From: Mycolicibacterium aubagnense
GTDB lineage: Bacteria > Actinomycetota > Actinomycetes > Mycobacteriales > Mycobacteriaceae
NCBI RefSeq assembly: GCF_010730955.1
Contig: NZ_AP022577.1
Coordinates: 1,302,001-1,366,000, forward strand
Direction of reading: 5' to 3'
Length of the DNA: 64,000 bases
Of this stretch, positions 1 to 64,000 are shown piece by piece. The position numbers and the translations under genes are program-made. Under the pieces are notes generated by a model, which did not search any database, had not been told where the DNA came from, and worked only from the letters and a program-made list of their open reading frames with translations. The stretch's first letter is position 1. Each line of letters opens with the position of its first letter.

Positions 1-648
1 GACGCATCCACCGACGAAGGCATCACCGCGGTGATCGACCTGGTGCGCCGCACCGATGGCGCCCTGCACGGCCTGGTCAACGTTGCGGGCGGTGCCGAGC
101 CCGGCACCTGGATGCCCTCGACGCGGGTGACGCGTGACGACTGGCGGGCGTTGTTCAACCGCAATCTCGAGACAGCGTTCTTCATGAGCCAGGCCGTGGC
201 CAACGAACTTCGTGCCACCGGACGTCCCGGGTCCATCGTCTCGATCTCGTCGGTCAGCGGCATGAACACCGCGCCCTTTCACATTGCGTACGGCACGGCC
301 AAGGCGGCCATCGTCGCGATGACCAGGACCATGGCGGTCGAGCTCGCGGCCCACGACATCCGCGTCAACGCCGTCGCCCCCGGGGTCACCCAGACGGCCG
401 CCTCGGCGACGTATGTGGACGACGATCCGGATCGCGATCGCCAAGCCATCGCGATGGGCCGCCGCGGGCACCCCGAAGAACAGGCCGGCGCAATCCTTTT
501 CCTGCTGTCGGACCTGTCGAGCTACATGACCGGCCAGACCCTGCTGGTCGATGGCGGCCTCAATCTCAAGTGGAGTCACCTCGGCGCCGACCACACTTCG
601 TTGTTCCTCAAAGACGAGGCCTTCCGCACCACGATCAAGGAGATGTGA
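1..648 (+). CDS. SDR family oxidoreductase, 5'-truncated by window edge
   Basis: NAD(P)-dependent short-chain dehydrogenase/reductase, probably interconverting an alcohol and a ketone. The frame is open from base 1 with no start in the window, so the Rossmann glycine motif lies upstream. Visible are the NAG-like element (NVAGGAEPG), the serine-containing strand (SIVSISSVSG), the catalytic YxxxK (YGTAKAA) and a C-terminal TGQTLLVDGG typical of classical SDRs. About 215 residues remain of a usual 250-280. Its TGA shares one base with the ATG of the Rieske gene, so it is the first visible member of a long coupled operon. The substrate cannot be told. Confidence 0.9.
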   Translation, partial: DASTDEGITAVIDLVRRTDGALHGLVNVAGGAEPGTWMPSTRVTRDDWRALFNRNLETAFFMSQAVANELRATGRPGSIVSISSVSGMNTAPFHIAYGTAKAAIVAMTRTMAVELAAHDIRVNAVAPGVTQTAASATYVDDDPDRDRQAIAMGRRGHPEEQAGAILFLLSDLSSYMTGQTLLVDGGLNLKWSHLGADHTSLFLKDEAFRTTIKEM

Positions 649-2000
649 TGGAGGAGCTGTCACAGCCGACGATGATCGGCGTCGACGCGTATGTCAGTCC
701 CGAGTACGCCCGTGCCGAGCGGGATCGGTTGTGGCGCAAGGTATGGCAGCAGGTCGGGCGCGTCGAGGAGCTGCCGGAGATCGGCAGCTACCTGACCTAC
801 GACATCCTCGATGACTCGATCATCGTGGTCCGCACCGGGGCCGGCACGACGGCAGATGATTTCCGGGCCCACCACAACGTCTGCATGCATCGCGGACGCC
901 GGTTGGTCGACACCCCGGACGGCGCGAAGCACGCCTGCGGGCGCAGCCCCAAGAGCTTCGTGTGTGGATTCCACGGCTGGACTTACGGACTCGACGGCGC
1001 CTGCACGCATATTCGCGAGCAGGACGACTGGCAGGGTGCACTAACCGGGCAGAACACGCACCTGGCTCCGGTGCGCGTCGAGTGTTGGGGCGGCTGGCTG
1101 TTCATCAACATGGACACCGACTGCGAACCATTGGCTGACTACCTCTTTCCGGCAGCCAAAATCCTTGACCCGTTCCGGCTGGACAACATGCGCTACAAGT
1201 GGCGCAAGTGGCTGAACTTCGACTGCAACTGGAAAGTCGCGATGGAAGCCTTCAACGAGACCTACCACGTGTTCACCACCCATCCGGAGTTCAACCGGTT
1301 CGGCGAGTTCAAGGGCTGGGCCAAGGCACAGGGCCGGCACAGCAACATCGGCTATGACGCACCCAAAGGTCTCGACGAAACAAAGTCGAAGATTCGGCTC
1401 GGGATCGGCGACCCGCGCATCTCGACCGCCGAAATGCAGATCTACACAATGGAAGAGACCAACGCGACCACCACGCAGACGCTCGTAGATGCCGCCAAAC
1501 GCCTGGTCGACGAGTTACCGGAGGACACCCCGGCGGACAAGGTGCTGGAGCATTGGCTGTCCTCGGCACGCCGCGATGACGAGGCGCGCGGCGTCATCTG
1601 GCCGACCATCCCCGCCGATGTCCTGGGCCAGAGCGGCACGGCGTGGCAACTCTTCCCCAACTTCCAGATCGGCCAGGGCCTGACCAGCGCGCTGTGTTAC
1701 AGCGCCCGGCCGGATCCGAGCTACGACCCGAACAAGTGCATCTTCGAAGTCGCGGTGTTCGAGCTGTATCCGAAAGGCCGAGAACCGCAGACGGAATGGG
1801 AGTACACCCCCAAAGACAGCCCGAATTGGCTGTCGGTGCTGCCGCAGGACTTCTCGAACATGGCCGCGGTGCAGCAGGGCATGAAGTCGGCCGGCTTCCC
1901 CGGCACGAAGCCCAATCCCTACCGGGAACGCAGCACCGTGAATCTGCATCACCAGCTGTCGAAGTACATGGGCACCGGCGAACCACAGGAGTTGCGATGA
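648..2000 (+). CDS. Rieske non-heme iron oxygenase, alpha-subunit type
   Basis: 450-residue oxygenase component that would hydroxylate its substrate using electrons passed through a [2Fe-2S] Rieske centre. Rieske ligands are C79-x-H81 and C106-x2-H109, with 24 residues between the halves, longer than the usual 15-17. The mononuclear iron site is seen as NETYHVFTTH (H207, H212). No beta subunit follows; the next gene is a Baeyer-Villiger monooxygenase overlapping by ATGA. Electrons may come from one of the ferredoxins or the FNR-type reductase elsewhere in the window (inference). The ATG at 648 is chosen because it overlaps the preceding stop and begins the family-like N-terminus. Confidence 0.9.
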   Translation: MEELSQPTMIGVDAYVSPEYARAERDRLWRKVWQQVGRVEELPEIGSYLTYDILDDSIIVVRTGAGTTADDFRAHHNVCMHRGRRLVDTPDGAKHACGRSPKSFVCGFHGWTYGLDGACTHIREQDDWQGALTGQNTHLAPVRVECWGGWLFINMDTDCEPLADYLFPAAKILDPFRLDNMRYKWRKWLNFDCNWKVAMEAFNETYHVFTTHPEFNRFGEFKGWAKAQGRHSNIGYDAPKGLDETKSKIRLGIGDPRISTAEMQIYTMEETNATTTQTLVDAAKRLVDELPEDTPADKVLEHWLSSARRDDEARGVIWPTIPADVLGQSGTAWQLFPNFQIGQGLTSALCYSARPDPSYDPNKCIFEVAVFELYPKGREPQTEWEYTPKDSPNWLSVLPQDFSNMAAVQQGMKSAGFPGTKPNPYRERSTVNLHHQLSKYMGTGEPQELR

Positions 2001-3841
2001 CGTTGTCCGAGACGTGCGGACCCACCCAGACCCCCGACGTCGACATCGACGCGATGCGCGTGAAGTACGCGCGCGAGCGGGCGAAGCGGGTACGTCCGGA
2101 GGGCTCGGCCCAATACCTCGAGGCCGCCGGCGATTACGCCGATTTCTCCGAGAACGATCCGCATACCCCCGTGACACCGCGAGCACCGATCGATGCCGAC
2201 CTCGAGGTGGCGATCCTGGGCGGCGGGATCGCCGGACTTCTCGCGGGCGCCTACCTGACCAAGGCCGGCGTCGAGGACGTGCACGTAATCGAGGCGGGCG
2301 GCGACTTCGGCGGGGTGTGGTACTGGAACCGCTTCCCCGGAATCCAGTGCGACAACGACGCCTACTGCTACATCCCGCTGTTGGAAGAACTGGACTTCAT
2401 GCCGTCGAAGAAGTTCGCCGACGGCGCCGAGATCTTCGCGCACTGCCAACACATCGGGAAACACTTCGGGCTCTACGACGGTGCCCTCTTGTCGACGCAG
2501 GTACGCACCGTGCGCTGGGACGAGGACATCAAGCGGTGGCGGCTGACCACCAATCGCGGCGACGACATCCGCGCCCGCTTCGTGGTCATGACGCAGGGCT
2601 CCTACAACCGGCCGAAGCTGCCGGGTATCCCCGGCATCAAGGACTTTCAGGGTCACGTCTTTCATTCCGCCCGGTGGGATTACCACTACACCGGCGGCGA
2701 TGCGAATGGCGGACTCGACAAGCTGGCCGACAAGCGCGTCGCCCTGGTCGGCACCGGCGCGACCGGAGTGCAACTGGTCCCACACCTCGGCCGGGATGCC
2801 CGACACCTCTATGTCTTTCAGCGCACACCGTCGTCGGTGGACTTCCGCGGCAATGAACCCACCGATCCCGCGTGGGCAGCGTCGTTGCAGCCGGGCTGGC
2901 AGGCCGAACGCAAGCGGAACTTCCACCGATGGTCGCCGTTCGAAGGCGTGGTTTTCGATGCGCCAGACCAGGTCTGCGATTTCTGGACCGAACTCGGCCG
3001 CAATCTCACGGCCCGCATCGCGGCGAGCCCCGATCCCACCGCCCTCGGCATCGACCAGATCATGGCGATGCGAGAGGAGGAGGACTACAAGATCATGGAG
3101 CGGCTGCGCCGCCGGATCGCCGACCTGGTCGACGATCCGGACACCGCGGAGGCACTCAAGCCGTACTACCGATTCATGTGCAAGCGCCCGACATCCAGTG
3201 ACGAGTATCTGCCGAGCTTCAACAGGCCCAATGTCACCCTGGTCGACGTCGCGGAGTCGCAGGGCGTGGAGCGACTCACCCGGACCGGCATTGTCGCCAA
3301 TGGGGTTGAGTACGAGGTGGATTGCGTCATCTTCGCCAGTGGATTCGAGATCTCGACCGAGATCGGCCGCCGCTACGCGATGGATGCGATCGAGGGCCGC
3401 GACGGCGTGTCACTGTTCGACCACTGGCGCGACAGTTACCAGACCCTGCACGGGATGACGAGCCGCGGCTTCCCCAACCAGTTCCACACCGGCTTCATCC
3501 AGGGCGGCGTGTCAGCCAACACCACCGCGATGTTCGAGCAGCAGGCCGAACACATCGCCTACATCATCGCCGAGGCCATCAAACGCGGCGCCACCACCGT
3601 CGAGCCCAGCCAGGCGGGACAGGACGCGTGGGTGGCCACCGTCCGGGAACTCGCCTTCGACAACTCGGCCTTCGACAACAGTTGCACGCCGGGCTATTAC
3701 AACAACGAGGGCCGCGGTTTCGGAGATGGCGGCCGATCCTTCCTCGGTGAGGTGTACACGCCGGGCTTCTACGCATTCGACGATCTGCTGAAGGAATGGC
3801 GCGACGCCGGTGACCTCGATGGCCTGGTATTGGGAAACTAG
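1997..3841 (+). CDS. Baeyer-Villiger flavin monooxygenase
   Basis: 614-residue FAD/NADPH monooxygenase expected to insert oxygen next to a ketone, giving an ester or lactone. The FAD Rossmann motif is GGGIAG (75-80), followed by the GGVWYWNRFPG segment. The BVMO fingerprint F-x-G-x3-H-x3-W-D is at 217-228 (FQGHVFHSARWD), and the NADPH motif GTGATG is at 252-257. Length is slightly above the 540-600 usual for the family because of an N-terminal extension of about 65 residues, as in steroid or cyclohexanone-type enzymes. The start overlaps the Rieske stop (ATGA), and the next SDR begins immediately after its TAG. Together with the SDRs it could form a ketone-to-lactone ring-opening step (inference). 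Confidence 0.93.
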   Translation: MTLSETCGPTQTPDVDIDAMRVKYARERAKRVRPEGSAQYLEAAGDYADFSENDPHTPVTPRAPIDADLEVAILGGGIAGLLAGAYLTKAGVEDVHVIEAGGDFGGVWYWNRFPGIQCDNDAYCYIPLLEELDFMPSKKFADGAEIFAHCQHIGKHFGLYDGALLSTQVRTVRWDEDIKRWRLTTNRGDDIRARFVVMTQGSYNRPKLPGIPGIKDFQGHVFHSARWDYHYTGGDANGGLDKLADKRVALVGTGATGVQLVPHLGRDARHLYVFQRTPSSVDFRGNEPTDPAWAASLQPGWQAERKRNFHRWSPFEGVVFDAPDQVCDFWTELGRNLTARIAASPDPTALGIDQIMAMREEEDYKIMERLRRRIADLVDDPDTAEALKPYYRFMCKRPTSSDEYLPSFNRPNVTLVDVAESQGVERLTRTGIVANGVEYEVDCVIFASGFEISTEIGRRYAMDAIEGRDGVSLFDHWRDSYQTLHGMTSRGFPNQFHTGFIQGGVSANTTAMFEQQAEHIAYIIAEAIKRGATTVEPSQAGQDAWVATVRELAFDNSAFDNSCTPGYYNNEGRGFGDGGRSFLGEVYTPGFYAFDDLLKEWRDAGDLDGLVLGN

Positions 3842-4753
3842 ATGTCCGACTTGAGATTCGAGGGCCGCGTCGCGATCGTCACCGGCGCCGGCCGAGGGCT
3901 GGGACGCTCGTATGCGCTCCTGCTCGCCTCGCGTGGGGCCCGCGTGGTGGTGAACGACCCCGGCGGCGCGCTGTCCGGCGATGGAGCCGACACGGGCCCG
4001 GCCCACGATGTGGTGCAGGAGATTCTCGCGGCCGGCGGCCAGGCCGTCGCGTGCACCGACTCCGTGGCCACCCCGGCCGGTGGGCAGGCGATCATCGATG
4101 CCGCGCTGCACCAGTACGGCCGGGCCGACGTCCTGATCCACAACGCCGGGAATGTCCGACGGGCACCGCTGCGGGATATGACGTCCGACGACTTCGACGC
4201 GGTGCTCGACGTTCACCTGCGCGGTGCCTTTCACGTTGTGCGAGCGGCTTTTCCGGTGATGTGCGACGCCGGCTACGGCCGCATCGTGCTGACGTCGTCG
4301 ATCGGCGGACTCTACGGCAACCACCAGGTGGCGAACTATGCAGCCGCCAAGGCCGGCGTCATCGGTTTGTCGAATGTCATTGCCCTGGAAGGTGCTTCAG
4401 ACGGAGTCACCTGCAACGTCGTGGTCCCGGCAGCCGTCACGCGCATGGCCGCGGGCATCGACACGTCCGCCTATCCCCCGATGTCACCCGACCTGGTGGC
4501 CCCTGTCGTCGGCTGGCTGGCCCACGAGTCCTGTTCGGTCACCGCCGAGATCTTCATCGCGCTGGCCGGCCGGGTCGCTCGGGTCATCGTCGCGGAAACA
4601 CCCGGTGTGTACCGGCCGTCGTGGTCCATCGAGGAGGTAGCCGCACAATCTGCCAACATCCGTGACGCGCATGAACCGGTGAGCTTCCCTGTCGTCCCCG
4701 ACGGGCACGGCGATCACATCCGCTACAGCTTCGCGATGGCCGTCCGTGGCTAG
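3842..4753 (+). CDS. SDR family oxidoreductase (MFE-2/HSD17B4-like N-terminus)
   Basis: 303-residue SDR. The dinucleotide motif is TGAGRGLG near residue 16, with NAG at about 100 and catalytic YAAAK after the serine strand LTSSIGG. The GRGLGRSYA and VVVNDPGGAL wording is typical of hydroxyacyl-CoA dehydrogenases of multifunctional enzyme 2 type, so a 3-hydroxyacyl-CoA substrate is plausible. It starts directly after the BVMO stop. Its own stop lies 8 bases inside the next gene, a CoA-transferase, so the genes are translationally coupled. The C-terminal extension of roughly 50 residues beyond the core SDR fold also resembles that group. Substrate not provable from sequence. Confidence 0.88.
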   Translation: MSDLRFEGRVAIVTGAGRGLGRSYALLLASRGARVVVNDPGGALSGDGADTGPAHDVVQEILAAGGQAVACTDSVATPAGGQAIIDAALHQYGRADVLIHNAGNVRRAPLRDMTSDDFDAVLDVHLRGAFHVVRAAFPVMCDAGYGRIVLTSSIGGLYGNHQVANYAAAKAGVIGLSNVIALEGASDGVTCNVVVPAAVTRMAAGIDTSAYPPMSPDLVAPVVGWLAHESCSVTAEIFIALAGRVARVIVAETPGVYRPSWSIEEVAAQSANIRDAHEPVSFPVVPDGHGDHIRYSFAMAVRG

Positions 4754-5888
4754 CGGGCCGGCCAGCGGGCCTCTGCACGGGCTACGTGTCGTCGACCTCA
4801 CCGCCATGGTGATGGGGCCCTACTGCACGCAGATCATGGCCGACATGGGCGCGGACGTCATCAAAATCGAACCGCCGCAAGGTGATGACACGCGCTTCAT
4901 CTCGGTGGGTCCGGCACCGGGCATGAGTGGGGTGTTCGTCAACGTGAACCGCGGCAAACGCAGCGTGGTGCTGGACCTGCGCACCGACGCCGGAAAATCG
5001 GCGCTGCGGGCATTGTGTGAGACGGCCGACGTCTTCATCCATTCGATGCGGGCCAAGGCCATCACCCGACTGGGCTTCGGCTATGACGACGTGGCCGCGC
5101 TCAATCCGCGCATCGTCTATACGAACTGCTACGGCTACGGACGCCGTGGCCCGGACCGGGACCGGCCCGCCTACGACGACACGATTCAGGCCGAATGCGG
5201 GCTACCCGCCCTCCAGGCGCAACTCACCGGACAAGCCGACTACGTCGGCACCATCATGGCGGACAAGATCGCCGGGCTCACCGCGCTCTACGCGACCACC
5301 ATGGCGCTGTTCCACCGCGAACGTACCGGGGAGGGCCAGGAGGTCGAGGTCGCGATGTTCGAGACCATGGCCTCGTTCATGCTCGTCGAACATGCCAACG
5401 GCGCCATGTTCGACCCGCCCCTGGGTCCTGCCGTGTACCCGCGCACCGTGGCGCCCAACCGCCGTCCCTACCGCACCAGCGACGGCGAGATCGCCGCGCT
5501 GATCTATAACGACCGGCACTGGAAGGCATTCATCGATGCCGTGCAACCGCCGTGGGCCAGCGACCGGTACGCCACTCTGGAACAGCGTGCCCGCAACATC
5601 GACATCGTCTACGGGCTGGTGGCCGAGACCATGAAGGAACGGACCACCGACGAATGGCTGGCTCTGTTCCGAACCTTGGAAATCCCGGCTGCACCGCTGA
5701 ACACCCCCGACGCACTGTTCGACGATCCCCACCTCAACGCCGTGGGCTTGTTCGAGACGGTGGACACCCCACATGGCCCGGTGCGCTTTCCCGGTGTGCC
5801 GACCTGGTTTTCCCGCACGCCCGGCCGGGTGGCCGGCCCGGCACCGATGTTGGGCGCCGATACCGAAGAGGTGTTGAGCGAACTGTGA
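4746..5888 (+). CDS. CaiB/BaiF (family III) CoA-transferase
   Basis: 380-residue family III CoA-transferase, moving CoA between acyl-CoA and a free carboxylate through an aspartyl-CoA-type intermediate. The N-terminal LRVVDLTAMVMGPYCTQI and GADVIKIEPP segments are family signatures. The putative catalytic Asp lies in RPAYDDTIQA (about residue 144). GTG at 4746 is chosen; it overlaps the end of the SDR by 8 bases. It precedes four ACAD genes, so it likely supplies the CoA thioester that they oxidise (inference from order). An alternative role is CoA-dependent racemase, since alpha-methylacyl-CoA racemases share this fold. Confidence 0.9.
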   Translation: MASGPASGPLHGLRVVDLTAMVMGPYCTQIMADMGADVIKIEPPQGDDTRFISVGPAPGMSGVFVNVNRGKRSVVLDLRTDAGKSALRALCETADVFIHSMRAKAITRLGFGYDDVAALNPRIVYTNCYGYGRRGPDRDRPAYDDTIQAECGLPALQAQLTGQADYVGTIMADKIAGLTALYATTMALFHRERTGEGQEVEVAMFETMASFMLVEHANGAMFDPPLGPAVYPRTVAPNRRPYRTSDGEIAALIYNDRHWKAFIDAVQPPWASDRYATLEQRARNIDIVYGLVAETMKERTTDEWLALFRTLEIPAAPLNTPDALFDDPHLNAVGLFETVDTPHGPVRFPGVPTWFSRTPGRVAGPAPMLGADTEEVLSEL

Positions 5889-7042
5889 GCATGGACTTCG
5901 AGATGGGCGCGGACGCCACGGCGCTGCGCCGACAACTGCGCGACCTGGTGAACGAGCATGTGCCGGAGGACTTCCTGGGTGCCTTCACCGACGATCCGGC
6001 GGATCTGGCTGTGGCGCAGCGGTTCTGCCGCGTCCTCGCCGAGCGTGAGCTGCTGTGCCTGGCCTGGCCGCGCGAATTCGGCGGTCGCGGTGCATCGGTG
6101 TGGGAACAGACCGTGGTGCGCGAGGAGATGTGGGCGCACCACGAGCCGCGCGGCGCCCAGTACATGGGCGTCAACTGGGTCGGCCCGATCATCATGCGCC
6201 ACGGCACCCAACAGCAACGGCAGCAGCACCTTCCACTGATCGCCCGCGGCGAGGTGATCTGGTGCCAGGGTTTCTCGGAACCGGAGGCGGGCTCGGACCT
6301 CGCGTCGCTGCGCACCACCGCACGTCCGGACGGCGACGGCTGGCGGATCACCGGCCAGAAGATCTGGACCTCCTACGCCACCATGGCGCAGTGGTGTTTC
6401 CTGCTGGCGCGGACCTCCCGCCAGGAGAAGAAACAGGACGGACTCTCGATCTTTCTTGTCCCGATGGATGATCCGGCGATCCAGGTCCGGCCCATCCGCA
6501 CCATGCTCGGCCCCCACCATCTCAACGAGGTGTTCATCGACGAGCTTCGGGTCACCCCGGCCGACGTGCTCGGCACGGTGGATCAGGGCTGGTCGATCGT
6601 GCACGACGTGATGTCCTTCGAGCGGGTCGGCATCGCCCGTTATGCGCGCTGCGAGCGGCTGCTGACCGCGGCGCCGACGGCACTGGGCGATCGGTGGCCG
6701 TCACTGCCGGATGAGTTGCGCAGCAGGTGGGTACGCATGATGACGCACTGCCGGCGGGCTCGCCTGCTGGCCTATCGGGTAGTGGCACTGCAGGCCGCCG
6801 GGCAGGTGCGGCCGGCCGATGCGGCGGCATACCGCATCGCCGTCACCCGGCTGGATCAGGACAGCGCAGAGGTACTGACGGACCTGGCCGCCGAGGTGGC
6901 CGACGACACCGCGTACACCCGGTGGTTCCAGGCCGAGGTGGCCGACCACTGGCGCTACTCGCAGGCGTCGACGGTGTCATCAGGAAGTATCGAGATGCAG
7001 CGCATCCTGCTCTCCCGAGCATTGTTGGCGGCGGCGCGGTGA
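5885..7042 (+). CDS. Acyl-CoA dehydrogenase, large-type partner, pair 1
   Basis: 385-residue FAD-dependent acyl-CoA dehydrogenase. It carries the flavin/substrate motif GFSEPEAGSDLASLRT near residue 130 and a C-terminal SSGSIEMQRILLSR motif. GTG at 5885 overlaps the upstream stop (GTGA); an ATG two codons later is the alternative start. The immediately following gene is a shorter ACAD, also joined by a GTGA overlap. Adjacent ACAD genes of this type in actinobacteria form alpha2-beta2 heterotetramers acting on bulky (for example steroid side-chain) CoA esters, so a heteromeric enzyme is likely here (family knowledge plus gene order). Confidence 0.92.
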   Translation: MSMDFEMGADATALRRQLRDLVNEHVPEDFLGAFTDDPADLAVAQRFCRVLAERELLCLAWPREFGGRGASVWEQTVVREEMWAHHEPRGAQYMGVNWVGPIIMRHGTQQQRQQHLPLIARGEVIWCQGFSEPEAGSDLASLRTTARPDGDGWRITGQKIWTSYATMAQWCFLLARTSRQEKKQDGLSIFLVPMDDPAIQVRPIRTMLGPHHLNEVFIDELRVTPADVLGTVDQGWSIVHDVMSFERVGIARYARCERLLTAAPTALGDRWPSLPDELRSRWVRMMTHCRRARLLAYRVVALQAAGQVRPADAAAYRIAVTRLDQDSAEVLTDLAAEVADDTAYTRWFQAEVADHWRYSQASTVSSGSIEMQRILLSRALLAAAR

Positions 7043-7929
7043 TTCTCGATCTCGGTGAGCAGGCCGAAGAGTATGGCCGACAGGCGCTTCGGGCGTTCGC
7101 CGCGGCCGGCGGCGACGCCCTGCTGCAACAGGCGGAAGCGAAGCCGAACACGCGGGCGGAACTCGTCGACCGCGTGCTGCGGGAGCTGGGCGCCTGGGAC
7201 CTGAACGCACACACCGACGCCGACGAGCTGGAGGCGGCGGCAGCGCTGTGCCGCAGCGCCGGGTATTGGGCGCTGCCCTATCCAGTGGCCGAAATCCTGG
7301 CTCGCCCTCGGGATCTCACGGTCGACGGATTATCGGTGGTGGCCGACATCAACCCGGCTGCCCCGGTGGCCGGACTCGACGGACCGTGGGCGACCGTCAC
7401 CGTCGCCGGCACCCGCAGTGAGGTCGTCGAACACGGGCCGGCCGGCCCCGCGTTCGTGGCCCCGCTCGTGCTATCCGCGGTCCATGACCGCGGATCCGCC
7501 GACGTCGCGCTGGCTCTGGTCCTGCCGTGCTGGACGCTGCTGGGCATGCTCGACCGGGCCATGGAACTCACCGTCGCATACGTCACGATGCGCAAGCAGT
7601 TCGGCGCGCCCCTCTCGTCTTTCCAGGGTGTCCAGTTCCAGCTGACCGACGCCGAAGTGGAACGCAGCGGGCTGGACATCCTGGCCAAACACGCGTTGTG
7701 GAGCGTCGGCACCGACCAGCCGGAAGCCGCCAATGATGCGTTGGCGCTGCGGATGTCGGCGCTGGAAGCGGCCGACACTGTCTTCCGGGTCTGCCATCAG
7801 CTGCACGGCGCCGTCGGCTTCTGCGACGAGACCACCCTCTCGTGGCTGTCGCGATACAGCCAGCCACTGCGCCGGCTACCCCTGGGCCTCTCCGCGACGA
7901 AAGCGGAACTGACTCGGAGGATGTCGTGA
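7039..7929 (+). CDS. Acyl-CoA dehydrogenase, short partner, pair 1
   Basis: 296-residue ACAD-like protein, well below the usual 380-400. It shows the C-terminal ACAD helices (MRKQFGAPLSSFQGVQFQL, then HQLHGAVGFCDE) but only a compressed N-terminal domain, and the SEPxAGSD flavin motif is not recognisable. That profile matches the shorter subunit of heteromeric mycobacterial FadE complexes. GTG at 7039 is set by the GTGA overlap with the larger partner. It is probably inactive alone and completes the FAD or active site of its neighbour (inference). Confidence 0.87.
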   Translation: MILDLGEQAEEYGRQALRAFAAAGGDALLQQAEAKPNTRAELVDRVLRELGAWDLNAHTDADELEAAAALCRSAGYWALPYPVAEILARPRDLTVDGLSVVADINPAAPVAGLDGPWATVTVAGTRSEVVEHGPAGPAFVAPLVLSAVHDRGSADVALALVLPCWTLLGMLDRAMELTVAYVTMRKQFGAPLSSFQGVQFQLTDAEVERSGLDILAKHALWSVGTDQPEAANDALALRMSALEAADTVFRVCHQLHGAVGFCDETTLSWLSRYSQPLRRLPLGLSATKAELTRRMS

Positions 7930-9092
7930 CCACCGGCTTCCGCGAACACGTGCGCGCCTGGTGCGAGGCGCATGTCCCCCACGACTGGCGGCGCACCCAG
8001 ACCGGGGCCCCGGAAGCGGAATTCGTGCGATTCCAGAAGGCATGGTTCGCGGAGTTGCACGCCGCGGGATTCGCCGTTCCGCACTGGCCCCGCGAATGGG
8101 GTGGCGGCATGAGCGTGGCCGACCAGATCGTGCTGTATCAGGAGCTGGCCGCACACGATGCACCCCGGCTGGTTCTGGCGTTCGTCGGCATCCACCACGC
8201 CGCGGCTACCTTCCTGGCTGCGGGCACGGAAGAACAACGGCAGCAACATCTTCCGGCCATCCTCGACGGTGAGCTCTGGGTGCAGGGCTTCTCCGAACCA
8301 GAGGCCGGCTCGGACCTGGCGAGTCTGCGGACCTCGGCCCGCCGTTCGGGTGACTCATACATCGTCAACGGCCAGAAGCTGTGGGCTAGCGGTGGCGCGC
8401 ACGCCGACTGGTGCCTGCTGCTGGCCCGCACCGATCCGGATGCCCCGAAGCGCAAGGGCATCACGTACTTCCTGCTCGACATGCGCAGCCCGGGCGTCGA
8501 CGTCCGCCCGATCCGCAACGCGATGGGTGACTCGCACTTCTGCGAGATCTTCCTGACCGACGTGGTCATTCCGGCGGCGAATCTCGTCGGCGCGGAAAAC
8601 GAGGGATGGCAGGTGGCGCAGCAGACATTGGGCGCGGAGCGCGGCCTGACCATGCTGGAACTGTCGGAGCGCCTGGCCCACAACGGTTTTCGCCGGCTGG
8701 TCGAGACCTGTCCGACCGACGATCCGATGGTCGCCGACCGGCTGGCCCAGTTCGAGATTGAGATCAGCGGGCTACGCGGCCTCTGCCGCCGGTTGGTGGA
8801 GAACGTGGATAACGAAGGAGCCGGCTCGACCAATCCCGCCGACGCGTCGATCGTCAAGCTGTTCTACAGCGAATTGCTGCAACGGCTCACTGATTTCGGC
8901 GTCGAAGCCGGCGGCCTGGACGTCCATACCCAGTTGACGAAGCCGATGTCAAGTGGCTGGGAGTCGGGCTCGTGGCTCCTCGACTTCATCGGGTCATGGG
9001 AGTGGACCATTCCCGGCGGGACCAGCGAGATTCAGCGCACCATCATCGGCGAGCGCGGCCTGGACCTGCCGCGAGAGCGGAGTGCGTCGTGA
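7926..9092 (+). CDS. Acyl-CoA dehydrogenase, large-type partner, pair 2
   Basis: 388-residue ACAD with GFSEPEAGSDLASLRTSA, NGQKLWASGGAHADW and a C-terminal PGGTSEIQRTIIGERGL. GTG at 7926 overlaps the previous gene by GTGA; the reading frame continues upstream, but that stretch is the other gene's coding sequence. It forms a second large/small ACAD pair with the following gene. Two pairs in tandem suggest two successive dehydrogenation steps, or two chain lengths, on one degraded substrate (inference). Length and motifs are complete. Confidence 0.92.
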   Translation: MTTGFREHVRAWCEAHVPHDWRRTQTGAPEAEFVRFQKAWFAELHAAGFAVPHWPREWGGGMSVADQIVLYQELAAHDAPRLVLAFVGIHHAAATFLAAGTEEQRQQHLPAILDGELWVQGFSEPEAGSDLASLRTSARRSGDSYIVNGQKLWASGGAHADWCLLLARTDPDAPKRKGITYFLLDMRSPGVDVRPIRNAMGDSHFCEIFLTDVVIPAANLVGAENEGWQVAQQTLGAERGLTMLELSERLAHNGFRRLVETCPTDDPMVADRLAQFEIEISGLRGLCRRLVENVDNEGAGSTNPADASIVKLFYSELLQRLTDFGVEAGGLDVHTQLTKPMSSGWESGSWLLDFIGSWEWTIPGGTSEIQRTIIGERGLDLPRERSAS

Positions 9093-10033
9093 CCGATTTC
9101 GGCGAATTCCATGACGAGCTGCGGTCGGTGGCCGGCGACGTGCTGGCCAAAGGCAGCAACGTCGAGTGGCCGTCGCTGGTCGAGGCCGGCTGGGTCGGGC
9201 TCGAGGTGCCGGAAGAGTTCGGTGGTGCCGGGGCGACGTTCGCCGAGGTGGCCGTGCTCTGCGAGGAACTGGGCCGCGCCGCGGCAACCACCAGTTATCT
9301 GGGCAGTGCGGTACTGTCGGTCGGGGTGCTGAACATGCTGGCACCCAGCGCGGTTCGCGATGAGCTGTTGGCTGGGGTCGCGACCGGCAGCGTCCGGCTG
9401 GCCGTGGCCATGGACTCAACCGATTTCGTGCCTGACGCCGAAGGCGCCGACCGACTCCTGATGGCCTCCGCCGACGGCGTCTCCGTCGTCACCCCAGCTA
9501 TCGTTCCCCGGCCGGTGCTCGACGAGACGCGGCGCCTGGCCACCGTGGTCCCGGGCAGCGCTGCCGAAACCCTGCACTTCGCAGACGGCGCCGTCGACCC
9601 GATCGGCCTCCTACGCGATCGGGCGGCGGTGGCGGTCGCGGCCGACAGCCTCGGCACCGCCGAGGCGGTGCTCGCCGCGACGGTGGACTACACCAAGGTG
9701 CGCCATCAGTTCGGCCGCCCGATCGGATCGTTCCAGGCCGTCAAGCATGCCTGCGCCGACATGCTGGTCCAGGTCGAAGTGGCACGTGAACTCGTCCGCG
9801 CCGCAGTCGAATCCGTTGCGCAGGGCCGCGCCGATGCCGCCGCGTCGATGGCCAAGGCCTACGCCACCGGCGTGGCCGTCGACATCGCGGGCAAGGCCAT
9901 GCAGCTCCACGGCGGCATCGGCTACACGTGGGAAAGCGGCATCCACGTATACCTCAAACGCGCCGCACTCAACCGTTCGCTGTACGGCTCTCCCGCAGCA
10001 CACCGCAGACAACTCGCCAAGCGCTACCGATAG
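9089..10033 (+). CDS. Acyl-CoA dehydrogenase, short partner, pair 2
   Basis: 314-residue short ACAD-like subunit. It keeps VRHQFGRPIGSFQAVKHACAD and QLHGGIGYTWESGIHVYLKRA, the C-terminal domain that binds FAD across the subunit interface, with a shortened N-terminal part lacking a clear SEPxAGSD motif. GTG at 9089 overlaps the large partner (GTGA). It ends 12 bases before the TPP enzyme, with AAGGAG in the gap. It most likely forms a heterotetramer with the gene just upstream. Confidence 0.88.
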   Translation: MTDFGEFHDELRSVAGDVLAKGSNVEWPSLVEAGWVGLEVPEEFGGAGATFAEVAVLCEELGRAAATTSYLGSAVLSVGVLNMLAPSAVRDELLAGVATGSVRLAVAMDSTDFVPDAEGADRLLMASADGVSVVTPAIVPRPVLDETRRLATVVPGSAAETLHFADGAVDPIGLLRDRAAVAVAADSLGTAEAVLAATVDYTKVRHQFGRPIGSFQAVKHACADMLVQVEVARELVRAAVESVAQGRADAAASMAKAYATGVAVDIAGKAMQLHGGIGYTWESGIHVYLKRAALNRSLYGSPAAHRRQLAKRYR

Positions 10034-10045
10034 AAGGAGTTTCAG

Positions 10046-11758
10046 ATGGGCGTACCGGTCTACAAACGCATTCTCGACCTGTTCGAGGCCGAAGGAGTCA
10101 ACACCCTCTTCGGCATCCCGGATCCCAACTTCGTGCACATGTTCACCGAGGCCGCAGCTCGCGGCTGGTCCGTCGTGGCGCCGCACCACGAACTGAGCGC
10201 CGGCTTCATGGCCGAGGCCGCCTCGCGAATGACGGGGAGGCCGGGTCTGTGCATCGGAACGCTCGGACCGGGTGTCGCGAACATCGCCGGCGCAATGATG
10301 TGCGCACTGGTGGAGAACTCACCGGTCATCTTCCTGGGCGGACAGCGGGCCCGCATCACCGAGCGCCGCGTGCGTCGCGGACGCATCCAATTCATCCAGC
10401 AGGAAGGACTTTTCGCGCCGTCGGTGAAGTACAGCAGCTCCATCGAGTACGCCGATCAGACCGACGAGATCATCCACGAGGCAATCCGCCGGGCGATGTC
10501 GGGCACCCCGGGCCCGGCCTACGTCGAATTCCCGTCACACGTGATCCTCGACGAACTCGACGTGTCGGAGGCACCGAGCCCCGCGGCCTACCGGCTCGTC
10601 AACCAGGGCGCGGGCGCGCGTGAGGTCGCCGAAGCCGCAAAGTTGATCACGGCGGCCAAGAGCCCGATCCTGCTGGTCGGTCACGGCGTGCACACGTCAC
10701 GCACCCAACAGGAGGTGAAAGAACTCGCCGAACTGATGAACTGCCCCGTCATCCAGACCTCCGGCGGCACGTCCTTCATCCCCGGCCTACAGGACCGGAC
10801 GTTCCCATACCTGTTCTCGCCGGCCGCGAACCAGGCCGTCGAGGATTCCGACCTGTGCGTCGCGCTGGGCACCGAACTGGGTGAACCCATGCACTACGGC
10901 CGGACCCAGCACTGGGCGGCGGGCAACGCGAACCGTAAATGGGTTTACGTCGAGCAGGATCCGGCCGCCATCGGCGTCAATCGTTCGTTCGACGTGGCGC
11001 TGGTCGGCGACCTGCGCGGAGTCGTCCCACAGCTCGTCGAGGCACTGCGCGACACCCCGCGCGCACCGACGGCCAATCTCGACACCCTGGTCACGGCCGA
11101 CGCAGCCGAACTCGCCGAACTTGCGGAGAATGCGCCGTCCGGGCGCGCTCCGATCCATCCGGCGCGTTATGTCGTCGAGGCCACCAAGGCGTTCAGGGAA
11201 CTCGAGGACGGCATCATGGTGCGCGACGGCGGCGCGACCGTGATCTTCCAGTGGACCTACTCGCAGTCCAAGCCGCGCGACGTCATCTGGAACCAGAACT
11301 TCGGCCACCTCGGCACCGGTCTCCCCTACGCCGTCGGCGCCTCGATCGCCGAAGGCCGCAAACGCCCGGTCATGCTACTGACCAGCGACTCGGCATTCCT
11401 GTTCCACATCGCCGAATTGGAAACGGCTGCGCGCGAGGGCCTTCCGCTGGTATGTGTAGTCGGGGTCGACCATCAGTGGGGCCTGGAGGTCGGCGTCTAC
11501 AAGCGGACCTTCGAGCAGCCGTCGCCGCAGCCCGGCGTGCACTGGAGCAAGGACGTCCGGATGGACAAGATCGCCGAGGGCTTCGGCTGCCACGGCGAGT
11601 ACGTTGAGAAGGAGGACGAGATCGGTCCGGCCATCGCGCGTGCCTATGCCAGCGGAAAGGTCGGAGTGGTGCACGTGTGCATAGACCCGAAGGCAAACTC
11701 TGAGGAGATGCCCAAGTATGACCGATTCCGCACCTGGTACGCCGAGGGCACACAGTGA
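10046..11758 (+). CDS. Thiamine-pyrophosphate-dependent enzyme, acetolactate-synthase fold
   Basis: 570-residue ThDP enzyme with the three-domain layout of acetolactate synthase, benzoylformate decarboxylase and 2-hydroxyacyl-CoA lyase. The ThDP-activating glutamate is visible (PHHELSAGF, E49). The metal-binding motif is unusual: the GDG/GDS start reads TSDS (D448), and the asparagine 27 residues later is replaced by D475 (GVDHQWG). AAGGAG sits 7-12 bases before ATG 10046. An aldehyde dehydrogenase follows, so a carbon-carbon lyase or decarboxylase releasing an aldehyde is plausible (inference). The last codons lie in a 22-base imperfect tandem duplication (see 11739-11782). Confidence 0.85.
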   Translation: MGVPVYKRILDLFEAEGVNTLFGIPDPNFVHMFTEAAARGWSVVAPHHELSAGFMAEAASRMTGRPGLCIGTLGPGVANIAGAMMCALVENSPVIFLGGQRARITERRVRRGRIQFIQQEGLFAPSVKYSSSIEYADQTDEIIHEAIRRAMSGTPGPAYVEFPSHVILDELDVSEAPSPAAYRLVNQGAGAREVAEAAKLITAAKSPILLVGHGVHTSRTQQEVKELAELMNCPVIQTSGGTSFIPGLQDRTFPYLFSPAANQAVEDSDLCVALGTELGEPMHYGRTQHWAAGNANRKWVYVEQDPAAIGVNRSFDVALVGDLRGVVPQLVEALRDTPRAPTANLDTLVTADAAELAELAENAPSGRAPIHPARYVVEATKAFRELEDGIMVRDGGATVIFQWTYSQSKPRDVIWNQNFGHLGTGLPYAVGASIAEGRKRPVMLLTSDSAFLFHIAELETAAREGLPLVCVVGVDHQWGLEVGVYKRTFEQPSPQPGVHWSKDVRMDKIAEGFGCHGEYVEKEDEIGPAIARAYASGKVGVVHVCIDPKANSEEMPKYDRFRTWYAEGTQ

Positions 11759-11782
11759 AGACGCCGAGGGCACACAGCAAAG
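11739..11782. repeat. 22-base tandem duplication at a gene junction
   Basis: Two adjacent 22-base units (11739-11760 and 11761-11782) match at 20 of 22 positions. The first 17 bases, acgccgagggcacacag, are identical. The first copy contains the stop codon of the TPP enzyme; the second places an extra stretch before the Shine-Dalgarno of the aldehyde dehydrogenase. It looks like a local slippage duplication that lengthened the spacer between the two genes. Confidence 0.8.
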
Positions 11783-11790
11783 GAGAGGCA

Positions 11791-13209
11791 ATGCGCGAGT
11801 ATTTGCAGTTCTATGTCGACGGACGGTGGGTCGACCCGGTCGAGCTGACCCCACTGGGAGTCGAGAACCCTGCCACGGAAGAGGTCGCGGGCCGCATTGC
11901 CCTGGGCTCGGCAGCCGACGTGGACAAGGCGGTCGGGGCCGCCCGGCGCGCATTCGGCTCGTGGTCGCAGACCAGCCGCGAGGAACGTCTCGATGTGCTG
12001 CAGGCGATCAGTGCTGAATATCTGAGGCGCCAAGGCGATCTCGCCGAAGCCGTGCGCGAGGAGATCGGCGCCCCGCCGGCCCTCGCTGCCGGCGCCCAGG
12101 TACAGCTCGGCATCGGACATCTCATGACCGCGATCGAGGTGCTCAAGAATTTCGACTTTTCGCGCCGGCTCGGCAACACGCTGGTGTCCAGCGAGCCGAT
12201 CGGCGTCTGTGGGCTGATCACCCCGTGGAACTGGCCACTCAACCAGATTGCCGTCAAGGTGTTCCCGGCATTGGCGACCGGCTGCACCGTGGTGCTCAAG
12301 CCCTCGGAGGTCGCCCCGTTCTCGGCGCAGATCTTCACCGAGGTCATCGACGCCGCAGGCGTGCCCGCCGGCGTGTACAACCTGGTCTTCGGCGACGGAG
12401 CCGGTGTGGGAGCGGCCATTTCGAGCCATCCGGGCATCGACATGGTGTCATTCACCGGCTCGACGCGCGCCGGTATCGAGGTCGCGAAATGCGCGGCCCC
12501 GAGCGTCAAACGGGTCAGCCAGGAGCTCGGCGGCAAGAGCCCGAACATCGTGCTCGACGACGAGGCCTTCGCCACCAGCGTGGCCGCCGGCGTCTCCGCG
12601 ATGATGCCGAACTCGGGCCAGAGCTGCAATGCGCCGTCACGCATGTTGGTGCCGAACTCCCGCATGGCAGAAGCGGTTTCGATCGCGGCAGAGACCATCG
12701 AGGGTGTACAGGTAGCGGATGCCGCCAACCCGAAAGCCATCGGGCCGGTCGCCTCGCGCGCGCAGTTCGAGCGCATCCAGGGCCTCATCGCCAAGGGCAT
12801 CGCCGACGGCGCGAATCTGGTCGCCGGGGGCGAGGGCCGCCCCGCCGGAGTCGACCGCGGGTTTTATGTCCGGCCAACGGTATTCGCCGACGTGACCAAT
12901 GACATGACCATCGCCCGCGAGGAGATCTTCGGGCCGGTGCTGTGCATGTTGGGATACGACGACATCGACGACGCCGTCGACATCGCCAACGACACCGAAT
13001 ACGGCCTGGCCGGCTATGTTTCGGGAGCCGACATCGACGCCGCGCGCGCCGTGGCCCGGCGGATCCGGGCCGGCTGGATCTCGATCAACCACGCTTTCGA
13101 CATGAATGCGCCGTTCGGCGGCTACAAGCACAGCGGCAACGGGCGTGAATGGGGCGAGGCCGGATTCCACGAATACCTGGAAACCAAGAGCGTGCTGGGT
13201 CACGGCTAG
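11791..13209 (+). CDS. NAD(P)-dependent aldehyde dehydrogenase
   Basis: 472-residue aldehyde dehydrogenase oxidising an aldehyde to a carboxylate. The catalytic pair is E245 in QELGGKS and C279 in NSGQSCN. ITPWNWPLNQ, KPSEVAP and EEIFGPVL complete the family signature. ATG at 11791 is preceded by AAAGGAGAG at good spacing; a GTG at 11755 overlapping the upstream stop is an alternative but falls in the tandem duplication. It is the last gene of the operon and probably handles the product of the TPP enzyme (inference). A long hairpin follows 15 bases after the stop. Confidence 0.93.
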   Translation: MREYLQFYVDGRWVDPVELTPLGVENPATEEVAGRIALGSAADVDKAVGAARRAFGSWSQTSREERLDVLQAISAEYLRRQGDLAEAVREEIGAPPALAAGAQVQLGIGHLMTAIEVLKNFDFSRRLGNTLVSSEPIGVCGLITPWNWPLNQIAVKVFPALATGCTVVLKPSEVAPFSAQIFTEVIDAAGVPAGVYNLVFGDGAGVGAAISSHPGIDMVSFTGSTRAGIEVAKCAAPSVKRVSQELGGKSPNIVLDDEAFATSVAAGVSAMMPNSGQSCNAPSRMLVPNSRMAEAVSIAAETIEGVQVADAANPKAIGPVASRAQFERIQGLIAKGIADGANLVAGGEGRPAGVDRGFYVRPTVFADVTNDMTIAREEIFGPVLCMLGYDDIDDAVDIANDTEYGLAGYVSGADIDAARAVARRIRAGWISINHAFDMNAPFGGYKHSGNGREWGEAGFHEYLETKSVLGHG

Positions 13210-13223
13210 CGCTCGGTGTCGGT

Positions 13224-13262
13224 GACCGCGGGCGGCTGAACACATTTCAGCCGCCCGCGGTC
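13224..13262. terminator. Bidirectional hairpin terminator
   Basis: Perfect 17-bp stem (13224-13240 with 13246-13262) and a 5-base loop, between the convergent aldehyde dehydrogenase and mceF genes. No U-run follows, as is common for GC-rich actinobacterial terminators. Confidence 0.8.
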
Positions 13263-13269
13263 TCGCGTT

Positions 13270-14892
13270 TCACGACGTCAGCATGTTCTGCCAGGTCTTG
13301 GGCGCCGACCGGGTGGCCAGATCGGCCTGCCGGGACAGTTCGCCGTCAGGGGCCACGTAGTCCCCCGTGCGCGGGTCGTACTGCGCGTAGCCGACGCCGC
13401 CGGTGAACGCGCTCGGAGCCGCCCCGGGCTCATCGGCCGGAGGTACGGCCGGCCGGGGCTCAACCGGGTCGCCACCGGGGATCGGCGGGACGCTACCCGC
13501 GTTGCCCGAAGCGCCCGGAGTGGTGATCGGATTCTGTGGCGGCAGCACCGGGTTGTTCGGCGGCGGGCCCGGTGGCGGAGCGCCGGCGGCCGGCCCTTCA
13601 CCGACCGGGGCATACAGCCCCTGGTCCGGGAACCACCGCGAATCCGGCGGCACGCCTTGCCGTTCCAGGCTGGGGTCACGGGGATACGGCCCGACGACGG
13701 GCATCCGCGGCGCCAGCGGCTCGTATTCCTGGTCGCTGTTACATATTTCGGCGGTCGGCGCGAACTTGCCCGGCTTCGTCATGCACGGCGTATTGCGAAT
13801 ACCGCGCACACCTACCGGTGCATCCTGCGGCAACTTGCAGTACACGTCGTCGGGCAGATCCAGCGTGGTGGTGTCATACGCCGGTCGCCACGACGAGGGC
13901 GGCAGAAAGCCCAAGGTGCATGGGGGCGGGTCTTCCGCACCGATCCGGAAGCTACCGATACCGAGGCCGGATCCGTTGCGCGACGTGCCATACGAGATCA
14001 CTGTCGAGACCACCGGCGGCAGCAACACCAGCGCCTGCTCCAGCCCGGGACGATAGGTCACGCCGAGCTGCCCCAACGAGGTCAAGTTGGCCAGCAGTAC
14101 GGGGACAGTGATTTTCAGCTTGTCGAAGAGCTTGGTCGCGTCGTCTGCCACCGCGGGCCCACGGTCCAGCAGGCTGCGGATCTGGGGATCGTTGGTGACC
14201 AACTGATCGGTGACGCCGGTCAGGCTGCCCGACCACACCCGCAGCGAATCTGTGCTCTGCACCTGGGAATCCAGCAGCGGCGAACTGTTCTCGATGAGCT
14301 CCCGTACCTTGTCCCGCTGTTCGTTCAGCCCACCGGCCAGTTTCCCGGACGAGTCCGCCAGCGATTGCAGGTCGTAGTCGGCGCCGTTGAACGCCTTGTA
14401 GGTTTCGTCGAGCAACTGGTGCAGCTTGTCCTTCGGCAGGGTGGCGACCAGTTCGCTCGCGCGGTCCATCATCGGCCCGATCGGCGGCGGGACGGCGTCG
14501 GGCCCGGCCCGCACGACGGAACCGTCGTGCAGATACGGCGCCGAATCGGTGTGTGGCAACAGATCGACGTACTGCTCCCCCACGGCCGACACACTGCGCA
14601 CCACGGCCGACAGATCCGCTGGGATCTTCGACGACGAGTCGAGCGACATCTGCACGCGCACACCGGTTTTCGTCAGCTCTACGTTGGTGACCCGGCCGAC
14701 CTCCACGCCGCGGTAGGTGACGTTGCTGAACCGGTACAACCCACCGGTGTCCGGCAGTTCGAGGGTGACGTTGTAGCGCCCGATCCCGGCGAGCGATTGC
14801 AGCTGCATGTAGCTGAAGGCCATCACGAAGACCCCGACAATGGAGGCGATCGTGAAGATCACCAACTGGATCCGGACAAAGCGCGACAGCAT
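13270..14892 (-). CDS. mceF: Mce family protein, MceF position
   Basis: 540-residue Mce protein, sixth and last of the operon. It has one N-terminal membrane anchor (VIFTIASIVGVFVMAFSYMQL), then the MCE/MlaD domain (TGGLYRFSNVTYRGVEVGRVTNVELT) and a long helical region. The C-terminal third is rich in proline and glycine, typical of MceF-type proteins. It would form part of the hexameric tunnel moving lipids from the outer envelope to the YrbE permease. The start shares one base with the mceE stop. Which mce locus this corresponds to cannot be decided from sequence alone. Confidence 0.93.
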   Translation of the reverse strand: MLSRFVRIQLVIFTIASIVGVFVMAFSYMQLQSLAGIGRYNVTLELPDTGGLYRFSNVTYRGVEVGRVTNVELTKTGVRVQMSLDSSSKIPADLSAVVRSVSAVGEQYVDLLPHTDSAPYLHDGSVVRAGPDAVPPPIGPMMDRASELVATLPKDKLHQLLDETYKAFNGADYDLQSLADSSGKLAGGLNEQRDKVRELIENSSPLLDSQVQSTDSLRVWSGSLTGVTDQLVTNDPQIRSLLDRGPAVADDATKLFDKLKITVPVLLANLTSLGQLGVTYRPGLEQALVLLPPVVSTVISYGTSRNGSGLGIGSFRIGAEDPPPCTLGFLPPSSWRPAYDTTTLDLPDDVYCKLPQDAPVGVRGIRNTPCMTKPGKFAPTAEICNSDQEYEPLAPRMPVVGPYPRDPSLERQGVPPDSRWFPDQGLYAPVGEGPAAGAPPPGPPPNNPVLPPQNPITTPGASGNAGSVPPIPGGDPVEPRPAVPPADEPGAAPSAFTGGVGYAQYDPRTGDYVAPDGELSRQADLATRSAPKTWQNMLTS

Positions 14893-16103
14893 CAGTGTCC
14901 CCCTTGATCCGGCGCCTGGGCCGGCGCCGGGCCGGGCAACGGTGGCGGCGCGACGTCGGGCGGCCGCGGTGCGAGCACCGCGGGCGGCGGCGCCACCCCG
15001 ATGCCGAGCGGGTCCTTTGTCTGCTCGGCGTATCCGGGATCACCGATCGCGGCCTGAATCCCTTGCGTCGGGTCACCGAAGCGGGTACCCATCCACAGTT
15101 CTCGCCGGATGCGCGGCAACGTCAGATCGAGTGTCGCCGACAAGTTCAGATAGTCGCCCTTGATGTAGCGGTCGATGGCCGCCTGCCCGTAGGGGAATGT
15201 CGTCGCCATCGCTATCGACTTGTCGATGACAATTCCGACGTCGGCCAGCGAGCGGGTGATGGGTTCCATGTGCCGGAGATTCGCAACGAGGTCGGCCTGG
15301 GTGTCGTTGATCAACGAGGTCGCGGTGTCACTGAAGGTCCGCAGTTTCGTCAGTGCCGCCGTGATATTCGGCCGCTGCGCGACCATGACTTCGAGCGCCT
15401 GGGGCATGATCCGCAGTGCCTCGGTGACGGCGTCGCGCTGGCCGGCGAACGTACCGATCAGTCCGTTGAGAGCCTTGATCGTGGTGACGATGTCGTCGCG
15501 TTGGTCATCGATCGTGCCGACAAACCGGTCCAGCCGGCCGATGAGGTCGCGGATCGATTCCTGGCGGCCGTCGAAGGCGTTGTTGAAGCTGTGGATGATG
15601 CCGCCGATCTGACCGACACCACCGCCGTCGACAACCGTCGCCAGGGCGGCCAGCGTGCGCTCGGTCGATGGATAGGTCGACGACTGGTTCAGCGGAATGG
15701 TCGTTCCGGGCGCCAACCGACCGGCCGGCGCCGTCCCGGGAACCGGGTCGAGCTCGACGTGCGTCGAGCCGAGCAGGCTGGTCTGCCCGATTTTAGCGAC
15801 GACGTTGCCGGGCACCACAACGCCCGGCTTGACCAAGATATCGACCTCGGCGTGCCCGTGGACCACCTTCATGGGTCCGACGCTGCCGACCACGACGTCG
15901 TCGATCATCACTGGCGAATTCGATTCCAGCGTGCCGACATTGGCGAACTCGGCATGGTAGACCGTCGCTCCCGCGACGCGTCCCGGCGCACCCGGCAGGG
16001 GCAGCGAATTCACGCCCTGCCAGGCGCACCCACTCAGCGGCGCCACGGCGCACACTGCCACGGCGAGCGGCCGCCAGACCCGGCGGGTGGTTGCGCGCGT
16101 CAT
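14892..16103 (-). CDS. mceE: Mce family lipoprotein, MceE position
   Basis: 403-residue Mce protein with a lipoprotein signal ending in the lipobox LSGC near residue 25, as expected for the MceE (Lpr) position. The MCE domain includes ATVYHAEFANVGTLESNSPVMIDDVVVGSVG. The C-terminus is proline-rich. The start at 16103 is chosen because it gives the signal peptide and a 4-base overlap with the mceD stop; upstream codons in frame belong to mceD. The lipid anchor would tether it in the cell envelope as part of the Mce complex. Confidence 0.93.
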   Translation of the reverse strand: MTRATTRRVWRPLAVAVCAVAPLSGCAWQGVNSLPLPGAPGRVAGATVYHAEFANVGTLESNSPVMIDDVVVGSVGPMKVVHGHAEVDILVKPGVVVPGNVVAKIGQTSLLGSTHVELDPVPGTAPAGRLAPGTTIPLNQSSTYPSTERTLAALATVVDGGGVGQIGGIIHSFNNAFDGRQESIRDLIGRLDRFVGTIDDQRDDIVTTIKALNGLIGTFAGQRDAVTEALRIMPQALEVMVAQRPNITAALTKLRTFSDTATSLINDTQADLVANLRHMEPITRSLADVGIVIDKSIAMATTFPYGQAAIDRYIKGDYLNLSATLDLTLPRIRRELWMGTRFGDPTQGIQAAIGDPGYAEQTKDPLGIGVAPPPAVLAPRPPDVAPPPLPGPAPAQAPDQGGH

Positions 16104-17338
16104 GAGGCGGGCCGTTCGGCCGGCAGCAGCATTCCCGGCAGGGTGGCCGGCGGTGGCGGCTCCGGGCCGGAGTAGCCGGGCATCAGTTTCGCTTCGCTGT
16201 AGATCAGCTGGTCGGGGCGCGGCGTGGGACCCAAGAACGGGTTGACCGGGATCGGCAGGTAATTGAAGTTCAGCAGTCGGAGCGCCGGACCCAGGTACTC
16301 GGCGCACTTCTTCGCGCCTTCCGCCGGATCGCCGCCCTGGATACCCGCGATGGCGCCGCACACGAACTGGGCCGGATTGGAGAACCCGTTGACGGCGAAC
16401 ATGCCGTTGGCGGTACCGGACACCGGGTCGTAGATGTTGTAGAAGTTCGACATCACCGTCGGGAACACGTGCAGGAGCTCTTCGAGTTCTTTCTTGTTCC
16501 CGACGAGGGTCTGCGTGACGTCGGTCAAACGGGTCACCGACTCGGCGGTGCGGTTGTTGACGCTCGACATGAAACGCTGGATGTCCCCGACCGCCACCGA
16601 CAGGTCCGTCAGCGCAGCGTCCAGGTCGGAGCGACTCGAATCGAGAACGCTCGACAGCGTCGCCAAGCGGTCCTCGAACTGCACGATCTCAGTGTTGCTG
16701 TTGCGCAACGCCGTCACGAACACCTGCAAGTTCTTGATGGTGTCGACGATGTTTCCACTGCCGTCGGCCAGCACCCGGCTCACTCCCGACAACTGCGCGA
16801 GGGTGTCCCGCAGCCGGTCACCGTTGCCGGCCATCGCATTTGCCGCACTGTCGACGAAACGTCCGGCGACGGACGTGTCCCCCGGCTTGGCCGGTCCGAG
16901 CTCGGTGACCAGCCTGGTCAGTTGCGCCTTGACTTCGTCCCATTCGACGGGCACGGCTGTGCGCGAGACCGGGATGACCGCCCCCTCCGGCAGCGTGGGA
17001 CCCGCGGTGCGGTAGGCCGGTGTCAGCTGGACATAACGCGCGGCCACGAGGTTCTGCTGGACGATCACTGCTTTGACGTCCGCCGGGATCGGTACGTCCC
17101 GATCCACGTTCAGCGTCAGCTTCACGGTCTGGCCCTGCGGCTGGACATCCGACACCGTGCCGACCTTGACGCCGGACACCCGGACTTCGTCGCCCGAGTA
17201 CAGACCGGTCACGCGGGTGAAGATGGCGCCGAAGGTCCTGGGTCCGAACATGTTTCGGTATCCGACGTAGATCCCGGCAGCCAGCGCGGCGCTTACCAGT
17301 GCCACGGCCAGGATTCGAATCAGCATCCGTCGGGTCAT
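16100..17338 (-). CDS. mceD: Mce family protein, MceD position
   Basis: 412-residue Mce protein. It has an N-terminal transmembrane segment (ILAVALVSAALAAGIYVGY), then an MCE domain with GLYSGDEVRVSGVKVGTVSDV, a helical middle and a C-terminus rich in P, A and E. Its stop overlaps mceE by 4 bases, and its start shares a base with the mceC stop. It would be one of the six subunits of the envelope-spanning lipid transporter. Confidence 0.93.
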   Translation of the reverse strand: MTRRMLIRILAVALVSAALAAGIYVGYRNMFGPRTFGAIFTRVTGLYSGDEVRVSGVKVGTVSDVQPQGQTVKLTLNVDRDVPIPADVKAVIVQQNLVAARYVQLTPAYRTAGPTLPEGAVIPVSRTAVPVEWDEVKAQLTRLVTELGPAKPGDTSVAGRFVDSAANAMAGNGDRLRDTLAQLSGVSRVLADGSGNIVDTIKNLQVFVTALRNSNTEIVQFEDRLATLSSVLDSSRSDLDAALTDLSVAVGDIQRFMSSVNNRTAESVTRLTDVTQTLVGNKKELEELLHVFPTVMSNFYNIYDPVSGTANGMFAVNGFSNPAQFVCGAIAGIQGGDPAEGAKKCAEYLGPALRLLNFNYLPIPVNPFLGPTPRPDQLIYSEAKLMPGYSGPEPPPPATLPGMLLPAERPAS

Positions 17339-18456
17339 CAGTGCGGCACCTGCCCCACGGTCGGCCCCTCGGTCTCTTCGCGGTTATAGCAATGGTCGAA
17401 GCTGTACGGCGGCTTGAATCCGTTGCGTTCACCACCGCAGTTCGGCCACGGGAACAGCGTTCGGGGCTGTACTCCAAGTGCCGCATCGATGAAGGGCTGT
17501 ATCTCATGTCCGTCAATCAGATTGGCGACGAACGCGTTGTAGTACCCGCCGTTGTTGACCGCTTCGCCCTGAGTCATCACGACCTTCTTCAGACCCGGGA
17601 TCGCCTTCGCGATGTTGTCCTTGTTCTTCTCCAGCACGGCCACCACCGAATTGAGGCGATCCAGCGCCGGCGCCAGCTGCGCTTCGTTGTCATGCACCAG
17701 GGCCGACAGCTGCTTGGCCACCGCCGAGGTGTTGGCCAGCAGCGTCACGATGGCCTCGCGCCGCTCCACCAGCATGCCGAGCAGCGAATTGGCGTTCAGA
17801 ATAAGGGTGTTCAGCTGGTCGCTGCGCTGTGACAGCACGTTTGTGACGTCCGCCGCACTCTTCAACAGCTCCGACAGCGATTGATTGCGGTCGTTCAGCG
17901 TCCGCGACAGTCTGGCCACCCCATCGAAGGTCGGCCCCAACTGAGGCGCTATCTGGTCCAGGGTCTGTGACAACAGGTCCAGCGACTGGCCCAGCTGGTT
18001 GGTGTCGGTCCCGGCGGTGTTCTTCGTCAGCTCATTGACGGCGTCGGTCAGCGAATACGGTGACGACGTGCGGGAAATCGGGATCACCGACCGCGGCTTG
18101 AGCGGCTTGTCGCCCGCCGACACCAGGGCGAGCGTGCGCGCTCCCAGCAGTGTTCCGGTCCGGATGTGGGCGGCGGTGTCCAAGCCGAGAGACACCCGGC
18201 TGTCAACCGTGAAATCCACTACCGCGTCACCGTTTTCCAGTGACACTTTCGAGACCGTGCCGACCTTCATGCCCGACACCACGACGTTGTTGCCAACCTC
18301 CAGGCCGCCCGCCTCCGAGAACACCGCCGAGTACCGCACCGACATCGCCCAGTCCTTGAACTTGTCCGGCGACAGACCGACCAGGATCACCAGGATCACG
18401 GTCACGACGCCGATGATGCCGACGCGGATGAGTCGTGCACTGCCATACTTCAGCAT
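17338..18456 (-). CDS. mceC: Mce family protein, MceC position
   Basis: 372-residue Mce protein with an N-terminal membrane anchor (VGIIGVVTVILVILVGL) and an MCE domain (AGGLEVGNNVVVSGMKVGTVSKVSL). A long alpha-helical region carries regularly spaced leucines. ATG at 18456 directly abuts the mceB TAG. It belongs to the same transport complex as its neighbours. The cysteine pair near the C-terminus (FPWNPNCGGE-like segment and HCYN) could form a disulfide in the oxidising envelope (inference). Confidence 0.93.
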   Translation of the reverse strand: MLKYGSARLIRVGIIGVVTVILVILVGLSPDKFKDWAMSVRYSAVFSEAGGLEVGNNVVVSGMKVGTVSKVSLENGDAVVDFTVDSRVSLGLDTAAHIRTGTLLGARTLALVSAGDKPLKPRSVIPISRTSSPYSLTDAVNELTKNTAGTDTNQLGQSLDLLSQTLDQIAPQLGPTFDGVARLSRTLNDRNQSLSELLKSAADVTNVLSQRSDQLNTLILNANSLLGMLVERREAIVTLLANTSAVAKQLSALVHDNEAQLAPALDRLNSVVAVLEKNKDNIAKAIPGLKKVVMTQGEAVNNGGYYNAFVANLIDGHEIQPFIDAALGVQPRTLFPWPNCGGERNGFKPPYSFDHCYNREETEGPTVGQVPH

Positions 18457-19473
18457 CTACTGGCACCTCCCCGCGTTGGACCTGACCCACGGCAGGACGA
18501 CGACCCGGCCCTCGCGGTCGTTGACCCGCACCGTGAGGTCGCAGATGTAGTACTGGATCCAGCTGCCATATGCGCCGGTTCGCGCTTCTTTGCGGTAGTT
18601 CTCGGGTGCGCGTTGCAGTGCGGTGTCCAGGGTCTGCTTGTCCTGGTCCAGGTTATTGCCGAGCCGCAGCAGCTGGTTCACCGTGCCGGCCAACGGCTTT
18701 CGCGTCTGGCTGAGTAGATCCGAGATCGTTGCCGTGCCCTTGTCGAGCGAGTCGATGGCAGCACCGACCGGATCCCGGTCTGCCGACAACCCCGTCACCA
18801 GACGCTCCAGCCGGTCGACAGCGGTCGAGAACTTGTCCCCGTCGCGCGCCATGGTCCCGATGAGCACCTTCAGGTTGTCGATCAGCTGGGTGATCACCTC
18901 GTTGTTGTCCGCCAAGGAACCGCTGAACGAAGACGTATGCGCCATCAGCGAATTGATGCCGTCGGCCTGTCCTTGAAAGACCTGCAGCAGCGACGACGTC
19001 AAGGCGTTGACATCCTGAGGGTTGAGGCCCTGCACGACAGGCTTCAGACCGCCCAGCAGGAGATCCAGGTCGAGTGCCGGTGCTGTCCGCTCCAGCGGGA
19101 TCGTGGATCCGGCGGGCAGCACCTGGGTGGGTCCGGGCCCGTCGACGAGGTCGAGATAGCGATCACCGACGAGATTCAGGTACCGCACCTCGGCGCGGGT
19201 GCCGGCGGTGACCGGGATGGAGTTGTCGGCGTTGAACGAGACGGTGACCTTGCGGTCGTCACCGAGATCGAGGCCGGTGACGGTGCCGACCCGGATGCCG
19301 GCGACCCGGACAGAGTTCCCGGCCCGCAGGCTCGATGCGTCGGCGAACACCGCCTTGTATTCCTTGGTGGATCCGGTTCGCGTCTCGCCGAGCACCATGA
19401 ACAGGAACCCCGACGCGATCATCATGACCACGGCGAAGATGGCGAACTTGACCGCTGCCCCACGTGCGTTCAT
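18457..19473 (-). CDS. mceB: Mce family protein, MceB position
   Basis: 338-residue Mce protein, shorter than its siblings, as usual for MceB. It has an N-terminal anchor (FAIFAVVMMIASGFLFMVL) and an MCE domain (DASSLRAGNSVRVAGIRVGTVTGL). The start at 19473 is chosen because it gives the membrane anchor and a 4-base ATGA overlap with mceA; the longer in-frame reading covers the tail of mceA. Part of the lipid-import complex. Confidence 0.93.
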   Translation of the reverse strand: MNARGAAVKFAIFAVVMMIASGFLFMVLGETRTGSTKEYKAVFADASSLRAGNSVRVAGIRVGTVTGLDLGDDRKVTVSFNADNSIPVTAGTRAEVRYLNLVGDRYLDLVDGPGPTQVLPAGSTIPLERTAPALDLDLLLGGLKPVVQGLNPQDVNALTSSLLQVFQGQADGINSLMAHTSSFSGSLADNNEVITQLIDNLKVLIGTMARDGDKFSTAVDRLERLVTGLSADRDPVGAAIDSLDKGTATISDLLSQTRKPLAGTVNQLLRLGNNLDQDKQTLDTALQRAPENYRKEARTGAYGSWIQYYICDLTVRVNDREGRVVVLPWVRSNAGRCQ

Positions 19474-20660
19474 CGTCCGGGTTGTCCGATCTGTGGGGTG
19501 TTGCGCGGCGGCCCATCGATGGGGCCGTACAGCAGCTGCTTGAGGCCGTCGCTGTTGAGAATGATGTTCTGGTTGCCGTACTTGAACGGGTTGGTGCCGG
19601 TGTCGGTCACGACGTAGTTCGGATGCTGTTCGAAGGCCACGGGCAACACCTCGCAACGTGGACCGCCTTTGGCGGCCACCTTCGGCAGATCGCCCGGGTA
19701 GCGGTACCGCTCATGGCCCCACAAGAAGCTCGCCGACAGCGGCAACCCACCGGGGGCGGGATCCTGGGGCTGAGACCCGAAGTCCGCCAATCCCTTCAGT
19801 GAACAGGTGAGTGCGGGGTTGTACTCGTCGAACAGCCCGGAGAGCGGCAGGAAGAGGCGTAACACGTTGGCCAGCCCCTGGTGGTTCGCGGCGATGAACT
19901 CGTTGCCGGTGTCGGCGAAAGTGCTCATGCTCTTCAGCGTGGCATCGAGGTCCTTCTGCTTCTCGACGATGGACTTGCTGATCCTGGTCGCGTTGCGGGT
20001 GATCTGCACGAGATCATTCGCGGCGGCGTTGTAGGAGTCGAGCACCGTTGGCGCAGTGGATATCTCCGACTGCATGGTCGGCAGTGCCGGTTCGATCGTG
20101 GCAAGCAGGTTGTCGGCGTTGACAAGCGTCTGCCCGAAATCGTTGCCGCGGCCGGACATTCCGCGCGAGAGCGCGCCGAGGGTTTCGTTCAACTTGGCGG
20201 GTTCGACTTCGGCCAGGACCGAGGTCAGTTGTTCGAACACTGTGTTGATCTCCACGGTGACGTGGTCGGCCGACACCACCGCGCCCGCCACCAGGGGTTT
20301 CGGCGACGGGGTCTCGGGCGCTTTGAATTCGACGAATTTCGCACCGAACGCGGTGGATGAGGCGATGTCGACCGTGGCGTTCGCCGGGATGAGCCCGAGT
20401 TGATCGGGGTTCATCTCCAGGTGCAGCTCGGCCTTGCCATCGGTCCGCTCGTCGATCGAGGCGACGCGGCCGACCTCCACGCCGCGCATCTTCACCTTCG
20501 CGTCCGGGTTCATCACAAGGCCTGCTCGCTCGGCCAGTACCGTCACCGGCACCGACCCGGTGAACTCTCCGCTGAACCGGGCCAAGGCGAAGGCGACGAG
20601 GGCCGCGATCACGATGACGACCCCGGCCCCGGCCAGCAGCCGTGCAGAATTTCTTGTCAT
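19470..20660 (-). CDS. mceA: Mce family protein, MceA position
   Basis: 396-residue Mce protein, the first substrate-binding subunit after the permeases. It has an N-terminal anchor (GAGVVIVIAALVAFALARF), an MCE domain (RAGLVMNPDAKVKMRGVEVGRVASI), and a conserved SSTAFGAKFVEF segment typical of MceA. ATG at 20660 has GAGGTGGG upstream. A 36-base gap separates it from yrbEB. Like its neighbours it would contact lipids in the transport tunnel. Confidence 0.94.
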   Translation of the reverse strand: MTRNSARLLAGAGVVIVIAALVAFALARFSGEFTGSVPVTVLAERAGLVMNPDAKVKMRGVEVGRVASIDERTDGKAELHLEMNPDQLGLIPANATVDIASSTAFGAKFVEFKAPETPSPKPLVAGAVVSADHVTVEINTVFEQLTSVLAEVEPAKLNETLGALSRGMSGRGNDFGQTLVNADNLLATIEPALPTMQSEISTAPTVLDSYNAAANDLVQITRNATRISKSIVEKQKDLDATLKSMSTFADTGNEFIAANHQGLANVLRLFLPLSGLFDEYNPALTCSLKGLADFGSQPQDPAPGGLPLSASFLWGHERYRYPGDLPKVAAKGGPRCEVLPVAFEQHPNYVVTDTGTNPFKYGNQNIILNSDGLKQLLYGPIDGPPRNTPQIGQPGR

Positions 20661-20696
20661 CCCACCTCTACCGTCTGTCCTTCGCGCAAGCGCTCA

Positions 20697-21554
20697 TCAC
20701 CCGGACAAGTTGAAGTTGCCGTTGGTGCCGTAGATCGCCAGGGAGACCAGCAAGGTCACCGAAACGGTCGCGATGAGTGACGTACGCACGGCGTTGCCGA
20801 CCGCGACACCCACGCCGGACGGTCCGCCGGAGGCGAAGAATCCGTAGTAGGTGTGGATCAGCAAGATCACGAGCGCCATCAGGATCGCTTGCACGAAGGA
20901 CCAGAGCAGGTCGACCGGATTGAGGAACGTGGCGAAGTAATGGTCGTAGAGGCCGGCGGACTGACGGAACAGGTACACGGTGACGAACCGGCTGGCCAGG
21001 AACGAGAGGATCACGGCGATCGCGTACAGCGGCACGATCGCGACCATGCCCGCGACGATGCGCGTCCCGACCAGATACGCCACCGACGGGATGGCCATGG
21101 ACTCCAGGGCGTCGATCTCCTCGTTGATCCGCATCGCGCCCAGTTGCGCGGTGGCCCCCGCGCCGAAAGTCGCCGCCAAACCGATGCCGGCGATCACGGG
21201 CGCGGAGATGCGGACGTTGATGAATGCCGCCAGGAATCCGGTCAGCGCCTCGATGCCGATATTGCCCAGCGAGCTGTAACCCTGCACCGCCAGCGTGCCG
21301 CCGGCCGCCAGGGTCAGGAAGCCCACAATGACCACCGTTCCGCCGATGAGAGCCAATGTGCCTGCGCCCATGCTGATCTCGGCGACCAGCCGGATGGTTT
21401 CGCGGCGGTAGCGCAGCGCGGCGAACGGCGCTCCCACCAGAGCCATCCAATAGAACATGCCGTGGTCGCCGATGCTGCCCAGGACGCCCGCGGGCTTGCG
21501 TAGCAACGCCAGCAGCCTCGGGAACCGGTGGCGCAGGATCACCTGTGTCGACAT
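20697..21554 (-). CDS. yrbEB: YrbE/MlaE family permease B
   Basis: 285-residue integral membrane permease of the MlaE family. It has about five or six hydrophobic segments and the family segment ATAQLGAMRINEEIDALESMAI, which contacts the Mkl-type ATPase. It pairs with yrbEA 7 bases upstream to form the inner-membrane channel of the Mce importer. No ATPase (mkl/mceG) is encoded in the window; mycobacteria normally supply one shared copy elsewhere (family knowledge). Confidence 0.94.
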   Translation of the reverse strand: MSTQVILRHRFPRLLALLRKPAGVLGSIGDHGMFYWMALVGAPFAALRYRRETIRLVAEISMGAGTLALIGGTVVIVGFLTLAAGGTLAVQGYSSLGNIGIEALTGFLAAFINVRISAPVIAGIGLAATFGAGATAQLGAMRINEEIDALESMAIPSVAYLVGTRIVAGMVAIVPLYAIAVILSFLASRFVTVYLFRQSAGLYDHYFATFLNPVDLLWSFVQAILMALVILLIHTYYGFFASGGPSGVGVAVGNAVRTSLIATVSVTLLVSLAIYGTNGNFNLSG

Positions 21555-21561
21555 GACAGCC

Positions 21562-22377
21562 TCATTTCACCGTCATCCGGATACCGATCGCGGTCACGAC
21601 GACGTTGACGACGAACAACGCCATGAACGCGTAGACCACCGTCTCATTGACCGCATTGCCAACGGCTTTGGCGCCACCACCGGATATCGTCAGGCCGCGG
21701 TAGCACGCGATCAGCCCGGCGATCAGCCCGAACAGCGCGGCCTTGATACACGAGATGATCAGCTCGGGCACTCCGGTCAGGAGCGTGATGCCGGCCCCGA
21801 ATGCGCCCGGGTTCACATCCTGGACGAACACCGAAAACACGTAGCCGCCAAGGATTCCGATGATGCAGACCAGACTGTTCAGCAGCAGGGCCACGATTCC
21901 GGAGGCCAACATCCGCGGTGTCACCAGACGCTGGACGGGGTTGATGCCCAGCACCTCCATCGCCTGAATCTCCTCGCGGATGGTGCGGGAACCGAGATCG
22001 GCGCAGATCGCGGTGGCGCCCGCACCCGCGACGATGAGCACCGTGACCATCGGCCCGACCTGGGTGACCGCACCGAACGCCGCACCGGCCCCGGACAGGT
22101 CGGCAGCGCCGAGCTCACGCAGCAGGATGTTGAGGGTGAAGCTCACCAGCACGGTGAACGGGATCGCCACCAGCAACGTCGGGAGCAGCGAAACCCTTGC
22201 GATGAACCAGGATTGGTTCAGGAACTCCTGGAGATGAAACGGTCGCTGGAAGATGAACCCGAAGGCATCGGCGCCCATGGAGAACAGGCCGCCGACGGCC
22301 TGCATCGGCTTGCCGAAGCCACGGCCGAGCGCCGGCAACCCGGACGACCAGTGGTCCTGTCCTTTATTCGCGACCAT
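21562..22377 (-). CDS. yrbEA: YrbE/MlaE family permease A
   Basis: 271-residue MlaE-family permease, first gene of the mce operon. It contains the cytoplasmic coupling motif ADLGSRTIREEIQAMEVLGI and several transmembrane helices. ATG at 22377 is preceded by GGAAGGG at about 8 bases. The 236 bases upstream (22378-22613) hold no gene; the mce promoter presumably lies there, but I see no copy of either palindromic operator found elsewhere in the window. Confidence 0.94.
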   Translation of the reverse strand: MVANKGQDHWSSGLPALGRGFGKPMQAVGGLFSMGADAFGFIFQRPFHLQEFLNQSWFIARVSLLPTLLVAIPFTVLVSFTLNILLRELGAADLSGAGAAFGAVTQVGPMVTVLIVAGAGATAICADLGSRTIREEIQAMEVLGINPVQRLVTPRMLASGIVALLLNSLVCIIGILGGYVFSVFVQDVNPGAFGAGITLLTGVPELIISCIKAALFGLIAGLIACYRGLTISGGGAKAVGNAVNETVVYAFMALFVVNVVVTAIGIRMTVK

Positions 22378-22613
22378 CGGCCGGCCCTTCCAGAGTGGTC
22401 ACCGCGGACACCGCGGTCGGGCCACCGAGGTTGTGAGCCAACCCGATTCGCGCGCCGGCGGTGGCGACGTTTCTCACACGTCCCCCTCACCAGTCGGCAA
22501 CATTGGGAACCCCGATGTGGAGCGAGTATTCCTCACGCAGCCACCCGTTCGGGCACAAATGCACATCCGTGTTCGGGGGCTCCGGACCGGACGTCAGACA
22601 TCGGCGCAGCACA

Positions 22614-24110
22614 TCATGCGACCACCGTGGCGAATGTCTTCGACTCGAGGAACTCCTCGAGTCCCGCAGCTCCCATCTCTCGTCCGATGCCCGACTGCTT
22701 GTAGCCACCAAATGGGCTGTCGGGGCTGAAGTAGTTGCCGCCGTTGATGGAGAACGTTCCGGTCCGGATGCGGCGCGCCACCGCCAGCGCGCGGTCCTGG
22801 CCGCCGAACACCGCGCCCGAGAGTCCGTAGATGGAGTTGTTGGCGATCCGCACCGCGTCGTCGTCATCGTCGTACGCGATCACCGCGAGCACCGGGCCGA
22901 AGACCTCGTCCTGAGCGATCTCGCTGTCGGGGTCGACGTTCGTCAGCAGCGTCGGTGTGTAGAAGTAGCCGGGGTCGACCTTCTCACCGCCGGTCACCAG
23001 CGTCGCCCCGGCCTCGACGGCGCGCTTGACCATGCCGTCGACTTTGTCCCGCTGCTTTTCACTGATCAAGGGACCCATGTAGGTCGTGGCGTCAGCCGGG
23101 TCGCCGTAACGCACGAGAGCGAAGTTGTTCTTGACCAACTCGACGATCTCGTCCTGGTGGGCCCGCGGCACCAGTAGCCGGGACGTCAGGGCACAGCCCT
23201 GGCCGGCGTGGGTGACCATGCTGAACGCGGAGAACATGGCCGCGGTGTTGAAGTCGGCGTCGTCGAGCACGATCGCCGCGGACTTTCCGCCGAGTTCGAG
23301 GAACACGCGCTTGAGGGTGTCGCTGGCGGCCGCCATGATGCGCCGGCCCGTCGGCGTCGAACCCGTGAACGTCACCATGTCGACGTCGGCGCTACTGGTC
23401 AGCGCCGCACCGACAGCGGGGTCGGCGCCGCTGAGCACGTTGACCACACCCGCCGGGATGTCGGTGTGACCCGCGATCAACTCCCCCAACGCCAGTGTGA
23501 CCAGCGGGGTGTCCGGCGCGCCTTTGAGAATGACGGTGCATCCGGCGGCCAGGGCGGGCGCCAACTTCGCCAGCGCCAACTGATTCGGGTAGTTGTAGGC
23601 GATGATCGCGGCCACCACCCCGCCGGCTTCCTTCTCTACCCAGCGGTGGTGCTGCATACCGCGGATCTCGATGTTGCCGAGGTCTTCGGTCATCGAAAAG
23701 GTCTTCAGCAGTTCGGCGTAGTAGCGCACGATGTCGATGGGCTGGTCGAGTTGCGCCCCCGCACACAGTGCCGCGGTGGCACCGACCTCGGCGATCGTGA
23801 GCGCGGCGAGCTCCTCGCGGTGCTCGAGCAAAGCGCGATGGAGCTGTTCCAGACAGCGGACCCGGAAGTCGACGTTCGTCGACCAGTCGGTGGCGTCGAA
23901 GGCCCGGCGGGCAGCGGCCACGGCCGCCTCGGCGTCGGCCACGGTGGCGTCGGGGGCATGTCCCAGCACTTTCCCCGTGGCGGGGTTCAGGGAGGCGAAC
24001 GTGCGCTCAGACGTGAGGAGCCGGCCGTCGATCAACAGTCGTCGGTCGGCGGCGCCGGGTGGTGCATCGCCTTGCCGTGTGCCGACTGCCTCAGCGGTAT
24101 CCTGCGGCAT
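22614..24110 (-). CDS. NAD(P)-dependent aldehyde dehydrogenase
   Basis: 498-residue aldehyde dehydrogenase with E272 in LELGGKS, C306 in HAGQGCA, and EVFGPVL near the C-terminus. The usual PWN motif reads AYNYPNQ, a common variant. AGGAGG stands 7-12 bases before ATG 24110, supporting the start. An imperfect copy of the GAGAAT palindrome (24127-24143) lies 17 bases upstream, so it is probably controlled with the amidohydrolase, P450 and ACAD genes that share the motif. It is divergent from a secreted thioredoxin-like gene. Substrate unknown. Confidence 0.92.
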   Translation of the reverse strand: MPQDTAEAVGTRQGDAPPGAADRRLLIDGRLLTSERTFASLNPATGKVLGHAPDATVADAEAAVAAARRAFDATDWSTNVDFRVRCLEQLHRALLEHREELAALTIAEVGATAALCAGAQLDQPIDIVRYYAELLKTFSMTEDLGNIEIRGMQHHRWVEKEAGGVVAAIIAYNYPNQLALAKLAPALAAGCTVILKGAPDTPLVTLALGELIAGHTDIPAGVVNVLSGADPAVGAALTSSADVDMVTFTGSTPTGRRIMAAASDTLKRVFLELGGKSAAIVLDDADFNTAAMFSAFSMVTHAGQGCALTSRLLVPRAHQDEIVELVKNNFALVRYGDPADATTYMGPLISEKQRDKVDGMVKRAVEAGATLVTGGEKVDPGYFYTPTLLTNVDPDSEIAQDEVFGPVLAVIAYDDDDDAVRIANNSIYGLSGAVFGGQDRALAVARRIRTGTFSINGGNYFSPDSPFGGYKQSGIGREMGAAGLEEFLESKTFATVVA

Positions 24111-24126
24111 CCGTCCTCCTCGCTTG

Positions 24127-24143
24127 CGGGAATGCCATTCTCA
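24127..24143. promoter_or_regulatory. GAGAAT-type operator, copy 1 (degenerate left arm)
   Basis: Reads CGGGAAT-GCC-ATTCTCA; 12 of 14 arm positions match TGAGAAT-N3-ATTCTCA. It lies in the divergent promoter of the aldehyde dehydrogenase and the thioredoxin-like gene. A further half-site, CGAGAAT, is at 24171-24177. Confidence 0.6.
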
Positions 24144-24222
24144 TTTCGTGGAAACATTACATTCAAGAAGCGAGAATGTGAACGAGATTGTGCGGACGGA
24201 TTTGCCTTCGAGGCTCTACCGT

Positions 24223-24774
24223 ATGTCTATGACGCCGCGAGCCTGGACCGTCTTGAAGAAGTTCGCAACATTTGCCGCCACCATCGCGGTGGCGGGCCTG
24301 GTACCGATGGCCGCCGCGCCGCTCGCCGCCGCCGACGAAAAGCCGTTGGGCGACAACAGTGAGCGCCTGAAGTTCTACGGCACCGAGGTGGGCGGCGGCC
24401 TGTTCGACGGCCGCACCTTGATCGGCAAACCGACCGTCATCTGGTTCTGGTCGCCACCGTCACTCTGCGGGATCTGCCTGGCCGAAGCCCCTGTCATCAG
24501 CCGCGTTGCGGCCGCCAACCCGCAGGTCAGCTTCCTCGGGATCGCCGGCCGAGGCGCGGTCGGAAGCATGCGCAGCATTGCCGCCGACAACAACCTGAAG
24601 TTCCCCAACCTGACGGATGCCAACGGTCAGCTGTGGCAGGCCTTCTTCGTTCCGTGGCCACCGGCATGGGCTTTCATCCGCCCCGACGGTGATGGCTACC
24701 TGATCAACGACATCACCTCGCCGATGACCGAGGATGCGCTGGCCGCCCGGGTCGCGGCACTCACCGCCGCCTGA
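24223..24774 (+). CDS. Secreted thioredoxin-like (DsbE/TlpA-type) protein
   Basis: 183-residue exported protein with a signal peptide (hydrophobic 13-36, cleavage probably after the AAA near 37) and a thioredoxin fold. The redox motif is CGIC at 82-85 in FWSPPSLCGICLAEAP, with two extra residues between the tryptophan and the first cysteine compared with the usual WAPWCxxC. It resembles mycobacterial MPT53/DsbF-like thiol oxidoreductases, acting on extracytoplasmic disulfides. The start is ATG 24223; an ATG two codons later is equally possible. It shares the operator region with the divergent aldehyde dehydrogenase. Confidence 0.82.
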   Translation: MSMTPRAWTVLKKFATFAATIAVAGLVPMAAAPLAAADEKPLGDNSERLKFYGTEVGGGLFDGRTLIGKPTVIWFWSPPSLCGICLAEAPVISRVAAANPQVSFLGIAGRGAVGSMRSIAADNNLKFPNLTDANGQLWQAFFVPWPPAWAFIRPDGDGYLINDITSPMTEDALAARVAALTAA

Positions 24775-24801
24775 GACAGGCCAATCAACTCGCCCGAGCG
24801 A

Positions 24802-24820
24802 GCGAGAATGTTATTCTCGC
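24802..24820. promoter_or_regulatory. GAGAAT-type operator, copy 2 (perfect palindrome)
   Basis: Perfect 19-base inverted repeat: GCGAGAAT (24802-24809), GTT, ATTCTCGC (24813-24820). It is placed 54 bases before the GTG of the DUF732-like gene and after the thioredoxin-like stop. Confidence 0.8.
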
Positions 24821-24873
24821 AATTTGAGAGCCGACCCGATATCCGGTCGGCCCACCACCTGACGGAGCTGCCG

Positions 24874-25275
24874 GTGATCGCCCTCCACCTCCGCGGACTC
24901 GCGTTCGCCGCGTGCCTCGCCGCCGCTACGCTGGCGGCGCCGCCGGCCATGGCCGACCAGGGCGAGGACTACCTGCTCCAAGAGCTGCGGAAAACGAACC
25001 TGAAGTGGATGGCGCCGGGCGGAGAACCGGAGATTCTGGGCATCGGCTACGACATCTGCAACGACTGGGCCGCGGGGGTGCCGTATGCCGACGAGGTCGC
25101 CGGACGCATCGGCCCGCCCGGCTGGTGGTCACAGCGCAACGCCCGGTTCTTCATCGCACTATCCACGCGGTCGTTGTGCCCGGGCTTCTTCCTGAACAAG
25201 GTGCCGCCGGCGGACCAGGAACTGATCGTGCAGCCCGAGCGCGCCTGGCCGCCGGATCCGCTGCCGCGGAACTGA
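24874..25275 (+). CDS. Small secreted DUF732-like protein
   Basis: 133-residue protein with an N-terminal signal peptide ending near PAMA-D (about residue 27). The body has spaced cysteines (GIGYDICNDWAAG and STRSLCPGF), the layout of mycobacterial DUF732 proteins, whose function is unknown. GTG 24874 has GGAG 6 bases upstream. A longer in-frame reading from 24808 is rejected because it starts inside the palindromic operator and destroys the signal peptide. It likely acts outside the membrane. DUF732 membership is judged by eye. Confidence 0.7.
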   Translation: MIALHLRGLAFAACLAAATLAAPPAMADQGEDYLLQELRKTNLKWMAPGGEPEILGIGYDICNDWAAGVPYADEVAGRIGPPGWWSQRNARFFIALSTRSLCPGFFLNKVPPADQELIVQPERAWPPDPLPRN

Positions 25276-25304
25276 CCACCAGACACAAAGACCGCCGAAG
25301 CCGA

Positions 25305-25342
25305 AGATGGCGCCGCCGACAGGTTCGCCGGCGGCGCCATCT
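25305..25342. terminator. Bidirectional hairpin terminator
   Basis: 14-bp stem (25305-25318 with 25329-25342) around a 10-base loop, between the convergent DUF732-like gene and the amidohydrolase. Confidence 0.7.
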
Positions 25343-25358
25343 CGCGGGTGGCGTCGAC

Positions 25359-26549
25359 TCAGACAGTGACGAGCCGGGCGAGGTTGCCGCCCATGATCTT
25401 TGCCTGATCGTCGACCGGCAGGTGCTGCAGCGCGGTCACGTAGTGCGTCGGCTCAGCCAGACCTTCGGGGTGTGGCCAGTCGGAGCCATAGAGCACCTGG
25501 TCCACGCCCACGAGGTTGATCAAGTCGTCGATGCCCTCCTCATAGAAGGGGCTGACGTGGATGCGGTTCTTGATCTCCTCCATCGGATTACCGAGGAAGG
25601 CCTCGGGCGCCTTCTTGTAGACCTCGGCCATCTGATCGAGCAGCGGGAACATCCACTTCGACCCGGCCTCGACGATGCCGACCTTCAGCCTGGGGTGCCG
25701 GAACAGCGCACCGTGGATCACCCACGAGGCCACCGCGTCCTGGATCGGACGCCACTCGTTGAGGATGGCCATCGCGTTGGTCTGGAACGGCAGCATCTCC
25801 TGCGCCGCACCGTCCCACTCCGAGGTGTAGCGGGAGTAGCCGCTGTCGGATGAGTGCATGCCGATGAAGACGTCGTACTCGACGCACTTCTCCCAGAACG
25901 GATCGAACTCGGGCAGCGCGAACGACCGCGGCCCGCGGAATCCCGGCACCGGCGCCGGGCAGACCAGGATGGCGCGCGCACCGCGCTTGACGCACCATTC
26001 GAGCTCCTCGATGGCCTTCTCCACGATGGGAAGCGTGATCACCGGGGTGGTGAAGATGCGGTTCTTGTAATTGAAGCCCCACACCTCGTCCAGCCACTGG
26101 TTCAACGAATGGATGAGAACGTGGATGGCAACCGGATCGTCGCGCAGCCGTTCTTCGATCAGGCTGGCCAGGGTCGGGAACATCAGGGTGCGGTCGAGGC
26201 CCAGCTGATCCATGAGCTCGAGACGCGGAGCCGGCTCGAAGAAGGCAGGGATGGCCTTCATCGGCTCACCGAAGAGCTCGCGCCGGGTCTTGCCCTCCGG
26301 GTTGCCGTACTTGAAGTACTCCTCCCAAGCGCCCGGCCGTGCCACCACCGAGAACGTGGGGTTCGGGATGTAGTTGCTGATCTGACCCCGGATCGCGATC
26401 TTGGTGCGACCGTTGACCTCGACGTACTGGACGACGTCCTTGTACTCCTTCGGCAGGTATTTGGTCAGCGCCTCCGGCGGCTCATAGAGGTGATTGTCCG
26501 CGTCGAACAGCGGAAACGGAATATCGACCCGATGCGACAGTTGTCCCAT
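25359..26549 (-). CDS. Amidohydrolase (Amidohydro_2/ACMSD-like TIM barrel)
   Basis: 396-residue metal-dependent hydrolase or decarboxylase of the amidohydrolase 2 group. The N-terminal metal motif reads DADNH (FDADNHLYEP), a conserved EAGSKW strand is present, and the C-terminal acid is in YGSDWPHPEG. All expected ligands are present, unlike the paralogue at 36510. AAGGAG precedes ATG 26549. A perfect GAGAAT palindrome sits 21 bases upstream of the start, and the tetR gene lies just beyond it. Members of this group act in hydrolytic C-C cleavage or decarboxylation during ring catabolism; the actual reaction is unknown. Confidence 0.88.
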   Translation of the reverse strand: MGQLSHRVDIPFPLFDADNHLYEPPEALTKYLPKEYKDVVQYVEVNGRTKIAIRGQISNYIPNPTFSVVARPGAWEEYFKYGNPEGKTRRELFGEPMKAIPAFFEPAPRLELMDQLGLDRTLMFPTLASLIEERLRDDPVAIHVLIHSLNQWLDEVWGFNYKNRIFTTPVITLPIVEKAIEELEWCVKRGARAILVCPAPVPGFRGPRSFALPEFDPFWEKCVEYDVFIGMHSSDSGYSRYTSEWDGAAQEMLPFQTNAMAILNEWRPIQDAVASWVIHGALFRHPRLKVGIVEAGSKWMFPLLDQMAEVYKKAPEAFLGNPMEEIKNRIHVSPFYEEGIDDLINLVGVDQVLYGSDWPHPEGLAEPTHYVTALQHLPVDDQAKIMGGNLARLVTV

Positions 26550-26569
26550 GAAATTCTCCTTCGCGAATC

Positions 26570-26588
26570 ATGAGAATCTTATTCTCAT
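26570..26588. promoter_or_regulatory. GAGAAT-type operator, copy 3 (perfect palindrome)
   Basis: Perfect 19-base inverted repeat: ATGAGAAT (26570-26577), CTT, ATTCTCAT (26581-26588). It lies between the tetR stop and the amidohydrolase start, where a repressor would block transcription. Confidence 0.82.
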
Positions 26589-26634
26589 ATGACGCGAACA
26601 CGCAATCGCTTCCACGGGGTTACCGAGCGGACAG

Positions 26635-27225
26635 CTAGTTCTCGGTGGCCGGATCGAGCTTGCGAAGGTGCCGATCGAAGTACGCGAGGATCTCGTCGTG
26701 ACCGACGGAGACCCCGAGTGCGGCCTCCATGGTCAACAGCTGCGACATCCCGACGATGAGGGAGATCGCCACGATCGGGGGCAACTCGTCGGCGTCGATG
26801 CCGTATTTCGCCAAAACCGAGCCGACCAGCTCGGCCTGCCCTTCCAGGAACTGCTGCGCGGCACCGGCAATCTCGGATCCGAGCTCCTTGCGGTGGTTGG
26901 CCAGCGCCGCGTATTCCATGATCAGCGCGGTGTCGCGGTTCTCGATGAGGAAGGTCCACAGCGCCCGCAGCGGGTTCGGCGCCAGCAGGATCATCGACTG
27001 CGCCGCCAGGCCCTGCTCGGTTCTGCGCCGGAAAGCGGCCAGGAACAGATCGTCCATGGTGCGGAAGTAGTAGTGGACCAGTTGCGGCTTGAGACCGGCC
27101 CGTTCGGCCACCCGCCGGGACGTCACCGCGGCGTAACCCTCGTCGAGCATCAACGCCTCTGCGGCATCCAGTAGCGCCCCGCGATTCTTCGACTCGGGTC
27201 CGCCAATCCTTCGCTCCGATGCCAT
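26635..27225 (-). CDS. TetR family transcriptional regulator
   Basis: 196-residue TetR-type regulator. The N-terminal helix-turn-helix covers ALLDAAEALMLDEGYAAVTS through RRVAERAGLKPQLVHYYF; the rest is a helical ligand-binding domain. It lies directly upstream of the amidohydrolase on the same strand, with a perfect GAGAAT palindrome just after its stop, and diverges from a P450. It is the best local candidate for the protein binding the seven GAGAAT-type sites, but its own promoter region (27226-27370) has a different palindrome (27321-27335), so this assignment is inference. Confidence 0.9.
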   Translation of the reverse strand: MASERRIGGPESKNRGALLDAAEALMLDEGYAAVTSRRVAERAGLKPQLVHYYFRTMDDLFLAAFRRRTEQGLAAQSMILLAPNPLRALWTFLIENRDTALIMEYAALANHRKELGSEIAGAAQQFLEGQAELVGSVLAKYGIDADELPPIVAISLIVGMSQLLTMEAALGVSVGHDEILAYFDRHLRKLDPATEN

Positions 27226-27320
27226 GCCGTCTCAGTCCGTTCTCGATCGCCGCCGCGCCGATCGTAATTGTCCACATCCCGCCGTGTGACCTTGACCACG
27301 CCACAACCCAGATGCTAAGC

Positions 27321-27335
27321 AAGTGCCCAGCACTT
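27321..27335. promoter_or_regulatory. Inverted repeat in tetR/P450 divergent promoter
   Basis: AAGTGC-CCA-GCACTT, perfect 6-bp arms, 36-50 bases before the P450 start. A possible operator for the divergent TetR. Confidence 0.45.
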
Positions 27336-27370
27336 TGGTTGCAATTCGATGCCTGGAGGCCAGCCCACAC

Positions 27371-28657
27371 ATGACGAACTTCGACGAGGTCGACTACTAC
27401 ACCGACCAGTCACTGGTGCCCGACCCGCACCCGTACTTCGACCATCTGCGCAACAAGTGCCCGGTGACGCGGGAGAACCACTACGGCGTGGTAGCCGTGA
27501 CCGGCTGGGAAGAGGCCAACGCGGTTTACAAGGATGCCGACTCGTTCTCCGCATGTGTCGCCGTGACCGGACCGTTCACCCCACTCCCGTTCACCCCCGA
27601 GGGCGACGACATCTGCGCCCAGCTCGCCGAGCACCGCACCGCCATCCCGATGTACGAGCACATGATCACCATGGATCCGCCCGAGCACACCCGCGCCCGC
27701 TCGCTGCTGTCCCGGCTGCTGACGCCCAAGCGCCTCAAGGAGAACGAGGACTTCATGTGGCGGCTCGCCGACCGTCACATCGACGAGTTCATCGCCGACG
27801 GCAAATGCGAGTTTTTGGCTTCGTACGCGCGGCCGTTCTCTTTGCTCGTCGTCGCCGACCTGCTGGGTGTCCCCGAGGAGGACCACGAGGAGTTTCGTCA
27901 GGCGTTCGGCGCCGAGCGCCCCGGCAGCCGCGTCGGCGCGCTCGACCACGAACCGCTCGCGTCCAACCCGCTGGAATGGGCCGACGAGAAAGTCGGTCAG
28001 TACCTCGAAGAACGTCGCAGTCACCCCCGCGACGACGTGCTGACCTCGCTGGCCACGGCCAAGTACGAAGACGGTTCGACGCCGGAGATCAGCGACGTCG
28101 TCAAGACCGCGACGTTCCTCTTCGGCGCCGGCCAGGAAACGACGGCCAAGCTGCTCACCGCGGCCATGCGCTTCCTCGGCGAGCAACCCGAGCTCCAAAA
28201 GCGGTTGCGTGAGGACCGCAGCCGCATCCCGAACTTCGTCGAAGAATGCTTGCGCATGGAAAGTCCGGTCAAAACGCTGCACCGGTTGGTTCGCAAGTCG
28301 ACGAAGGTCGGCGACATCGACACCCCGGCCGGCACCGTGGTCATGATCAGCCCCGGCGCGGTCAACCGTGATCCACGGCGGTTCGACCAGCCCCACGAAT
28401 TCCAGTTGGACCGCAAGAACGTTCGCGAGCACCTGGCCTTCAGCCGGGGCGTGCACTCCTGCCCGGGGGCACCGCTGGCCCGCGTCGAAGGCCGGGTGTC
28501 GTTGGAGCGGATTCTGGACCGCCTGGGCGACATTCAGCTCGACGAGGCCGCCCACGGTCCCGATGGAAACCGGCGCTACAACTACGAGCCGACCTTCGTG
28601 CTGCGCGGCGTCACCGACCTCAGCATCAACTTCACTCCGCTCGCCGCCAGGGCCTGA
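27371..28657 (+). CDS. Cytochrome P450
   Basis: 428-residue soluble bacterial P450. The I-helix oxygen-activation motif is FGAGQETT, the K-helix ExxR is in EECLRMESP, and the heme loop is FSRGVHSCPG with the proximal cysteine. ATG 27371 has GGAGG about 12 bases upstream; an in-frame GTG at 27323 is less likely because it overlaps the palindrome region. It resembles the P450 at 50070-51359 (same opening VDYYTD/VDFFRD, NKCPV, and the TPKRLKENED segment), so the two are paralogues. No ferredoxin gene is adjacent, so electrons must come from one encoded elsewhere. Substrate unknown. Confidence 0.93.
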   Translation: MTNFDEVDYYTDQSLVPDPHPYFDHLRNKCPVTRENHYGVVAVTGWEEANAVYKDADSFSACVAVTGPFTPLPFTPEGDDICAQLAEHRTAIPMYEHMITMDPPEHTRARSLLSRLLTPKRLKENEDFMWRLADRHIDEFIADGKCEFLASYARPFSLLVVADLLGVPEEDHEEFRQAFGAERPGSRVGALDHEPLASNPLEWADEKVGQYLEERRSHPRDDVLTSLATAKYEDGSTPEISDVVKTATFLFGAGQETTAKLLTAAMRFLGEQPELQKRLREDRSRIPNFVEECLRMESPVKTLHRLVRKSTKVGDIDTPAGTVVMISPGAVNRDPRRFDQPHEFQLDRKNVREHLAFSRGVHSCPGAPLARVEGRVSLERILDRLGDIQLDEAAHGPDGNRRYNYEPTFVLRGVTDLSINFTPLAARA

Positions 28658-28679
28658 GCCGGCGGCGCACGTGGGTCGG

Positions 28680-28745
28680 CACCGCGAATGTGCACACAGA
28701 TCGTGAAATTCGGCACGATGACGATCTATTCGAACATTCGCGGTG
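28680..28745. terminator. Nested inverted repeats between convergent genes
   Basis: Outer 12-bp arms (28680-28691 with 28734-28745) enclose an inner 6-bp hairpin (28700-28705 with 28714-28719). Placed between the convergent P450 and CoA-transferase, it probably serves as a bidirectional terminator. Confidence 0.5.
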
Positions 28746-28753
28746 GCCCGGCG

Positions 28754-29959
28754 TCACGTGACCGCGCCCGCCGACTTGAGTTCGATGATCCGGTCCCAGT
28801 CCATGCCGAGCTCCAGCAGGATCTCCTCGGTCTGCTCGGCGAAACCGGGCGCCGGCCCGGTCTGCGGCGGAGCGACGTCGAATTGCACCGGGTTGGCGAC
28901 CAATTCGAGTTCTCCCGCCTGCACCAGGTAGTCGTTGGCCCTGACCTGGGCGTCCTTGGCAGCCTGCAGTGTGTCCTGGACCGGGGCCCACGGACCGGAG
29001 AGGGTGGCGAACCGCTCGCGCCACTCTGCCAGCGTCTTGGTCGCCATCGCCTTGCCCAGAATCTCTACGGCCACTGCGGTATTGGTCGCGATGTCCTGCG
29101 CCGTCGCGAACCGCGGATCGTCGATGTACTCGTCCAGTTCCATGTGCCGGCACACGTCGGCCCAGAACTTGGTCGGCTGCATCATGACCAGAGAGATGAT
29201 CCGCCCGTCGGCCGTTTCGTAAAGGCCCACAAGTGGATTGACAGGCGAACCGTGCACGCCAGGGGGCGGCGCCTCCATCAGCTGGCCGAGGTGGGACGTC
29301 AGCGCGACGGTGTGGCCCATGGACCACAGTCCGCTGCCCAGCAGCGAGACGTCGACGATCGACGGCACGCCGGTGCGCTCCCGCTTGAACAGCGCCGCCG
29401 CGATCCCACCGGCCAGGTTGGTCCCGGAAATGGTGTCACCGTAGGCCGGTCCCGGCGGCGCGATCATGCCCGGCATGCCGGGCGGTGTGATGGTCGCGGC
29501 AGTGCCGGCCCGGCACCAGAACGCCGTCATGTCGTAGCCGCCCTTCTCGGACTCCGCCCCGCGCGGACCCAGCGCGCTGCCGCGCGCATAAATGATCGCC
29601 GGGTTGACGGCCCGGATGTCGTCGACGTCGATGGCGAACTTCCTGCGGTGCCCGGGCAGAAAACTGGTCAGGAAGACATCGGCACGACGCGCCAGCTCCA
29701 GCAGGACCTCACGCCCCTCGGGGACCGCCATGTCGAGCCCGATGCTCCGCTTGCCGCGATTGGCGTGTTCGATGTTGGGGTTCGGGTCCCCCTCGACGCG
29801 CAGCGTCCCGGTCTGCCGGAGGCCGCGCTGCGGATCGCCGGTCACCGCGTGCTCGACCTTGATCACATCAGCGCCCCATTCGCCGAGCACCGCACCGCCC
29901 GACGGCACGAACCCGTACATCGCGACTTCCAGGACTCGGACACCATCCAAGGGCCCCAT
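28754..29959 (-). CDS. CaiB/BaiF (family III) CoA-transferase
   Basis: 401-residue family III CoA-transferase. The opening MGPLDGVRVLEVAMYGFVPS and GADVIKVEH are family motifs, and the likely catalytic Asp is in GGYDMTAFW. ATG 29959 is preceded by GAGGAGG, which rules out the longer in-frame start. A degenerate GAGAAT palindrome (29974-29990) lies just upstream, and the SDR gene diverges from the same region, with another copy. It could activate a carboxylic acid intermediate with CoA or transfer CoA between pathway acids; an alpha-methylacyl-CoA racemase role cannot be excluded. Confidence 0.9.
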   Translation of the reverse strand: MGPLDGVRVLEVAMYGFVPSGGAVLGEWGADVIKVEHAVTGDPQRGLRQTGTLRVEGDPNPNIEHANRGKRSIGLDMAVPEGREVLLELARRADVFLTSFLPGHRRKFAIDVDDIRAVNPAIIYARGSALGPRGAESEKGGYDMTAFWCRAGTAATITPPGMPGMIAPPGPAYGDTISGTNLAGGIAAALFKRERTGVPSIVDVSLLGSGLWSMGHTVALTSHLGQLMEAPPPGVHGSPVNPLVGLYETADGRIISLVMMQPTKFWADVCRHMELDEYIDDPRFATAQDIATNTAVAVEILGKAMATKTLAEWRERFATLSGPWAPVQDTLQAAKDAQVRANDYLVQAGELELVANPVQFDVAPPQTGPAPGFAEQTEEILLELGMDWDRIIELKSAGAVT

Positions 29960-29973
29960 TCGACCTCCTCTGT

Positions 29974-29990
29974 TGAGAACCCAATTCTTC
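29974..29990. promoter_or_regulatory. GAGAAT-type operator, copy 4 (degenerate)
   Basis: Reads TGAGAAC-CCA-ATTCTTC; 11 of 14 arm positions match the consensus. It lies 15 bases before the CoA-transferase start. Confidence 0.5.
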
Positions 29991-30140
29991 GATTTCGGCA
30001 ATCTTACTCGCACAGAACATGTTTTCCGACAGGTGATCGGCTATGGAACCGACAGCGAAAAGACCGTCTGCGACGCAGTCCTAGACCTTCGGCGCAGTTA
30101 GGAGCCATTATCGGCGGTTCTGTTGCGGGACAGCGAAGCT

Positions 30141-30157
30141 GGAGAGTATCGTTCTCA
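30141..30157. promoter_or_regulatory. GAGAAT-type operator, copy 5 (degenerate)
   Basis: Reads GGAGAGT-ATC-GTTCTCA; 11 of 14 arm positions match. It lies 48 bases before the SDR start at 30205. Confidence 0.5.
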
Positions 30158-30204
30158 AAATCGGAAGGGAGATTTCTCTCAGTGATCTACAACGGTGCCC
30201 CGTC

Positions 30205-30903
30205 ATGAAGAATGCCGTCGTTACCGGAGGTGGGTCCGGCATCGGTCGCGCCATCGTGGCGCGCCTACGGGCCGATGGCTTGAACGTCGCGACCCTTGAC
30301 CTCAACCCGTCAGACGACGACTTCGGCTTCACCGCCGACGTCACCGACCGCGCTCAGGTCGATGCCGCGCTCGACGGAATCCGGGACAAGCTCGGCCCCA
30401 TCACCGTGTTGGTGAACTCCGCCGGGCTGGAGAAGTTCAAGCGGTTCACCGACCTGGAATTCCAGGACTGGCAGCGCGTGATCGACGTCAACCTCAACGG
30501 CGTCTTCCACTGCATCCAGGCGGTGCTGCCGGACATGCTGGCGGCCGGCTGGGGCCGGATCGTCAACATCTCATCGTCGAGCACCCATTCCGGACAGCCC
30601 TACATGTCGCCGTACGTAGCCGCCAAGTCGGCCGTCAACGGCTTGACCAAATCGCTGGCGCTGGAGTACGGGCCCGCGGGAATCACCGTGAACGCCGTAC
30701 CGCCCGGCTTCATCGACACTCCCATGCTGCGCAAGGCCGAAGAGCGCGGGTACCTGAAGGTCCAGCAGAGCATCGAAGCGACACCCGTGCGCCGCATCGG
30801 CCGGCCCGAGGACATCGCTGCCGCATGCGCGTTCTTGATCTCCGACGAGGCCGGCTACATCACGGGGCAGATTCTGGGCGTCAACGGCGGACGAAACACC
30901 TAG
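30205..30903 (+). CDS. SDR family oxidoreductase
   Basis: 232-residue classical SDR. TGGGSGIG is at about residue 7, NSAG near 68, and catalytic YVAAK after ISSSSTHSG. It ends with the GQILGVNGG element. It closely resembles the SDR at 53936-54679 (same DMLAAGWGRIV and SSSS strings), suggesting duplicated function in two operons. ATG 30205 follows the CoA-transferase divergent region. A mycofactocin-type SDR follows 17 bases later. Probably a 3-hydroxyacyl or cyclic alcohol dehydrogenase; substrate not determinable. Confidence 0.9.
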   Translation: MKNAVVTGGGSGIGRAIVARLRADGLNVATLDLNPSDDDFGFTADVTDRAQVDAALDGIRDKLGPITVLVNSAGLEKFKRFTDLEFQDWQRVIDVNLNGVFHCIQAVLPDMLAAGWGRIVNISSSSTHSGQPYMSPYVAAKSAVNGLTKSLALEYGPAGITVNAVPPGFIDTPMLRKAEERGYLKVQQSIEATPVRRIGRPEDIAAACAFLISDEAGYITGQILGVNGGRNT

Positions 30904-30920
30904 CGAAGGAAGGCTTTTCA

Positions 30921-31790
30921 ATGACTTCAGCGGGACGAGTAGCGGGCAAAGTCGCCTTCATCACCGGCGCGGCGCGGGGCCAGGGCCGCAGTCACGCGGT
31001 CCGACTGGCCGAAGAGGGCGCCGACATCATCGCCGTCGACCTGTGCGAGGACATCGAGTCCATCGGATACCCGATGGCCTCGCCCGAGGACCTCGACGAG
31101 ACCAGGAACCTGGTGGAGAAAACCGGCCAGCGCATCGTCACCGCGCACGCCGACGTCCGCGAGGTGACGCAACTGGGGACGGCCCTCGAGGCGGGCCTGT
31201 CGGAGTTCGGCAAAGTCGACATCGTCCTCGCGCAGGCCGGTATCGCCGGCATGAAAAGCGATGTCCCCCTTCAGGCCTGGATCGACACGATCAACACCAA
31301 CCTGATCGGCACCATCAACGCCATCCAGGTCTGCCTCCCCCACCTCAAGGAGGGCGCCGCGATCGTCGCCACCGGCTCGACCGCCGCTCTGATGGACGCT
31401 CACCTGAAGATGAACCCGGGCAACGACATCGGCGGTTTCGCCTACATGACGTCGAAACGGCTGCTCTCCCAATATGCTCACGACCTGGCCACCGAGCTCT
31501 CGCCGCGCGGCATCCGCCTGAACGTGGTGCACCCCACCAACGTGAACACCGCGATGCTGCAGAGCCCGCCGATGTACAAGTCGTTCCGGCCCGATCTGCC
31601 GAATCCGACACGTGAGGACGCCGAGCCGGCCTTCGGCATCCAGCAGGCCATGAAGGTCAACTTCGTGGAGCCGGAGGACATCAGCAACGCCATCCTGTGG
31701 CTGGTCTCCGACGAGGCCCGCTACATCACCGGCACCCAGTTGCGGGTGGACGCCGGCGGTTACCTCAAGTGGTACGACTACCACGTCTGA
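30921..31790 (+). CDS. Mycofactocin-coupled SDR family oxidoreductase
   Basis: 289-residue SDR with the wording of the mycofactocin-dependent subfamily: KVAFITGAARGQGRSHAVRL, then EGADIIAVDLC, an insertion after the second strand, and catalytic YMTSK. Members keep NAD tightly bound and re-oxidise it through mycofactocin rather than by exchange (family knowledge). GAAGGAAGG precedes ATG 30921. It sits just before a ferredoxin and a P450, consistent with oxidation of an alcohol produced by hydroxylation (inference). No mft biosynthesis genes are in the window. Confidence 0.88.
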   Translation: MTSAGRVAGKVAFITGAARGQGRSHAVRLAEEGADIIAVDLCEDIESIGYPMASPEDLDETRNLVEKTGQRIVTAHADVREVTQLGTALEAGLSEFGKVDIVLAQAGIAGMKSDVPLQAWIDTINTNLIGTINAIQVCLPHLKEGAAIVATGSTAALMDAHLKMNPGNDIGGFAYMTSKRLLSQYAHDLATELSPRGIRLNVVHPTNVNTAMLQSPPMYKSFRPDLPNPTREDAEPAFGIQQAMKVNFVEPEDISNAILWLVSDEARYITGTQLRVDAGGYLKWYDYHV

Positions 31791-31796
31791 TCGGGA

Positions 31797-31997
31797 GTGA
31801 CAGTGAAGGTTTGGGTTGACGGGCAGCGCTGCCAGGGCCACACGCTGTGCGCGATGATCGCGCCGGATGCGTTCGTGCTCAATGACATCGACGGCACGTC
31901 GTCACCGGTTGACGAGGTCGTGGCGCCGGGGCTCGAGGACGCGGTCCGCGAGGCCGCGCACTCCTGCCCCGAGCAGGCCATCACGATCGAAGACTAA
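31797..31997 (+). CDS. [3Fe-4S]-type ferredoxin, His-variant
   Basis: 66-residue ferredoxin. The cluster motif is C12-x2-H15-x2-C18 with a distal C57-P, i.e. three cysteines and histidine where a fourth would sit, the pattern of mycobacterial P450-associated 3Fe-4S ferredoxins. It starts 6 bases after the SDR and ends 43 bases before a P450, its likely electron acceptor. GTG 31797 with GGGAG just upstream is chosen; GTG 31803 is an alternative. Confidence 0.9.
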   Translation: MTVKVWVDGQRCQGHTLCAMIAPDAFVLNDIDGTSSPVDEVVAPGLEDAVREAAHSCPEQAITIED

Positions 31998-32040
31998 CGA
32001 GAGCCAGACCGCGCATGAGACCAGCAGGGAGACAGGAACT

Positions 32041-33384
32041 TTGAGCGTCCAGGACGAGCGCAAGAAGGACACCTTCCACTTCGACCGGCACACCCCGGAG
32101 TACCGGCTGCAGTTCGAGCAGATCACCGAGGAGATGCAGGCGCAGTGCCCGGTGGCCTGGACAGACACCTATAACGGGCACTGGGTGGCGGCCGACAGCA
32201 GGCATGTCTTCGAGTTGGCACGCTGTCCCGTCGTGTCCAATCACCACGACGTCAGCGGTGCGACACCGTTCCAGGGCATCACCATTCCAAAAGCCAGCCG
32301 CGCCAGCGTCGTTCGCGGTGGCATCCTCGAGATGGACGAGCCCGAGCACAGCACCTACCGCGGCGCGCTGAACCCCTACCTCTCCCCCGCCGCGATCAAG
32401 CGGTGGGAGCCGTTCGTCGACGAGATCACCCGCGCCGCGCTGGATGAACACATCGAGTCGGGCCGGATCGACTTCGTCGAGCATCTCGCCAATGTGGTGC
32501 CTGCGGTGTTCACGCTGGCGATGATGGGTATCGAACTGAAGAAGTGGAACGTCTACAGCGAGCCCACGCACGCATCGGTGTACACGCCCGAGCACGCGCC
32601 CGAACGCGAGAAGATCAACGAGCAGCACCGCGAGATGGGCATCGACATCATCAACAACATGATGGAGATCCGGCAGAACCCGCGGCCCGGCCTGGTCAAC
32701 GCGATGCTGCAGTTGCGGATCGACGGCGAACCGGCCCCCGACCTGGAAATCCTGGGGAATCTGGGCCTCATCATCGGTGGCGGCTTCGACACCACGACCG
32801 CGCTCACCGCCCACGCGCTGGAATGGCTCGGCGAACACCCGGACGAGCGCGAGCGACTCAGCCGCGACCGCGCCACTCTGCTCAACCCCGCCACCGAGGA
32901 ATTCCTGCGCTTTTTCACCCCTGCCCCGGGCGACGGCCGCACGTTCTCCGACGATGTCGAGGTCGAAGGCCAGCAGTTCAAGCGCTACGAGCGGCTGTGG
33001 CTGTCGTGGGCGATGGCGAACCGCGACCCGGCGGTGTTCGATCGGCCCAACGAGCTGGTCATGGATCGAAAAGGTAACCGGCACTTCAGCTTCGGCATCG
33101 GTGTGCACCGCTGCGTCGGATCAAACGTGGCGCGCACCGTGTTCAAGTCCATGCTGACGGCGGTGTTGGACCGAATGCCCGACTACGTGTGTGAACCCGA
33201 AGGCACTGTGCACTACGACAGCATCGGCGTCATCCAGGGCATGCGGAATCTGCCGGCCCACTTCACCCCTGGTGAGCGCCTGGGCCCCGGCCTCGACGAG
33301 ACGCTGGGAAAGTTGCAGCGCATCTGTAACGAACAGGAACTGGCCCGGCCCATCACCGAGCGCAAGGAAGCGGCCGTCATCTAG
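32041..33384 (+). CDS. Cytochrome P450
   Basis: 447-residue P450. The I-helix reads IIGGGFDTTTA, the ExxR is in EEFLRFF, and the heme loop is FSFGIGVHRCVG. It has a C-terminal extension of about 35 residues beyond the usual end. The start is TTG 32041, with GGGAG and AGGA upstream. The preceding ferredoxin is its probable partner. Its sequence differs clearly from the other three P450s of the window, so it likely acts on a different intermediate. Confidence 0.92.
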   Translation: MSVQDERKKDTFHFDRHTPEYRLQFEQITEEMQAQCPVAWTDTYNGHWVAADSRHVFELARCPVVSNHHDVSGATPFQGITIPKASRASVVRGGILEMDEPEHSTYRGALNPYLSPAAIKRWEPFVDEITRAALDEHIESGRIDFVEHLANVVPAVFTLAMMGIELKKWNVYSEPTHASVYTPEHAPEREKINEQHREMGIDIINNMMEIRQNPRPGLVNAMLQLRIDGEPAPDLEILGNLGLIIGGGFDTTTALTAHALEWLGEHPDERERLSRDRATLLNPATEEFLRFFTPAPGDGRTFSDDVEVEGQQFKRYERLWLSWAMANRDPAVFDRPNELVMDRKGNRHFSFGIGVHRCVGSNVARTVFKSMLTAVLDRMPDYVCEPEGTVHYDSIGVIQGMRNLPAHFTPGERLGPGLDETLGKLQRICNEQELARPITERKEAAVI

Positions 33385-33405
33385 GTCCGTCAACTAGGTT
33401 TGGAC

Positions 33406-33436
33406 TTGACCCTCACGCGACGTGAGGGACCAGGCT
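33406..33436 (+). promoter_or_regulatory. MerR-type promoter with internal operator
   Basis: TTGACC (33406-33411) and CAGGCT (33431-33436) are 19 bases apart, the overlong spacing of MerR-regulated promoters. The spacer carries a perfect palindrome, CCCTCACG-CGA-CGTGAGGG (33410-33428). The merR start codon follows 7 bases after the -10, so the transcript may be leaderless. Confidence 0.8.
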
Positions 33437-33443
33437 GATCGAC

Positions 33444-34223
33444 GTGACGCAGGAGATGCCGGTGGACGGACTCACCGTGGGCGAAGTCGCTGAGCGATTT
33501 GGCATCACGGTCCGGACCCTTCACCACTACGACGACATCGGGCTGTTGATCCCCAGTCGGCGGACCGCCTCGGGTTACCGGGTGTACACCTCGGCCGACC
33601 TGACGCGCTTGTCCCAGATCATCGTTTACCGCCGGCTCGATTTTTCTCTCGATGAGATCGCGAGTCTGCTCGATGCGGGCAACGAGGTCAGCCACCTGAT
33701 GCGCCAGCGCGAACGCGTCATGTCCCGGCTCGATGAGATGAAATCTCTCGTCGAGGCCATCGATCTGGCATTGGAGAAAGCAATGACAAACAACCCTATG
33801 ACCGACGCCGACATGCGTGAACTCTTCGGTGACGGGTTCGACGACTATCAGGCGGAGGCCGAGCAGAAGTGGGGTGAGACCGAGGAGTGGAAGGAATCGC
33901 AGCGCCGGGCCAGGTCCTACGGCAAGGAAGACTGGGTGCGGATCAAGGCCGAGGGAGAGGCTGTCGAGAAGGCACTGTCCGACGCCTTCCGCGCCGGCCT
34001 TCCGGCCGACTCCCAGGAGGCGATGGACGCGGCGGAGCAGCACCGGCTCCACGTCAATCGGTGGTTCTACGACTGCCCACCGGCCTTCCACCGGAACCTC
34101 GGCGACATGTATGTCAGCGATCCCAGGTACGTCGCCACCTACGACGAATCATTCGGGCTGCCGGGCCTCGCGGCCTACTGCCGTGAGGCGATCCACGCGA
34201 ACGCGGCCCGAACCGGCCACTGA
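33444..34223 (+). CDS. MerR family regulator with TipAS effector domain
   Basis: 259-residue TipA-like regulator. The N-terminal MerR helix-turn-helix is TVGEVAERFGITVRTLHHYD, then a coiled-coil dimerisation helix, then a TipAS-type helical domain from about residue 115 (drug or ligand binding), including KEDWVRIKAEGEAVEKAL. It would activate its own promoter (33406-33436) by twisting the 19-bp spacer. The next genes are convergent, so the obvious target is itself. GTG 33444 fits a leaderless start; ATG 33456 is the alternative. Confidence 0.9.
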   Translation: MTQEMPVDGLTVGEVAERFGITVRTLHHYDDIGLLIPSRRTASGYRVYTSADLTRLSQIIVYRRLDFSLDEIASLLDAGNEVSHLMRQRERVMSRLDEMKSLVEAIDLALEKAMTNNPMTDADMRELFGDGFDDYQAEAEQKWGETEEWKESQRRARSYGKEDWVRIKAEGEAVEKALSDAFRAGLPADSQEAMDAAEQHRLHVNRWFYDCPPAFHRNLGDMYVSDPRYVATYDESFGLPGLAAYCREAIHANAARTGH

Positions 34224-34238
34224 CCGGTTCGGGCCGCG
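34202..34238. terminator. Bidirectional hairpin spanning the merR stop
   Basis: Perfect 15-bp stem (34202-34216 with 34224-34238) and a 7-base loop containing the merR TGA. It lies between the convergent merR and acyl-CoA dehydrogenase genes. Confidence 0.75.
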
Positions 34239-34246
34239 CACCGGCG

Positions 34247-35425
34247 TCAGCGTGGTCGCGGCAGGCCGAGTACGTGCTGGGCGATGATGTTGCGCTGAAT
34301 CTCGGAGGTGCCACCGGCGATGGTGCCGCCGAAGCTGCGGGCATAGCGCTCGAACCAGCTGACGAAGTAGTGGTCCAGGTTCATGTGCTCGTACCGGCCC
34401 GACGTCGAGGGGTGGTTGAGTCCCTCGATTCCCGCTGCCGACAGGGCATTCTCGAGGGCGGTGCGCTCCGCCTCGGACCCGAGGAGTTTGAGTACCGACA
34501 CCGACTGCGTGTCCATCTCGCCTCGGGAGGCCCGGGCCAGCGCCGCCGAACCCATGGCGCGCAGGGCGTGGTAATCCATGATGGTCGTGGCGTACTGGTC
34601 GCGCTCGAGTGCCGTGCGCGGCCGGAAGTCGGCGATCATGTTGGCGATCCGGTCGGCGAAACCCAACCACATCATGGTGCGCTCGTGTCCGAGCGAACCG
34701 TTGGCCACACCCCAGCCGCCATTGAGTGGGCCGACGAGGTTCTCCGCCGGAACCCTTGCGTCCGTGAAGAAGACCTCGTTGAAGTCCAGGTTTTCCTGGC
34801 TGCACAGGTCCGCGAACGGCCGGCACACCACACCGGGGGTGTCGGTCGGGATGATGAGCACGCTGATGCCCTTGTGCTTCGGGGCATCCGGGTCGGTACG
34901 GACGAACGTCAGCAGGAAGTCCGCGTCGTGTGCGCCCGACGTCCACACCTTCTGTCCATTGACGACGAAGTGGTCACCGTCCGGCACCGCGCGCGTGCGC
35001 AACGAGGCCAGATCGGATCCGGCGCTCGGCTCGCTCATGCCGAGTGACGCGGTCTTCTCGCCGCGGAGTACCGGCACCGCCCAGCGGTGCTTCTGTTCCT
35101 CGTTGCCGAACGTGAGCAACGACGCCGCAATGATATTCACGCCCTGGGGGTTGAAGCTGTGGTAAATCCGGCGGCGGCACAACTCGTCCAGATGGACGAA
35201 TTGCTGCACCACCGTGGCGTTGCGCCCGCCGAACTCGGGCGGCTGCGCGGGCAGTAGCCAGCCGTTGTCGAACAGCAGCCGCTGCCAGTCACGCGCCCAC
35301 TGCGGCATGTGCGACACCGACCGGGGCCGCTCCAAAGTCTCTGTCTCCGTTGGCAGATGCTCATCGAGGAACGCCGCGAACTCGGCGCGGAAGGCCTCGA
35401 CGTCGGCGTCATACGAGAGTTGCAC
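34247..35425 (-). CDS. Acyl-CoA dehydrogenase, large-type partner, pair 3
   Basis: 392-residue ACAD with GMSEPSAGSDLASLRT, NGQKVWTSGAHDADF and a C-terminal AGGTSEIQRNIIAQHVL. The GTG start at 35425 overlaps the end of the following short ACAD by 17 bases. Gene order is reversed relative to pairs 1 and 2: here the short partner is transcribed first. Likely forms a heteromeric dehydrogenase for a bulky acyl-CoA. Confidence 0.92.
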   Translation of the reverse strand: MQLSYDADVEAFRAEFAAFLDEHLPTETETLERPRSVSHMPQWARDWQRLLFDNGWLLPAQPPEFGGRNATVVQQFVHLDELCRRRIYHSFNPQGVNIIAASLLTFGNEEQKHRWAVPVLRGEKTASLGMSEPSAGSDLASLRTRAVPDGDHFVVNGQKVWTSGAHDADFLLTFVRTDPDAPKHKGISVLIIPTDTPGVVCRPFADLCSQENLDFNEVFFTDARVPAENLVGPLNGGWGVANGSLGHERTMMWLGFADRIANMIADFRPRTALERDQYATTIMDYHALRAMGSAALARASRGEMDTQSVSVLKLLGSEAERTALENALSAAGIEGLNHPSTSGRYEHMNLDHYFVSWFERYARSFGGTIAGGTSEIQRNIIAQHVLGLPRPR

Positions 35426-36407
35426 GGTACTCCTCAGCGATCATTGCGCGGTGTTCTGCGGCGCCGCCGAGCATCAGCTCGCCGGCCTTGGCCCGCTTGA
35501 GCGCGAACTGCAGGTCGTTCTCCCAGGTGAACCCCATGGCACCGAACGACTGCAGACCCTGGCGGAACACCAGGGCCTGGCACTCTCCCGCCGATGCCTT
35601 GGCCATCGCCGAGGCGAGGCGGCGCCGCGGATCGTCGACACTGATCGTCAGCGCGGCGAAGTAGGAGAGCGCCCGGGCCCGTTCGATGGCGACGTGCATG
35701 TCCGCGGCCTTGTGCTGCAGCGCCTGGAACGACCCGATCGGCACACCGAACTGCTGGCGTTCCTTGATGTGCTCCAACACCAGGTCGAGGATGCGCTGGC
35801 AGGCACCGACCATGTGCACCGCCATACCGGTCAGTGCGACGTGACGGCCGCGCTCGGCATCGGTCCCGAGACGCTCCGAGTCGGGCACCTGCACTCCGTC
35901 GAACGACAGGTCGGCGAGGTGCAGCACCGGGTCGAACACGAGGTCCCGCCGCACGCCCACCGCCGAAGCATCGACGAGGAAGACGCCGGCCTCCGTCACA
36001 ACGGCGAGCCGTTCGGCGCGATCGCCGTCGAGCACATAGCGAGCGGTGCCGTCCAGCGCCCAACCCCGGCCGTCGCGGCGCGCCGAAACTCCTTGGTAGA
36101 CCGCAGTACCCGCTTGTTGCGGGTCGAAGCGATCACCGGCCAACGGCGCGAATTGGGTCATCGTGGCCAGAAACGGCGTGGGGTCGGTAGCCCGCCCGAG
36201 CTCCTCGAGCACGATCGCCAACTCGACCGCGTTCTCGGGGTCGGCCATCTCGGTCCAGCCCGCATCCACCCATGTTCCCCAGAGCGGAGCCGGGTCGGCG
36301 TCGTACTCGGCGATGGCCCGGATCAATGTCGGTGGGCACTGCTTGGTTACGGCATCCCGGACGGTCTCCTGCCATAACCGCTGATCAGCGTCGAACTCCA
36401 AAAGCAT
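35409..36407 (-). CDS. Acyl-CoA dehydrogenase, short partner, pair 3
   Basis: 332-residue short ACAD-like subunit, first gene of the minus-strand pair. It retains ERQQFGVPIGSFQALQHKAAD and SFGAMGFTWENDLQFALKRAK but lacks a clear SEPxAGSD motif. ATG 36407 is set by AGGAGG upstream; the frame stays open for another 144 codons into the divergent gene, and these are not coding. A GAGAAT palindrome 35 bases upstream (36442-36458) lies in the promoter shared with the divergent amidohydrolase. Confidence 0.88.
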   Translation of the reverse strand: MLLEFDADQRLWQETVRDAVTKQCPPTLIRAIAEYDADPAPLWGTWVDAGWTEMADPENAVELAIVLEELGRATDPTPFLATMTQFAPLAGDRFDPQQAGTAVYQGVSARRDGRGWALDGTARYVLDGDRAERLAVVTEAGVFLVDASAVGVRRDLVFDPVLHLADLSFDGVQVPDSERLGTDAERGRHVALTGMAVHMVGACQRILDLVLEHIKERQQFGVPIGSFQALQHKAADMHVAIERARALSYFAALTISVDDPRRRLASAMAKASAGECQALVFRQGLQSFGAMGFTWENDLQFALKRAKAGELMLGGAAEHRAMIAEEYRATLV

Positions 36408-36441
36408 GCGGCGCCTCCTATGGCTAAATTCGGTCGCGAAG

Positions 36442-36458
36442 TGAGAATAGCATTCTCT
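36442..36458. promoter_or_regulatory. GAGAAT-type operator, copy 6
   Basis: TGAGAAT-AGC-ATTCTCT, 13 of 14 arm positions matching. It sits between the divergent ACAD pair and amidohydrolase operons. Confidence 0.72.
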
Positions 36459-36509
36459 TTTGAGGTAATTAAGATTTACACTAGGTCGAAAGCTCGGGAG
36501 GGCAGCCTT

Positions 36510-37589
36510 GTGATGGAACACGACGACGGGACACGTACCCCCGTCATCGACGCCAGCGTGCACATCTTCTTCGGATCGAACCGGGACCTGCGGGATGCGC
36601 TGCGCGAACCGTTCAAGAGCCGCGGCTTCCCGGACTACGAAATGGACTGGTATGGCGCACCCGGAGGCGAATACGCCCCCGGGACCAAGGGGCCTGACGG
36701 CCAGTACCCCGGTTCTGATCCTGACATCGTTGCACGCCATCTGTTCGACAACCGCGGTGTCGATGTTGCTGTGCTGCACCCGATGTCGCGCGGAATCATG
36801 CCCGACCGGCACCTCGGCAGCGCGCTGGCCGCCGCGCACAACGAAATGCTGGTGTCACGCTGGCTGGAGCATCCCGAATTCGGCGACCGCTTTCGCGGCA
36901 CCATCCGCATCAATCCCGACGACATTCCCGGAGCCCTGCGCGAGATCGCCAAGTACAAGGACCACCCCAGAGTGGTGCAACTCGGCATCCCGCTGCAGTC
37001 GCGCGAACTCTTCGGCAAGCCACAGTTCTGGCCGTTGTGGGAAGCGGCGATCGAAGCGAACCTGCCGGTGGCCGCGCACATCGAGGTGGGGGCCGGCATC
37101 GCCTCCGCGCCAACGCCGTCCGGCGTGCCGAACACCTATGAGCAGTACGCCGGCTTCATGGCGCTGAACTTCCTCTACCACCTGATGAACATGATCGCGG
37201 AGGGTGTCTTCGAGCGGATGCCCGAGCTCAAGTTCGTGTGGGCCGACGGCGCCGCCGACCTGCTGACCCCGTTCATGTGGCGCATGGACTGTTTCGGCAG
37301 GCCGCATCTCGAGCAGACGCCATGGGCGCCGAAGATGCCCAGCGACTACCTGCCCGACCACGTGTATTTCGTCCAGGGCGCACTGGACGGACCCGGCGAC
37401 ACCGAATTCGCCGGCGAATGGCTGAGTTTCACCGGCAAGGACGACATGGTGATGTACGGATCCAGCTACCCGCACTGGCAGCTCAACGACCTCACAATGC
37501 CCAGCTCCTATACCGCCGAGCAGCGCGACAAGCTGTGCTGGCGAAACGCCGCCGCACTGTACGGCATCGCCGTACCGGTCGGCGTGTGA
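36510..37589 (+). CDS. Amidohydrolase-like protein with degraded metal site
   Basis: 359-residue member of the amidohydrolase 2 family, related to the next gene. Expected metal ligands are altered: the N-terminal DxDxH reads DASVH (residues 14-18), and the C-terminal SDYPH reads SSYPH (S319 in place of Asp). The strand that reads VEHAFTW in the neighbour reads WADGAAD here. This suggests a non-catalytic partner or a changed mechanism. GTG 36510 is preceded by GGGAGGG; ATG 36513 is one codon later. It leads a four-gene plus-strand operon controlled by the operator at 36442. Confidence 0.82.
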   Translation: MMEHDDGTRTPVIDASVHIFFGSNRDLRDALREPFKSRGFPDYEMDWYGAPGGEYAPGTKGPDGQYPGSDPDIVARHLFDNRGVDVAVLHPMSRGIMPDRHLGSALAAAHNEMLVSRWLEHPEFGDRFRGTIRINPDDIPGALREIAKYKDHPRVVQLGIPLQSRELFGKPQFWPLWEAAIEANLPVAAHIEVGAGIASAPTPSGVPNTYEQYAGFMALNFLYHLMNMIAEGVFERMPELKFVWADGAADLLTPFMWRMDCFGRPHLEQTPWAPKMPSDYLPDHVYFVQGALDGPGDTEFAGEWLSFTGKDDMVMYGSSYPHWQLNDLTMPSSYTAEQRDKLCWRNAAALYGIAVPVGV

Positions 37590-37605
37590 GGAAGGAAGGA
37601 TCGCA

Positions 37606-38748
37606 ATGAGTGTGACTGTCACGCAGCGCAAACCCGCGGCCGAGCGCATCGCCGTCCGATGTGTCGATTCCGATGTGCACCCCGCCCCGCGCCGGGGCGA
37701 GTTGATCCAGTACATCCCCGAGCCCTGGCGCACCAGGTACTTCCTCAGCCGTAACGTCGGCGAACAGATCTACTACGACGCTCCCGACTACGCGCACACG
37801 TTCGCGATGCGCGTCGACGCCTTCCCACCGGACGGTGAATTCGCCTGCAGCGACCCCGATCTCGCCTTTCAGCAGCTGATCATGCAGGCTGGGGCAGACA
37901 TCGCGATCCTGGAACCCGCCGCGTATCCGGCGCGGATCGGTGGCGCCAACCACGCGCTCAACGTGGCGCTGAACGAGTGGCAGCTCCATCACTGGCTCGA
38001 CAGCCACAACAACTGGCACGAACGCTGGCGTGGCTCGATCTGCGTGGCGATCGAAGAGCCGCACGCCGCCGCGGCGGAGATCGAGCGACTGGCCGGCCAC
38101 CCCTTCCTGGGCCAGATTCTGATCAAGGCCGAACCGCGTCCCGCGTGGGGCGACCCGAAATACGATCCGGTCTGGGCCGCGGCCACCAAGGCGGACATGC
38201 CGGTGAGCTGTCACCTTTCCCGCAGCCATCACGAAGAGTTACCCATGCCACCTGTCGGCATGCCCAGCTACAACCACGACTTCATGGTCACCTACTCGCT
38301 GCTCGCCGCGAACCAGGTGATGAGCATGATCTTCGAGGGGCTGTTCGACCGATTCCCCACGCTGCGCATCGTTTTCGTCGAGCACGCGTTCACCTGGATC
38401 CTTCCGCTGATGTGGCGCATGGACAAGCTCTACGAGGCCCGCAAGTCGTGGCTCGACATCAAGCGCAAACCGAGCGAGTACGTCAAGGACCACATCAAGT
38501 TCACCACCCAGCCCCTGGACTACCCCGAGGACAAGACCGAACTCACCCGGACGTTCGAGTGGATGGAGTGCGAGAAGATCCTGCTGTTCAGCTCGGACTA
38601 CCCGCACTGGACCTTCGACGACCCGCGCTGGCTGGTCAAGCACCTGCCCGAGCACGCGCGGGAAGCCGTGATGTTCCGCAACGGCATCGAGACGTACAAG
38701 CTCCCGAGCACCGTGCCGGCGCTCGAGGGACAGGTCCGGGTGTTCTGA
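37606..38748 (+). CDS. Amidohydrolase (Amidohydro_2 family)
   Basis: 380-residue amidohydrolase 2 enzyme with intact motifs: DSDVH (D21, D23, H25), VEHAFTW, and SSDYPH (D331). GAAGGAAGGA precedes ATG 37606. It follows its degenerate paralogue by 16 bases, and a heteromeric pair is plausible. A Rieske ferredoxin and an alpha/beta hydrolase follow. Reaction unknown; hydrolytic C-C cleavage or decarboxylation of a ring-derived acid would fit the group. Confidence 0.87.
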   Translation: MSVTVTQRKPAAERIAVRCVDSDVHPAPRRGELIQYIPEPWRTRYFLSRNVGEQIYYDAPDYAHTFAMRVDAFPPDGEFACSDPDLAFQQLIMQAGADIAILEPAAYPARIGGANHALNVALNEWQLHHWLDSHNNWHERWRGSICVAIEEPHAAAAEIERLAGHPFLGQILIKAEPRPAWGDPKYDPVWAAATKADMPVSCHLSRSHHEELPMPPVGMPSYNHDFMVTYSLLAANQVMSMIFEGLFDRFPTLRIVFVEHAFTWILPLMWRMDKLYEARKSWLDIKRKPSEYVKDHIKFTTQPLDYPEDKTELTRTFEWMECEKILLFSSDYPHWTFDDPRWLVKHLPEHAREAVMFRNGIETYKLPSTVPALEGQVRVF

Positions 38749-38749
38749 A

Positions 38750-39139
38750 TTGACCGAACCACAAGAGCCCCGGCTGGCGCAGGGGCGCGAGCACGTCGTC
38801 GCCACCGTCGACGAAATCCCGCCGGGCACGCACAAATTGGTGCCCATCGGACGGCACGGAGTCGGCGTCTACAACGTGCACGGCACCTTCTACGCCATCG
38901 CGAACTACTGCCCGCACGAAGGCGGTCCGTTGTGTTCTGGCCGCCCGCGCGGGCGGACGATCGTCGACGACAGTGTGCCGGGTGACGCCGTGATGGTGCG
39001 CGACCTGGAGTTCATCTACTGCCCGTGGCACCAATGGGGCTTCGAATTGGCCACCGGCACAACAGCGGTGAAGCCCGAGTGGAGCATCCGGACGTACCCG
39101 GTGCGGGTCATCGGCAACGAGGTGTGGGTGCAGGCATGA
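38750..39139 (+). CDS. Rieske-type [2Fe-2S] ferredoxin
   Basis: 129-residue Rieske protein. Ligands are C54-x-H56 and C91-x2-H94 (YCPHEGG and YCPWHQW). The 34 residues between the two halves are about twice the usual number. It would carry electrons to a Rieske oxygenase; three oxygenases are in the window but none is adjacent. TTG 38750 is the only in-frame start next to the preceding stop. Confidence 0.88.
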   Translation: MTEPQEPRLAQGREHVVATVDEIPPGTHKLVPIGRHGVGVYNVHGTFYAIANYCPHEGGPLCSGRPRGRTIVDDSVPGDAVMVRDLEFIYCPWHQWGFELATGTTAVKPEWSIRTYPVRVIGNEVWVQA

Positions 39140-39152
39140 CCACTCCCTATTG

Positions 39153-39214
39153 CGCGAGCGTGCGTGTCTGCACAGGACACGCCGCCCATTTCTGGCATTT
39201 TGCGCACGTTCGCG
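39153..39214. repeat. Palindromic intergenic element (REP/MITE-like)
   Basis: A 62-base element between the Rieske ferredoxin and the hydrolase. The termini CGCGAGCGTGCG (39153-39164) and CGCACGTTCGCG (39203-39214) are complementary at 11 of 12 positions. An internal inverted repeat, GCGTGTC/GACACGC (39162-39168 with 39176-39182), forms a second stem. Its right end runs into the hydrolase Shine-Dalgarno. Only one copy is seen in the window. Confidence 0.5.
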
Positions 39215-39224
39215 GAGGTGCATC

Positions 39225-40127
39225 GTGAGAACGCCACTCGGCCCCGCACTCAAGCGCGGCGAGCAGGTCATCGAGATCAACGGCGGCAACGTCGTGTACG
39301 AAATCCTCGGCAAAACGGGCGATTTCATCGCCCTGACGCCCGGAGGCCGGTTCAGCAAGGACATCCCGGGTTTGCGTCCCCTGGCGCAGGCCCTGGTCGA
39401 GGGCGGCTACCGGGTGCTGCTGTGGGACCGGCCCAACTGCGGCAAGTCCGATGTGCAGTTCTATGGCCAGAGCGAATCGCACATGCGGGCCGAAACGCTG
39501 TACACGCTCATCTCCAAGCTGGGCATCGGACCCTGCATCCTCGCCGGCGGCTCGGGCGGGGCCCGGGACTCGATGCTCACCGCGATGCTCTACCCCGAGA
39601 TCGTCACCAAGCTGGTGGTCTGGAACATCGTCGGGGGCGTGTACGGCTCCTTTGTCCTCGGCTCGTACTACATCGTGCCGAGCATCCTGGCAGTGCGCGG
39701 GGCGGGGATGAAAGGCGTTGCCCAAGTGGATGAGTGGCGCGACCGTATCGCCGACAACCCGGCGAACGTCGCCCGCCTGCAGTCCTACGACGCCGGTGAG
39801 TTCCTCAAGCTGATGCTGCGGTGGCTGGGTGCGTTCGTGCCCAAACCCGGCCAGACGATCCCGGGGGTCGAGGACGAGATGTTCGACAACATCACGGTGC
39901 CGACCCTGATCATCCGTGGCGGGGAGAACGACCTGGACCACCCGAAGCGGACGTCACTGGAAGTCAGCTGCCTCATCAAAGGTTCCCAACTGATCGACCC
40001 GCCGTGGCCGGAAGACGCCTGGGAGCGGGCCAACGAGACCCGGGCGGCGGGAAAGGTCAAACACTTCAACATGTTCGACACCTGGGTGCAGGCCGCGCCG
40101 CCGATCCTGGAGTTCCTCCGCCGATGA
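39225..40127 (+). CDS. Alpha/beta hydrolase
   Basis: 300-residue alpha/beta hydrolase-fold protein. The nucleophile elbow is GGSGG (S110), with an upstream WDRPNCGKSD segment and TLIIRGGENDLDHP near the acid position. A C-terminal His near KVKHFNMF could complete the triad. GTG 39225 has GGAGG 7 bases upstream. It is the last gene of the amidohydrolase operon. Such enzymes hydrolyse esters, lactones or C-C bonds of ring-cleavage products; substrate unknown. Confidence 0.87.
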   Translation: MRTPLGPALKRGEQVIEINGGNVVYEILGKTGDFIALTPGGRFSKDIPGLRPLAQALVEGGYRVLLWDRPNCGKSDVQFYGQSESHMRAETLYTLISKLGIGPCILAGGSGGARDSMLTAMLYPEIVTKLVVWNIVGGVYGSFVLGSYYIVPSILAVRGAGMKGVAQVDEWRDRIADNPANVARLQSYDAGEFLKLMLRWLGAFVPKPGQTIPGVEDEMFDNITVPTLIIRGGENDLDHPKRTSLEVSCLIKGSQLIDPPWPEDAWERANETRAAGKVKHFNMFDTWVQAAPPILEFLRR

Positions 40128-40129
40128 CT

Positions 40130-40591
40130 TCATACCGTGCGGATGCGCACCTCACAGTTCAGCGACGCCTCCAGCGCCGTGTGGATGCGGCTCTCCGGAA
40201 TCCGTTCCAGGTCCACCTTGGCCAGCGTCACGGTGACGATGTCGAAACCTTCCGAGCCGGGCTCACGTGCCACTTCTCCGGTGATCCCGAATCGCGCCAG
40301 CACGCCGTACGCGTCGTCATCGGTACCGCGACTGACATAGGTGACGACGCCGAGCTCCGGCGCGGTGCCGAATGCCTTGGCGCACAGGGCGACACCGGAA
40401 TCCGGCCCACGTCCGGCGATCAGCAGTTGCACCTGGCGGCGCCGGGGCGGCAGCGCCGCCAGATTCACGTCGATCACGTCGAGACCCGCCGCGGCGGCGA
40501 GCTCCTTGAGGACCGCCATGCCGTCCGCTAACTGCTCTGACGTGAGTTCACCCGCCGGATCGACATCGACCCGCACCACCGCCGTGCGCAT
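40130..40591 (-). CDS. Conserved hypothetical protein, 153 residues
   Basis: I do not recognise a family. The protein is a mixed alpha/beta chain without signal peptide, transmembrane segment or cysteine cluster. It opens RTAVVRVDVDPAGELTSEQL, has a basic patch PPRRRQVQLLI, and ends with SLNCEVRIRTV. Its ATG at 40591 shares the CATG palindrome with the ATG of the divergent NuoF-like gene. The position between the hydrolase operon and the ten-gene operon suggests a role with one of them, but nothing in the sequence defines it. Confidence 0.65.
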   Translation of the reverse strand: MRTAVVRVDVDPAGELTSEQLADGMAVLKELAAAAGLDVIDVNLAALPPRRRQVQLLIAGRGPDSGVALCAKAFGTAPELGVVTYVSRGTDDDAYGVLARFGITGEVAREPGSEGFDIVTVTLAKVDLERIPESRIHTALEASLNCEVRIRTV

Positions 40592-41870
40592 GCCGCTCAG
40601 CCTAACGGTGGCCACGTGGCCGGAGCTCACCCCGCGGCTGCTGCGCACCGGCGGCGCCCACAGCGAGGACCACGACAGCTACATCGCAGCCGGCGGCTAT
40701 CGCGATCTCACCGACCCCGAGCGGCTGCTCGACGAGGTCGACCGCTCCGGGCTCCGCGGCCGCGGCGGCGCAGCATTCCCCATGGCGGTCAAGCTGCGTT
40801 CGGTCCGGGCGGGTGGCCGTGACCGCGGCGGAGCGATCGTCGTCGCCAATGGCGAAGAGGGCGAACCGGCGTCCATCAAAGACCGCTGGCTGCTGCGCAA
40901 CCGACCCCATCTGGTGCTGGACGGCTTGCGGCTGGCGGCGACCATCGTCGGCGCCCAGCGGGCGTACGTCTATGTCTCAGACCCAGCCTCCGCAGCCAGC
41001 GTGGAAACCGCTGTCGCGCAGCGGCACCCGGGGCCACCCGTCGAGGTGGTGACTGTCACGCCCGGGTATGTCGCCGGCGAGGAGACCGCCGCCGTGCGTG
41101 CCATCAACGGTGGTCCGGCCAAGCCCACCGACAAACCACCGCGCCCGTTCGAGCAGGGTGTCGCCACGCTGCCCACGCTCGTCAGCAATGTGGAGACCCT
41201 GGCGAATCTCCCCCACATTCACGCGCATGGCGGCCAGGACTTCAGATCCGTCGGCACCGCATCGTCGCCGGGCTCGTTCCTGGCGACCATCACCGGCGCC
41301 GGCCGACCGCCCGCCCTCTATGAGCTGCCGCACGGCGTCAGATTCGCCGAGGTGCTCGAATTCCATGGCGTGCCGGCCGAAATGGCGACGGGCACCCTGA
41401 TGGGCGGCTATTTCGCCGGCCTCCTGGGCCCTGGTGTGTTGGATGCGACGCTGGACCATGAAACCCTGCGCAGTTTGGGCAGCGGTCTGGGCTGCGGCGC
41501 CATCTCGATCCTGAACGGTGATTGCCCGGTGGCTGTCGCCGCGGCGGTGCTGGCGTACTTCGACCGGGAGAACGCCGGGCAATGCGGGTCGTGCTTCAAC
41601 GGCACCGCAGCGATGGCCGCCGCCGCGGCGGGTCTGCGCGACGGCCTCGCGACCGGCGACGACATCGCCCGGCTGCGGAGGTGGTCCCGGGAGCTGCGCG
41701 GGCGTGGCGCGTGCGCGACGTTGGACGGCGCCGCCAACATCGCCGCCAGTCTCCTCGATCAATTCCCCGCCGAAGTGGCACGTCACCTGGAGAACGGTTG
41801 CCCGGCATGCCAATCCGGCGGTGTCATCCCTGCGCGACCATACGAAGTGGAGGCGGTGATGATGGCATGA
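40590..41870 (+). CDS. NuoF-like NADH:acceptor flavoprotein
   Basis: Protein of up to 426 residues homologous to the 51-kDa NuoF subunit. The FMN/NADH loop is GRGGAAFP (57-64), followed by ANGEEGEPASIKDR, an SLBB-like region and GLGCGAI. The C-terminal 4Fe-4S ligands are incomplete: CGSC (C332, C335) is followed by FNG, where the third cysteine should be; a later Cys (C375) and a CPAC pair (C404, C407) remain. No NuoE or NuoG is nearby; instead a ferredoxin overlaps its stop (ATGA). It probably passes NADH electrons to that ferredoxin (inference). GTG 40608 is an alternative start. Confidence 0.85.
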   Translation: MPLSLTVATWPELTPRLLRTGGAHSEDHDSYIAAGGYRDLTDPERLLDEVDRSGLRGRGGAAFPMAVKLRSVRAGGRDRGGAIVVANGEEGEPASIKDRWLLRNRPHLVLDGLRLAATIVGAQRAYVYVSDPASAASVETAVAQRHPGPPVEVVTVTPGYVAGEETAAVRAINGGPAKPTDKPPRPFEQGVATLPTLVSNVETLANLPHIHAHGGQDFRSVGTASSPGSFLATITGAGRPPALYELPHGVRFAEVLEFHGVPAEMATGTLMGGYFAGLLGPGVLDATLDHETLRSLGSGLGCGAISILNGDCPVAVAAAVLAYFDRENAGQCGSCFNGTAAMAAAAAGLRDGLATGDDIARLRRWSRELRGRGACATLDGAANIAASLLDQFPAEVARHLENGCPACQSGGVIPARPYEVEAVMMA

Positions 41871-42163
41871 AGATCCGCCTGGACCGGACGATGTGCGACG
41901 GGTTCGGCATCTGCGCCAAGCATGCGCCGTCGTACTTCTCCCTCGACGACTGGGGCTACGCGACACTCGTCGGCACCGGCGAGGTACCCGAGGCAGACCA
42001 GCCCGCCGTCATGCGCGCGCTACTGGACTGCCCGGTGCACGCCATCATCGAAATGACCGGCGGTCCACTCGCAGTGCCCACGCCCGCGCCGATTCACGGC
42101 GAGGCGCCCGAACCACACCCAGAGACCGACGCCAACGAAGCAGAATGGGGATTCGTCCGTTGA
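41867..42163 (+). CDS. [3Fe-4S]-type ferredoxin, Phe-variant with C-terminal tail
   Basis: 98-residue ferredoxin. The cluster motif reads C10-x2-F13-x2-C16 with a distal CP pair (LDCPVHAI). Phenylalanine occupies the position of the fourth ligand. A tail of about 30 residues rich in P and E follows the ferredoxin fold. It overlaps the NuoF-like gene (ATGA) and the DUF35/thiolase fusion (TTGA). Likely acceptor from the NuoF-like protein and donor to the P450 in the same operon (inference). Confidence 0.87.
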   Translation: MKIRLDRTMCDGFGICAKHAPSYFSLDDWGYATLVGTGEVPEADQPAVMRALLDCPVHAIIEMTGGPLAVPTPAPIHGEAPEPHPETDANEAEWGFVR

Positions 42164-43812
42164 CTCGCATACCGCTGCCGCAAGTGACGCCTGAGAACGA
42201 GTTCTATTGGACCGCAGGGGCCGACGGCGCGCTGCGCATCACCGCATGCGAGAAGTGCAACGCGCTGATCCATCCGCCGGCGCCGGTCTGCCGCTACTGC
42301 CGCGAGCGAAAGATGGGCGTCCGCACGGTGTCCGGTCTCGCGACGCTCATCGGCTTCACGCTCAACCAGCGATTCAGCATTCCCGGGTTGCCGGCTCCCT
42401 ATGTGGTCGCCCAGGTGGCGCTGGTCGAAGATCCGCGAGTCCGCTTGACCACCAACATCATCGACTGCGATCCCGAGCAGTTGGCGCTGGGCCAGCAGGT
42501 GGAAGTCGTCTTCGAGCAGCACGAGGACGTGTGGCTGCCGCTGTTCCGCCCAGTCGCCGCCCAACCGGCGCCGGCTCCGCTGCCGACCGACGAGATCGAA
42601 CCGCAGGACTTCGCCAAGCACGTGCGGCCGATGACCACCACCGAGAAGTTCGAAGACAAGGCCGCCATCACCGGTATCGGCGCCTCGCAGATGGGCCGCC
42701 GCCTGATGCTGGACCCGCTGGCGCTGACCATCGAGGCGTGCGAGAACGCCATCGCCGATGCCGGGTTGACCATGGCAGACATCGACGGGCTCTCGACCTG
42801 GCCCGGCGCGGGTCTCCCCGGCCCCTTCGGCGAGGGCGGGGTGACCGCGCTGGAGACCGCCCTGGGCCTCAAGCCGACCTGGTACAACGGCGGACCCGAG
42901 ACCTTCGGGCCCGGCGGCTCGGTCATCGCGGCCATGCTGGCCGTCGCCGGTGGCTTGGCCCGCCACGTGCTGTGCTTCCGCACCCTGTGGCAGGCCACGT
43001 ACGACGAACTCATGAAGCAGGGCAAGGCCGCGCCGATGGGCGGTACCCGCACCACCAGCTGGCAGCTGCCGTTCGGTGCGACATCGGCCGCACACACCCT
43101 GGCGCAGAACGCGCAACGCCATATGCGCCGCTACGGCACCACCAGGGAGACACTCGGCTGGATTGCGTTGAACCAGCGCGCGAATGCCGCGCTGAACCCG
43201 ACTGCCATCTACCGCAATCCGATGACCATGGACGACTATCTGAACGCCCGGCCCATCACCACGCCGTTCGGGCTCTACGACTGCGACGTGCCGTGCGACG
43301 CGTCCATCGCCGTCATCGTGTCGGCCGTCGACGTGGCCCGCGACCTCGCCAAGCCGCCGATCCGCGTCGAAGCGGTCGGCACACAAATTCTCGAGCCGAT
43401 CGAGTGGGACCAGAGCACGCTGACCCACGAACCGCAGGTGCTCGGCCAGGCCGCCCACCTGTGGACCCGAACCAACTTGAGGCCCAAGGATGTTGACGTC
43501 GCCGAACTGTACGACGGGTTCACGTTCAACTGTCTGTCCTGGATCGAAGCACTCGGGTTCTGCGGTATCGGTGAGGCCAAGGACTTCCTTGCCAGCGGCA
43601 CCAACATCGCCCGCGATGGCGTGCTGCCCCTGAACACCCACGGCGGTCAGTTGTCGCATGGCCGCACCCACGGTATGGGCCTGGTTTACGAGGCGATTTC
43701 GCAGTTGCGCGGCGAGGCCGGTGAGCGTCAGGTCGCCGACGCCCGCGTGGCGGTGGTCAGCAGTGGCGGCCTCACTCCCAGCGGGGTGCTTCTCCTACGG
43801 ACCGACTCATGA
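42160..43812 (+). CDS. DUF35 zinc-ribbon/OB - thiolase-like (Ltp2-type) fusion
   Basis: 550-residue fusion. Residues 1 to about 135 are a DUF35 unit with zinc ribbon C30-x2-C33 and C44-x2-C47, then an OB fold. From about 155 on it is a thiolase-like lipid-transfer protein (AITGIGASQMGRR, then ELYDGFTFNCLSW, then THGGQLSHGRTHGMG). The usual nucleophilic Cys near the NGG/GPGG segment is absent. In steroid side-chain degradation Ltp2 and the DUF35 protein ChsH2 form a retro-aldolase, usually from separate genes. A retro-aldol cleavage of a beta-hydroxyacyl-CoA is therefore the best guess. ATG 42145 is an alternative start. Confidence 0.87.
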   Translation: MTRIPLPQVTPENEFYWTAGADGALRITACEKCNALIHPPAPVCRYCRERKMGVRTVSGLATLIGFTLNQRFSIPGLPAPYVVAQVALVEDPRVRLTTNIIDCDPEQLALGQQVEVVFEQHEDVWLPLFRPVAAQPAPAPLPTDEIEPQDFAKHVRPMTTTEKFEDKAAITGIGASQMGRRLMLDPLALTIEACENAIADAGLTMADIDGLSTWPGAGLPGPFGEGGVTALETALGLKPTWYNGGPETFGPGGSVIAAMLAVAGGLARHVLCFRTLWQATYDELMKQGKAAPMGGTRTTSWQLPFGATSAAHTLAQNAQRHMRRYGTTRETLGWIALNQRANAALNPTAIYRNPMTMDDYLNARPITTPFGLYDCDVPCDASIAVIVSAVDVARDLAKPPIRVEAVGTQILEPIEWDQSTLTHEPQVLGQAAHLWTRTNLRPKDVDVAELYDGFTFNCLSWIEALGFCGIGEAKDFLASGTNIARDGVLPLNTHGGQLSHGRTHGMGLVYEAISQLRGEAGERQVADARVAVVSSGGLTPSGVLLLRTDS

Positions 43813-44723
43813 GCGCGGCGAGTAGCGCATCCGGATCGCCCATCCGCACTGTGCCGCGGATGGTCCGCGTCGGCGACGTCATGATGTCAGGGCTGATCGC
43901 CGAAGCTGAGGAGCCACGCGCCGTCATCGTCGCCGTACACGGCGGTGGCAGCAGCGCAGCGTATTTCGATTGTCCGGGGCACCCACGACTGTCGCTGATG
44001 CGCACCGCGGCGGCACTCGGCTACACGGTCGTCGCACTGGACCGCCCCGGATACGGGGCGTCCGACGCCTACCCCGATGCCATCGTGCAGCCGGAGCAGC
44101 GGATCGCCCTCGGCTACGGCGCGGTGGACGCGATGCTCGGGCCCAGGAACCGTGGCGCCGGCGTATTCCTGCTCGGTCACTCCAACGGTTGCGAGCTGGC
44201 GCTCCGCATGGCCGTCGACGAACGAGCGCCCCGGGCAGATGTTTTCGGCATCGCGTTGGCCGGTACCGGCCTGCGCTATCAGGACGCCGCCATGGAGATG
44301 CTCAAGTCGGCGTCGGTCACCCACCGCCCGCCCGGGCTGCGCGAACTGCTGTGGCACCCGGCAGAGCTCTATCCGCCGTTGACGAACACCCCCAATGCGC
44401 GCAGCGGCGCCCGGTACGAGGCCGCGATGGTGCAGGACTGGCCCCGCAGTGACTTCCCGGCGCTCGCCGCCAAGGTCCGGGTACCGGTGCACTTCACCGT
44501 CGCCGAGCATGAACGGGTCTGGCAGACGGACCCGAATGCCCTCGCGGCCATCAGCGGGTTGTTCACCGCCGCACCGCGGATGACGGTCCACCACCAGGTT
44601 GGGGCGGGCCACAACATCAGCGTTTCGGTAGGGGCTGCGGCCTACCACCTCACCATCCTGGCGTTCATCGAGGAATGTCTGGCCAACCAGCGCAGCACCA
44701 CAGTCACATCGGAGGTCGGTTAG
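43809..44723 (+). CDS. Alpha/beta hydrolase
   Basis: 304-residue alpha/beta hydrolase. The oxyanion HGGG-S motif is VHGGGSSA near 44, the nucleophile elbow is GHSNG (S125), and the likely triad His is in VGAGHNIS. The start overlaps the fusion gene stop (ATGA); the stop shares a base with the next GTG. It may hydrolyse a CoA thioester, ester or lactone of the pathway. Not closely similar to the hydrolase at 39225. Confidence 0.87.
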   Translation: MSAASSASGSPIRTVPRMVRVGDVMMSGLIAEAEEPRAVIVAVHGGGSSAAYFDCPGHPRLSLMRTAAALGYTVVALDRPGYGASDAYPDAIVQPEQRIALGYGAVDAMLGPRNRGAGVFLLGHSNGCELALRMAVDERAPRADVFGIALAGTGLRYQDAAMEMLKSASVTHRPPGLRELLWHPAELYPPLTNTPNARSGARYEAAMVQDWPRSDFPALAAKVRVPVHFTVAEHERVWQTDPNALAAISGLFTAAPRMTVHHQVGAGHNISVSVGAAAYHLTILAFIEECLANQRSTTVTSEVG

Positions 44724-45541
44724 TGCGAGTCGGGTTCATCGGTCTCGGCAGCCAGGGCGCGCCGATGGCGCGCCGCATCGTGGCAGCGGGATATCCACTG
44801 ACATTGTGGGCCCGGCGGGCGGCCTCCCTCGAACCGTTCGCCGACACCACAGCCAAGGTCGTGGAGACGCCGTCCGAGTTGGCTGCAGTCAGCGACCTGG
44901 TCTCTATCTGCGTGGTCGGAGACGACGACGTGCGCCAGGTGCTGGACGGAGACAACGGCATCTTCGCCGGATTGGCACCCGGTGGCATCATCGCCATCCA
45001 CAGCACCGTGCATCCAGACACCTGCTGCGATCTCGCCAAATCCGCAGCAGACAGGGGGATTTCACTGATCGATGCGCCGGTCAGCGGCGGTGGTCCGGCC
45101 GCCGCCGCAGGCCGTCTCCTCGTAATGGTCGGCGGCGAGCCTGACGTCGTTGAGCGCTGTCGACCGGTGTTCGCCACGTACGCCGACCCGATCGTTCACC
45201 TCGGCGACGTCGGTTCGGGTCAGGTGACCAAACTGCTGAACAACCTGCTGTTCACCGCCAATATCGCGACCGCGAAATCCACCCTGGACCTGGGCCAGGC
45301 GCTGGGCGTCTCAGTGGACAGCCTCGCCGCGGTGATCACCCAAGGGTCGGCCAACAGCTTCGCGCTCGGCCGCATCGCGCAATTCGGCGGCAGCCTGGAC
45401 GTCCTCAAATCCGTGGCAGCGGACCTGCTGACAAAAGACGTGCGCCTGATCGCGGACCTCGCCGAGGCCGCCGGCGCCACACCGGGGGCGGTGCTCGAAT
45501 CCGCCGATGCCGCACTGGGTTTGATGGGCCGAACGCGGTGA
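44723..45541 (+). CDS. 3-hydroxyisobutyrate dehydrogenase-like oxidoreductase 1
   Basis: 272-residue beta-hydroxyacid dehydrogenase. It has the Rossmann motif GLGSQG (7-12) followed by APMA, the substrate motif DAPVSGGGPAAAAG, and catalytic K170 in GQVTKLLNN. The WARR after the second strand would favour NADP. GGAGG precedes GTG 44723. It is followed by a second enzyme of the same family with a GTGA overlap; the two may act on different stereoisomers or form a heteromer. Confidence 0.91.
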   Translation: MRVGFIGLGSQGAPMARRIVAAGYPLTLWARRAASLEPFADTTAKVVETPSELAAVSDLVSICVVGDDDVRQVLDGDNGIFAGLAPGGIIAIHSTVHPDTCCDLAKSAADRGISLIDAPVSGGGPAAAAGRLLVMVGGEPDVVERCRPVFATYADPIVHLGDVGSGQVTKLLNNLLFTANIATAKSTLDLGQALGVSVDSLAAVITQGSANSFALGRIAQFGGSLDVLKSVAADLLTKDVRLIADLAEAAGATPGAVLESADAALGLMGRTR

Positions 45542-46341
45542 ACACGGTCGGCTTCGTCGGGGCGGGACGCATGGGTGGCGCCATGGTCGGCCGCCTCGTC
45601 GCGGCCGGCCACGAGGTGAACGTCCTGGCACGCACACCGGAGAAGAGCGCGGCCATCACCGCACTCGGCGCGACCCCGGTCATCGACCTGGCCGCCATCT
45701 GTGCAGGCGCCGACACGGTCGTCATCTGTGTCTTCACCGACGAGCAGGTCCGGGACGTCGCCGATGCCCTGGTGGCCGACCTGCGCCCGGGCACCGTCCT
45801 GGTCATCCACACCACCTGCAGCCCGCGCACTGCCGAGACCCTCGCTGACCGCGGCGTGGACGTCATCGACGCCGCGGTCAGCGGCGGTCCGCACGATATC
45901 GCCGCGGGCCGGTTGACGTTGTTCGTCGGCGGCTCCGACGCCGCGGTCGCGCGAGCCAGGCCCGTCCTGTCGTGTTACGGCGACCCGATCATCCACACCG
46001 GCCCGCCGGGCACGGGCCAGCGGGTCAAGCTCGTCAACAATGCGTTGTTCGCGGCTCAGATCGGGTTGATCAGCGCCGCAGTCGAACTCGGCGAGCGACT
46101 GGGCGTCCCCGAATCTACGCTGCTGACCGCCCTGCCCCACGCCAGCGCGGGCAGCCGCGCGCTGGACAGCATCTCGCGAGCGGGTTCGGCCGCGTCGTTC
46201 CGCGCGGTCGTCGGCGAGTTCCTGAGCAAGGACGTGGCGACGGTCCGAGCCACCGCGGCTGAGTTGGGCACCGGCCTGGGCGTGCTCGACACCATCATCG
46301 ACACCGGCATGGCGCCGACGGGAGGGAGCAATCCAGCATGA
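45538..46341 (+). CDS. 3-hydroxyisobutyrate dehydrogenase-like oxidoreductase 2
   Basis: 267-residue beta-hydroxyacid dehydrogenase. GAGRMG is near residue 8, DAAVSGGPHDIAAG is the substrate loop, and the catalytic K164 is in QRVKLVNN. LART after the dinucleotide strand also suggests NADP. It is a clear paralogue of the preceding gene, joined by GTGA, and overlaps the P450 by ATGA. Its proper reaction would be oxidation of a beta-hydroxyacid or semialdehyde interconversion late in the pathway. Confidence 0.91.
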   Translation: MNTVGFVGAGRMGGAMVGRLVAAGHEVNVLARTPEKSAAITALGATPVIDLAAICAGADTVVICVFTDEQVRDVADALVADLRPGTVLVIHTTCSPRTAETLADRGVDVIDAAVSGGPHDIAAGRLTLFVGGSDAAVARARPVLSCYGDPIIHTGPPGTGQRVKLVNNALFAAQIGLISAAVELGERLGVPESTLLTALPHASAGSRALDSISRAGSAASFRAVVGEFLSKDVATVRATAAELGTGLGVLDTIIDTGMAPTGGSNPA

Positions 46342-47549
46342 CCGCAACGAAACTCGTGTTCGACCCGTTCTCCGAGGACTTCTTCAACGGACCATGGGAG
46401 ACCTACCGGCGAATGCGTACAGAAGCACCGGTCTATTACAGCGAGGAACACGACTTCTACGCGCTGTCCCGGCACGACGACGTCGCTCCTGCCTACCGCG
46501 ACTTCGAGACCTATTCGTCGGCGTACGGTGCGGACCTGGCACAGGTGCGCACGGGGGTCGAGATGCCGGGCAACATGCGGATGATCATCTTCATGGATCC
46601 GCCCGAGCACCGCCACATCCGTAGCCTGCTGAACAAGGTGTTCACCCCGCGGGCAATCCAGTCGCAGGGCGACATGGTCCGCGCGAAGATCGACAAGTAC
46701 CTGAACCGCCTCGATCCCCACGGATTCGACGCGGTACAGGACTTCACCGGACCGTTCCCCGTCGAGGTGATCACCAACATGATGGGCGTGCCCGAGGAGG
46801 AGGCCCAGCAGGTGCGGTACTGGATCGATGAATCGCTGCACCGCGAAATCGGTCAGGTCGAAAGCTCGGAGGAGGGTATCCAGGCCTATATCGACAGTGC
46901 GGCTTTCTATTTCGAACTGGCGCGCCAACGCAAAGAAGCACCGGGCGACGACTTGATCAGCCGCCTCCTGGCGGCCGAGACCGAACGCGAAGACGGCACC
47001 ATCACCAAGCTCGAGGACTACGAGATCGCCGGATTCGCTTCATTGCTGGGCGGTGCCGGCGCCGAGACGGTGACCAAGTTGGTCGGTAACGCGGTCTACC
47101 TGTTCGCCCGTCATCCCGAGCAGTGGCAGAAGCTGTTGGAAGATCGCAGCAAGATCCCCGCCGCCGTCGAGGAGCTGTTGCGGTACGAGGCACCATCGCA
47201 GTACAACGTGCGCCGCAGTATGAAAGACGTACAGCTACACGGCACGACAATTCCCGAGGGCGCTCCGGTGTTCCTGCTCGGCGGTTCCGCCAACCGAGAC
47301 CCCGAGGCGTGGACCGACGCCGACACTTTCGATATCGACCGCAACCACACCGAGGCCCAGAACCTCGGTTTCGGGTATGGCATCCACAGCTGCCTTGGGG
47401 CGGCGCTGGCGCGCATGGAGAGTGCCGTCGCGCTTGATGCATTACTGGACTTCATGCCGCGTTACGAAATCGATTGGGACGGTTGCAGACGCGTCCACAT
47501 GCAGAATGTGATGGGATGGCAGAACGTCCCGGTCCGGGTGCTGCGATGA
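46338..47549 (+). CDS. Cytochrome P450
   Basis: 403-residue P450. The I-helix is LGGAGAETVTK, the ExxR is in EELLRYEAP, and the heme loop is FGYGIHSCLG. GGAGGGA precedes ATG 46338, which overlaps the HIBADH stop; the next ferredoxin overlaps its own stop (ATGA), making it the obvious redox partner. It shares only general P450 features with the other three. It hydroxylates an unknown pathway intermediate. Confidence 0.93.
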   Translation: MTATKLVFDPFSEDFFNGPWETYRRMRTEAPVYYSEEHDFYALSRHDDVAPAYRDFETYSSAYGADLAQVRTGVEMPGNMRMIIFMDPPEHRHIRSLLNKVFTPRAIQSQGDMVRAKIDKYLNRLDPHGFDAVQDFTGPFPVEVITNMMGVPEEEAQQVRYWIDESLHREIGQVESSEEGIQAYIDSAAFYFELARQRKEAPGDDLISRLLAAETEREDGTITKLEDYEIAGFASLLGGAGAETVTKLVGNAVYLFARHPEQWQKLLEDRSKIPAAVEELLRYEAPSQYNVRRSMKDVQLHGTTIPEGAPVFLLGGSANRDPEAWTDADTFDIDRNHTEAQNLGFGYGIHSCLGAALARMESAVALDALLDFMPRYEIDWDGCRRVHMQNVMGWQNVPVRVLR

Positions 47550-47749
47550 GCAAGGTGAGCGTCGACTTCGGGCTGTGCGAGAGCAACGGCGTCTGTGCGG
47601 GAATCATCCCCGACGTGTTCCATCTCGATGACCAGGACTACCTGCACATCCGGCAGGACGAGGTGACGCCGGCCAACCGGGACCGGATCCTCGAAGCCGT
47701 CCGCCAATGTCCCCGCCAGGCGATATCGATCACGGAGGATCCCGCATGA
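47546..47749 (+). CDS. [3Fe-4S]-type ferredoxin, Asn-variant
   Basis: 67-residue ferredoxin with C11-x2-N14-x2-C17 and a distal CP (RQCPRQAI). Asparagine replaces the histidine or cysteine seen in relatives. Translationally coupled to the P450 upstream (ATGA) and to the DapB-like gene downstream (ATGA). Function: electron transfer to the P450. Confidence 0.89.
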   Translation: MSKVSVDFGLCESNGVCAGIIPDVFHLDDQDYLHIRQDEVTPANRDRILEAVRQCPRQAISITEDPA

Positions 47750-48798
47750 AGCCCTATCGCGTCGTTCAATGGACGACCGGCAATGTCGGCAAGAGCTCGG
47801 TCAAAGCCGTTGCCGCACATCCAGACCTGGAACTCGTCGGATGCTACGCCTGGTCACCGGACAAGGCCGGCCGGGATGTCGGCGAGCTGTGCGGGATCGA
47901 GCCCACCGGGGTGACCGCCACCAATGATGTCGCAGCACTGCTGGCACAGAAGCCGGATTGCGTGGTGTACAACCCGATGTGGATCGACGTCGACGAAGTC
48001 GTGCGCATCCTGGAAGCCGGCGTCAATGTCGTTGCGACAGCCTCTTTCATCACCGGACACAACCTGGGCCGCGACCGGGAGCGCATCACCGAGGCATGCC
48101 GCGTCGGCGGCTCGACCATGTTCGGCTCCGGGGTCAGCCCGGGTTTCGCCGAGCTGCTGGCAATCGTCGGCGCGATGGCGTGCGACCGGGTGGACAAGGT
48201 GACGGTCTCCGAGGCCGCCGACACCACCTTCTACGACTCACCCGCCACCGAAATCCCCTGTGGCTTCGGCATGCCCATCGATTCACCGGACCTGCCGCCG
48301 ATGGCCGCCGCGGGCACCGCGATCTTCGGTGAGGCGGTTCGGTTACTGGCCGACTCGCTGGGCGTCGAACTCGACGACGTGCGGTGCGAAGCCGAATACG
48401 CCCAGACGACCGCAGACCTCGATCTCGGCTCGTGGACCATCGAGAAGGGCTGCGTCGCGGGCGTCGCCGCGAGCTGGCAAGGTGTGGTCGCCGGTAAGAC
48501 GGTCATCGAGCTCAAGGTGCGGTGGCGCAAAGGCCAGTCACTCGAGCCCGATTGGGAGCTCGACGCCGACGCATGGACCATCACCATCGACGGGCGACCG
48601 ACGGTCACCATGAAGGTCGGCTTCCTGCCGCCGCCGGACTTCCAGGCGACGACGATGGCGGAATTCATGACCCTGGGCCACATCATGACGGCGATGCCCG
48701 CCATCAACGCGATCCCGGCCGTCGTCGCGGCCGCACCCGGCATCGCCACCTACAACGACCTGCCACTGACCCTACCGCGCATGAAAGGCCTTGCATGA
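47746..48798 (+). CDS. DapB-like NAD(P)-dependent oxidoreductase
   Basis: 350-residue protein with an N-terminal Rossmann fold (VVQWTTGNVGKSSVKAVAAH, GNVGKS loop), like dihydrodipicolinate reductase and the amine-dehydrogenase-like proteins often found beside mycobacterial P450s. True DapB is about 250 residues, and its lysine-synthesis motifs are not seen, so a biosynthetic role is unlikely. It overlaps the ferredoxin and the SDR by ATGA on each side. The reaction is unknown. Confidence 0.8.
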   Translation: MKPYRVVQWTTGNVGKSSVKAVAAHPDLELVGCYAWSPDKAGRDVGELCGIEPTGVTATNDVAALLAQKPDCVVYNPMWIDVDEVVRILEAGVNVVATASFITGHNLGRDRERITEACRVGGSTMFGSGVSPGFAELLAIVGAMACDRVDKVTVSEAADTTFYDSPATEIPCGFGMPIDSPDLPPMAAAGTAIFGEAVRLLADSLGVELDDVRCEAEYAQTTADLDLGSWTIEKGCVAGVAASWQGVVAGKTVIELKVRWRKGQSLEPDWELDADAWTITIDGRPTVTMKVGFLPPPDFQATTMAEFMTLGHIMTAMPAINAIPAVVAAAPGIATYNDLPLTLPRMKGLA

Positions 48799-49550
48799 AA
48801 GAAGGATTCGAGAATCGGGTCGCCCTGATCACCGGGGCCGGCTCGGGCATCGGACGCGCCACCGCCCTGGCATTCGCCAAGGCGGGCGCCCGCGTCGTCG
48901 CCACCGACATCAACGGCGACGCGGCCCACGAAACCGCAGAATCGATCGGCGACGCCGCCATTGCCGTCGCCTCCGATATCTCTGACGAGGAGTCCGTCGC
49001 GCGGGCCGTGACTGCCGCCCTCGACACCTACGGCCATATCGACGTGCTGTCCAACAACGCCGGCGTCATCGACTCCATGGCGCTACCGGCCGATACCACG
49101 CTCGCCGAATGGGACCGGGTCATCCGGATCAATCTGACCGGCACGTTCATCGTGACGCACGCGGTGCTCCCCCACATGCTCGGCCAACGGCGCGGCGTCA
49201 TCGTCAACACCGGCTCGGCCGCCGGAGTGCGGGGTGGATCAGCGGGCGCCGCGTACACCGCCTCCAAGCACGGCGTCATCGGCCTGACCCGTAACATCGC
49301 CTGGTCCTACGCCAAGGACGGGATTCGGTGCAACGCCATCCTGCCCGGTCCCACGCTCACCGGAATCACCGGCAGTATCAGCGGATTCAACGAGACGGGT
49401 CAGGCGCGCCTGACGCCGATCATCTCAGCGGCCCCGGATATCGCGCTGCCCGAGCAGATGGCCGACGTGATCGTCTTCCTGGCTTCCGATGCCGCCGCAT
49501 TCGTCAACGGCGCGATCGTGGCGGCCGACGGAGGGTGGTCGGCGGGCTGA
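48795..49550 (+). CDS. SDR family oxidoreductase
   Basis: 251-residue classical SDR: TGAGSGIG near 14, NNAG near 85, catalytic YTASK after NTGSAAGVRGG, and a C-terminal NGAIVAADGGWSAG. It is the last of ten coupled genes starting at 40590. A 7-bp GC hairpin overlaps its stop. Probably an alcohol or hydroxyacyl-CoA dehydrogenase; substrate unknown. Confidence 0.91.
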   Translation: MKEGFENRVALITGAGSGIGRATALAFAKAGARVVATDINGDAAHETAESIGDAAIAVASDISDEESVARAVTAALDTYGHIDVLSNNAGVIDSMALPADTTLAEWDRVIRINLTGTFIVTHAVLPHMLGQRRGVIVNTGSAAGVRGGSAGAAYTASKHGVIGLTRNIAWSYAKDGIRCNAILPGPTLTGITGSISGFNETGQARLTPIISAAPDIALPEQMADVIVFLASDAAAFVNGAIVAADGGWSAG

Positions 49551-49558
49551 CGCCCGCC
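49541..49558. terminator. Short GC hairpin at convergent junction
   Basis: GGCGGGC-TGAC-GCCCGCC, a perfect 7-bp stem containing the SDR stop, between the convergent SDR and DUF1330 genes. Confidence 0.5.
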
Positions 49559-49573
49559 AGCCGTCAGGTCGTG

Positions 49574-49864
49574 TCAGGCCCCGAAGCCCGACAGGATCAC
49601 GGCGTTGCAGTCCGCGGCAGACTGCCGGACTTTCGCGGCCGCCTGGTACGCGTCGGATTCGTACCAGGCGCGCGCGGCGTCCACCGATTCGAACTCCAGC
49701 ACGACGGTCTGGTTGCCGTGCCAGCTGCCCTCGAGCACCTGGGGGTTCTGGTCCACCGACACGATCGTGGCGGACGACATCGCCTTGCCGGCCAGCTTGG
49801 CGTACTCAGCCATGCCGGCCGGGTCCTTGACGTCCTCGGTGAGGATCACATATCCCTTTGCCAC
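49574..49864 (-). CDS. DUF1330 family protein
   Basis: 96-residue protein of the dimeric alpha+beta barrel type (DUF1330): GYVILTEDVKDPAGMAEYAK, then VLEGSWHGNQTVVLEFESVD and ARAWYESDAYQ. The fold group includes small enzymes and ligand-binding proteins; function here unknown. It is the third gene after the P450 and ferredoxin on this strand and could act on the P450 product (inference). Confidence 0.88.
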   Translation of the reverse strand: MAKGYVILTEDVKDPAGMAEYAKLAGKAMSSATIVSVDQNPQVLEGSWHGNQTVVLEFESVDAARAWYESDAYQAAAKVRQSAADCNAVILSGFGA

Positions 49865-49878
49865 TCGAATCTCCTTGA

Positions 49879-50073
49879 CTAGTCGTTGGTTTCGACGATT
49901 GCTTGTTCGGGACAGTTCGCCATGGCATCGCGAACCGCAACGACGAGATCAGCCGCCACCTCCGAAGGGTCGGCGACCGCATAACCGTCGTCGGTCATGC
50001 TGAAGACGTCGGGGCACAACGTCAGGCACATGCCGTGGCCACGGCACCGGTCCTCGTCGACGACAACCTTCAT
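49879..50073 (-). CDS. [3Fe-4S]-type ferredoxin, His-variant with extra Cys
   Basis: 64-residue ferredoxin: C10-x2-H13-x2-C16, an additional C20-P where related proteins in this window have A-P or I-P, and a distal C54-P. It overlaps the P450 stop by ATGA, so it is that enzyme's likely electron donor. The extra cysteine might alter cluster type or stability. Confidence 0.9.
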   Translation of the reverse strand: MKVVVDEDRCRGHGMCLTLCPDVFSMTDDGYAVADPSEVAADLVVAVRDAMANCPEQAIVETND

Positions 50074-51359
50074 GACGCGCTCCCCGCAGGATCGAATTCG
50101 AGGTGCAGATCGATGATGCCACGCAGGATGTACGTCGGAATGTATTGGTACCGGCGGTTTCCCGCGGGCCCGTGGTGCGCCTCGGAGATCCGGATGTCGG
50201 AGGTTCGGTCCAGGAGCCGCTCCAATGCCACACGCGTCTCGGCCCGCGCCAATGGGGCGCCCGGGCAGCTGTGGATGCCGCGCCCGAACGCCAGGTGCTG
50301 CCGGGCGTTCTTGCGCTCGGCGTCGAACGTGTCGGGATCCTCGAAGCGACGCGGATCACGGTTGGCCGCACCGTTGATCACCATGAGCGTGCAGCCCGCG
50401 CCGATCACCTCGTCACCGATGGTGGTCGGCACGCGAGAGAGCCGGAAGTCGCCCTTCACCGGGCTCTCGATACGCAGGCATTCTTCGATGAAGTTCGGCA
50501 GTAGACTGCGATCCGCGCGGAGCTTGGACTGGATGTCGGGTTGCTCACCGATCACCTTCAGCGCCGTACTGAGCAGCCGGACCGTGGTCTCCTGCCCGGC
50601 CGAGAAGACGTTCGTGGCCACCCGCACCACGTCGTCGACCGTCGGCATGGTCCCGTCGGGGAACGTCGCGGTGGCCAGACCGGTCAGCACATCATCGCGC
50701 GGTTCGCGGCGGCGATCCTCCACATACACCGCGAAGGCCTCGTAGAGGTACTCGAAAGGTGTTTTTGAGAGCGTCTTTTCGTCGGTGCTGCCGAGTCCAC
50801 CGCCGTGGGTGCCCTTCGCGAGCCGCTCGAGCAGTTCGGGGCAATCCTCGTCGGGTACACCGAGCAGGTCCGCGATGACGCGCAGGGTGAACGGCCCGGC
50901 GAAACCCTTGATGAACTCACCCTCGCCGGGAGCCAGGAACTCCCCGAGCATGTCGTCGGCGATCCGCCACATCGCGTCCTCGTTCTCCTTGAGGCGCTTG
51001 GGCGTGATCAGCCGCATCAGCAGGGCGCGGTGATTGGTGTGCGTCGGCGGGTCCAGGGTGGGCAGCTGGTCGCTGTACGGAATCTCGTCGCGGTGCTTCT
51101 CGATGAGCTCGCTGACGTCGTCGCCGTCCAGCGGCACCGGGAAGCCCGGGAACGGGCCTGTCACCGAGATGCATGACGAGAACGTGTCAGCGTCGTTGTA
51201 GACGTCGACCGCTTCCTGCCAGCCGGTGACCATCGTGACGCCGTAGTGCTCTTCGCGCGCCACCGGGCACTTGTTGCGCAGCGCCTCGTAAAACGGGTAC
51301 GGGTCGTCGGTCAGCCGATCATCCCGGAAGAAATCGACCGCGCTGAGGTCTTCCGACAC
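50070..51359 (-). CDS. Cytochrome P450
   Basis: 429-residue P450, paralogue of the one at 27371-28657. The I-helix is VFSAGQETT, ExxR is in EECLRIESP, and the heme loop is FGRGIHSCPG. GTG 51359 is preceded by GGAGG; an in-frame ATG at 51404 is rejected since it lies inside the palindromic operator. A perfect GAGAAT palindrome (51387-51403) lies 28 bases upstream. Coupled to a ferredoxin. Confidence 0.92.
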   Translation of the reverse strand: MSEDLSAVDFFRDDRLTDDPYPFYEALRNKCPVAREEHYGVTMVTGWQEAVDVYNDADTFSSCISVTGPFPGFPVPLDGDDVSELIEKHRDEIPYSDQLPTLDPPTHTNHRALLMRLITPKRLKENEDAMWRIADDMLGEFLAPGEGEFIKGFAGPFTLRVIADLLGVPDEDCPELLERLAKGTHGGGLGSTDEKTLSKTPFEYLYEAFAVYVEDRRREPRDDVLTGLATATFPDGTMPTVDDVVRVATNVFSAGQETTVRLLSTALKVIGEQPDIQSKLRADRSLLPNFIEECLRIESPVKGDFRLSRVPTTIGDEVIGAGCTLMVINGAANRDPRRFEDPDTFDAERKNARQHLAFGRGIHSCPGAPLARAETRVALERLLDRTSDIRISEAHHGPAGNRRYQYIPTYILRGIIDLHLEFDPAGSAS

Positions 51360-51386
51360 CTGTCCTCCATTCCAAGCACGCTCAGA

Positions 51387-51403
51387 TGAGAATGTGATTC
51401 TCA
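51387..51403. promoter_or_regulatory. GAGAAT-type operator, copy 7 (perfect)
   Basis: TGAGAAT-GTG-ATTCTCA, all 14 arm positions. It lies between the TauD-like stop and the P450 start. Confidence 0.8.
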
Positions 51404-51456
51404 AATGTGGTGATTACATTTCCATAGTGGTTCGCCGGCGTCAATGCGCCTGGCGG

Positions 51457-52302
51457 TCATTGGATCGGTTCGTCGCCGAGGACGGTGGTGCGCAGCATCT
51501 CTCGCGGCGAGTCGGCGGCGTAAGGGGCGGCGCGGTGCAGCACGCCGCGGTTGTCCCAGATGACGGTGTCCCCCACCGACCACGTATGGCTGTACACCTT
51601 CTCGGCAACCGTGGCTCGCTCCAGCAGTTCGGCGAGCAGTGCGCGTCCCTCGTCCCGGTCCATGCCGACGATGTGGTCCGCGGACGCGCCGAGGACCAGC
51701 GACCTGCGGCCGCTGAGATGCGTCCAGACCAACGGGTGCTCGTGTGTCCGCCGCGACCGCCACACCGCCAACTGCTCTGGCGACGGGTCGGGAGTGACCC
51801 GGCGCTGCGATGCCTCAAGCGAGTGCACCACCCGCATCTGCCCGTAGCGCTCCTGTTCAACGGCGCTCAACTCGTCATATGCGTCATAGGAATTGGCGAA
51901 CTCGGTCTCGCCGCCGCTCGCCGCCACCGCGACGGCCGAGAGCACGGTCGCCTTCTGCGGATAGGTGTCCTCGATAGGGGTGCAGCCGTCGATGTGCCAG
52001 TCGAACGTCGCGCGGAGATAGGCCGCCGAGGCGTTCTTGGACGTGTCGAGAGTGATCGGATAGATTCCCGCGACCGGGTGGTGGCCGTCCGATGAGTGAT
52101 CGACAGCGCCGAGTCTGCGACTGAACGCGACCTGCTCGTCCGGATCGAGGTGCAGACCGGGAAAGACCAGTACGCCGTTGTCCTCCAAGGCATCGAGCAC
52201 TGCCGCGGCCAGGGCATCATCGGCGACCAGTCGCCCCGCATCGACGCCGACCACTTCGGCGCCGACCGACGACGTCAACTTGTTGAGCGTCAGCAGACTC
52301 AC
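51457..52302 (-). CDS. TauD/TfdA-type 2-oxoglutarate-dependent dioxygenase
   Basis: 281-residue Fe(II)/2-oxoglutarate dioxygenase. The metal triad is visible as H103-x-D105 (DWHIDG) and H256 (VLHRA), with the 2-oxoglutarate arginine at about R271 (MLRTT). GTG 52302 overlaps the preceding small gene by GTGA. It is the last gene of the reductase-SDR-Rieske operon. Members hydroxylate or cleave alkyl-substituted acids; it adds a second oxygenation chemistry to the operon. Substrate unknown. Confidence 0.9.
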   Translation of the reverse strand: MSLLTLNKLTSSVGAEVVGVDAGRLVADDALAAAVLDALEDNGVLVFPGLHLDPDEQVAFSRRLGAVDHSSDGHHPVAGIYPITLDTSKNASAAYLRATFDWHIDGCTPIEDTYPQKATVLSAVAVAASGGETEFANSYDAYDELSAVEQERYGQMRVVHSLEASQRRVTPDPSPEQLAVWRSRRTHEHPLVWTHLSGRRSLVLGASADHIVGMDRDEGRALLAELLERATVAEKVYSHTWSVGDTVIWDNRGVLHRAAPYAADSPREMLRTTVLGDEPIQ

Positions 52303-52640
52303 GGCACCGGCGCTCCGAGACGATTCATGATGGCGTCGGCGGAGTCGGCCGGCTTCTGCGTGCCGAAGATCTCGACGGCCATCGAAACCATGATCATCGA
52401 GTAGATCAGGTGTAGCAGGTTGAGCGCGTCGTCCGGCAGGTCGTCGAGTCCGTACTTGTCGCAGTAGTCGATGGCCTCCTCGAAGCGGGGCGTGAATGCG
52501 TCGTAGAACCGACGGATCTCGGCCATCGGGGTCTGCATGCGCATCTCCCAGCGTTCGGGTTCGGTTGCCAGGCACCACTGCTCGGCGAACGACTCGAACT
52601 CGGCGAAGGCACTGGGCAGTCGGGACTCGGCCACGATCAC
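52299..52640 (-). CDS. Small Rieske-associated protein, copy A
   Basis: 113-residue soluble protein of no family I recognise. It is a clear relative of the protein at 57606-57935. Shared stretches include W/CL-TE-R, FYDA-TPR-E-AI, CDK--LDD-P, and LNL-HL-YSMIMVS. No cysteine cluster or membrane segment is apparent; it looks mostly helical. Both copies sit directly after a Rieske oxygenase gene (here GTGA overlap), so a structural or regulatory partner of the oxygenase is likely (inference). It is not similar to classical beta subunits as far as can be judged by eye. Confidence 0.8.
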   Translation of the reverse strand: MIVAESRLPSAFAEFESFAEQWCLATEPERWEMRMQTPMAEIRRFYDAFTPRFEEAIDYCDKYGLDDLPDDALNLLHLIYSMIMVSMAVEIFGTQKPADSADAIMNRLGAPVP

Positions 52641-53896
52641 ACCCCCGCCGGGGTGCGCCGGGCCTGGTATTCCTCAACCCAGTCGACCGATACCTTGTGC
52701 AGATGGCGCACCAGGATCTCCTGGTCCGACAGCGGGTAGTCGTCGACGACGTCGTACTCGAGTGCCGCCTGGGTCCCGCCGAGCATGCCGGCGTCCTGGA
52801 GAGCGAACTCCTTGAGCACCACCGAGGCGACCTCGTGCTCGATGCGCTCCCGTATGGTGCGCGCCGGGTGAAACGCGTTGTACGCCTCGAACTTATGGGT
52901 GTTGTGCGACGTCGGCCAGTAGCGGTACAGCAGATACCAGCCGTGGTAGATCAAGATCTCCAGGTTGGGGAAGATCTGGAAGTTCGTGATGCCCCACGGT
53001 TCGATGCCGCCCGGATTCAAGCCGGCCGAGAAGCGGGTCTCCGGGGTCCGCCAGGGCCCCACCAGGCCGCTGCGCGTCACCCTTTCGACCGGGTACATGT
53101 AGTCGGGGTCGAGCTTCCAGCGGCGGGTACCCGCTGTCGACACCAATCGGTGTGGTCCGTCGATCTGGAAGTGCCCGCATTCGAAGGTGGCGTTGGGTTG
53201 ACGCACCGCGCTGGGCACCTGCTGGGAGTGCAGCGACGGCACATGGTAGTACTCCTGGAACGCGTCGGCGAAGATCTTCCAATTGCTGTTGTTCTCCGCC
53301 GCGAAGTCGTAACGCTCGGTCATCAACCCGAACGGGTAGTCGTCGAGCGCGGTGATCATCGGGCCGAGGAACTCCCGCAGGCTCCACTGGGGCTCGGGAT
53401 CGAAGTTGATGAAGATGAAGCCGTTCCATACCTCGCAGTGCACGGGCTTCAACCCGTACCGGGAGCTGTCCAGCCCGAAGAACTCCCCTTCCTGCTGCAC
53501 GAACGTCAGGTCGCCTTTGAGATCGTAGCGCCAGCCGTGGTACTTGCAGGTGAACTGCCGACAGCCGCCTTTGGTCTCTTCGTTGGGAAAGTCGTTCCAC
53601 ACCAGCTTGTTTCCGCGGTGCCGGCAGATGTTGTGGAAGGCGCGGATCTGTTCGTCGCGACCCTTCACCACGATCACCGAGGTCCTGGCGGCGTCGATCT
53701 CCTTGGTGAAGTAGCTGCCGACGCGCGGCACCTCCTCGATCCGCCCGACGTTGAGCCACGCCCGTTTGAAGACCGCCTCACGTTCGAGTTCGTAGAATTC
53801 CGGTGAGATCGAGTCGCGGAAGGAAATCGGCCCCGTGCCGAGTTCGGGGTAGTGCTCAGTCCAGCTGCCTTCAGCCGGCTTGGGCCACTTGGCCAT
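52637..53896 (-). CDS. Rieske non-heme iron oxygenase, copy A
   Basis: 419-residue oxygenase alpha subunit. Rieske ligands are C91-x-H93 and C117-x2-H120 with 23 residues between; the mononuclear iron site is EYYHVPSLH (H218, H223). It is collinear with the oxygenase at 57938-59203, with identical motif positions. GAGGAGGAG precedes ATG 53896. The operon (FNR reductase, SDR, Rieske, small protein, TauD) would give a complete electron chain from NAD(P)H to substrate. Oxygenases of this single-subunit type act on steroids, phthalates or similar rings; substrate unknown. Confidence 0.92.
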   Translation of the reverse strand: MAKWPKPAEGSWTEHYPELGTGPISFRDSISPEFYELEREAVFKRAWLNVGRIEEVPRVGSYFTKEIDAARTSVIVVKGRDEQIRAFHNICRHRGNKLVWNDFPNEETKGGCRQFTCKYHGWRYDLKGDLTFVQQEGEFFGLDSSRYGLKPVHCEVWNGFIFINFDPEPQWSLREFLGPMITALDDYPFGLMTERYDFAAENNSNWKIFADAFQEYYHVPSLHSQQVPSAVRQPNATFECGHFQIDGPHRLVSTAGTRRWKLDPDYMYPVERVTRSGLVGPWRTPETRFSAGLNPGGIEPWGITNFQIFPNLEILIYHGWYLLYRYWPTSHNTHKFEAYNAFHPARTIRERIEHEVASVVLKEFALQDAGMLGGTQAALEYDVVDDYPLSDQEILVRHLHKVSVDWVEEYQARRTPAGV

Positions 53897-53935
53897 GAAC
53901 TCCTCCTCGAAGTGGTTGTGTCACATCGTTTTCCG

Positions 53936-54679
53936 TCACATCACAGCCCCGCCGTTGACACCGAGGGTCTGCCCGGTGATGAAGCCGGCCTCCGGCGAGC
54001 ACAGGAAGCCGACCGCGGCGGCGATGTCGTCACCGGTGCCGAGGTGGCCCACCGGGATGCTCGCCGCCATCTGCTCGTTGGGCGGCAGGTTGCCCGCCGC
54101 CTGCGACTGGTGCTGCATCGGCGTCTCGATGCCCGAAGGCGGCACGTTGTTCACGGTGATTCCGGACGGACCGTATTCGCGGGCGAGCGATTTCGTCAGC
54201 GACAGCAGCGCGCCCTTGGACGCGGCATAGTGCGCCATGCCAGGCGACCCGCGCTGCGCGCTGGACGAGGAGATCATCACGATGCGCCCCCACCCGGCGG
54301 CCAGCATGTCGGGCACCGCGACCTGACAACAGTGGAACGTACCGGTCAGATTGACGTCGATGAGCCGCTGCCACGAATCGACGGTGATGTCGGTGAACGC
54401 CGCGAAATCAACCACGCCGGCGCTGGTGACCAGGATGTGCACGGGTCCGAACTCGCTACGCACCTTGGCGAAGGCTTCTTCCACCGACGCGCGGTCGCCG
54501 ACATCGACGGCGATCCCGAGCGCCTCCACCCCGTCGGCGCGCAGGTCTTCGGCGACTCGCTGCGCCGCTCCACTGTTCAGGTCGAGGACGGCCACCTTGT
54601 GTCCCCGCCGCCCCAGTTCGTGACAGGTCGCCTCACCCATGCCCGATGCGCCACCGGTCACCACTGCCACGCGTGTCAT
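53936..54679 (-). CDS. SDR family oxidoreductase
   Basis: 247-residue classical SDR: TGGASGMG near 10, SAG near 88, catalytic YAASK after SSSSAQRGSPG, and a C-terminal ITGQTLGVNGG. Very like the SDR at 30205. ATG 54679 is favoured by AGGAG 5 bases upstream; a GTG two codons earlier is possible. It lies between the reductase and the Rieske gene, so it may oxidise a hydroxylated product. Confidence 0.9.
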   Translation of the reverse strand: MTRVAVVTGGASGMGEATCHELGRRGHKVAVLDLNSGAAQRVAEDLRADGVEALGIAVDVGDRASVEEAFAKVRSEFGPVHILVTSAGVVDFAAFTDITVDSWQRLIDVNLTGTFHCCQVAVPDMLAAGWGRIVMISSSSAQRGSPGMAHYAASKGALLSLTKSLAREYGPSGITVNNVPPSGIETPMQHQSQAAGNLPPNEQMAASIPVGHLGTGDDIAAAVGFLCSPEAGFITGQTLGVNGGAVM

Positions 54680-54687
54680 GTGCACTC

Positions 54688-55704
54688 CTACTCGTAAACC
54701 ACTCGGACGGTCTTGCTGGTCGGCAGCGACTGACAGGTCAGCACCCAGCCGTCGGCGACCTCGTCATCGTCAAGGGCGTCGTTGTTGAGCATGCGTGCGC
54801 TGCCTTCGACGATGCGGGCCATACACGTTCCGCAGGAACCGGTTTCACACGAGGAGGGCGCCCGCAGCCCGGCAATGCGCGCCGTCTGCAGCAGCGTGTT
54901 GCCCGCCCGGTACTCCACGGTCGTCTTGCGGCGGTCGAGTTCGATCGTGACTTCCTCGGTGTCCGACGCAGCCGCATCAGCGGCAGTGACCGCGACGATC
55001 TGAAAGCGCTCCAGGTGAATTCGGCTGCGCGGCGTGCCAGTCTGCATGACGGCGGATTCCACCGCGTCCATGAACGGCCCCGGCCCGCAGATGTAGAACT
55101 CGGCATCGCCGGCATCGGCGATGAAGGACGCGATGGCCTCCGGCTGCACGATGCCATCGACGTCGTCGAGGTGGTGACGCACCGTCAGGCGGTCGGGATG
55201 CGACTGCACCAGTGCACCAAGGGAATCGGCGAAGATCACCGAGTCACGACTGCGGTTGGCGTAGAACAACCGGATGCGGCGCGAGGTCCCCGCCAGCGCG
55301 GCGCCGATCAGTGAGTGGATCGGCGTGATCCCGCTGCCACCGGCGAAGGCGACGATGTCGCGCTCCCCCTCTCTCAGGACGAACCGCCCTTCCGGCGGGG
55401 CGGCATCGATGTGATCGCCCGCCGCGGCGGTGTCGTTCAGCCAGTTCGAGACGAGGCCGCCCCCGTCCCGCTTGACGGTGATCTGCAAGTCGTCGCCGTT
55501 GTGTGGCGACGACGACATCGAGTAGCACCGCCGGTGCTGGTCCCCGGCCAGGTGCACCCGCAGGGTCAGGAATTGCCCTGCCTGGTAACGGAATCGGGGC
55601 GCGCAGTCCTCCGGGATGTCGAGAACCAGCGACACCGCGTCGCCGGTTTCCCGCACCACCCGCTTGATGCGCAGTGACGCGAAGTCGTCCACAAGATCAG
55701 CCAT
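54688..55704 (-). CDS. FNR-type reductase with C-terminal [2Fe-2S] (KshB/HmpX-like)
   Basis: 338-residue electron-transfer protein. The FAD motif is RCYSMSS (59-65), the NAD(P) motif is AGGSGITP (121-128), and the C-terminal plant-type [2Fe-2S] ligands are C286, C291, C294 and C324. This domain order (FAD, NAD, 2Fe-2S) matches oxygenase reductases such as KshB and PaaE. It is the first gene of the operon containing Rieske copy A and probably serves it, and perhaps the other Rieske enzymes too. Two MarR-type palindromes lie 12-47 bases upstream. Confidence 0.93.
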   Translation of the reverse strand: MADLVDDFASLRIKRVVRETGDAVSLVLDIPEDCAPRFRYQAGQFLTLRVHLAGDQHRRCYSMSSSPHNGDDLQITVKRDGGGLVSNWLNDTAAAGDHIDAAPPEGRFVLREGERDIVAFAGGSGITPIHSLIGAALAGTSRRIRLFYANRSRDSVIFADSLGALVQSHPDRLTVRHHLDDVDGIVQPEAIASFIADAGDAEFYICGPGPFMDAVESAVMQTGTPRSRIHLERFQIVAVTAADAAASDTEEVTIELDRRKTTVEYRAGNTLLQTARIAGLRAPSSCETGSCGTCMARIVEGSARMLNNDALDDDEVADGWVLTCQSLPTSKTVRVVYE

Positions 55705-55715
55705 CTCGTCGAGAG

Positions 55716-55751
55716 TATCAAGTACTTGTTATTGATATCAAGCACTTGATA
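55716..55751. promoter_or_regulatory. Two tandem MarR-type operators
   Basis: TATCAAG-TA-CTTGTTA (55716-55731, one mismatch in the palindrome) and TATCAAG-CA-CTTGATA (55736-55751, perfect). Centres are 20 bases apart, two helical turns. They stand between marR and the reductase start. Confidence 0.8.
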
Positions 55752-55759
55752 CTGACTTG

Positions 55760-55794
55760 TTGGGTTGGTCCACGTTTATTGGGTTGGCCCACGT
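55760..55794. repeat. 16-base direct repeats upstream of the reductase gene
   Basis: TTGGGTTGGTCCACGT (55760-55775) and TTGGGTTGGCCCACGT (55779-55794), 15 of 16 identical, period 19 bases, next to the MarR-type operators. They may bind a second factor. Confidence 0.5.
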
Positions 55795-55885
55795 CGTTGA
55801 CCCTGTATTCAGGGCGCAAAAGTGCGAGTGGTGCGCACCGAGATGTGAGGGTGAACGCGACGGGCAGTCGATTGCGCGGTAGCGC

Positions 55886-56338
55886 TCAGTCGCCCACGTG
55901 ATCGTCGATCAGCTTGTGCCCGGTGCCCTGCTCGACGACGCGCGTGAGCAGCCGCTTCAGGGTCTCCTGCTCGTCGGCGGTGAGCACGCCGAACACCGCT
56001 TCGTGCGCCTGCACCGCGTCGCTGACGACCGCGGCGGCGGTCTTGCGCCCCTGATCGGTCAGGAAGGCCTGCAAGATGCGGGCATGTTGGGGATCGGCCT
56101 TGCGCTCCACGAGTCCACGGTCTTCGAGTGCCTTCAGCGCCAACTGCACGCCCTGCGGCGTGATGAGCAAACGGCGCGCCAGGTCCGCGCCGGACAGCCC
56201 CGGCTCGTTGGCGAGTTGGCGCAGGACACCGATCTGGGCAGTGCTGACCCCGTGACTACTGACGGCTTCGTTCACCGACGTCAGCGAGAAGTAGAAGGCC
56301 TGCTTGAGGTACCAGAGGAGGTTTTGGTCCAAGTCCAC
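55886..56338 (-). CDS. MarR family transcriptional regulator
   Basis: 150-residue winged-helix regulator: a dimerisation helix, then GVSTAQIGVLRQLANEPGLS, then ADLARRLLITPQGVQLALKA (recognition region) and wing LEDRGLVERKADPQHAR. GTG 56338 has GGAGG 7 bases upstream and shares a base with the amidohydrolase stop. It is last in the operon led by Rieske copy B, and the palindromes TATCAAG-N2-CTTGATA occur before both Rieske operons; it is the likely repressor of both (inference). Confidence 0.92.
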   Translation of the reverse strand: MDLDQNLLWYLKQAFYFSLTSVNEAVSSHGVSTAQIGVLRQLANEPGLSGADLARRLLITPQGVQLALKALEDRGLVERKADPQHARILQAFLTDQGRKTAAAVVSDAVQAHEAVFGVLTADEQETLKRLLTRVVEQGTGHKLIDDHVGD

Positions 56339-57609
56339 TACGCACCTCCGTCCACCTGCTTGTAGATTTGCCCGTCTTTCATCACGAAGCGCACGTCCAG
56401 CGTACTGGCGATATTGCGGGAGACGTCGCCGGGGACGGCCACGATATCCGCGCGGTAGCCGGCGGCCAGACGTCCGAGTTCGTCGTCGGCGTCAATGAGC
56501 TCGGCGCTGGTCACCGTGGCCGCGCGGATGGCCTGCATCGGCGTCATGCCGCGGTCGACGAGCGCGCACAACTCCTTCGCGTTCTGCCCGTGTGGAACGG
56601 CCGGCGCATCGGTTCCGCAGGCGATGCGTACGCCGGCGGCGATGGCCTTCGGCAGCATCGCCTGCGCCTGCGGAAACACCACCTCGGCCTTTCTGCGCAG
56701 CTCGGGCGCGATGCGGTCGACGGCCATGGCCTCGGTGAGGTAGGTGGTCGAAACCAGGAACGTGCCGGTGTCGGCCATCAATTGGATGGTGTCGTCGGTC
56801 GCCAGGAAGCCGTGCTCGATGCAGTCGATGCCGGCGCGGATGCAGGCCCGAATCGCAGTGTCCCCCACCGCGTGTGCAGCCACGCGCACTCCCGCGCGGT
56901 GCGCCTCGTCGGCGATCGCGGCGAACTCGTCGTCGGAATACTGCTGCGCACCCGGAGCGGTGCTGTGTGACATCACGCCACCCGAGGCGGACACCTTGAT
57001 CAGCTTGGCGCCGTGCCGAACCTGGTAGCGCACGCAGGCCCGGACCTCATCGACGCCGTTGGCGATGCCCTCCCCGACCGACAGCGGCATGATGCCCGGC
57101 GCCAGGCGCTGGAACACCGTCGGGTCGAGGTGGCCACCGTACGGCGTCACCGCGTGTCCGGCCGGATAGATGCGAGGGCCGACATGCCAGCCCTGGTCGA
57201 TGGCCCGCATGAGGGCGACATCCAGCAGGTAGCCACCAGTCTTGACCATCAACCCGAGGTTGCGCACGGTGGTGAAACCGGCGTCCAGCGTGGCGCGGGC
57301 ATTGACGGCGCCGCGCAGCGTCCGGTATGCCGGATCATCCTGCACGCCGTGCATCGGGCTCGGCAGCCCTTCCGGCCCTCCGGGGCCACCGATCAGCAGG
57401 TTGAGCTCCATGTCCATCAGGCCCGGCAGCAACGTCACGTCACCGAGATCGATGACGACGGCCGAATCCGGCAATGGCTCAACAGGATTGACGGCCTTGA
57501 TGCGGTTGCCCTCGACCACGATGACGGCCGGTGACCGCACCTCGCCGCTGTCGACGTCGGCCCACCGGGCAGCCCGCAGCACAGTCAGCTCTGCCACTGG
57601 CGCCGTCAT
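56338..57609 (-). CDS. Imidazolonepropionase-like amidohydrolase lacking HxH
   Basis: 423-residue amidohydrolase of the urease/imidazolonepropionase-like superfamily. The carboxylated lysine (K205 in KLIKVSASGG), H246 (AAHAVG), H266 (IEHG) and D334 (GTDAP) are present, but the first motif DxHxH reads DMELN (E68, N70). Loss of both N-terminal histidines should change or abolish the binuclear metal site. ATG 57609 overlaps the small gene by 4 bases. It lies in the Rieske copy B operon; possibly a hydrolase or lactonase with one metal, or a non-catalytic protein. Confidence 0.85.
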   Translation of the reverse strand: MTAPVAELTVLRAARWADVDSGEVRSPAVIVVEGNRIKAVNPVEPLPDSAVVIDLGDVTLLPGLMDMELNLLIGGPGGPEGLPSPMHGVQDDPAYRTLRGAVNARATLDAGFTTVRNLGLMVKTGGYLLDVALMRAIDQGWHVGPRIYPAGHAVTPYGGHLDPTVFQRLAPGIMPLSVGEGIANGVDEVRACVRYQVRHGAKLIKVSASGGVMSHSTAPGAQQYSDDEFAAIADEAHRAGVRVAAHAVGDTAIRACIRAGIDCIEHGFLATDDTIQLMADTGTFLVSTTYLTEAMAVDRIAPELRRKAEVVFPQAQAMLPKAIAAGVRIACGTDAPAVPHGQNAKELCALVDRGMTPMQAIRAATVTSAELIDADDELGRLAAGYRADIVAVPGDVSRNIASTLDVRFVMKDGQIYKQVDGGA

Positions 57610-57935
57610 GGGATCGGTTCGTAGACGCAGTCGAGCTTCGTGGCCCCGGAGTCGGGAACGCGGGGCTGTTTCCAGCACTCGACGGGGAACGACACCATGA
57701 TCATGGAGTAGAGCAGGTGCATGAGGTTCAGGACGTCCTCGGGCATGTCGTCGAGGCTGAACTTGTCACAGAACGCGATGGCATCTTCTGCTCGTGGGGT
57801 GATCGCGTCGTAGAACGCCTGCATCTGCGCCATGGAGCTGTCCAACCGCTTGGCGTAGCGCTGGGCCTCGGTCGGCAGGCACCACTCGGAAAATGGCTCC
57901 AGGTCGGCAAATTCGGCCGGCAGATTCACCGTCAT
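57606..57935 (-). CDS. Small Rieske-associated protein, copy B
   Basis: 109-residue relative of the protein at 52299-52640, about 45-50% identical by eye across the middle (FYDAITPRAEDAIAFCDK and LNLMHLLYSMIMVS here). The start is 2 bases after the Rieske stop; the end overlaps the amidohydrolase by 4 bases. No known domain recognised. Conservation of both sequence and position next to a Rieske oxygenase supports a role with that enzyme. Confidence 0.8.
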   Translation of the reverse strand: MTVNLPAEFADLEPFSEWCLPTEAQRYAKRLDSSMAQMQAFYDAITPRAEDAIAFCDKFSLDDMPEDVLNLMHLLYSMIMVSFPVECWKQPRVPDSGATKLDCVYEPIP

Positions 57936-57937
57936 GG

Positions 57938-59203
57938 TCAGACCCCCGCGGTCTTGCGCTGGTACTCCTCGATCCAGGCGGCGGTTTCGTGGTGCAGGTG
58001 CCGGATCAGTACTTCTTGGTCACACAACAGGAATTCGTTGACGGTGCGGGACTCGACCATGGTCTGGGTGGCCTCCAGCGTGTTGGCGTCCTGCAGGCCG
58101 TACTCCTTGAACGTCACCGCCGCGAGCTCCTGCCCGATGCGTTCGCGGGGACTGCGTGCCTGCGGGAAGTACAGCGTGCATTCGAAGAGATGCGTGTTGT
58201 ACGACGTCGGCCAGTAGTGATAGGTCAGGTACCAGCCCTGCCCCCAGAACAGCACGACGAAGTTCGGGAACAACTGGAACGAATCCAGGCCCCACGGATC
58301 ACATTTCGCCGGATTCAGGCCGGCGGGCAGCTCCCCCAGATCGGGTGAATCCCACGGCCCGAACAACCCGCTCTGGCAGATGTCCTCCATGGGCTTGCGC
58401 ATCTCGGCGCCCATCTCCCAGACGCGGACACCGGAGGTGCTGACCAGCCGGTGCGGCCCGTCGATGCGGTAGTGCGGCGCCTCGAAACCGGCCTGGGCCG
58501 CTGCCTTCGAATAGTTGGTCGGCGACTGGTTCGCATGCAGTACCGGTGCGTGGTAGAACTCCTGGAACGCGTCCATGTAGAGCTTCCAATTCGCTTTGAC
58601 CTCAGAGCGATAGGTGAACTTCGAGGTCAGTTTCTCGAACGGATAGCCCTCCAGACCCAGGATCATGGGGCCGAGAAAATCGCGCAGCGACTGCTCCGGT
58701 TGGGAGGCGAAGTTGACGAAGATGAAGCCCTCCCAGACGTCACAGTGCACGGGCACCAGCCCGTACCGGCCTTTGTCCAGGTCGAAGAACTCACCCTCCT
58801 GCTGCACGAACGTCAGGTTGCCGTCGAGGTCGTACCGCCAGGCGTGGTACTTGCAGGTGAACTGCTTACAGAAGCCCTTGGTCTCCTCCAGCGGCATGTC
58901 GTTCCACACCAGCTTGTTGCCCCGGTGGCGGCAGATGTTGTGAAAGGCCTTCACCTCGCCGGCATTGTTGCGGACCACGATGATCGAGGTGTTCACGACC
59001 TTGAGCTCTTTGGTGAAGTAGCTGCCTTTGCGCGGAAGTTGTTCGACACGACCGACATTCAGCCACGCACGCTTGAACACCGCCTTGCGTTCGATCTCGT
59101 ACTGCTCGGGACTGATGGAGTCCTCGTACGACACCGGTTCGGTGCCCAGTCGCGGATAGTGTTCAGTCCAACTGCCTTCGGGCGGTTTGGGGAACCGGGC
59201 CAT
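57938..59203 (-). CDS. Rieske non-heme iron oxygenase, copy B
   Basis: 421-residue oxygenase paralogous to 52637-53896. Rieske ligands are C91-x-H93 and C117-x2-H120 with a 23-residue spacing; the iron site is EFYHAPVLH (H218, H223). The opening MARFPKPPEGSWTEHYPRLG is nearly the same in copy A. GAGGAGGAG precedes ATG 59203. First gene of a minus-strand operon (Rieske, small protein, amidohydrolase, MarR) with a MarR-type site 57 bases upstream. No own reductase; may share the FNR protein at 54688. Confidence 0.92.
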   Translation of the reverse strand: MARFPKPPEGSWTEHYPRLGTEPVSYEDSISPEQYEIERKAVFKRAWLNVGRVEQLPRKGSYFTKELKVVNTSIIVVRNNAGEVKAFHNICRHRGNKLVWNDMPLEETKGFCKQFTCKYHAWRYDLDGNLTFVQQEGEFFDLDKGRYGLVPVHCDVWEGFIFVNFASQPEQSLRDFLGPMILGLEGYPFEKLTSKFTYRSEVKANWKLYMDAFQEFYHAPVLHANQSPTNYSKAAAQAGFEAPHYRIDGPHRLVSTSGVRVWEMGAEMRKPMEDICQSGLFGPWDSPDLGELPAGLNPAKCDPWGLDSFQLFPNFVVLFWGQGWYLTYHYWPTSYNTHLFECTLYFPQARSPRERIGQELAAVTFKEYGLQDANTLEATQTMVESRTVNEFLLCDQEVLIRHLHHETAAWIEEYQRKTAGV

Positions 59204-59259
59204 GGCGCACTCCTCCTCGACGTGACGACACAGCCGACGGTATCTGCCCGATGCCCCAA

Positions 59260-59275
59260 TGACAAGTAGTTGATA
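59260..59275. promoter_or_regulatory. MarR-type operator upstream of Rieske copy B
   Basis: TGACAAG-TA-GTTGATA, 13 of 16 positions identical to TATCAAG-TA-CTTGATA. It lies 57 bases before the Rieske start. Confidence 0.6.
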
Positions 59276-59296
59276 CTCGACGTCGCCAGCGCCTCG

Positions 59297-59899
59297 TCAG
59301 GCGAACTTGATCGCCGACACGTACATGTCGACGACCGGCCGGAACAGGTCGACGCCGTCGAGCTCGTTGCTCAAGACGATGGCATCGCTGGTGGCGAGGA
59401 GAATCTGGGCGAACGTGACCGCCGGTATCAGCAGCGTCCCGCCCAGGCGGTCGACACCCTCGACGATGAAGCCGGCCAACGCCTCCACCACCTCAGATCG
59501 CCTGGCCGCCACTCGATCTCGCACCTCTGGGTTGCGCAGGAGATAGAGGGTGAACTCGTACCCCAATGCGGCATGCTCGGCACCGCGGCCACGGCTCAGC
59601 TCCAGCCAGCGTTCGGCGATCTCGTCGCGCTCGTGCGCTCCGACACGTTCCGACCTCGACATCACTTCCGCGAATTTGTCGAAGTATTGGCGCCAGTAGC
59701 GGTCGTTGACCGCGAGGAACAGATCTTCCTTGGTGGCGAAGTGCTTGTAAATCGCCCCCTTGGTATAGCCGGCAACCGACGCGATCTCATCGAGAGTTGC
59801 TGGCGTGAAGCCCTTTTCGGCGAAGACGTCCTCAGCTGCATTCAACAGCAGCGAACGCGTGTGTTCCAGTCGCCGCTCCCGCGTCCAACGCTCCACCAT
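59297..59899 (-). CDS. TetR family transcriptional regulator
   Basis: 200-residue TetR-type regulator. The N-terminal DNA-binding segment is SLLLNAAEDVFAEKGFTPAT followed by LDEIASVAGYTKGAIYKHF, and the C-terminal domain is helical. It is divergent from the AveC-like/NorQ/NorD operon with 90 bases between starts, where an AGATAC-N6-GTATCT inverted repeat is found. Probably the local repressor of that operon. Confidence 0.92.
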   Translation of the reverse strand: MVERWTRERRLEHTRSLLLNAAEDVFAEKGFTPATLDEIASVAGYTKGAIYKHFATKEDLFLAVNDRYWRQYFDKFAEVMSRSERVGAHERDEIAERWLELSRGRGAEHAALGYEFTLYLLRNPEVRDRVAARRSEVVEALAGFIVEGVDRLGGTLLIPAVTFAQILLATSDAIVLSNELDGVDLFRPVVDMYVSAIKFA

Positions 59900-59942
59900 G
59901 AAAAAATTCTGCCATAGATTCCCAGATTCCTATTGGAAACTG

Positions 59943-59960
59943 AGATACCAGTGAGTATCT
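59943..59960. promoter_or_regulatory. Inverted repeat in tetR/aveC-like divergent promoter
   Basis: AGATAC-CAGTGA-GTATCT, perfect 6-bp arms, 30 bases before the GTG of the first AveC-like gene. Candidate TetR operator. Confidence 0.5.
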
Positions 59961-59989
59961 TCAAGACAACACGAACTCGAGGAGGCCTC

Positions 59990-61144
59990 GTGAGTGAACT
60001 GCTGAGCAAGAAATCCACTGTCACCGAGTCGCTGGACGGATCCGCGAATCTCGGTGGCAGCCAAGCCCCGTCGGCGCCAGTCAAGATCTGGGCGTTCTTC
60101 GGCGGCGCCCTGCTGCTCTTCCAGATTTATGTCTGGACCCGCTGGGTCACCGGGCCATATTTCGTCCGGGTACCCGGCGGCCCGACCGACCCGCCGACCT
60201 ACATGAAGGTCATGCTCATGGTGAACTGCGCCTTCATGGTGGTGGCATTCCCCACCGCCGTCTGGTGGTTCCTCATCAGGCCCTGGCTGCGCGAGCGGCG
60301 CATCACGCTCGACGGCATGCTGTTCGTCTCGTGCGCCCTGTTCTTCTTCCAGGATCCCCTGCTCAACTACACCAACACCTGGTGCACGTACAACATGTGG
60401 ATCTGGAACATGGGCTCCTGGACGTCGAATATCCCCAGCTGGGTCTCCCCCGAATCGCCGGGACACCAAGTGGGCGAACCGCTTCCCATCAACATGCCCG
60501 GCTACGGCATGGTGCTGGTGACGTTGATGGTCGGCTGTTTCGCGATGCGCAAGATCAAGTCGCGCTGGCCGAACATCAGCAACTTCCGATTGATCTGTGC
60601 GACATACGTTTTCTGCTTCTTCTTCGACTTCGTCATGGAGGGACTGATCCTGGCGCCGATCGGGCTCTTCGTATATCCCGGCGCGATTCGCGCAGTGTCG
60701 ATCAATGCCGGTACCTACTACCAATGGCCGGTATACGAAGGACTCATGTGGGGCGCCGTCATGACAACGCTGTGCTGCCTGCGGTTCTTCACCGATGACC
60801 GCGGTCGCACGGTCGTCGAGCGCGGGCTGGACCACGTTCGCGGCGGGGTGTTCCGGCAGCAGATGGTCCGGTTCCTGGCGATCTTCGCCGCCTGCAGTGC
60901 CGCGTTCTTCTTCCTGTACAACGTGCCCGCCCAGTGGTTCGGCCTGCACTCCGACCCGTGGCCCGAGGACGTGCAGAAGCGGTCGTACTTCAGCCAGAGC
61001 GTCTGCGACGAGAACACTCCGTGCCCGAACCCGGTGCTGCCCATGCCGACCAAGCGCTCCGGATACATCAACGTCGACGGCAAGCTCGTCCTCCCACCGG
61101 GCACAGAGATGCCCAAGGACGCCCCCGTCCAAACCGGGAAGTGA
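59990..61144 (+). CDS. AveC-like (spirocyclase family) membrane protein 1
   Basis: 384-residue integral membrane protein with about seven hydrophobic segments (IWAFFGGALLLFQIYVW first, FLAIFAACSAAFFFLYNV last). It shares the layout of the AveC family, whose Streptomyces member forms the avermectin spiroketal. Conserved strings with the next gene are FFQDPLLNY, GTYYQWP-YEGLMWG, and FTDDRGRT-VERGLD. GTG 59990 with AGGAGG upstream is preferred over the longer frame start. A role in mycobacteria is not established; an intramembrane cyclase, hydroxylase-like or lipid-modifying enzyme is possible. Confidence 0.8.
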   Translation: MSELLSKKSTVTESLDGSANLGGSQAPSAPVKIWAFFGGALLLFQIYVWTRWVTGPYFVRVPGGPTDPPTYMKVMLMVNCAFMVVAFPTAVWWFLIRPWLRERRITLDGMLFVSCALFFFQDPLLNYTNTWCTYNMWIWNMGSWTSNIPSWVSPESPGHQVGEPLPINMPGYGMVLVTLMVGCFAMRKIKSRWPNISNFRLICATYVFCFFFDFVMEGLILAPIGLFVYPGAIRAVSINAGTYYQWPVYEGLMWGAVMTTLCCLRFFTDDRGRTVVERGLDHVRGGVFRQQMVRFLAIFAACSAAFFFLYNVPAQWFGLHSDPWPEDVQKRSYFSQSVCDENTPCPNPVLPMPTKRSGYINVDGKLVLPPGTEMPKDAPVQTGK

Positions 61145-61150
61145 GGCCGC

Positions 61151-62305
61151 ATGAGTGATCTGTCGCAGAAACGGGCAGTCGTCACCGAACCGCTCAGCGG
61201 GGTAGCCCTCGGCTCACCTCCCAAGATCACTCCCGTGCGCATCTGGGCCGCGGTCGGCGGGGCGATCCTGGCGTTCCAGCTCTACGTCTGGACCCGGTGG
61301 GTGACGGGGCCGAACTTCGAGCGCGTCCCGGCAGGGCCGAGTGACCCACCGACGTATATGAAGGCCATCCTGTTCACCTGGACGGGTGTCATCATCGTCG
61401 GATTGCCGGTTGCGGTGTGGTGGTTCATCATCCGCCCCTGGCGGCGGGAGCGGCGCATCACGCTCGACGGCATGCTACTGATCGCGTGCGGCCTGCTGTT
61501 CTTCCAGGATCCGTTGCTGAACTACGTCAACACGTGGAGCACCTACAACACCTGGATGTGGAACCGAGGTTCGTGGGTGCAGGACGTCCCCGGCTGGATG
61601 TCGTTCGGCGAGCCCGGCCGCATGATGGCCGAACCATTCCTGATGAACGCACCCGGCTACTGCTTCGTCCTGCTGTGCACGATGCTCGGCTGCTGGGTGA
61701 TGCGCAAGGCAAAGTCCAAGTGGCCCAGAATCAATATGCTCGGTCTGATCGGCGTCGTGATCGTGTGGACGTTCTTCTTCGATTTCGTGATCGAGGGCCT
61801 GTTCCTCATGCCGATGGGGCTGTTCACCTATCCGGGTGCCATCCGGGCCCTGTCGGTCAATCCCGGAACCTACTATCAGTGGCCGATCTACGAAGGGCTC
61901 ATGTGGGGCGGCGTGCAGGCGGGCCTGTGCTGCCTGCGCTACTTCACCGACGACCGCGGCCGCACCTTCGTCGAACGCGGGCTGGACACCGTGCGCGGTA
62001 GCTTTGTGACGCAACAGATCACGCGCTTCCTGGCGATCTTCGCCGCCTGCAGCGCATTCTTCTTCATCCTGTACAACCTGCCCGCCCAGTGGTTCGCCAT
62101 GCATCAGGATCCGTGGCCCGAGGACCTCTTGAAGCGCTCGTACTTCCTGATGGGTGTCTGCGGCGACGGCACCGACCGGGCCTGTCCCGATCCGTCGATC
62201 CCGATTCCGCTGCAGAACTCGAGCTACGTCAACATCCACGGGCAGCTGGTGACGCCCGACGGTGTCACACTTCCGAAACTCGTTCCCGTCGAGAAGGGCA
62301 AATGA
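61151..62305 (+). CDS. AveC-like (spirocyclase family) membrane protein 2
   Basis: 384-residue paralogue of the preceding gene, same length and same hydrophobic layout, and highly similar throughout (shared WTRWVTGP, DPPTYMK, RRITLDGML, PAQWF--H-DPWPED--KRSYF). It starts 6 bases after the first copy. Conserved H and D/E residues between helices could bind a metal. Equal length and tight spacing suggest a tandem duplication that may give a heterodimer. Confidence 0.8.
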   Translation: MSDLSQKRAVVTEPLSGVALGSPPKITPVRIWAAVGGAILAFQLYVWTRWVTGPNFERVPAGPSDPPTYMKAILFTWTGVIIVGLPVAVWWFIIRPWRRERRITLDGMLLIACGLLFFQDPLLNYVNTWSTYNTWMWNRGSWVQDVPGWMSFGEPGRMMAEPFLMNAPGYCFVLLCTMLGCWVMRKAKSKWPRINMLGLIGVVIVWTFFFDFVIEGLFLMPMGLFTYPGAIRALSVNPGTYYQWPIYEGLMWGGVQAGLCCLRYFTDDRGRTFVERGLDTVRGSFVTQQITRFLAIFAACSAFFFILYNLPAQWFAMHQDPWPEDLLKRSYFLMGVCGDGTDRACPDPSIPIPLQNSSYVNIHGQLVTPDGVTLPKLVPVEKGK

Positions 62306-62306
62306 C

Positions 62307-63125
62307 TTGCTGAACAACACTTCTGCAGTTGTCAGACCGGTGCCGAACGCACCGTTCTACCGCGCCATCGGCGACGAGGTGGAGGTCTTCCGCGCGGCGT
62401 CCCGCCGGGGACTGCCGGTGCTGCTGAAAGGCCCGACGGGATGCGGGAAGACCCGCTTCGTCGAGGCGATGGCGCACGAACTCGGGCGAGACCTGATCAC
62501 CGTCGCCGGCCACGAGGACATGACGTCGGCAGACCTCGTCGGCAGGTTCCTGCTGAAGGGCGGTGAAACCGTCTGGGTGGACGGGCCGTTGACGCGGGCG
62601 GTTCGCGACGGCGCCATCTGCTACCTCGACGAGATCGTGGAGGCGCGCCAGGACACCACCGTCGTCATCCATCCACTCGCCGACCACCGCCGCGAGCTGC
62701 CGGTCGACCGGCTCGGCGTCACGCTGCCCGCGGCACCGGGCTTTCAGCTCGTCATCTCCTACAATCCCGGCTATCAGAGTGTCCTGAAGAACATCAAGGA
62801 GTCCACCCGGCAACGGTTCGTCGCCATCGAGCTCGACTTCCCGCCGGCCGCCGCCGAGACGGAAATTGTGATGCACGAGGCCGGCATCGATGCCGAAACC
62901 GCACGTGGTCTGGTCAAATTCGGCAACGCCATCCGCAACCTGGACGGCTCACCGCTTCGCGAAGTGGCGTCCACCCGCATGTTGATTCTGGCCGGCGAAC
63001 TCGTCGCGGAAGGACTCAGCATGCGCACTGCCGTCCAGTCGGCGGTCGTCAAGGTGCTCTCCGACGACCACGACATCGTCCGCGCCCTCGGCGAGCTCGC
63101 GGACGCCGTCCTCCCCCGGCCGTGA
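62307..63125 (+). CDS. NorQ/CbbQ-type MoxR AAA+ ATPase
   Basis: 272-residue AAA+ ATPase. Walker A is GPTGCGKT (42-49), Walker B is AICYLDEI (103-110), and an arginine-containing ESTRQRF segment follows sensor 1. NorQ and CbbQ work with a von Willebrand protein (NorD, CbbO) to insert metal into, or reactivate, large enzymes. Its partner overlaps by GTGA downstream. The start is uncertain: TTG 62307, just after the AveC-like stop, or GTG 62340. No nitric oxide reductase or Rubisco gene is near, so the client is unknown. Confidence 0.88.
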   Translation: MLNNTSAVVRPVPNAPFYRAIGDEVEVFRAASRRGLPVLLKGPTGCGKTRFVEAMAHELGRDLITVAGHEDMTSADLVGRFLLKGGETVWVDGPLTRAVRDGAICYLDEIVEARQDTTVVIHPLADHRRELPVDRLGVTLPAAPGFQLVISYNPGYQSVLKNIKESTRQRFVAIELDFPPAAAETEIVMHEAGIDAETARGLVKFGNAIRNLDGSPLREVASTRMLILAGELVAEGLSMRTAVQSAVVKVLSDDHDIVRALGELADAVLPRP

Positions 63126-64000
63126 CCGATTCTGCCGGCCCCGAGCAGTTTCGGCTCCTCGCCACCCATGTCGCGGGCCGACCGGTCGATATCGCCGCGG
63201 CGCGGGAGGGTGGTGCCGCGTATACCGATGGCCAGGTCGTCTACGTCTCCGCGGCGCCGCCCGCACAGCAGCGCAGCGAGGTGCTGGTGCAGAGCGCGCT
63301 ACTCGGCGCGGGCAGCCTCGATGCGGCCATGCTGAAGTCGCTCCGCGGCCGTCCTGCGGTGGCGCGACGCTACCTGGCGCTGGAAGGTCGCCGGGTGCTG
63401 GCCGAACTATCCCGCGACCTGCCACTCGCCGCCGAACTCGGTGCCGGCGAACCTCACACGGGCAGTGCCGGCCAGTCACTGCGGATCGCCAAGGGCCGCA
63501 CGGCCGTCGAGGACGCGCCGGACTGGTTCGGCGTCATCAAACCTTCTCGGCTGCTGGCCTCGCCGATGGGTCCCGGCGCGCGCCCGACCGACAAGGACCT
63601 GCAGCTGAAATTCGAGGTGCCGGAGGTTCAGGAGGAACTGGGCGACGATGAATCGGACGGGGAAGCAGAAGACTCAGAGGACAGCAAGATCCTCAAGCTT
63701 TTCGAAGCGCCAATGGCGTCGCGAACGATGTCTGATTTCCTGTCCAAGCTGTTCGGCAGCTCGCGATCGAAGGGCGAGGACAACGCCGGCGCCGAGATGC
63801 AGATCGGCAGCGTTCGGCGGGTCGGCAAGGTCGGCCCCGATGCACGGCCCTTACCCACGCAGATCCGCTTCACCGACGACCGCCGTCCCGGTGCCACGCT
63901 GGGAGTCGGCGGCGCTCTCCATCCGGAGTGGGACGTCTTCGCGGGCCGGTACAAAGAGGACTGGTGCCGGGTCATCGACTTTCCGCTGACCGCCGCCGCA
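63122..64000 (+). CDS. NorD-like protein (VWA expected beyond window), 3'-truncated
   Basis: Frame open from GTG 63122 (GTGA overlap with the ATPase) to the end of the window, 293 codons. The segment HPEWDVFAGRYKEDWCRV near the window end is typical of NorD/CbbO proteins just before their VWA domain. An acidic stretch rich in D and E lies around residues 170-190. The metal-ion-dependent adhesion site of the VWA domain would fall outside the window. With the upstream ATPase it would form a metalloenzyme activation pair. Confidence 0.8.
   Translation, partial: MTDSAGPEQFRLLATHVAGRPVDIAAAREGGAAYTDGQVVYVSAAPPAQQRSEVLVQSALLGAGSLDAAMLKSLRGRPAVARRYLALEGRRVLAELSRDLPLAAELGAGEPHTGSAGQSLRIAKGRTAVEDAPDWFGVIKPSRLLASPMGPGARPTDKDLQLKFEVPEVQEELGDDESDGEAEDSEDSKILKLFEAPMASRTMSDFLSKLFGSSRSKGEDNAGAEMQIGSVRRVGKVGPDARPLPTQIRFTDDRRPGATLGVGGALHPEWDVFAGRYKEDWCRVIDFPLTAAA

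What the first reader, a model, noticed from the sequence alone, without database searches (positions are those of the whole stretch)
59990..64000. Tandem AveC-like membrane proteins coupled to a NorQ/NorD-type activation pair
Two similar 384-residue AveC-like proteins are followed, 1-6 bases apart or overlapping, by a MoxR-class ATPase and a NorD-like protein. NorQD/CbbQO pairs activate metalloenzymes, yet no nitric oxide reductase or Rubisco is here. The AveC-like proteins, or an enzyme just beyond the window, may be the client, which would imply that they are metal-dependent membrane enzymes. This is the strongest candidate for an undescribed system.
Basis: inference. Interest (0 to 1): 0.8.

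Follow-up and report, generated by a model that had tools for sequence, protein, structure and literature searches.

The report
Molecular motor paired with AveC-like proteins
Environmental mycobacteria and some relatives carry AveC-like membrane proteins right beside a two-protein ATP-driven motor best known for loading iron into nitric oxide reductase, which suggests that this motor has a second, so far undescribed kind of customer.

Summary
The genes are as described: a divergent TetR gene, then AveC1, AveC2, Q (NorQ/CbbQ-type AAA+ ATPase) and D (NorD-type VWA protein), tightly packed. D ends at 64813, past the window; the next two genes are no obvious client. The genome has no Rubisco hit and only two COX1 genes, both cytochrome-oxidase-like by score. 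The pairing is widespread: in 76 of 80 AveC loci Q follows AveC directly, and 29 of 31 strong CbbQ_C hits in 200 genomes of the order lie 1.1-2.0 kb from an AveC gene. It recurs in three gene orders and in two AveC clades separated on a quick tree by QD-less Streptomyces relatives. Types I and II share outward-side carboxylates (D120, E161, D211, E215), no common conserved His, and an Asp pair (D267/D268) on a predicted cytoplasmic loop, rare in the Streptomyces relatives and placed like the NorD-docking carboxylates of NorB. Best reading: QD is a dedicated ATP-driven activator of AveC-like membrane enzymes. New variant of a known kind.

The parts
59297..59899 (-). TetR-family regulator, divergent from the operon
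   Evidence: PF00440 61.1 bits, cut-off 24; a homologue of at least 250 bits in 58 of 64 QD-linked loci
59990..61144 (+). AveC1, AveC-like membrane protein, 384 aa
   Evidence: PF17198 307.2 bits; one of two type I subclades
61151..62305 (+). AveC2, AveC-like membrane protein, 384 aa, seven long predicted helices
   Evidence: PF17198 281.9 bits; AlphaFold2 model pLDDT 92, pTM 0.88
61508..61510 (+). codon of AveC2 D120 (outward-side carboxylate)
   Evidence: 131 of 131 type I, 11 of 11 type II
61781..61795 (+). codons 211-215 of AveC2: D211 and E215 on helix 196-219
   Evidence: 131 of 131 type I, 11 of 11 type II; 0 of 12 type III
61949..61954 (+). codons of AveC2 D267-D268, proposed docking site for D (inference)
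   Evidence: acidic in 130 and 131 of 131 type I, 11 and 11 of 11 type II, 2 and 4 of 14 Streptomyces rows
62307..63125 (+). Q, NorQ/CbbQ-type MoxR AAA+ ATPase (272 aa from the TTG)
   Evidence: CbbQ_C 95.2 bits, AAA_5 117.1 bits; NorQ 9qh4 333 bits
63122..64000 (+). D, NorD-type VWA protein, 563 aa; first 293 residues in the window, stop at 64813 (on L003)
   Evidence: VWA_2 31.8 bits, cut-off 27, on the whole protein; NorD 9qh6_G E 9.7e-34

Best explanation
The operon is a dedicated activation module for AveC-like membrane proteins. Q forms an AAA+ ring and D is its VWA adaptor, as in NorQD. D docks from the cytoplasm with its MIDAS metal onto the Asp pair D267/D268 at the cytoplasmic end of AveC helix 6. 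ATP-driven twisting of D is passed through the helix bundle to the outward-side pocket (D120, Y132, N133, E161, Y170, D211, E215, Q243) and matures or reactivates the enzyme, perhaps by letting in a metal ion held by the carboxylates. Shown here: the gene arrangement, its recurrence, intact motor motifs, the conservation pattern. Inferred: that AveC is the client (likely), the docking site (moderate), metal insertion (about two in five if the client is right), the substrate (some lipophilic compound; a guess from neighbouring catabolic genes).
For: Q directly follows AveC in 76 of 80 loci (the 80 are the best of 118 found). Anchored on Q instead, 29 of 31 CbbQ_C hits of 89 bits or more in 200 genomes lie 1.1-2.0 kb from an AveC hit on the same strand. 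Three gene orders: AveC-Q-D, D-Q-SBP-AveC and AveC-D-Q. Types I and II are each one group on the tree and are parted by QD-less Streptomyces proteins. 0 of 12 Streptomyces genomes with AveC-like genes have CbbQ_C. Walker A, sensor 1 and the first two MIDAS motifs are intact in all Q and D frames examined (77 and 72). D267/D268 and W97 on the predicted cytoplasmic side go with QD, as NorB D220/E222 do (PMC9976466).
Against: No experiment. The carboxylate pocket is partly shared with QD-less relatives, so QD is not needed for the pocket as such. No His conserved in both types. 4 of 80 loci lack Q beside AveC yet keep D267 and an acidic 268. Type III keeps D267 in 12 of 12 without an adjacent Q, and one type III genome, G036, has no CbbQ_C hit at all. 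Q of G252 and G316 groups with type II Q (91) although their AveC groups with type I, so partners do not follow each other strictly. Many rows are close relatives.
Confidence: 0.6

Rival explanations
1. QD acts on AveC but inserts no metal. Like CbbQO on Rubisco it pulls AveC open to release a trapped lipophilic product or inhibitor, or helps it fold or assemble; the carboxylates are acid/base catalysts.
For: Outward-side residues are partly kept in QD-less Streptomyces relatives; no His ligands; CbbQ is nearly as close to Q as NorQ (285 against 333 bits), and CbbQO releases inhibitors (search listing of PMC4660213).
Against: In the closest studied case the same motor loads a metal into a membrane protein (PMC13036017, PMC9976466), and the QD-independent qNOR shows that a shared pocket does not speak against metal loading.
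Confidence: 0.25
2. The client is a metalloenzyme nearby and not AveC, first of all the Rieske non-haem iron oxygenase (57938-59203) whose genes sit across the TetR gene.
For: It is a real metalloenzyme family, and a close homologue (700 bits or more) is in the held stretch of 36 of 64 QD-linked loci.
Against: Missing at that threshold in 28 of 64 loci; on the other strand; no Rieske gene among the genes read in the second QD-AveC module of this genome, while AveC is.
Confidence: 0.1
3. No functional tie: AveC and QD are neighbours by common descent of one catabolic island.
For: Most of the 80 loci are Mycobacteriaceae and Nocardiaceae, so many are not independent; other catabolic genes travel along.
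Against: Three gene orders, two separated AveC clades and other families plus proteobacterial MAGs, while the other neighbours come and go.
Confidence: 0.05

Closest known systems
NorQ/NorD activation pair of cytochrome-c nitric oxide reductase
   Same: Q aligns over 255 residues with solved NorQ and D with the VWA part of solved NorD; adjacent overlapping genes; polytopic membrane protein gene beside them; Asp pair at the cytoplasmic end of a helix
   Different: No NorCB evident in the genome; the partner is AveC-like; the first 147 residues of D are in neither alignment with the solved NorDs
CbbQ/CbbO Rubisco activase
   Same: Q is in the CbbQ/NirQ/NorQ family (PF08406) and matches solved CbbQ, 285 bits
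   Different: No Rubisco hit in the genome; partner is a membrane protein
AveC of Streptomyces avermitilis (spiroketalisation and dehydration in avermectin biosynthesis)
   Same: Same Pfam family, Spirocyclase AveC-like PF17198
   Different: S. avermitilis AveC itself was not in hand. The Streptomyces rows used are 20-29% identical to AveC2, their genomes lack CbbQ_C, and most lack D267/D268. No spiroketal chemistry is shown for the mycobacterial proteins
Third QD pair of the same genome with a 232-aa membrane protein (mem3)
   Same: D, Q and a polytopic membrane protein gene in a row
   Different: mem3 has no Pfam match and no profile similarity to AveC

Membership tests
AveC_like (PF17198) | profile match above the curated cut-off | tested here: met
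   307.2 and 281.9 bits, cut-off 26.6, whole profile
AveC spirocyclase (function) | forms or dehydrates a spiroketal | not testable with these tools
   needs enzyme assays; family name alone says nothing on activity
NorQ/CbbQ AAA+ ATPases (PF08406) | CbbQ_C and AAA_5 domains above cut-off | tested here: met
   95.2 bits (cut-off 20.6) and 117.1 bits (cut-off 22)
NorQ/CbbQ AAA+ ATPases (PF08406) | Walker A, Walker B, sensor 1 intact | tested here: met
   window Q has all; in 77 Q frames Walker A 77, sensor 1 77, Walker B YLDE in 69 by my pattern, 8 not matched and not looked at
NorD-type VWA partner | VWA domain with MIDAS DxSxS, T, D and similarity to NorD | tested here: met
   VWA_2 31.8 bits, cut-off 27; DASGS, YTRLG, LSDG; NorD E 9.7e-34
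NorD-type VWA partner | N-terminal domain and finger in the ring pore | tested here: inconclusive
   the alignments start at residue 238 or 148 of D; no complex model was made
NorQD system of cNOR | NorCB encoded with the pair | tested here: not met
   not in the operon or the next genes; two COX1 hits in the genome, 1176128-1177459 and 2016508-2017839, both far from the locus and cytochrome-oxidase-like by score
CbbQO system of Rubisco | Rubisco large subunit present | tested here: not met
   PF00016: 0 of 1 genome; 5 of 14 control genomes rang
NorQD-type metal insertion (mechanism) | client binds a metal only with Q and D | not testable with these tools
   needs protein and metal analysis
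NorQD-type metal insertion (mechanism) | cytoplasmic carboxylates on the client that go with QD dependence | tested here: inconclusive
   pattern seen for D267/D268, but on 14 divergent Streptomyces rows, and type III keeps D267 without an adjacent Q

The most novel reading that the evidence does not exclude
AveC-like proteins are metal-dependent membrane enzymes with an all-carboxylate outward-side metal site, loaded by their own NorQD-type motor from the cytoplasm. Separate copies of the motor serve type I AveC, type II AveC and an unrelated 232-residue membrane protein, so that NorQD pairs would be a general activation device for membrane enzymes that handle lipophilic compounds in mycobacteria and relatives.
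Probability: 0.25. Interest if true: 0.8.

Novelty: new variant of a known kind. Interest (0 to 1): 0.62.

Why it matters
NorQD is a well-studied motor for getting iron into a membrane enzyme, and nitric oxide reductase is the client described in the papers read here. A second client family, in bacteria that can be handled genetically, would show which parts of the mechanism are general. It would also give the AveC family, whose catalytic mechanism the 2026 AveC paper still calls open (PMC13303154, passage), a direct test: does it need a metal?

Tried and rejected
Other client downstream: after D come an APH-type kinase and a zinc-type dehydrogenase, quinone-oxidoreductase-like. An APH homologue of 500 bits or more is in 9 of 64 QD-linked stretches, so rejected as the client.

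mem3 as a distant AveC: hhalign probability 0.4%; its AlphaFold2 model was poor (pLDDT 63) and was not searched. Left open.

The two Q exceptions: G088:C22 looks like a remnant type I locus, in which the end of the TetR gene abuts the back part of Q, AveC is gone and D is open. G022:C98 has ABC-transporter genes upstream (named by eye) and a differently built D; I take it as another system.

Rfam: no match in the window at gathering thresholds.

Literature: searches listed no paper that by title or abstract joins AveC with NorQ/NorD; some gave 0 papers. One search returned French text (avec, Nord) and says nothing. The library holds open-licence papers only. Seen: PMC13036017 abstract, introduction, discussion and three results sections; PMC9976466 abstract, background and two sections; PMC13303154 abstract, introduction and passages; passages of PMC5819568, PMC10876796 and PMC6490886; everything else only as search listings.

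Rows dropped or chosen before counts: one search kept the best 80 of 118 relatives. One search took the 160 of 174 distinct AveC sequences that cover profile positions 75-290. One search left out L200/L204 (one gene in two frames, seen twice), leaving 14 Streptomyces rows from 11 genomes. One search used 64 of the 76 QD-linked loci (20 kb or more held). One search used 61 chosen sequences. The 131 type I rows differ in letters but are not independent genomes and include cut copies from overlapping loci and the four loci without Q. Of the 11 type II rows one (L026) is not beside a Q. Types were assigned by score thresholds of my own.

Full report
What is there. The window is bases 1302001-1366000 of contig 1 of a 6.32-Mb genome. 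AveC2 is 96-97% identical to proteins of Mycolicibacterium strains, M. llatzerense among them, so I take the host as a Mycolicibacterium. AveC1 (59990-61144) and AveC2 (61151-62305) match Pfam AveC_like far above cut-off and are 61% identical. Q (62307-63125) starts one base after AveC2. D (63122-64813) overlaps the Q stop and leaves the window. A TetR gene lies divergently upstream. After D come an APH-type kinase gene and a zinc-type dehydrogenase gene, then genes on the other strand.

Q and D are a real NorQD-type pair. Q aligns over 255 residues with solved NorQ (333 bits) and over 252 with CbbQ (285 bits). D aligns with solved NorD over its VWA part. Across the AveC loci Walker A and sensor 1 are intact in 77 of 77 Q frames and the Arg-finger motif in 76. 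DxSGS and the threonine motif are present in 72 of 72 D frames, the last Asp motif in 69 of 72. Walker B matched my pattern in 69 of 77; the other 8 were not looked at. The genome has no Rubisco hit and two COX1 hits that look like cytochrome oxidases, so neither known client is evident.

The pairing is general. A scan of genome contigs with AveC2 found 118 relatives and kept the best 80, from Mycobacteriaceae, Nocardia, Aldersonia, Actinomadura and MAGs labelled Pseudomonadales or Gammaproteobacteria. In 76 of 80 a Q gene directly follows AveC, 73 with D behind it and 3 with the contig ending first; 4 have no Q there: L092, L130, L146, L149. L130 is Nocardia alba, which has an AveC-Q-D locus elsewhere (L106). 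That scan is anchored on AveC, so I also anchored on Q. In 200 genomes of the order PF17198 gives 54 hits in 23 genomes and PF08406 53 hits in 26. Of the 31 CbbQ_C hits with 89 bits or more, 29 lie about 1.1-2.0 kb from an AveC hit on the same strand. 16 hits of 75-81 bits and 6 weaker ones do not. From the other side, 33 of 54 AveC hits lie within 3.1 kb of a Q; the other 21 are mostly a short form (type III), some divergent copies, three weak hits and one type II copy 52 kb from the nearest Q. In a sample of the phylum 12 of 396 genomes have AveC_like at all.

The link recurs in different forms. This genome has a second module: D, Q, a periplasmic-binding-type protein, AveC3, SDR, an aldehyde dehydrogenase and two P450s (the last three named by eye). 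G252 has AveC-D-Q (L172), and G316 has AveC-D with Q about 15 kb further on the same strand (L170). On a quick tree of 61 AveC sequences types I and II are each one group; II with III is parted from type I, the Streptomyces proteins and the rest at SH-aLRT 98. Several branches are long and the deeper placing is unsure. AveC1 and AveC2 of the window sit in two different parts of type I, so the tandem is an old pair. On the Q tree the Qs of mem3 modules (98), of type II (97) and of type I (87) group by partner, but Q of G252 and G316 joins type II Q (91) although their AveC joins type I, so the match is not strict. In Streptomyces 12 of 392 genomes have AveC-like genes, and 0 of those 12 have a CbbQ_C hit.

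A third QD pair has no AveC. In this genome D3-Q3 is followed by mem3, a 232-residue membrane protein without Pfam match. mem3 occurs in 12 of 121 genomes of the family. Six of these were also (G000, G007, G021, G034, G043, G088). In all six a mem3 gene is beside a Q of 75-81 bits, and in four (G007, G034, G043, G088) a second copy lies within about 4 kb. I did not look at the other 10 such Qs. In L105, L109 and L131 the mem3 module lies within 10 kb of the AveC module, and L115 has a type I module, a type II-like D-Q with type II and type III AveC, and a mem3 gene within about 11 kb (types). So QD pairs here keep company with polytopic membrane proteins, and the modules tend to gather.

Anatomy of AveC2. 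The AlphaFold2 model is confident, with long helices at 28-52, 68-100, 105-124, 163-190, 196-219, 246-264 and 285-316 (163-190 is broken at 172). Lys and Arg number 3 in 1-27, 5 in 91-104, 5 in 185-195 and 5 in 263-284, against 1 in 53-67, 2 in 125-162, 1 in 220-245 and 6 in the 68-residue tail. From this I infer that the N-terminus and the loops near 100, 190 and 270 are cytoplasmic. Polar residues conserved in type I (131 rows) and type II (11 rows) then fall into an outward set, Q119, D120, Y132, N133, E161, Y170, D211, E215, C345 (Q243 in 127 of 131 and 11 of 11), and a cytoplasmic set, W97, D267, D268, E275. No His is conserved in both; position 138 is Asn in all type I and His in all type II rows, and H318 is common in type I only. 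In 14 Streptomyces rows E215 is acidic in 14, Q243 kept in 14, N133 in 11, D211 acidic in 8, D120 in 7, E275 in 6, D268 in 4, Y170 kept in 3, D267 acidic in 2, W97 kept in 0; E161 falls in a gap in 11. So low conservation is not confined to the cytoplasmic side (Y170). Type III has lost N133, D211 and E215 (0 of 12) and D268 (1 of 12) but keeps D267 and E275 (12 of 12); one type III genome, G036, has no CbbQ_C hit.

Mechanism. In Paracoccus NorB, D220 and E222 at the cytoplasmic end of helix VII were picked because they are conserved in QD-dependent cNOR and not in QD-independent qNOR. Their mutants are inactive and iron-poor, and the helix carries two FeB ligands further up (PMC9976466). NorQ is proposed to twist NorD and stretch its linker to open the client (PMC13036017). 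AveC offers a parallel: an Asp pair at the cytoplasmic end of helix 246-264, whose other end is next to Q243 and the conserved outward residues. I propose that D docks there and that the motor opens the outward pocket. Whether this loads a metal or activates in another way is open; the pocket shared with QD-less relatives fits acid/base catalysis as well as a metal site.

Limits. Rows within a genus are not independent. The Asp-pair contrast rests on 14 divergent Streptomyces rows. The model's coordinates were not at hand, so the pocket is inferred from sequence and topology. No experiment on these mycobacterial proteins was found in the searches named under Tried and rejected. The substrate is unknown; Rieske, P450, SDR, aldehyde dehydrogenase and amidohydrolase genes nearby (some named by eye) point to breakdown of a lipophilic compound, which is a guess.

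Noticed in passing
L012:4448-7905 (G000:C1:1876448-1879905): Third QD pair of this genome, followed by a 232-aa membrane protein (mem3) of no Pfam family, highly conserved with invariant D84, N88, D95, H100, D116, H122, N124, E125. In four other genomes two mem3 copies lie near the Q. A possible third kind of client.
   Followed up: partly
L115:9962-21111 (MAG labelled Pseudomonadales): About 11 kb hold a type I AveC-Q-D module, a second D-Q with type II and type III AveC, and a mem3 gene. L105, L109 and L131 also have AveC and mem3 modules close together.
   Followed up: partly
L160, L178:4739-5524, L115:13706-14485 and relatives (type III AveC): A short AveC form (about 260 aa) that has lost N133, D211 and E215 (0 of 12) and often lies 9-14 kb from a type II QD module. 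It may be a partner subunit or have another role.
   Followed up: partly
L130, L146, L149: Type I AveC genes without Q, followed by or overlapping a P450-like gene instead; they keep the carboxylates, D267 and an acidic 268.
   Followed up: no
L177:9500-11575 (G088:C22): Remnant type I locus: the end of the TetR gene abuts the back part of Q, AveC is gone and D is still open.
   Followed up: partly
window 13270-22377: Run of genes on the minus strand that read like an mce lipid-import operon (MCE-like proteins and two YrbE-like permeases), named by eye from the frames; no family search was run.
   Followed up: no
PMC10876796 (passage): A Mycobacterium avium paratuberculosis field isolate (M04) has extra genes listed as spirocyclase, cytochrome P450, SDR, aldehyde dehydrogenase, two TetR/AcrR and CbbQ/NirQ family protein, which resembles the type II module; no function is discussed in the passage.
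   Followed up: no
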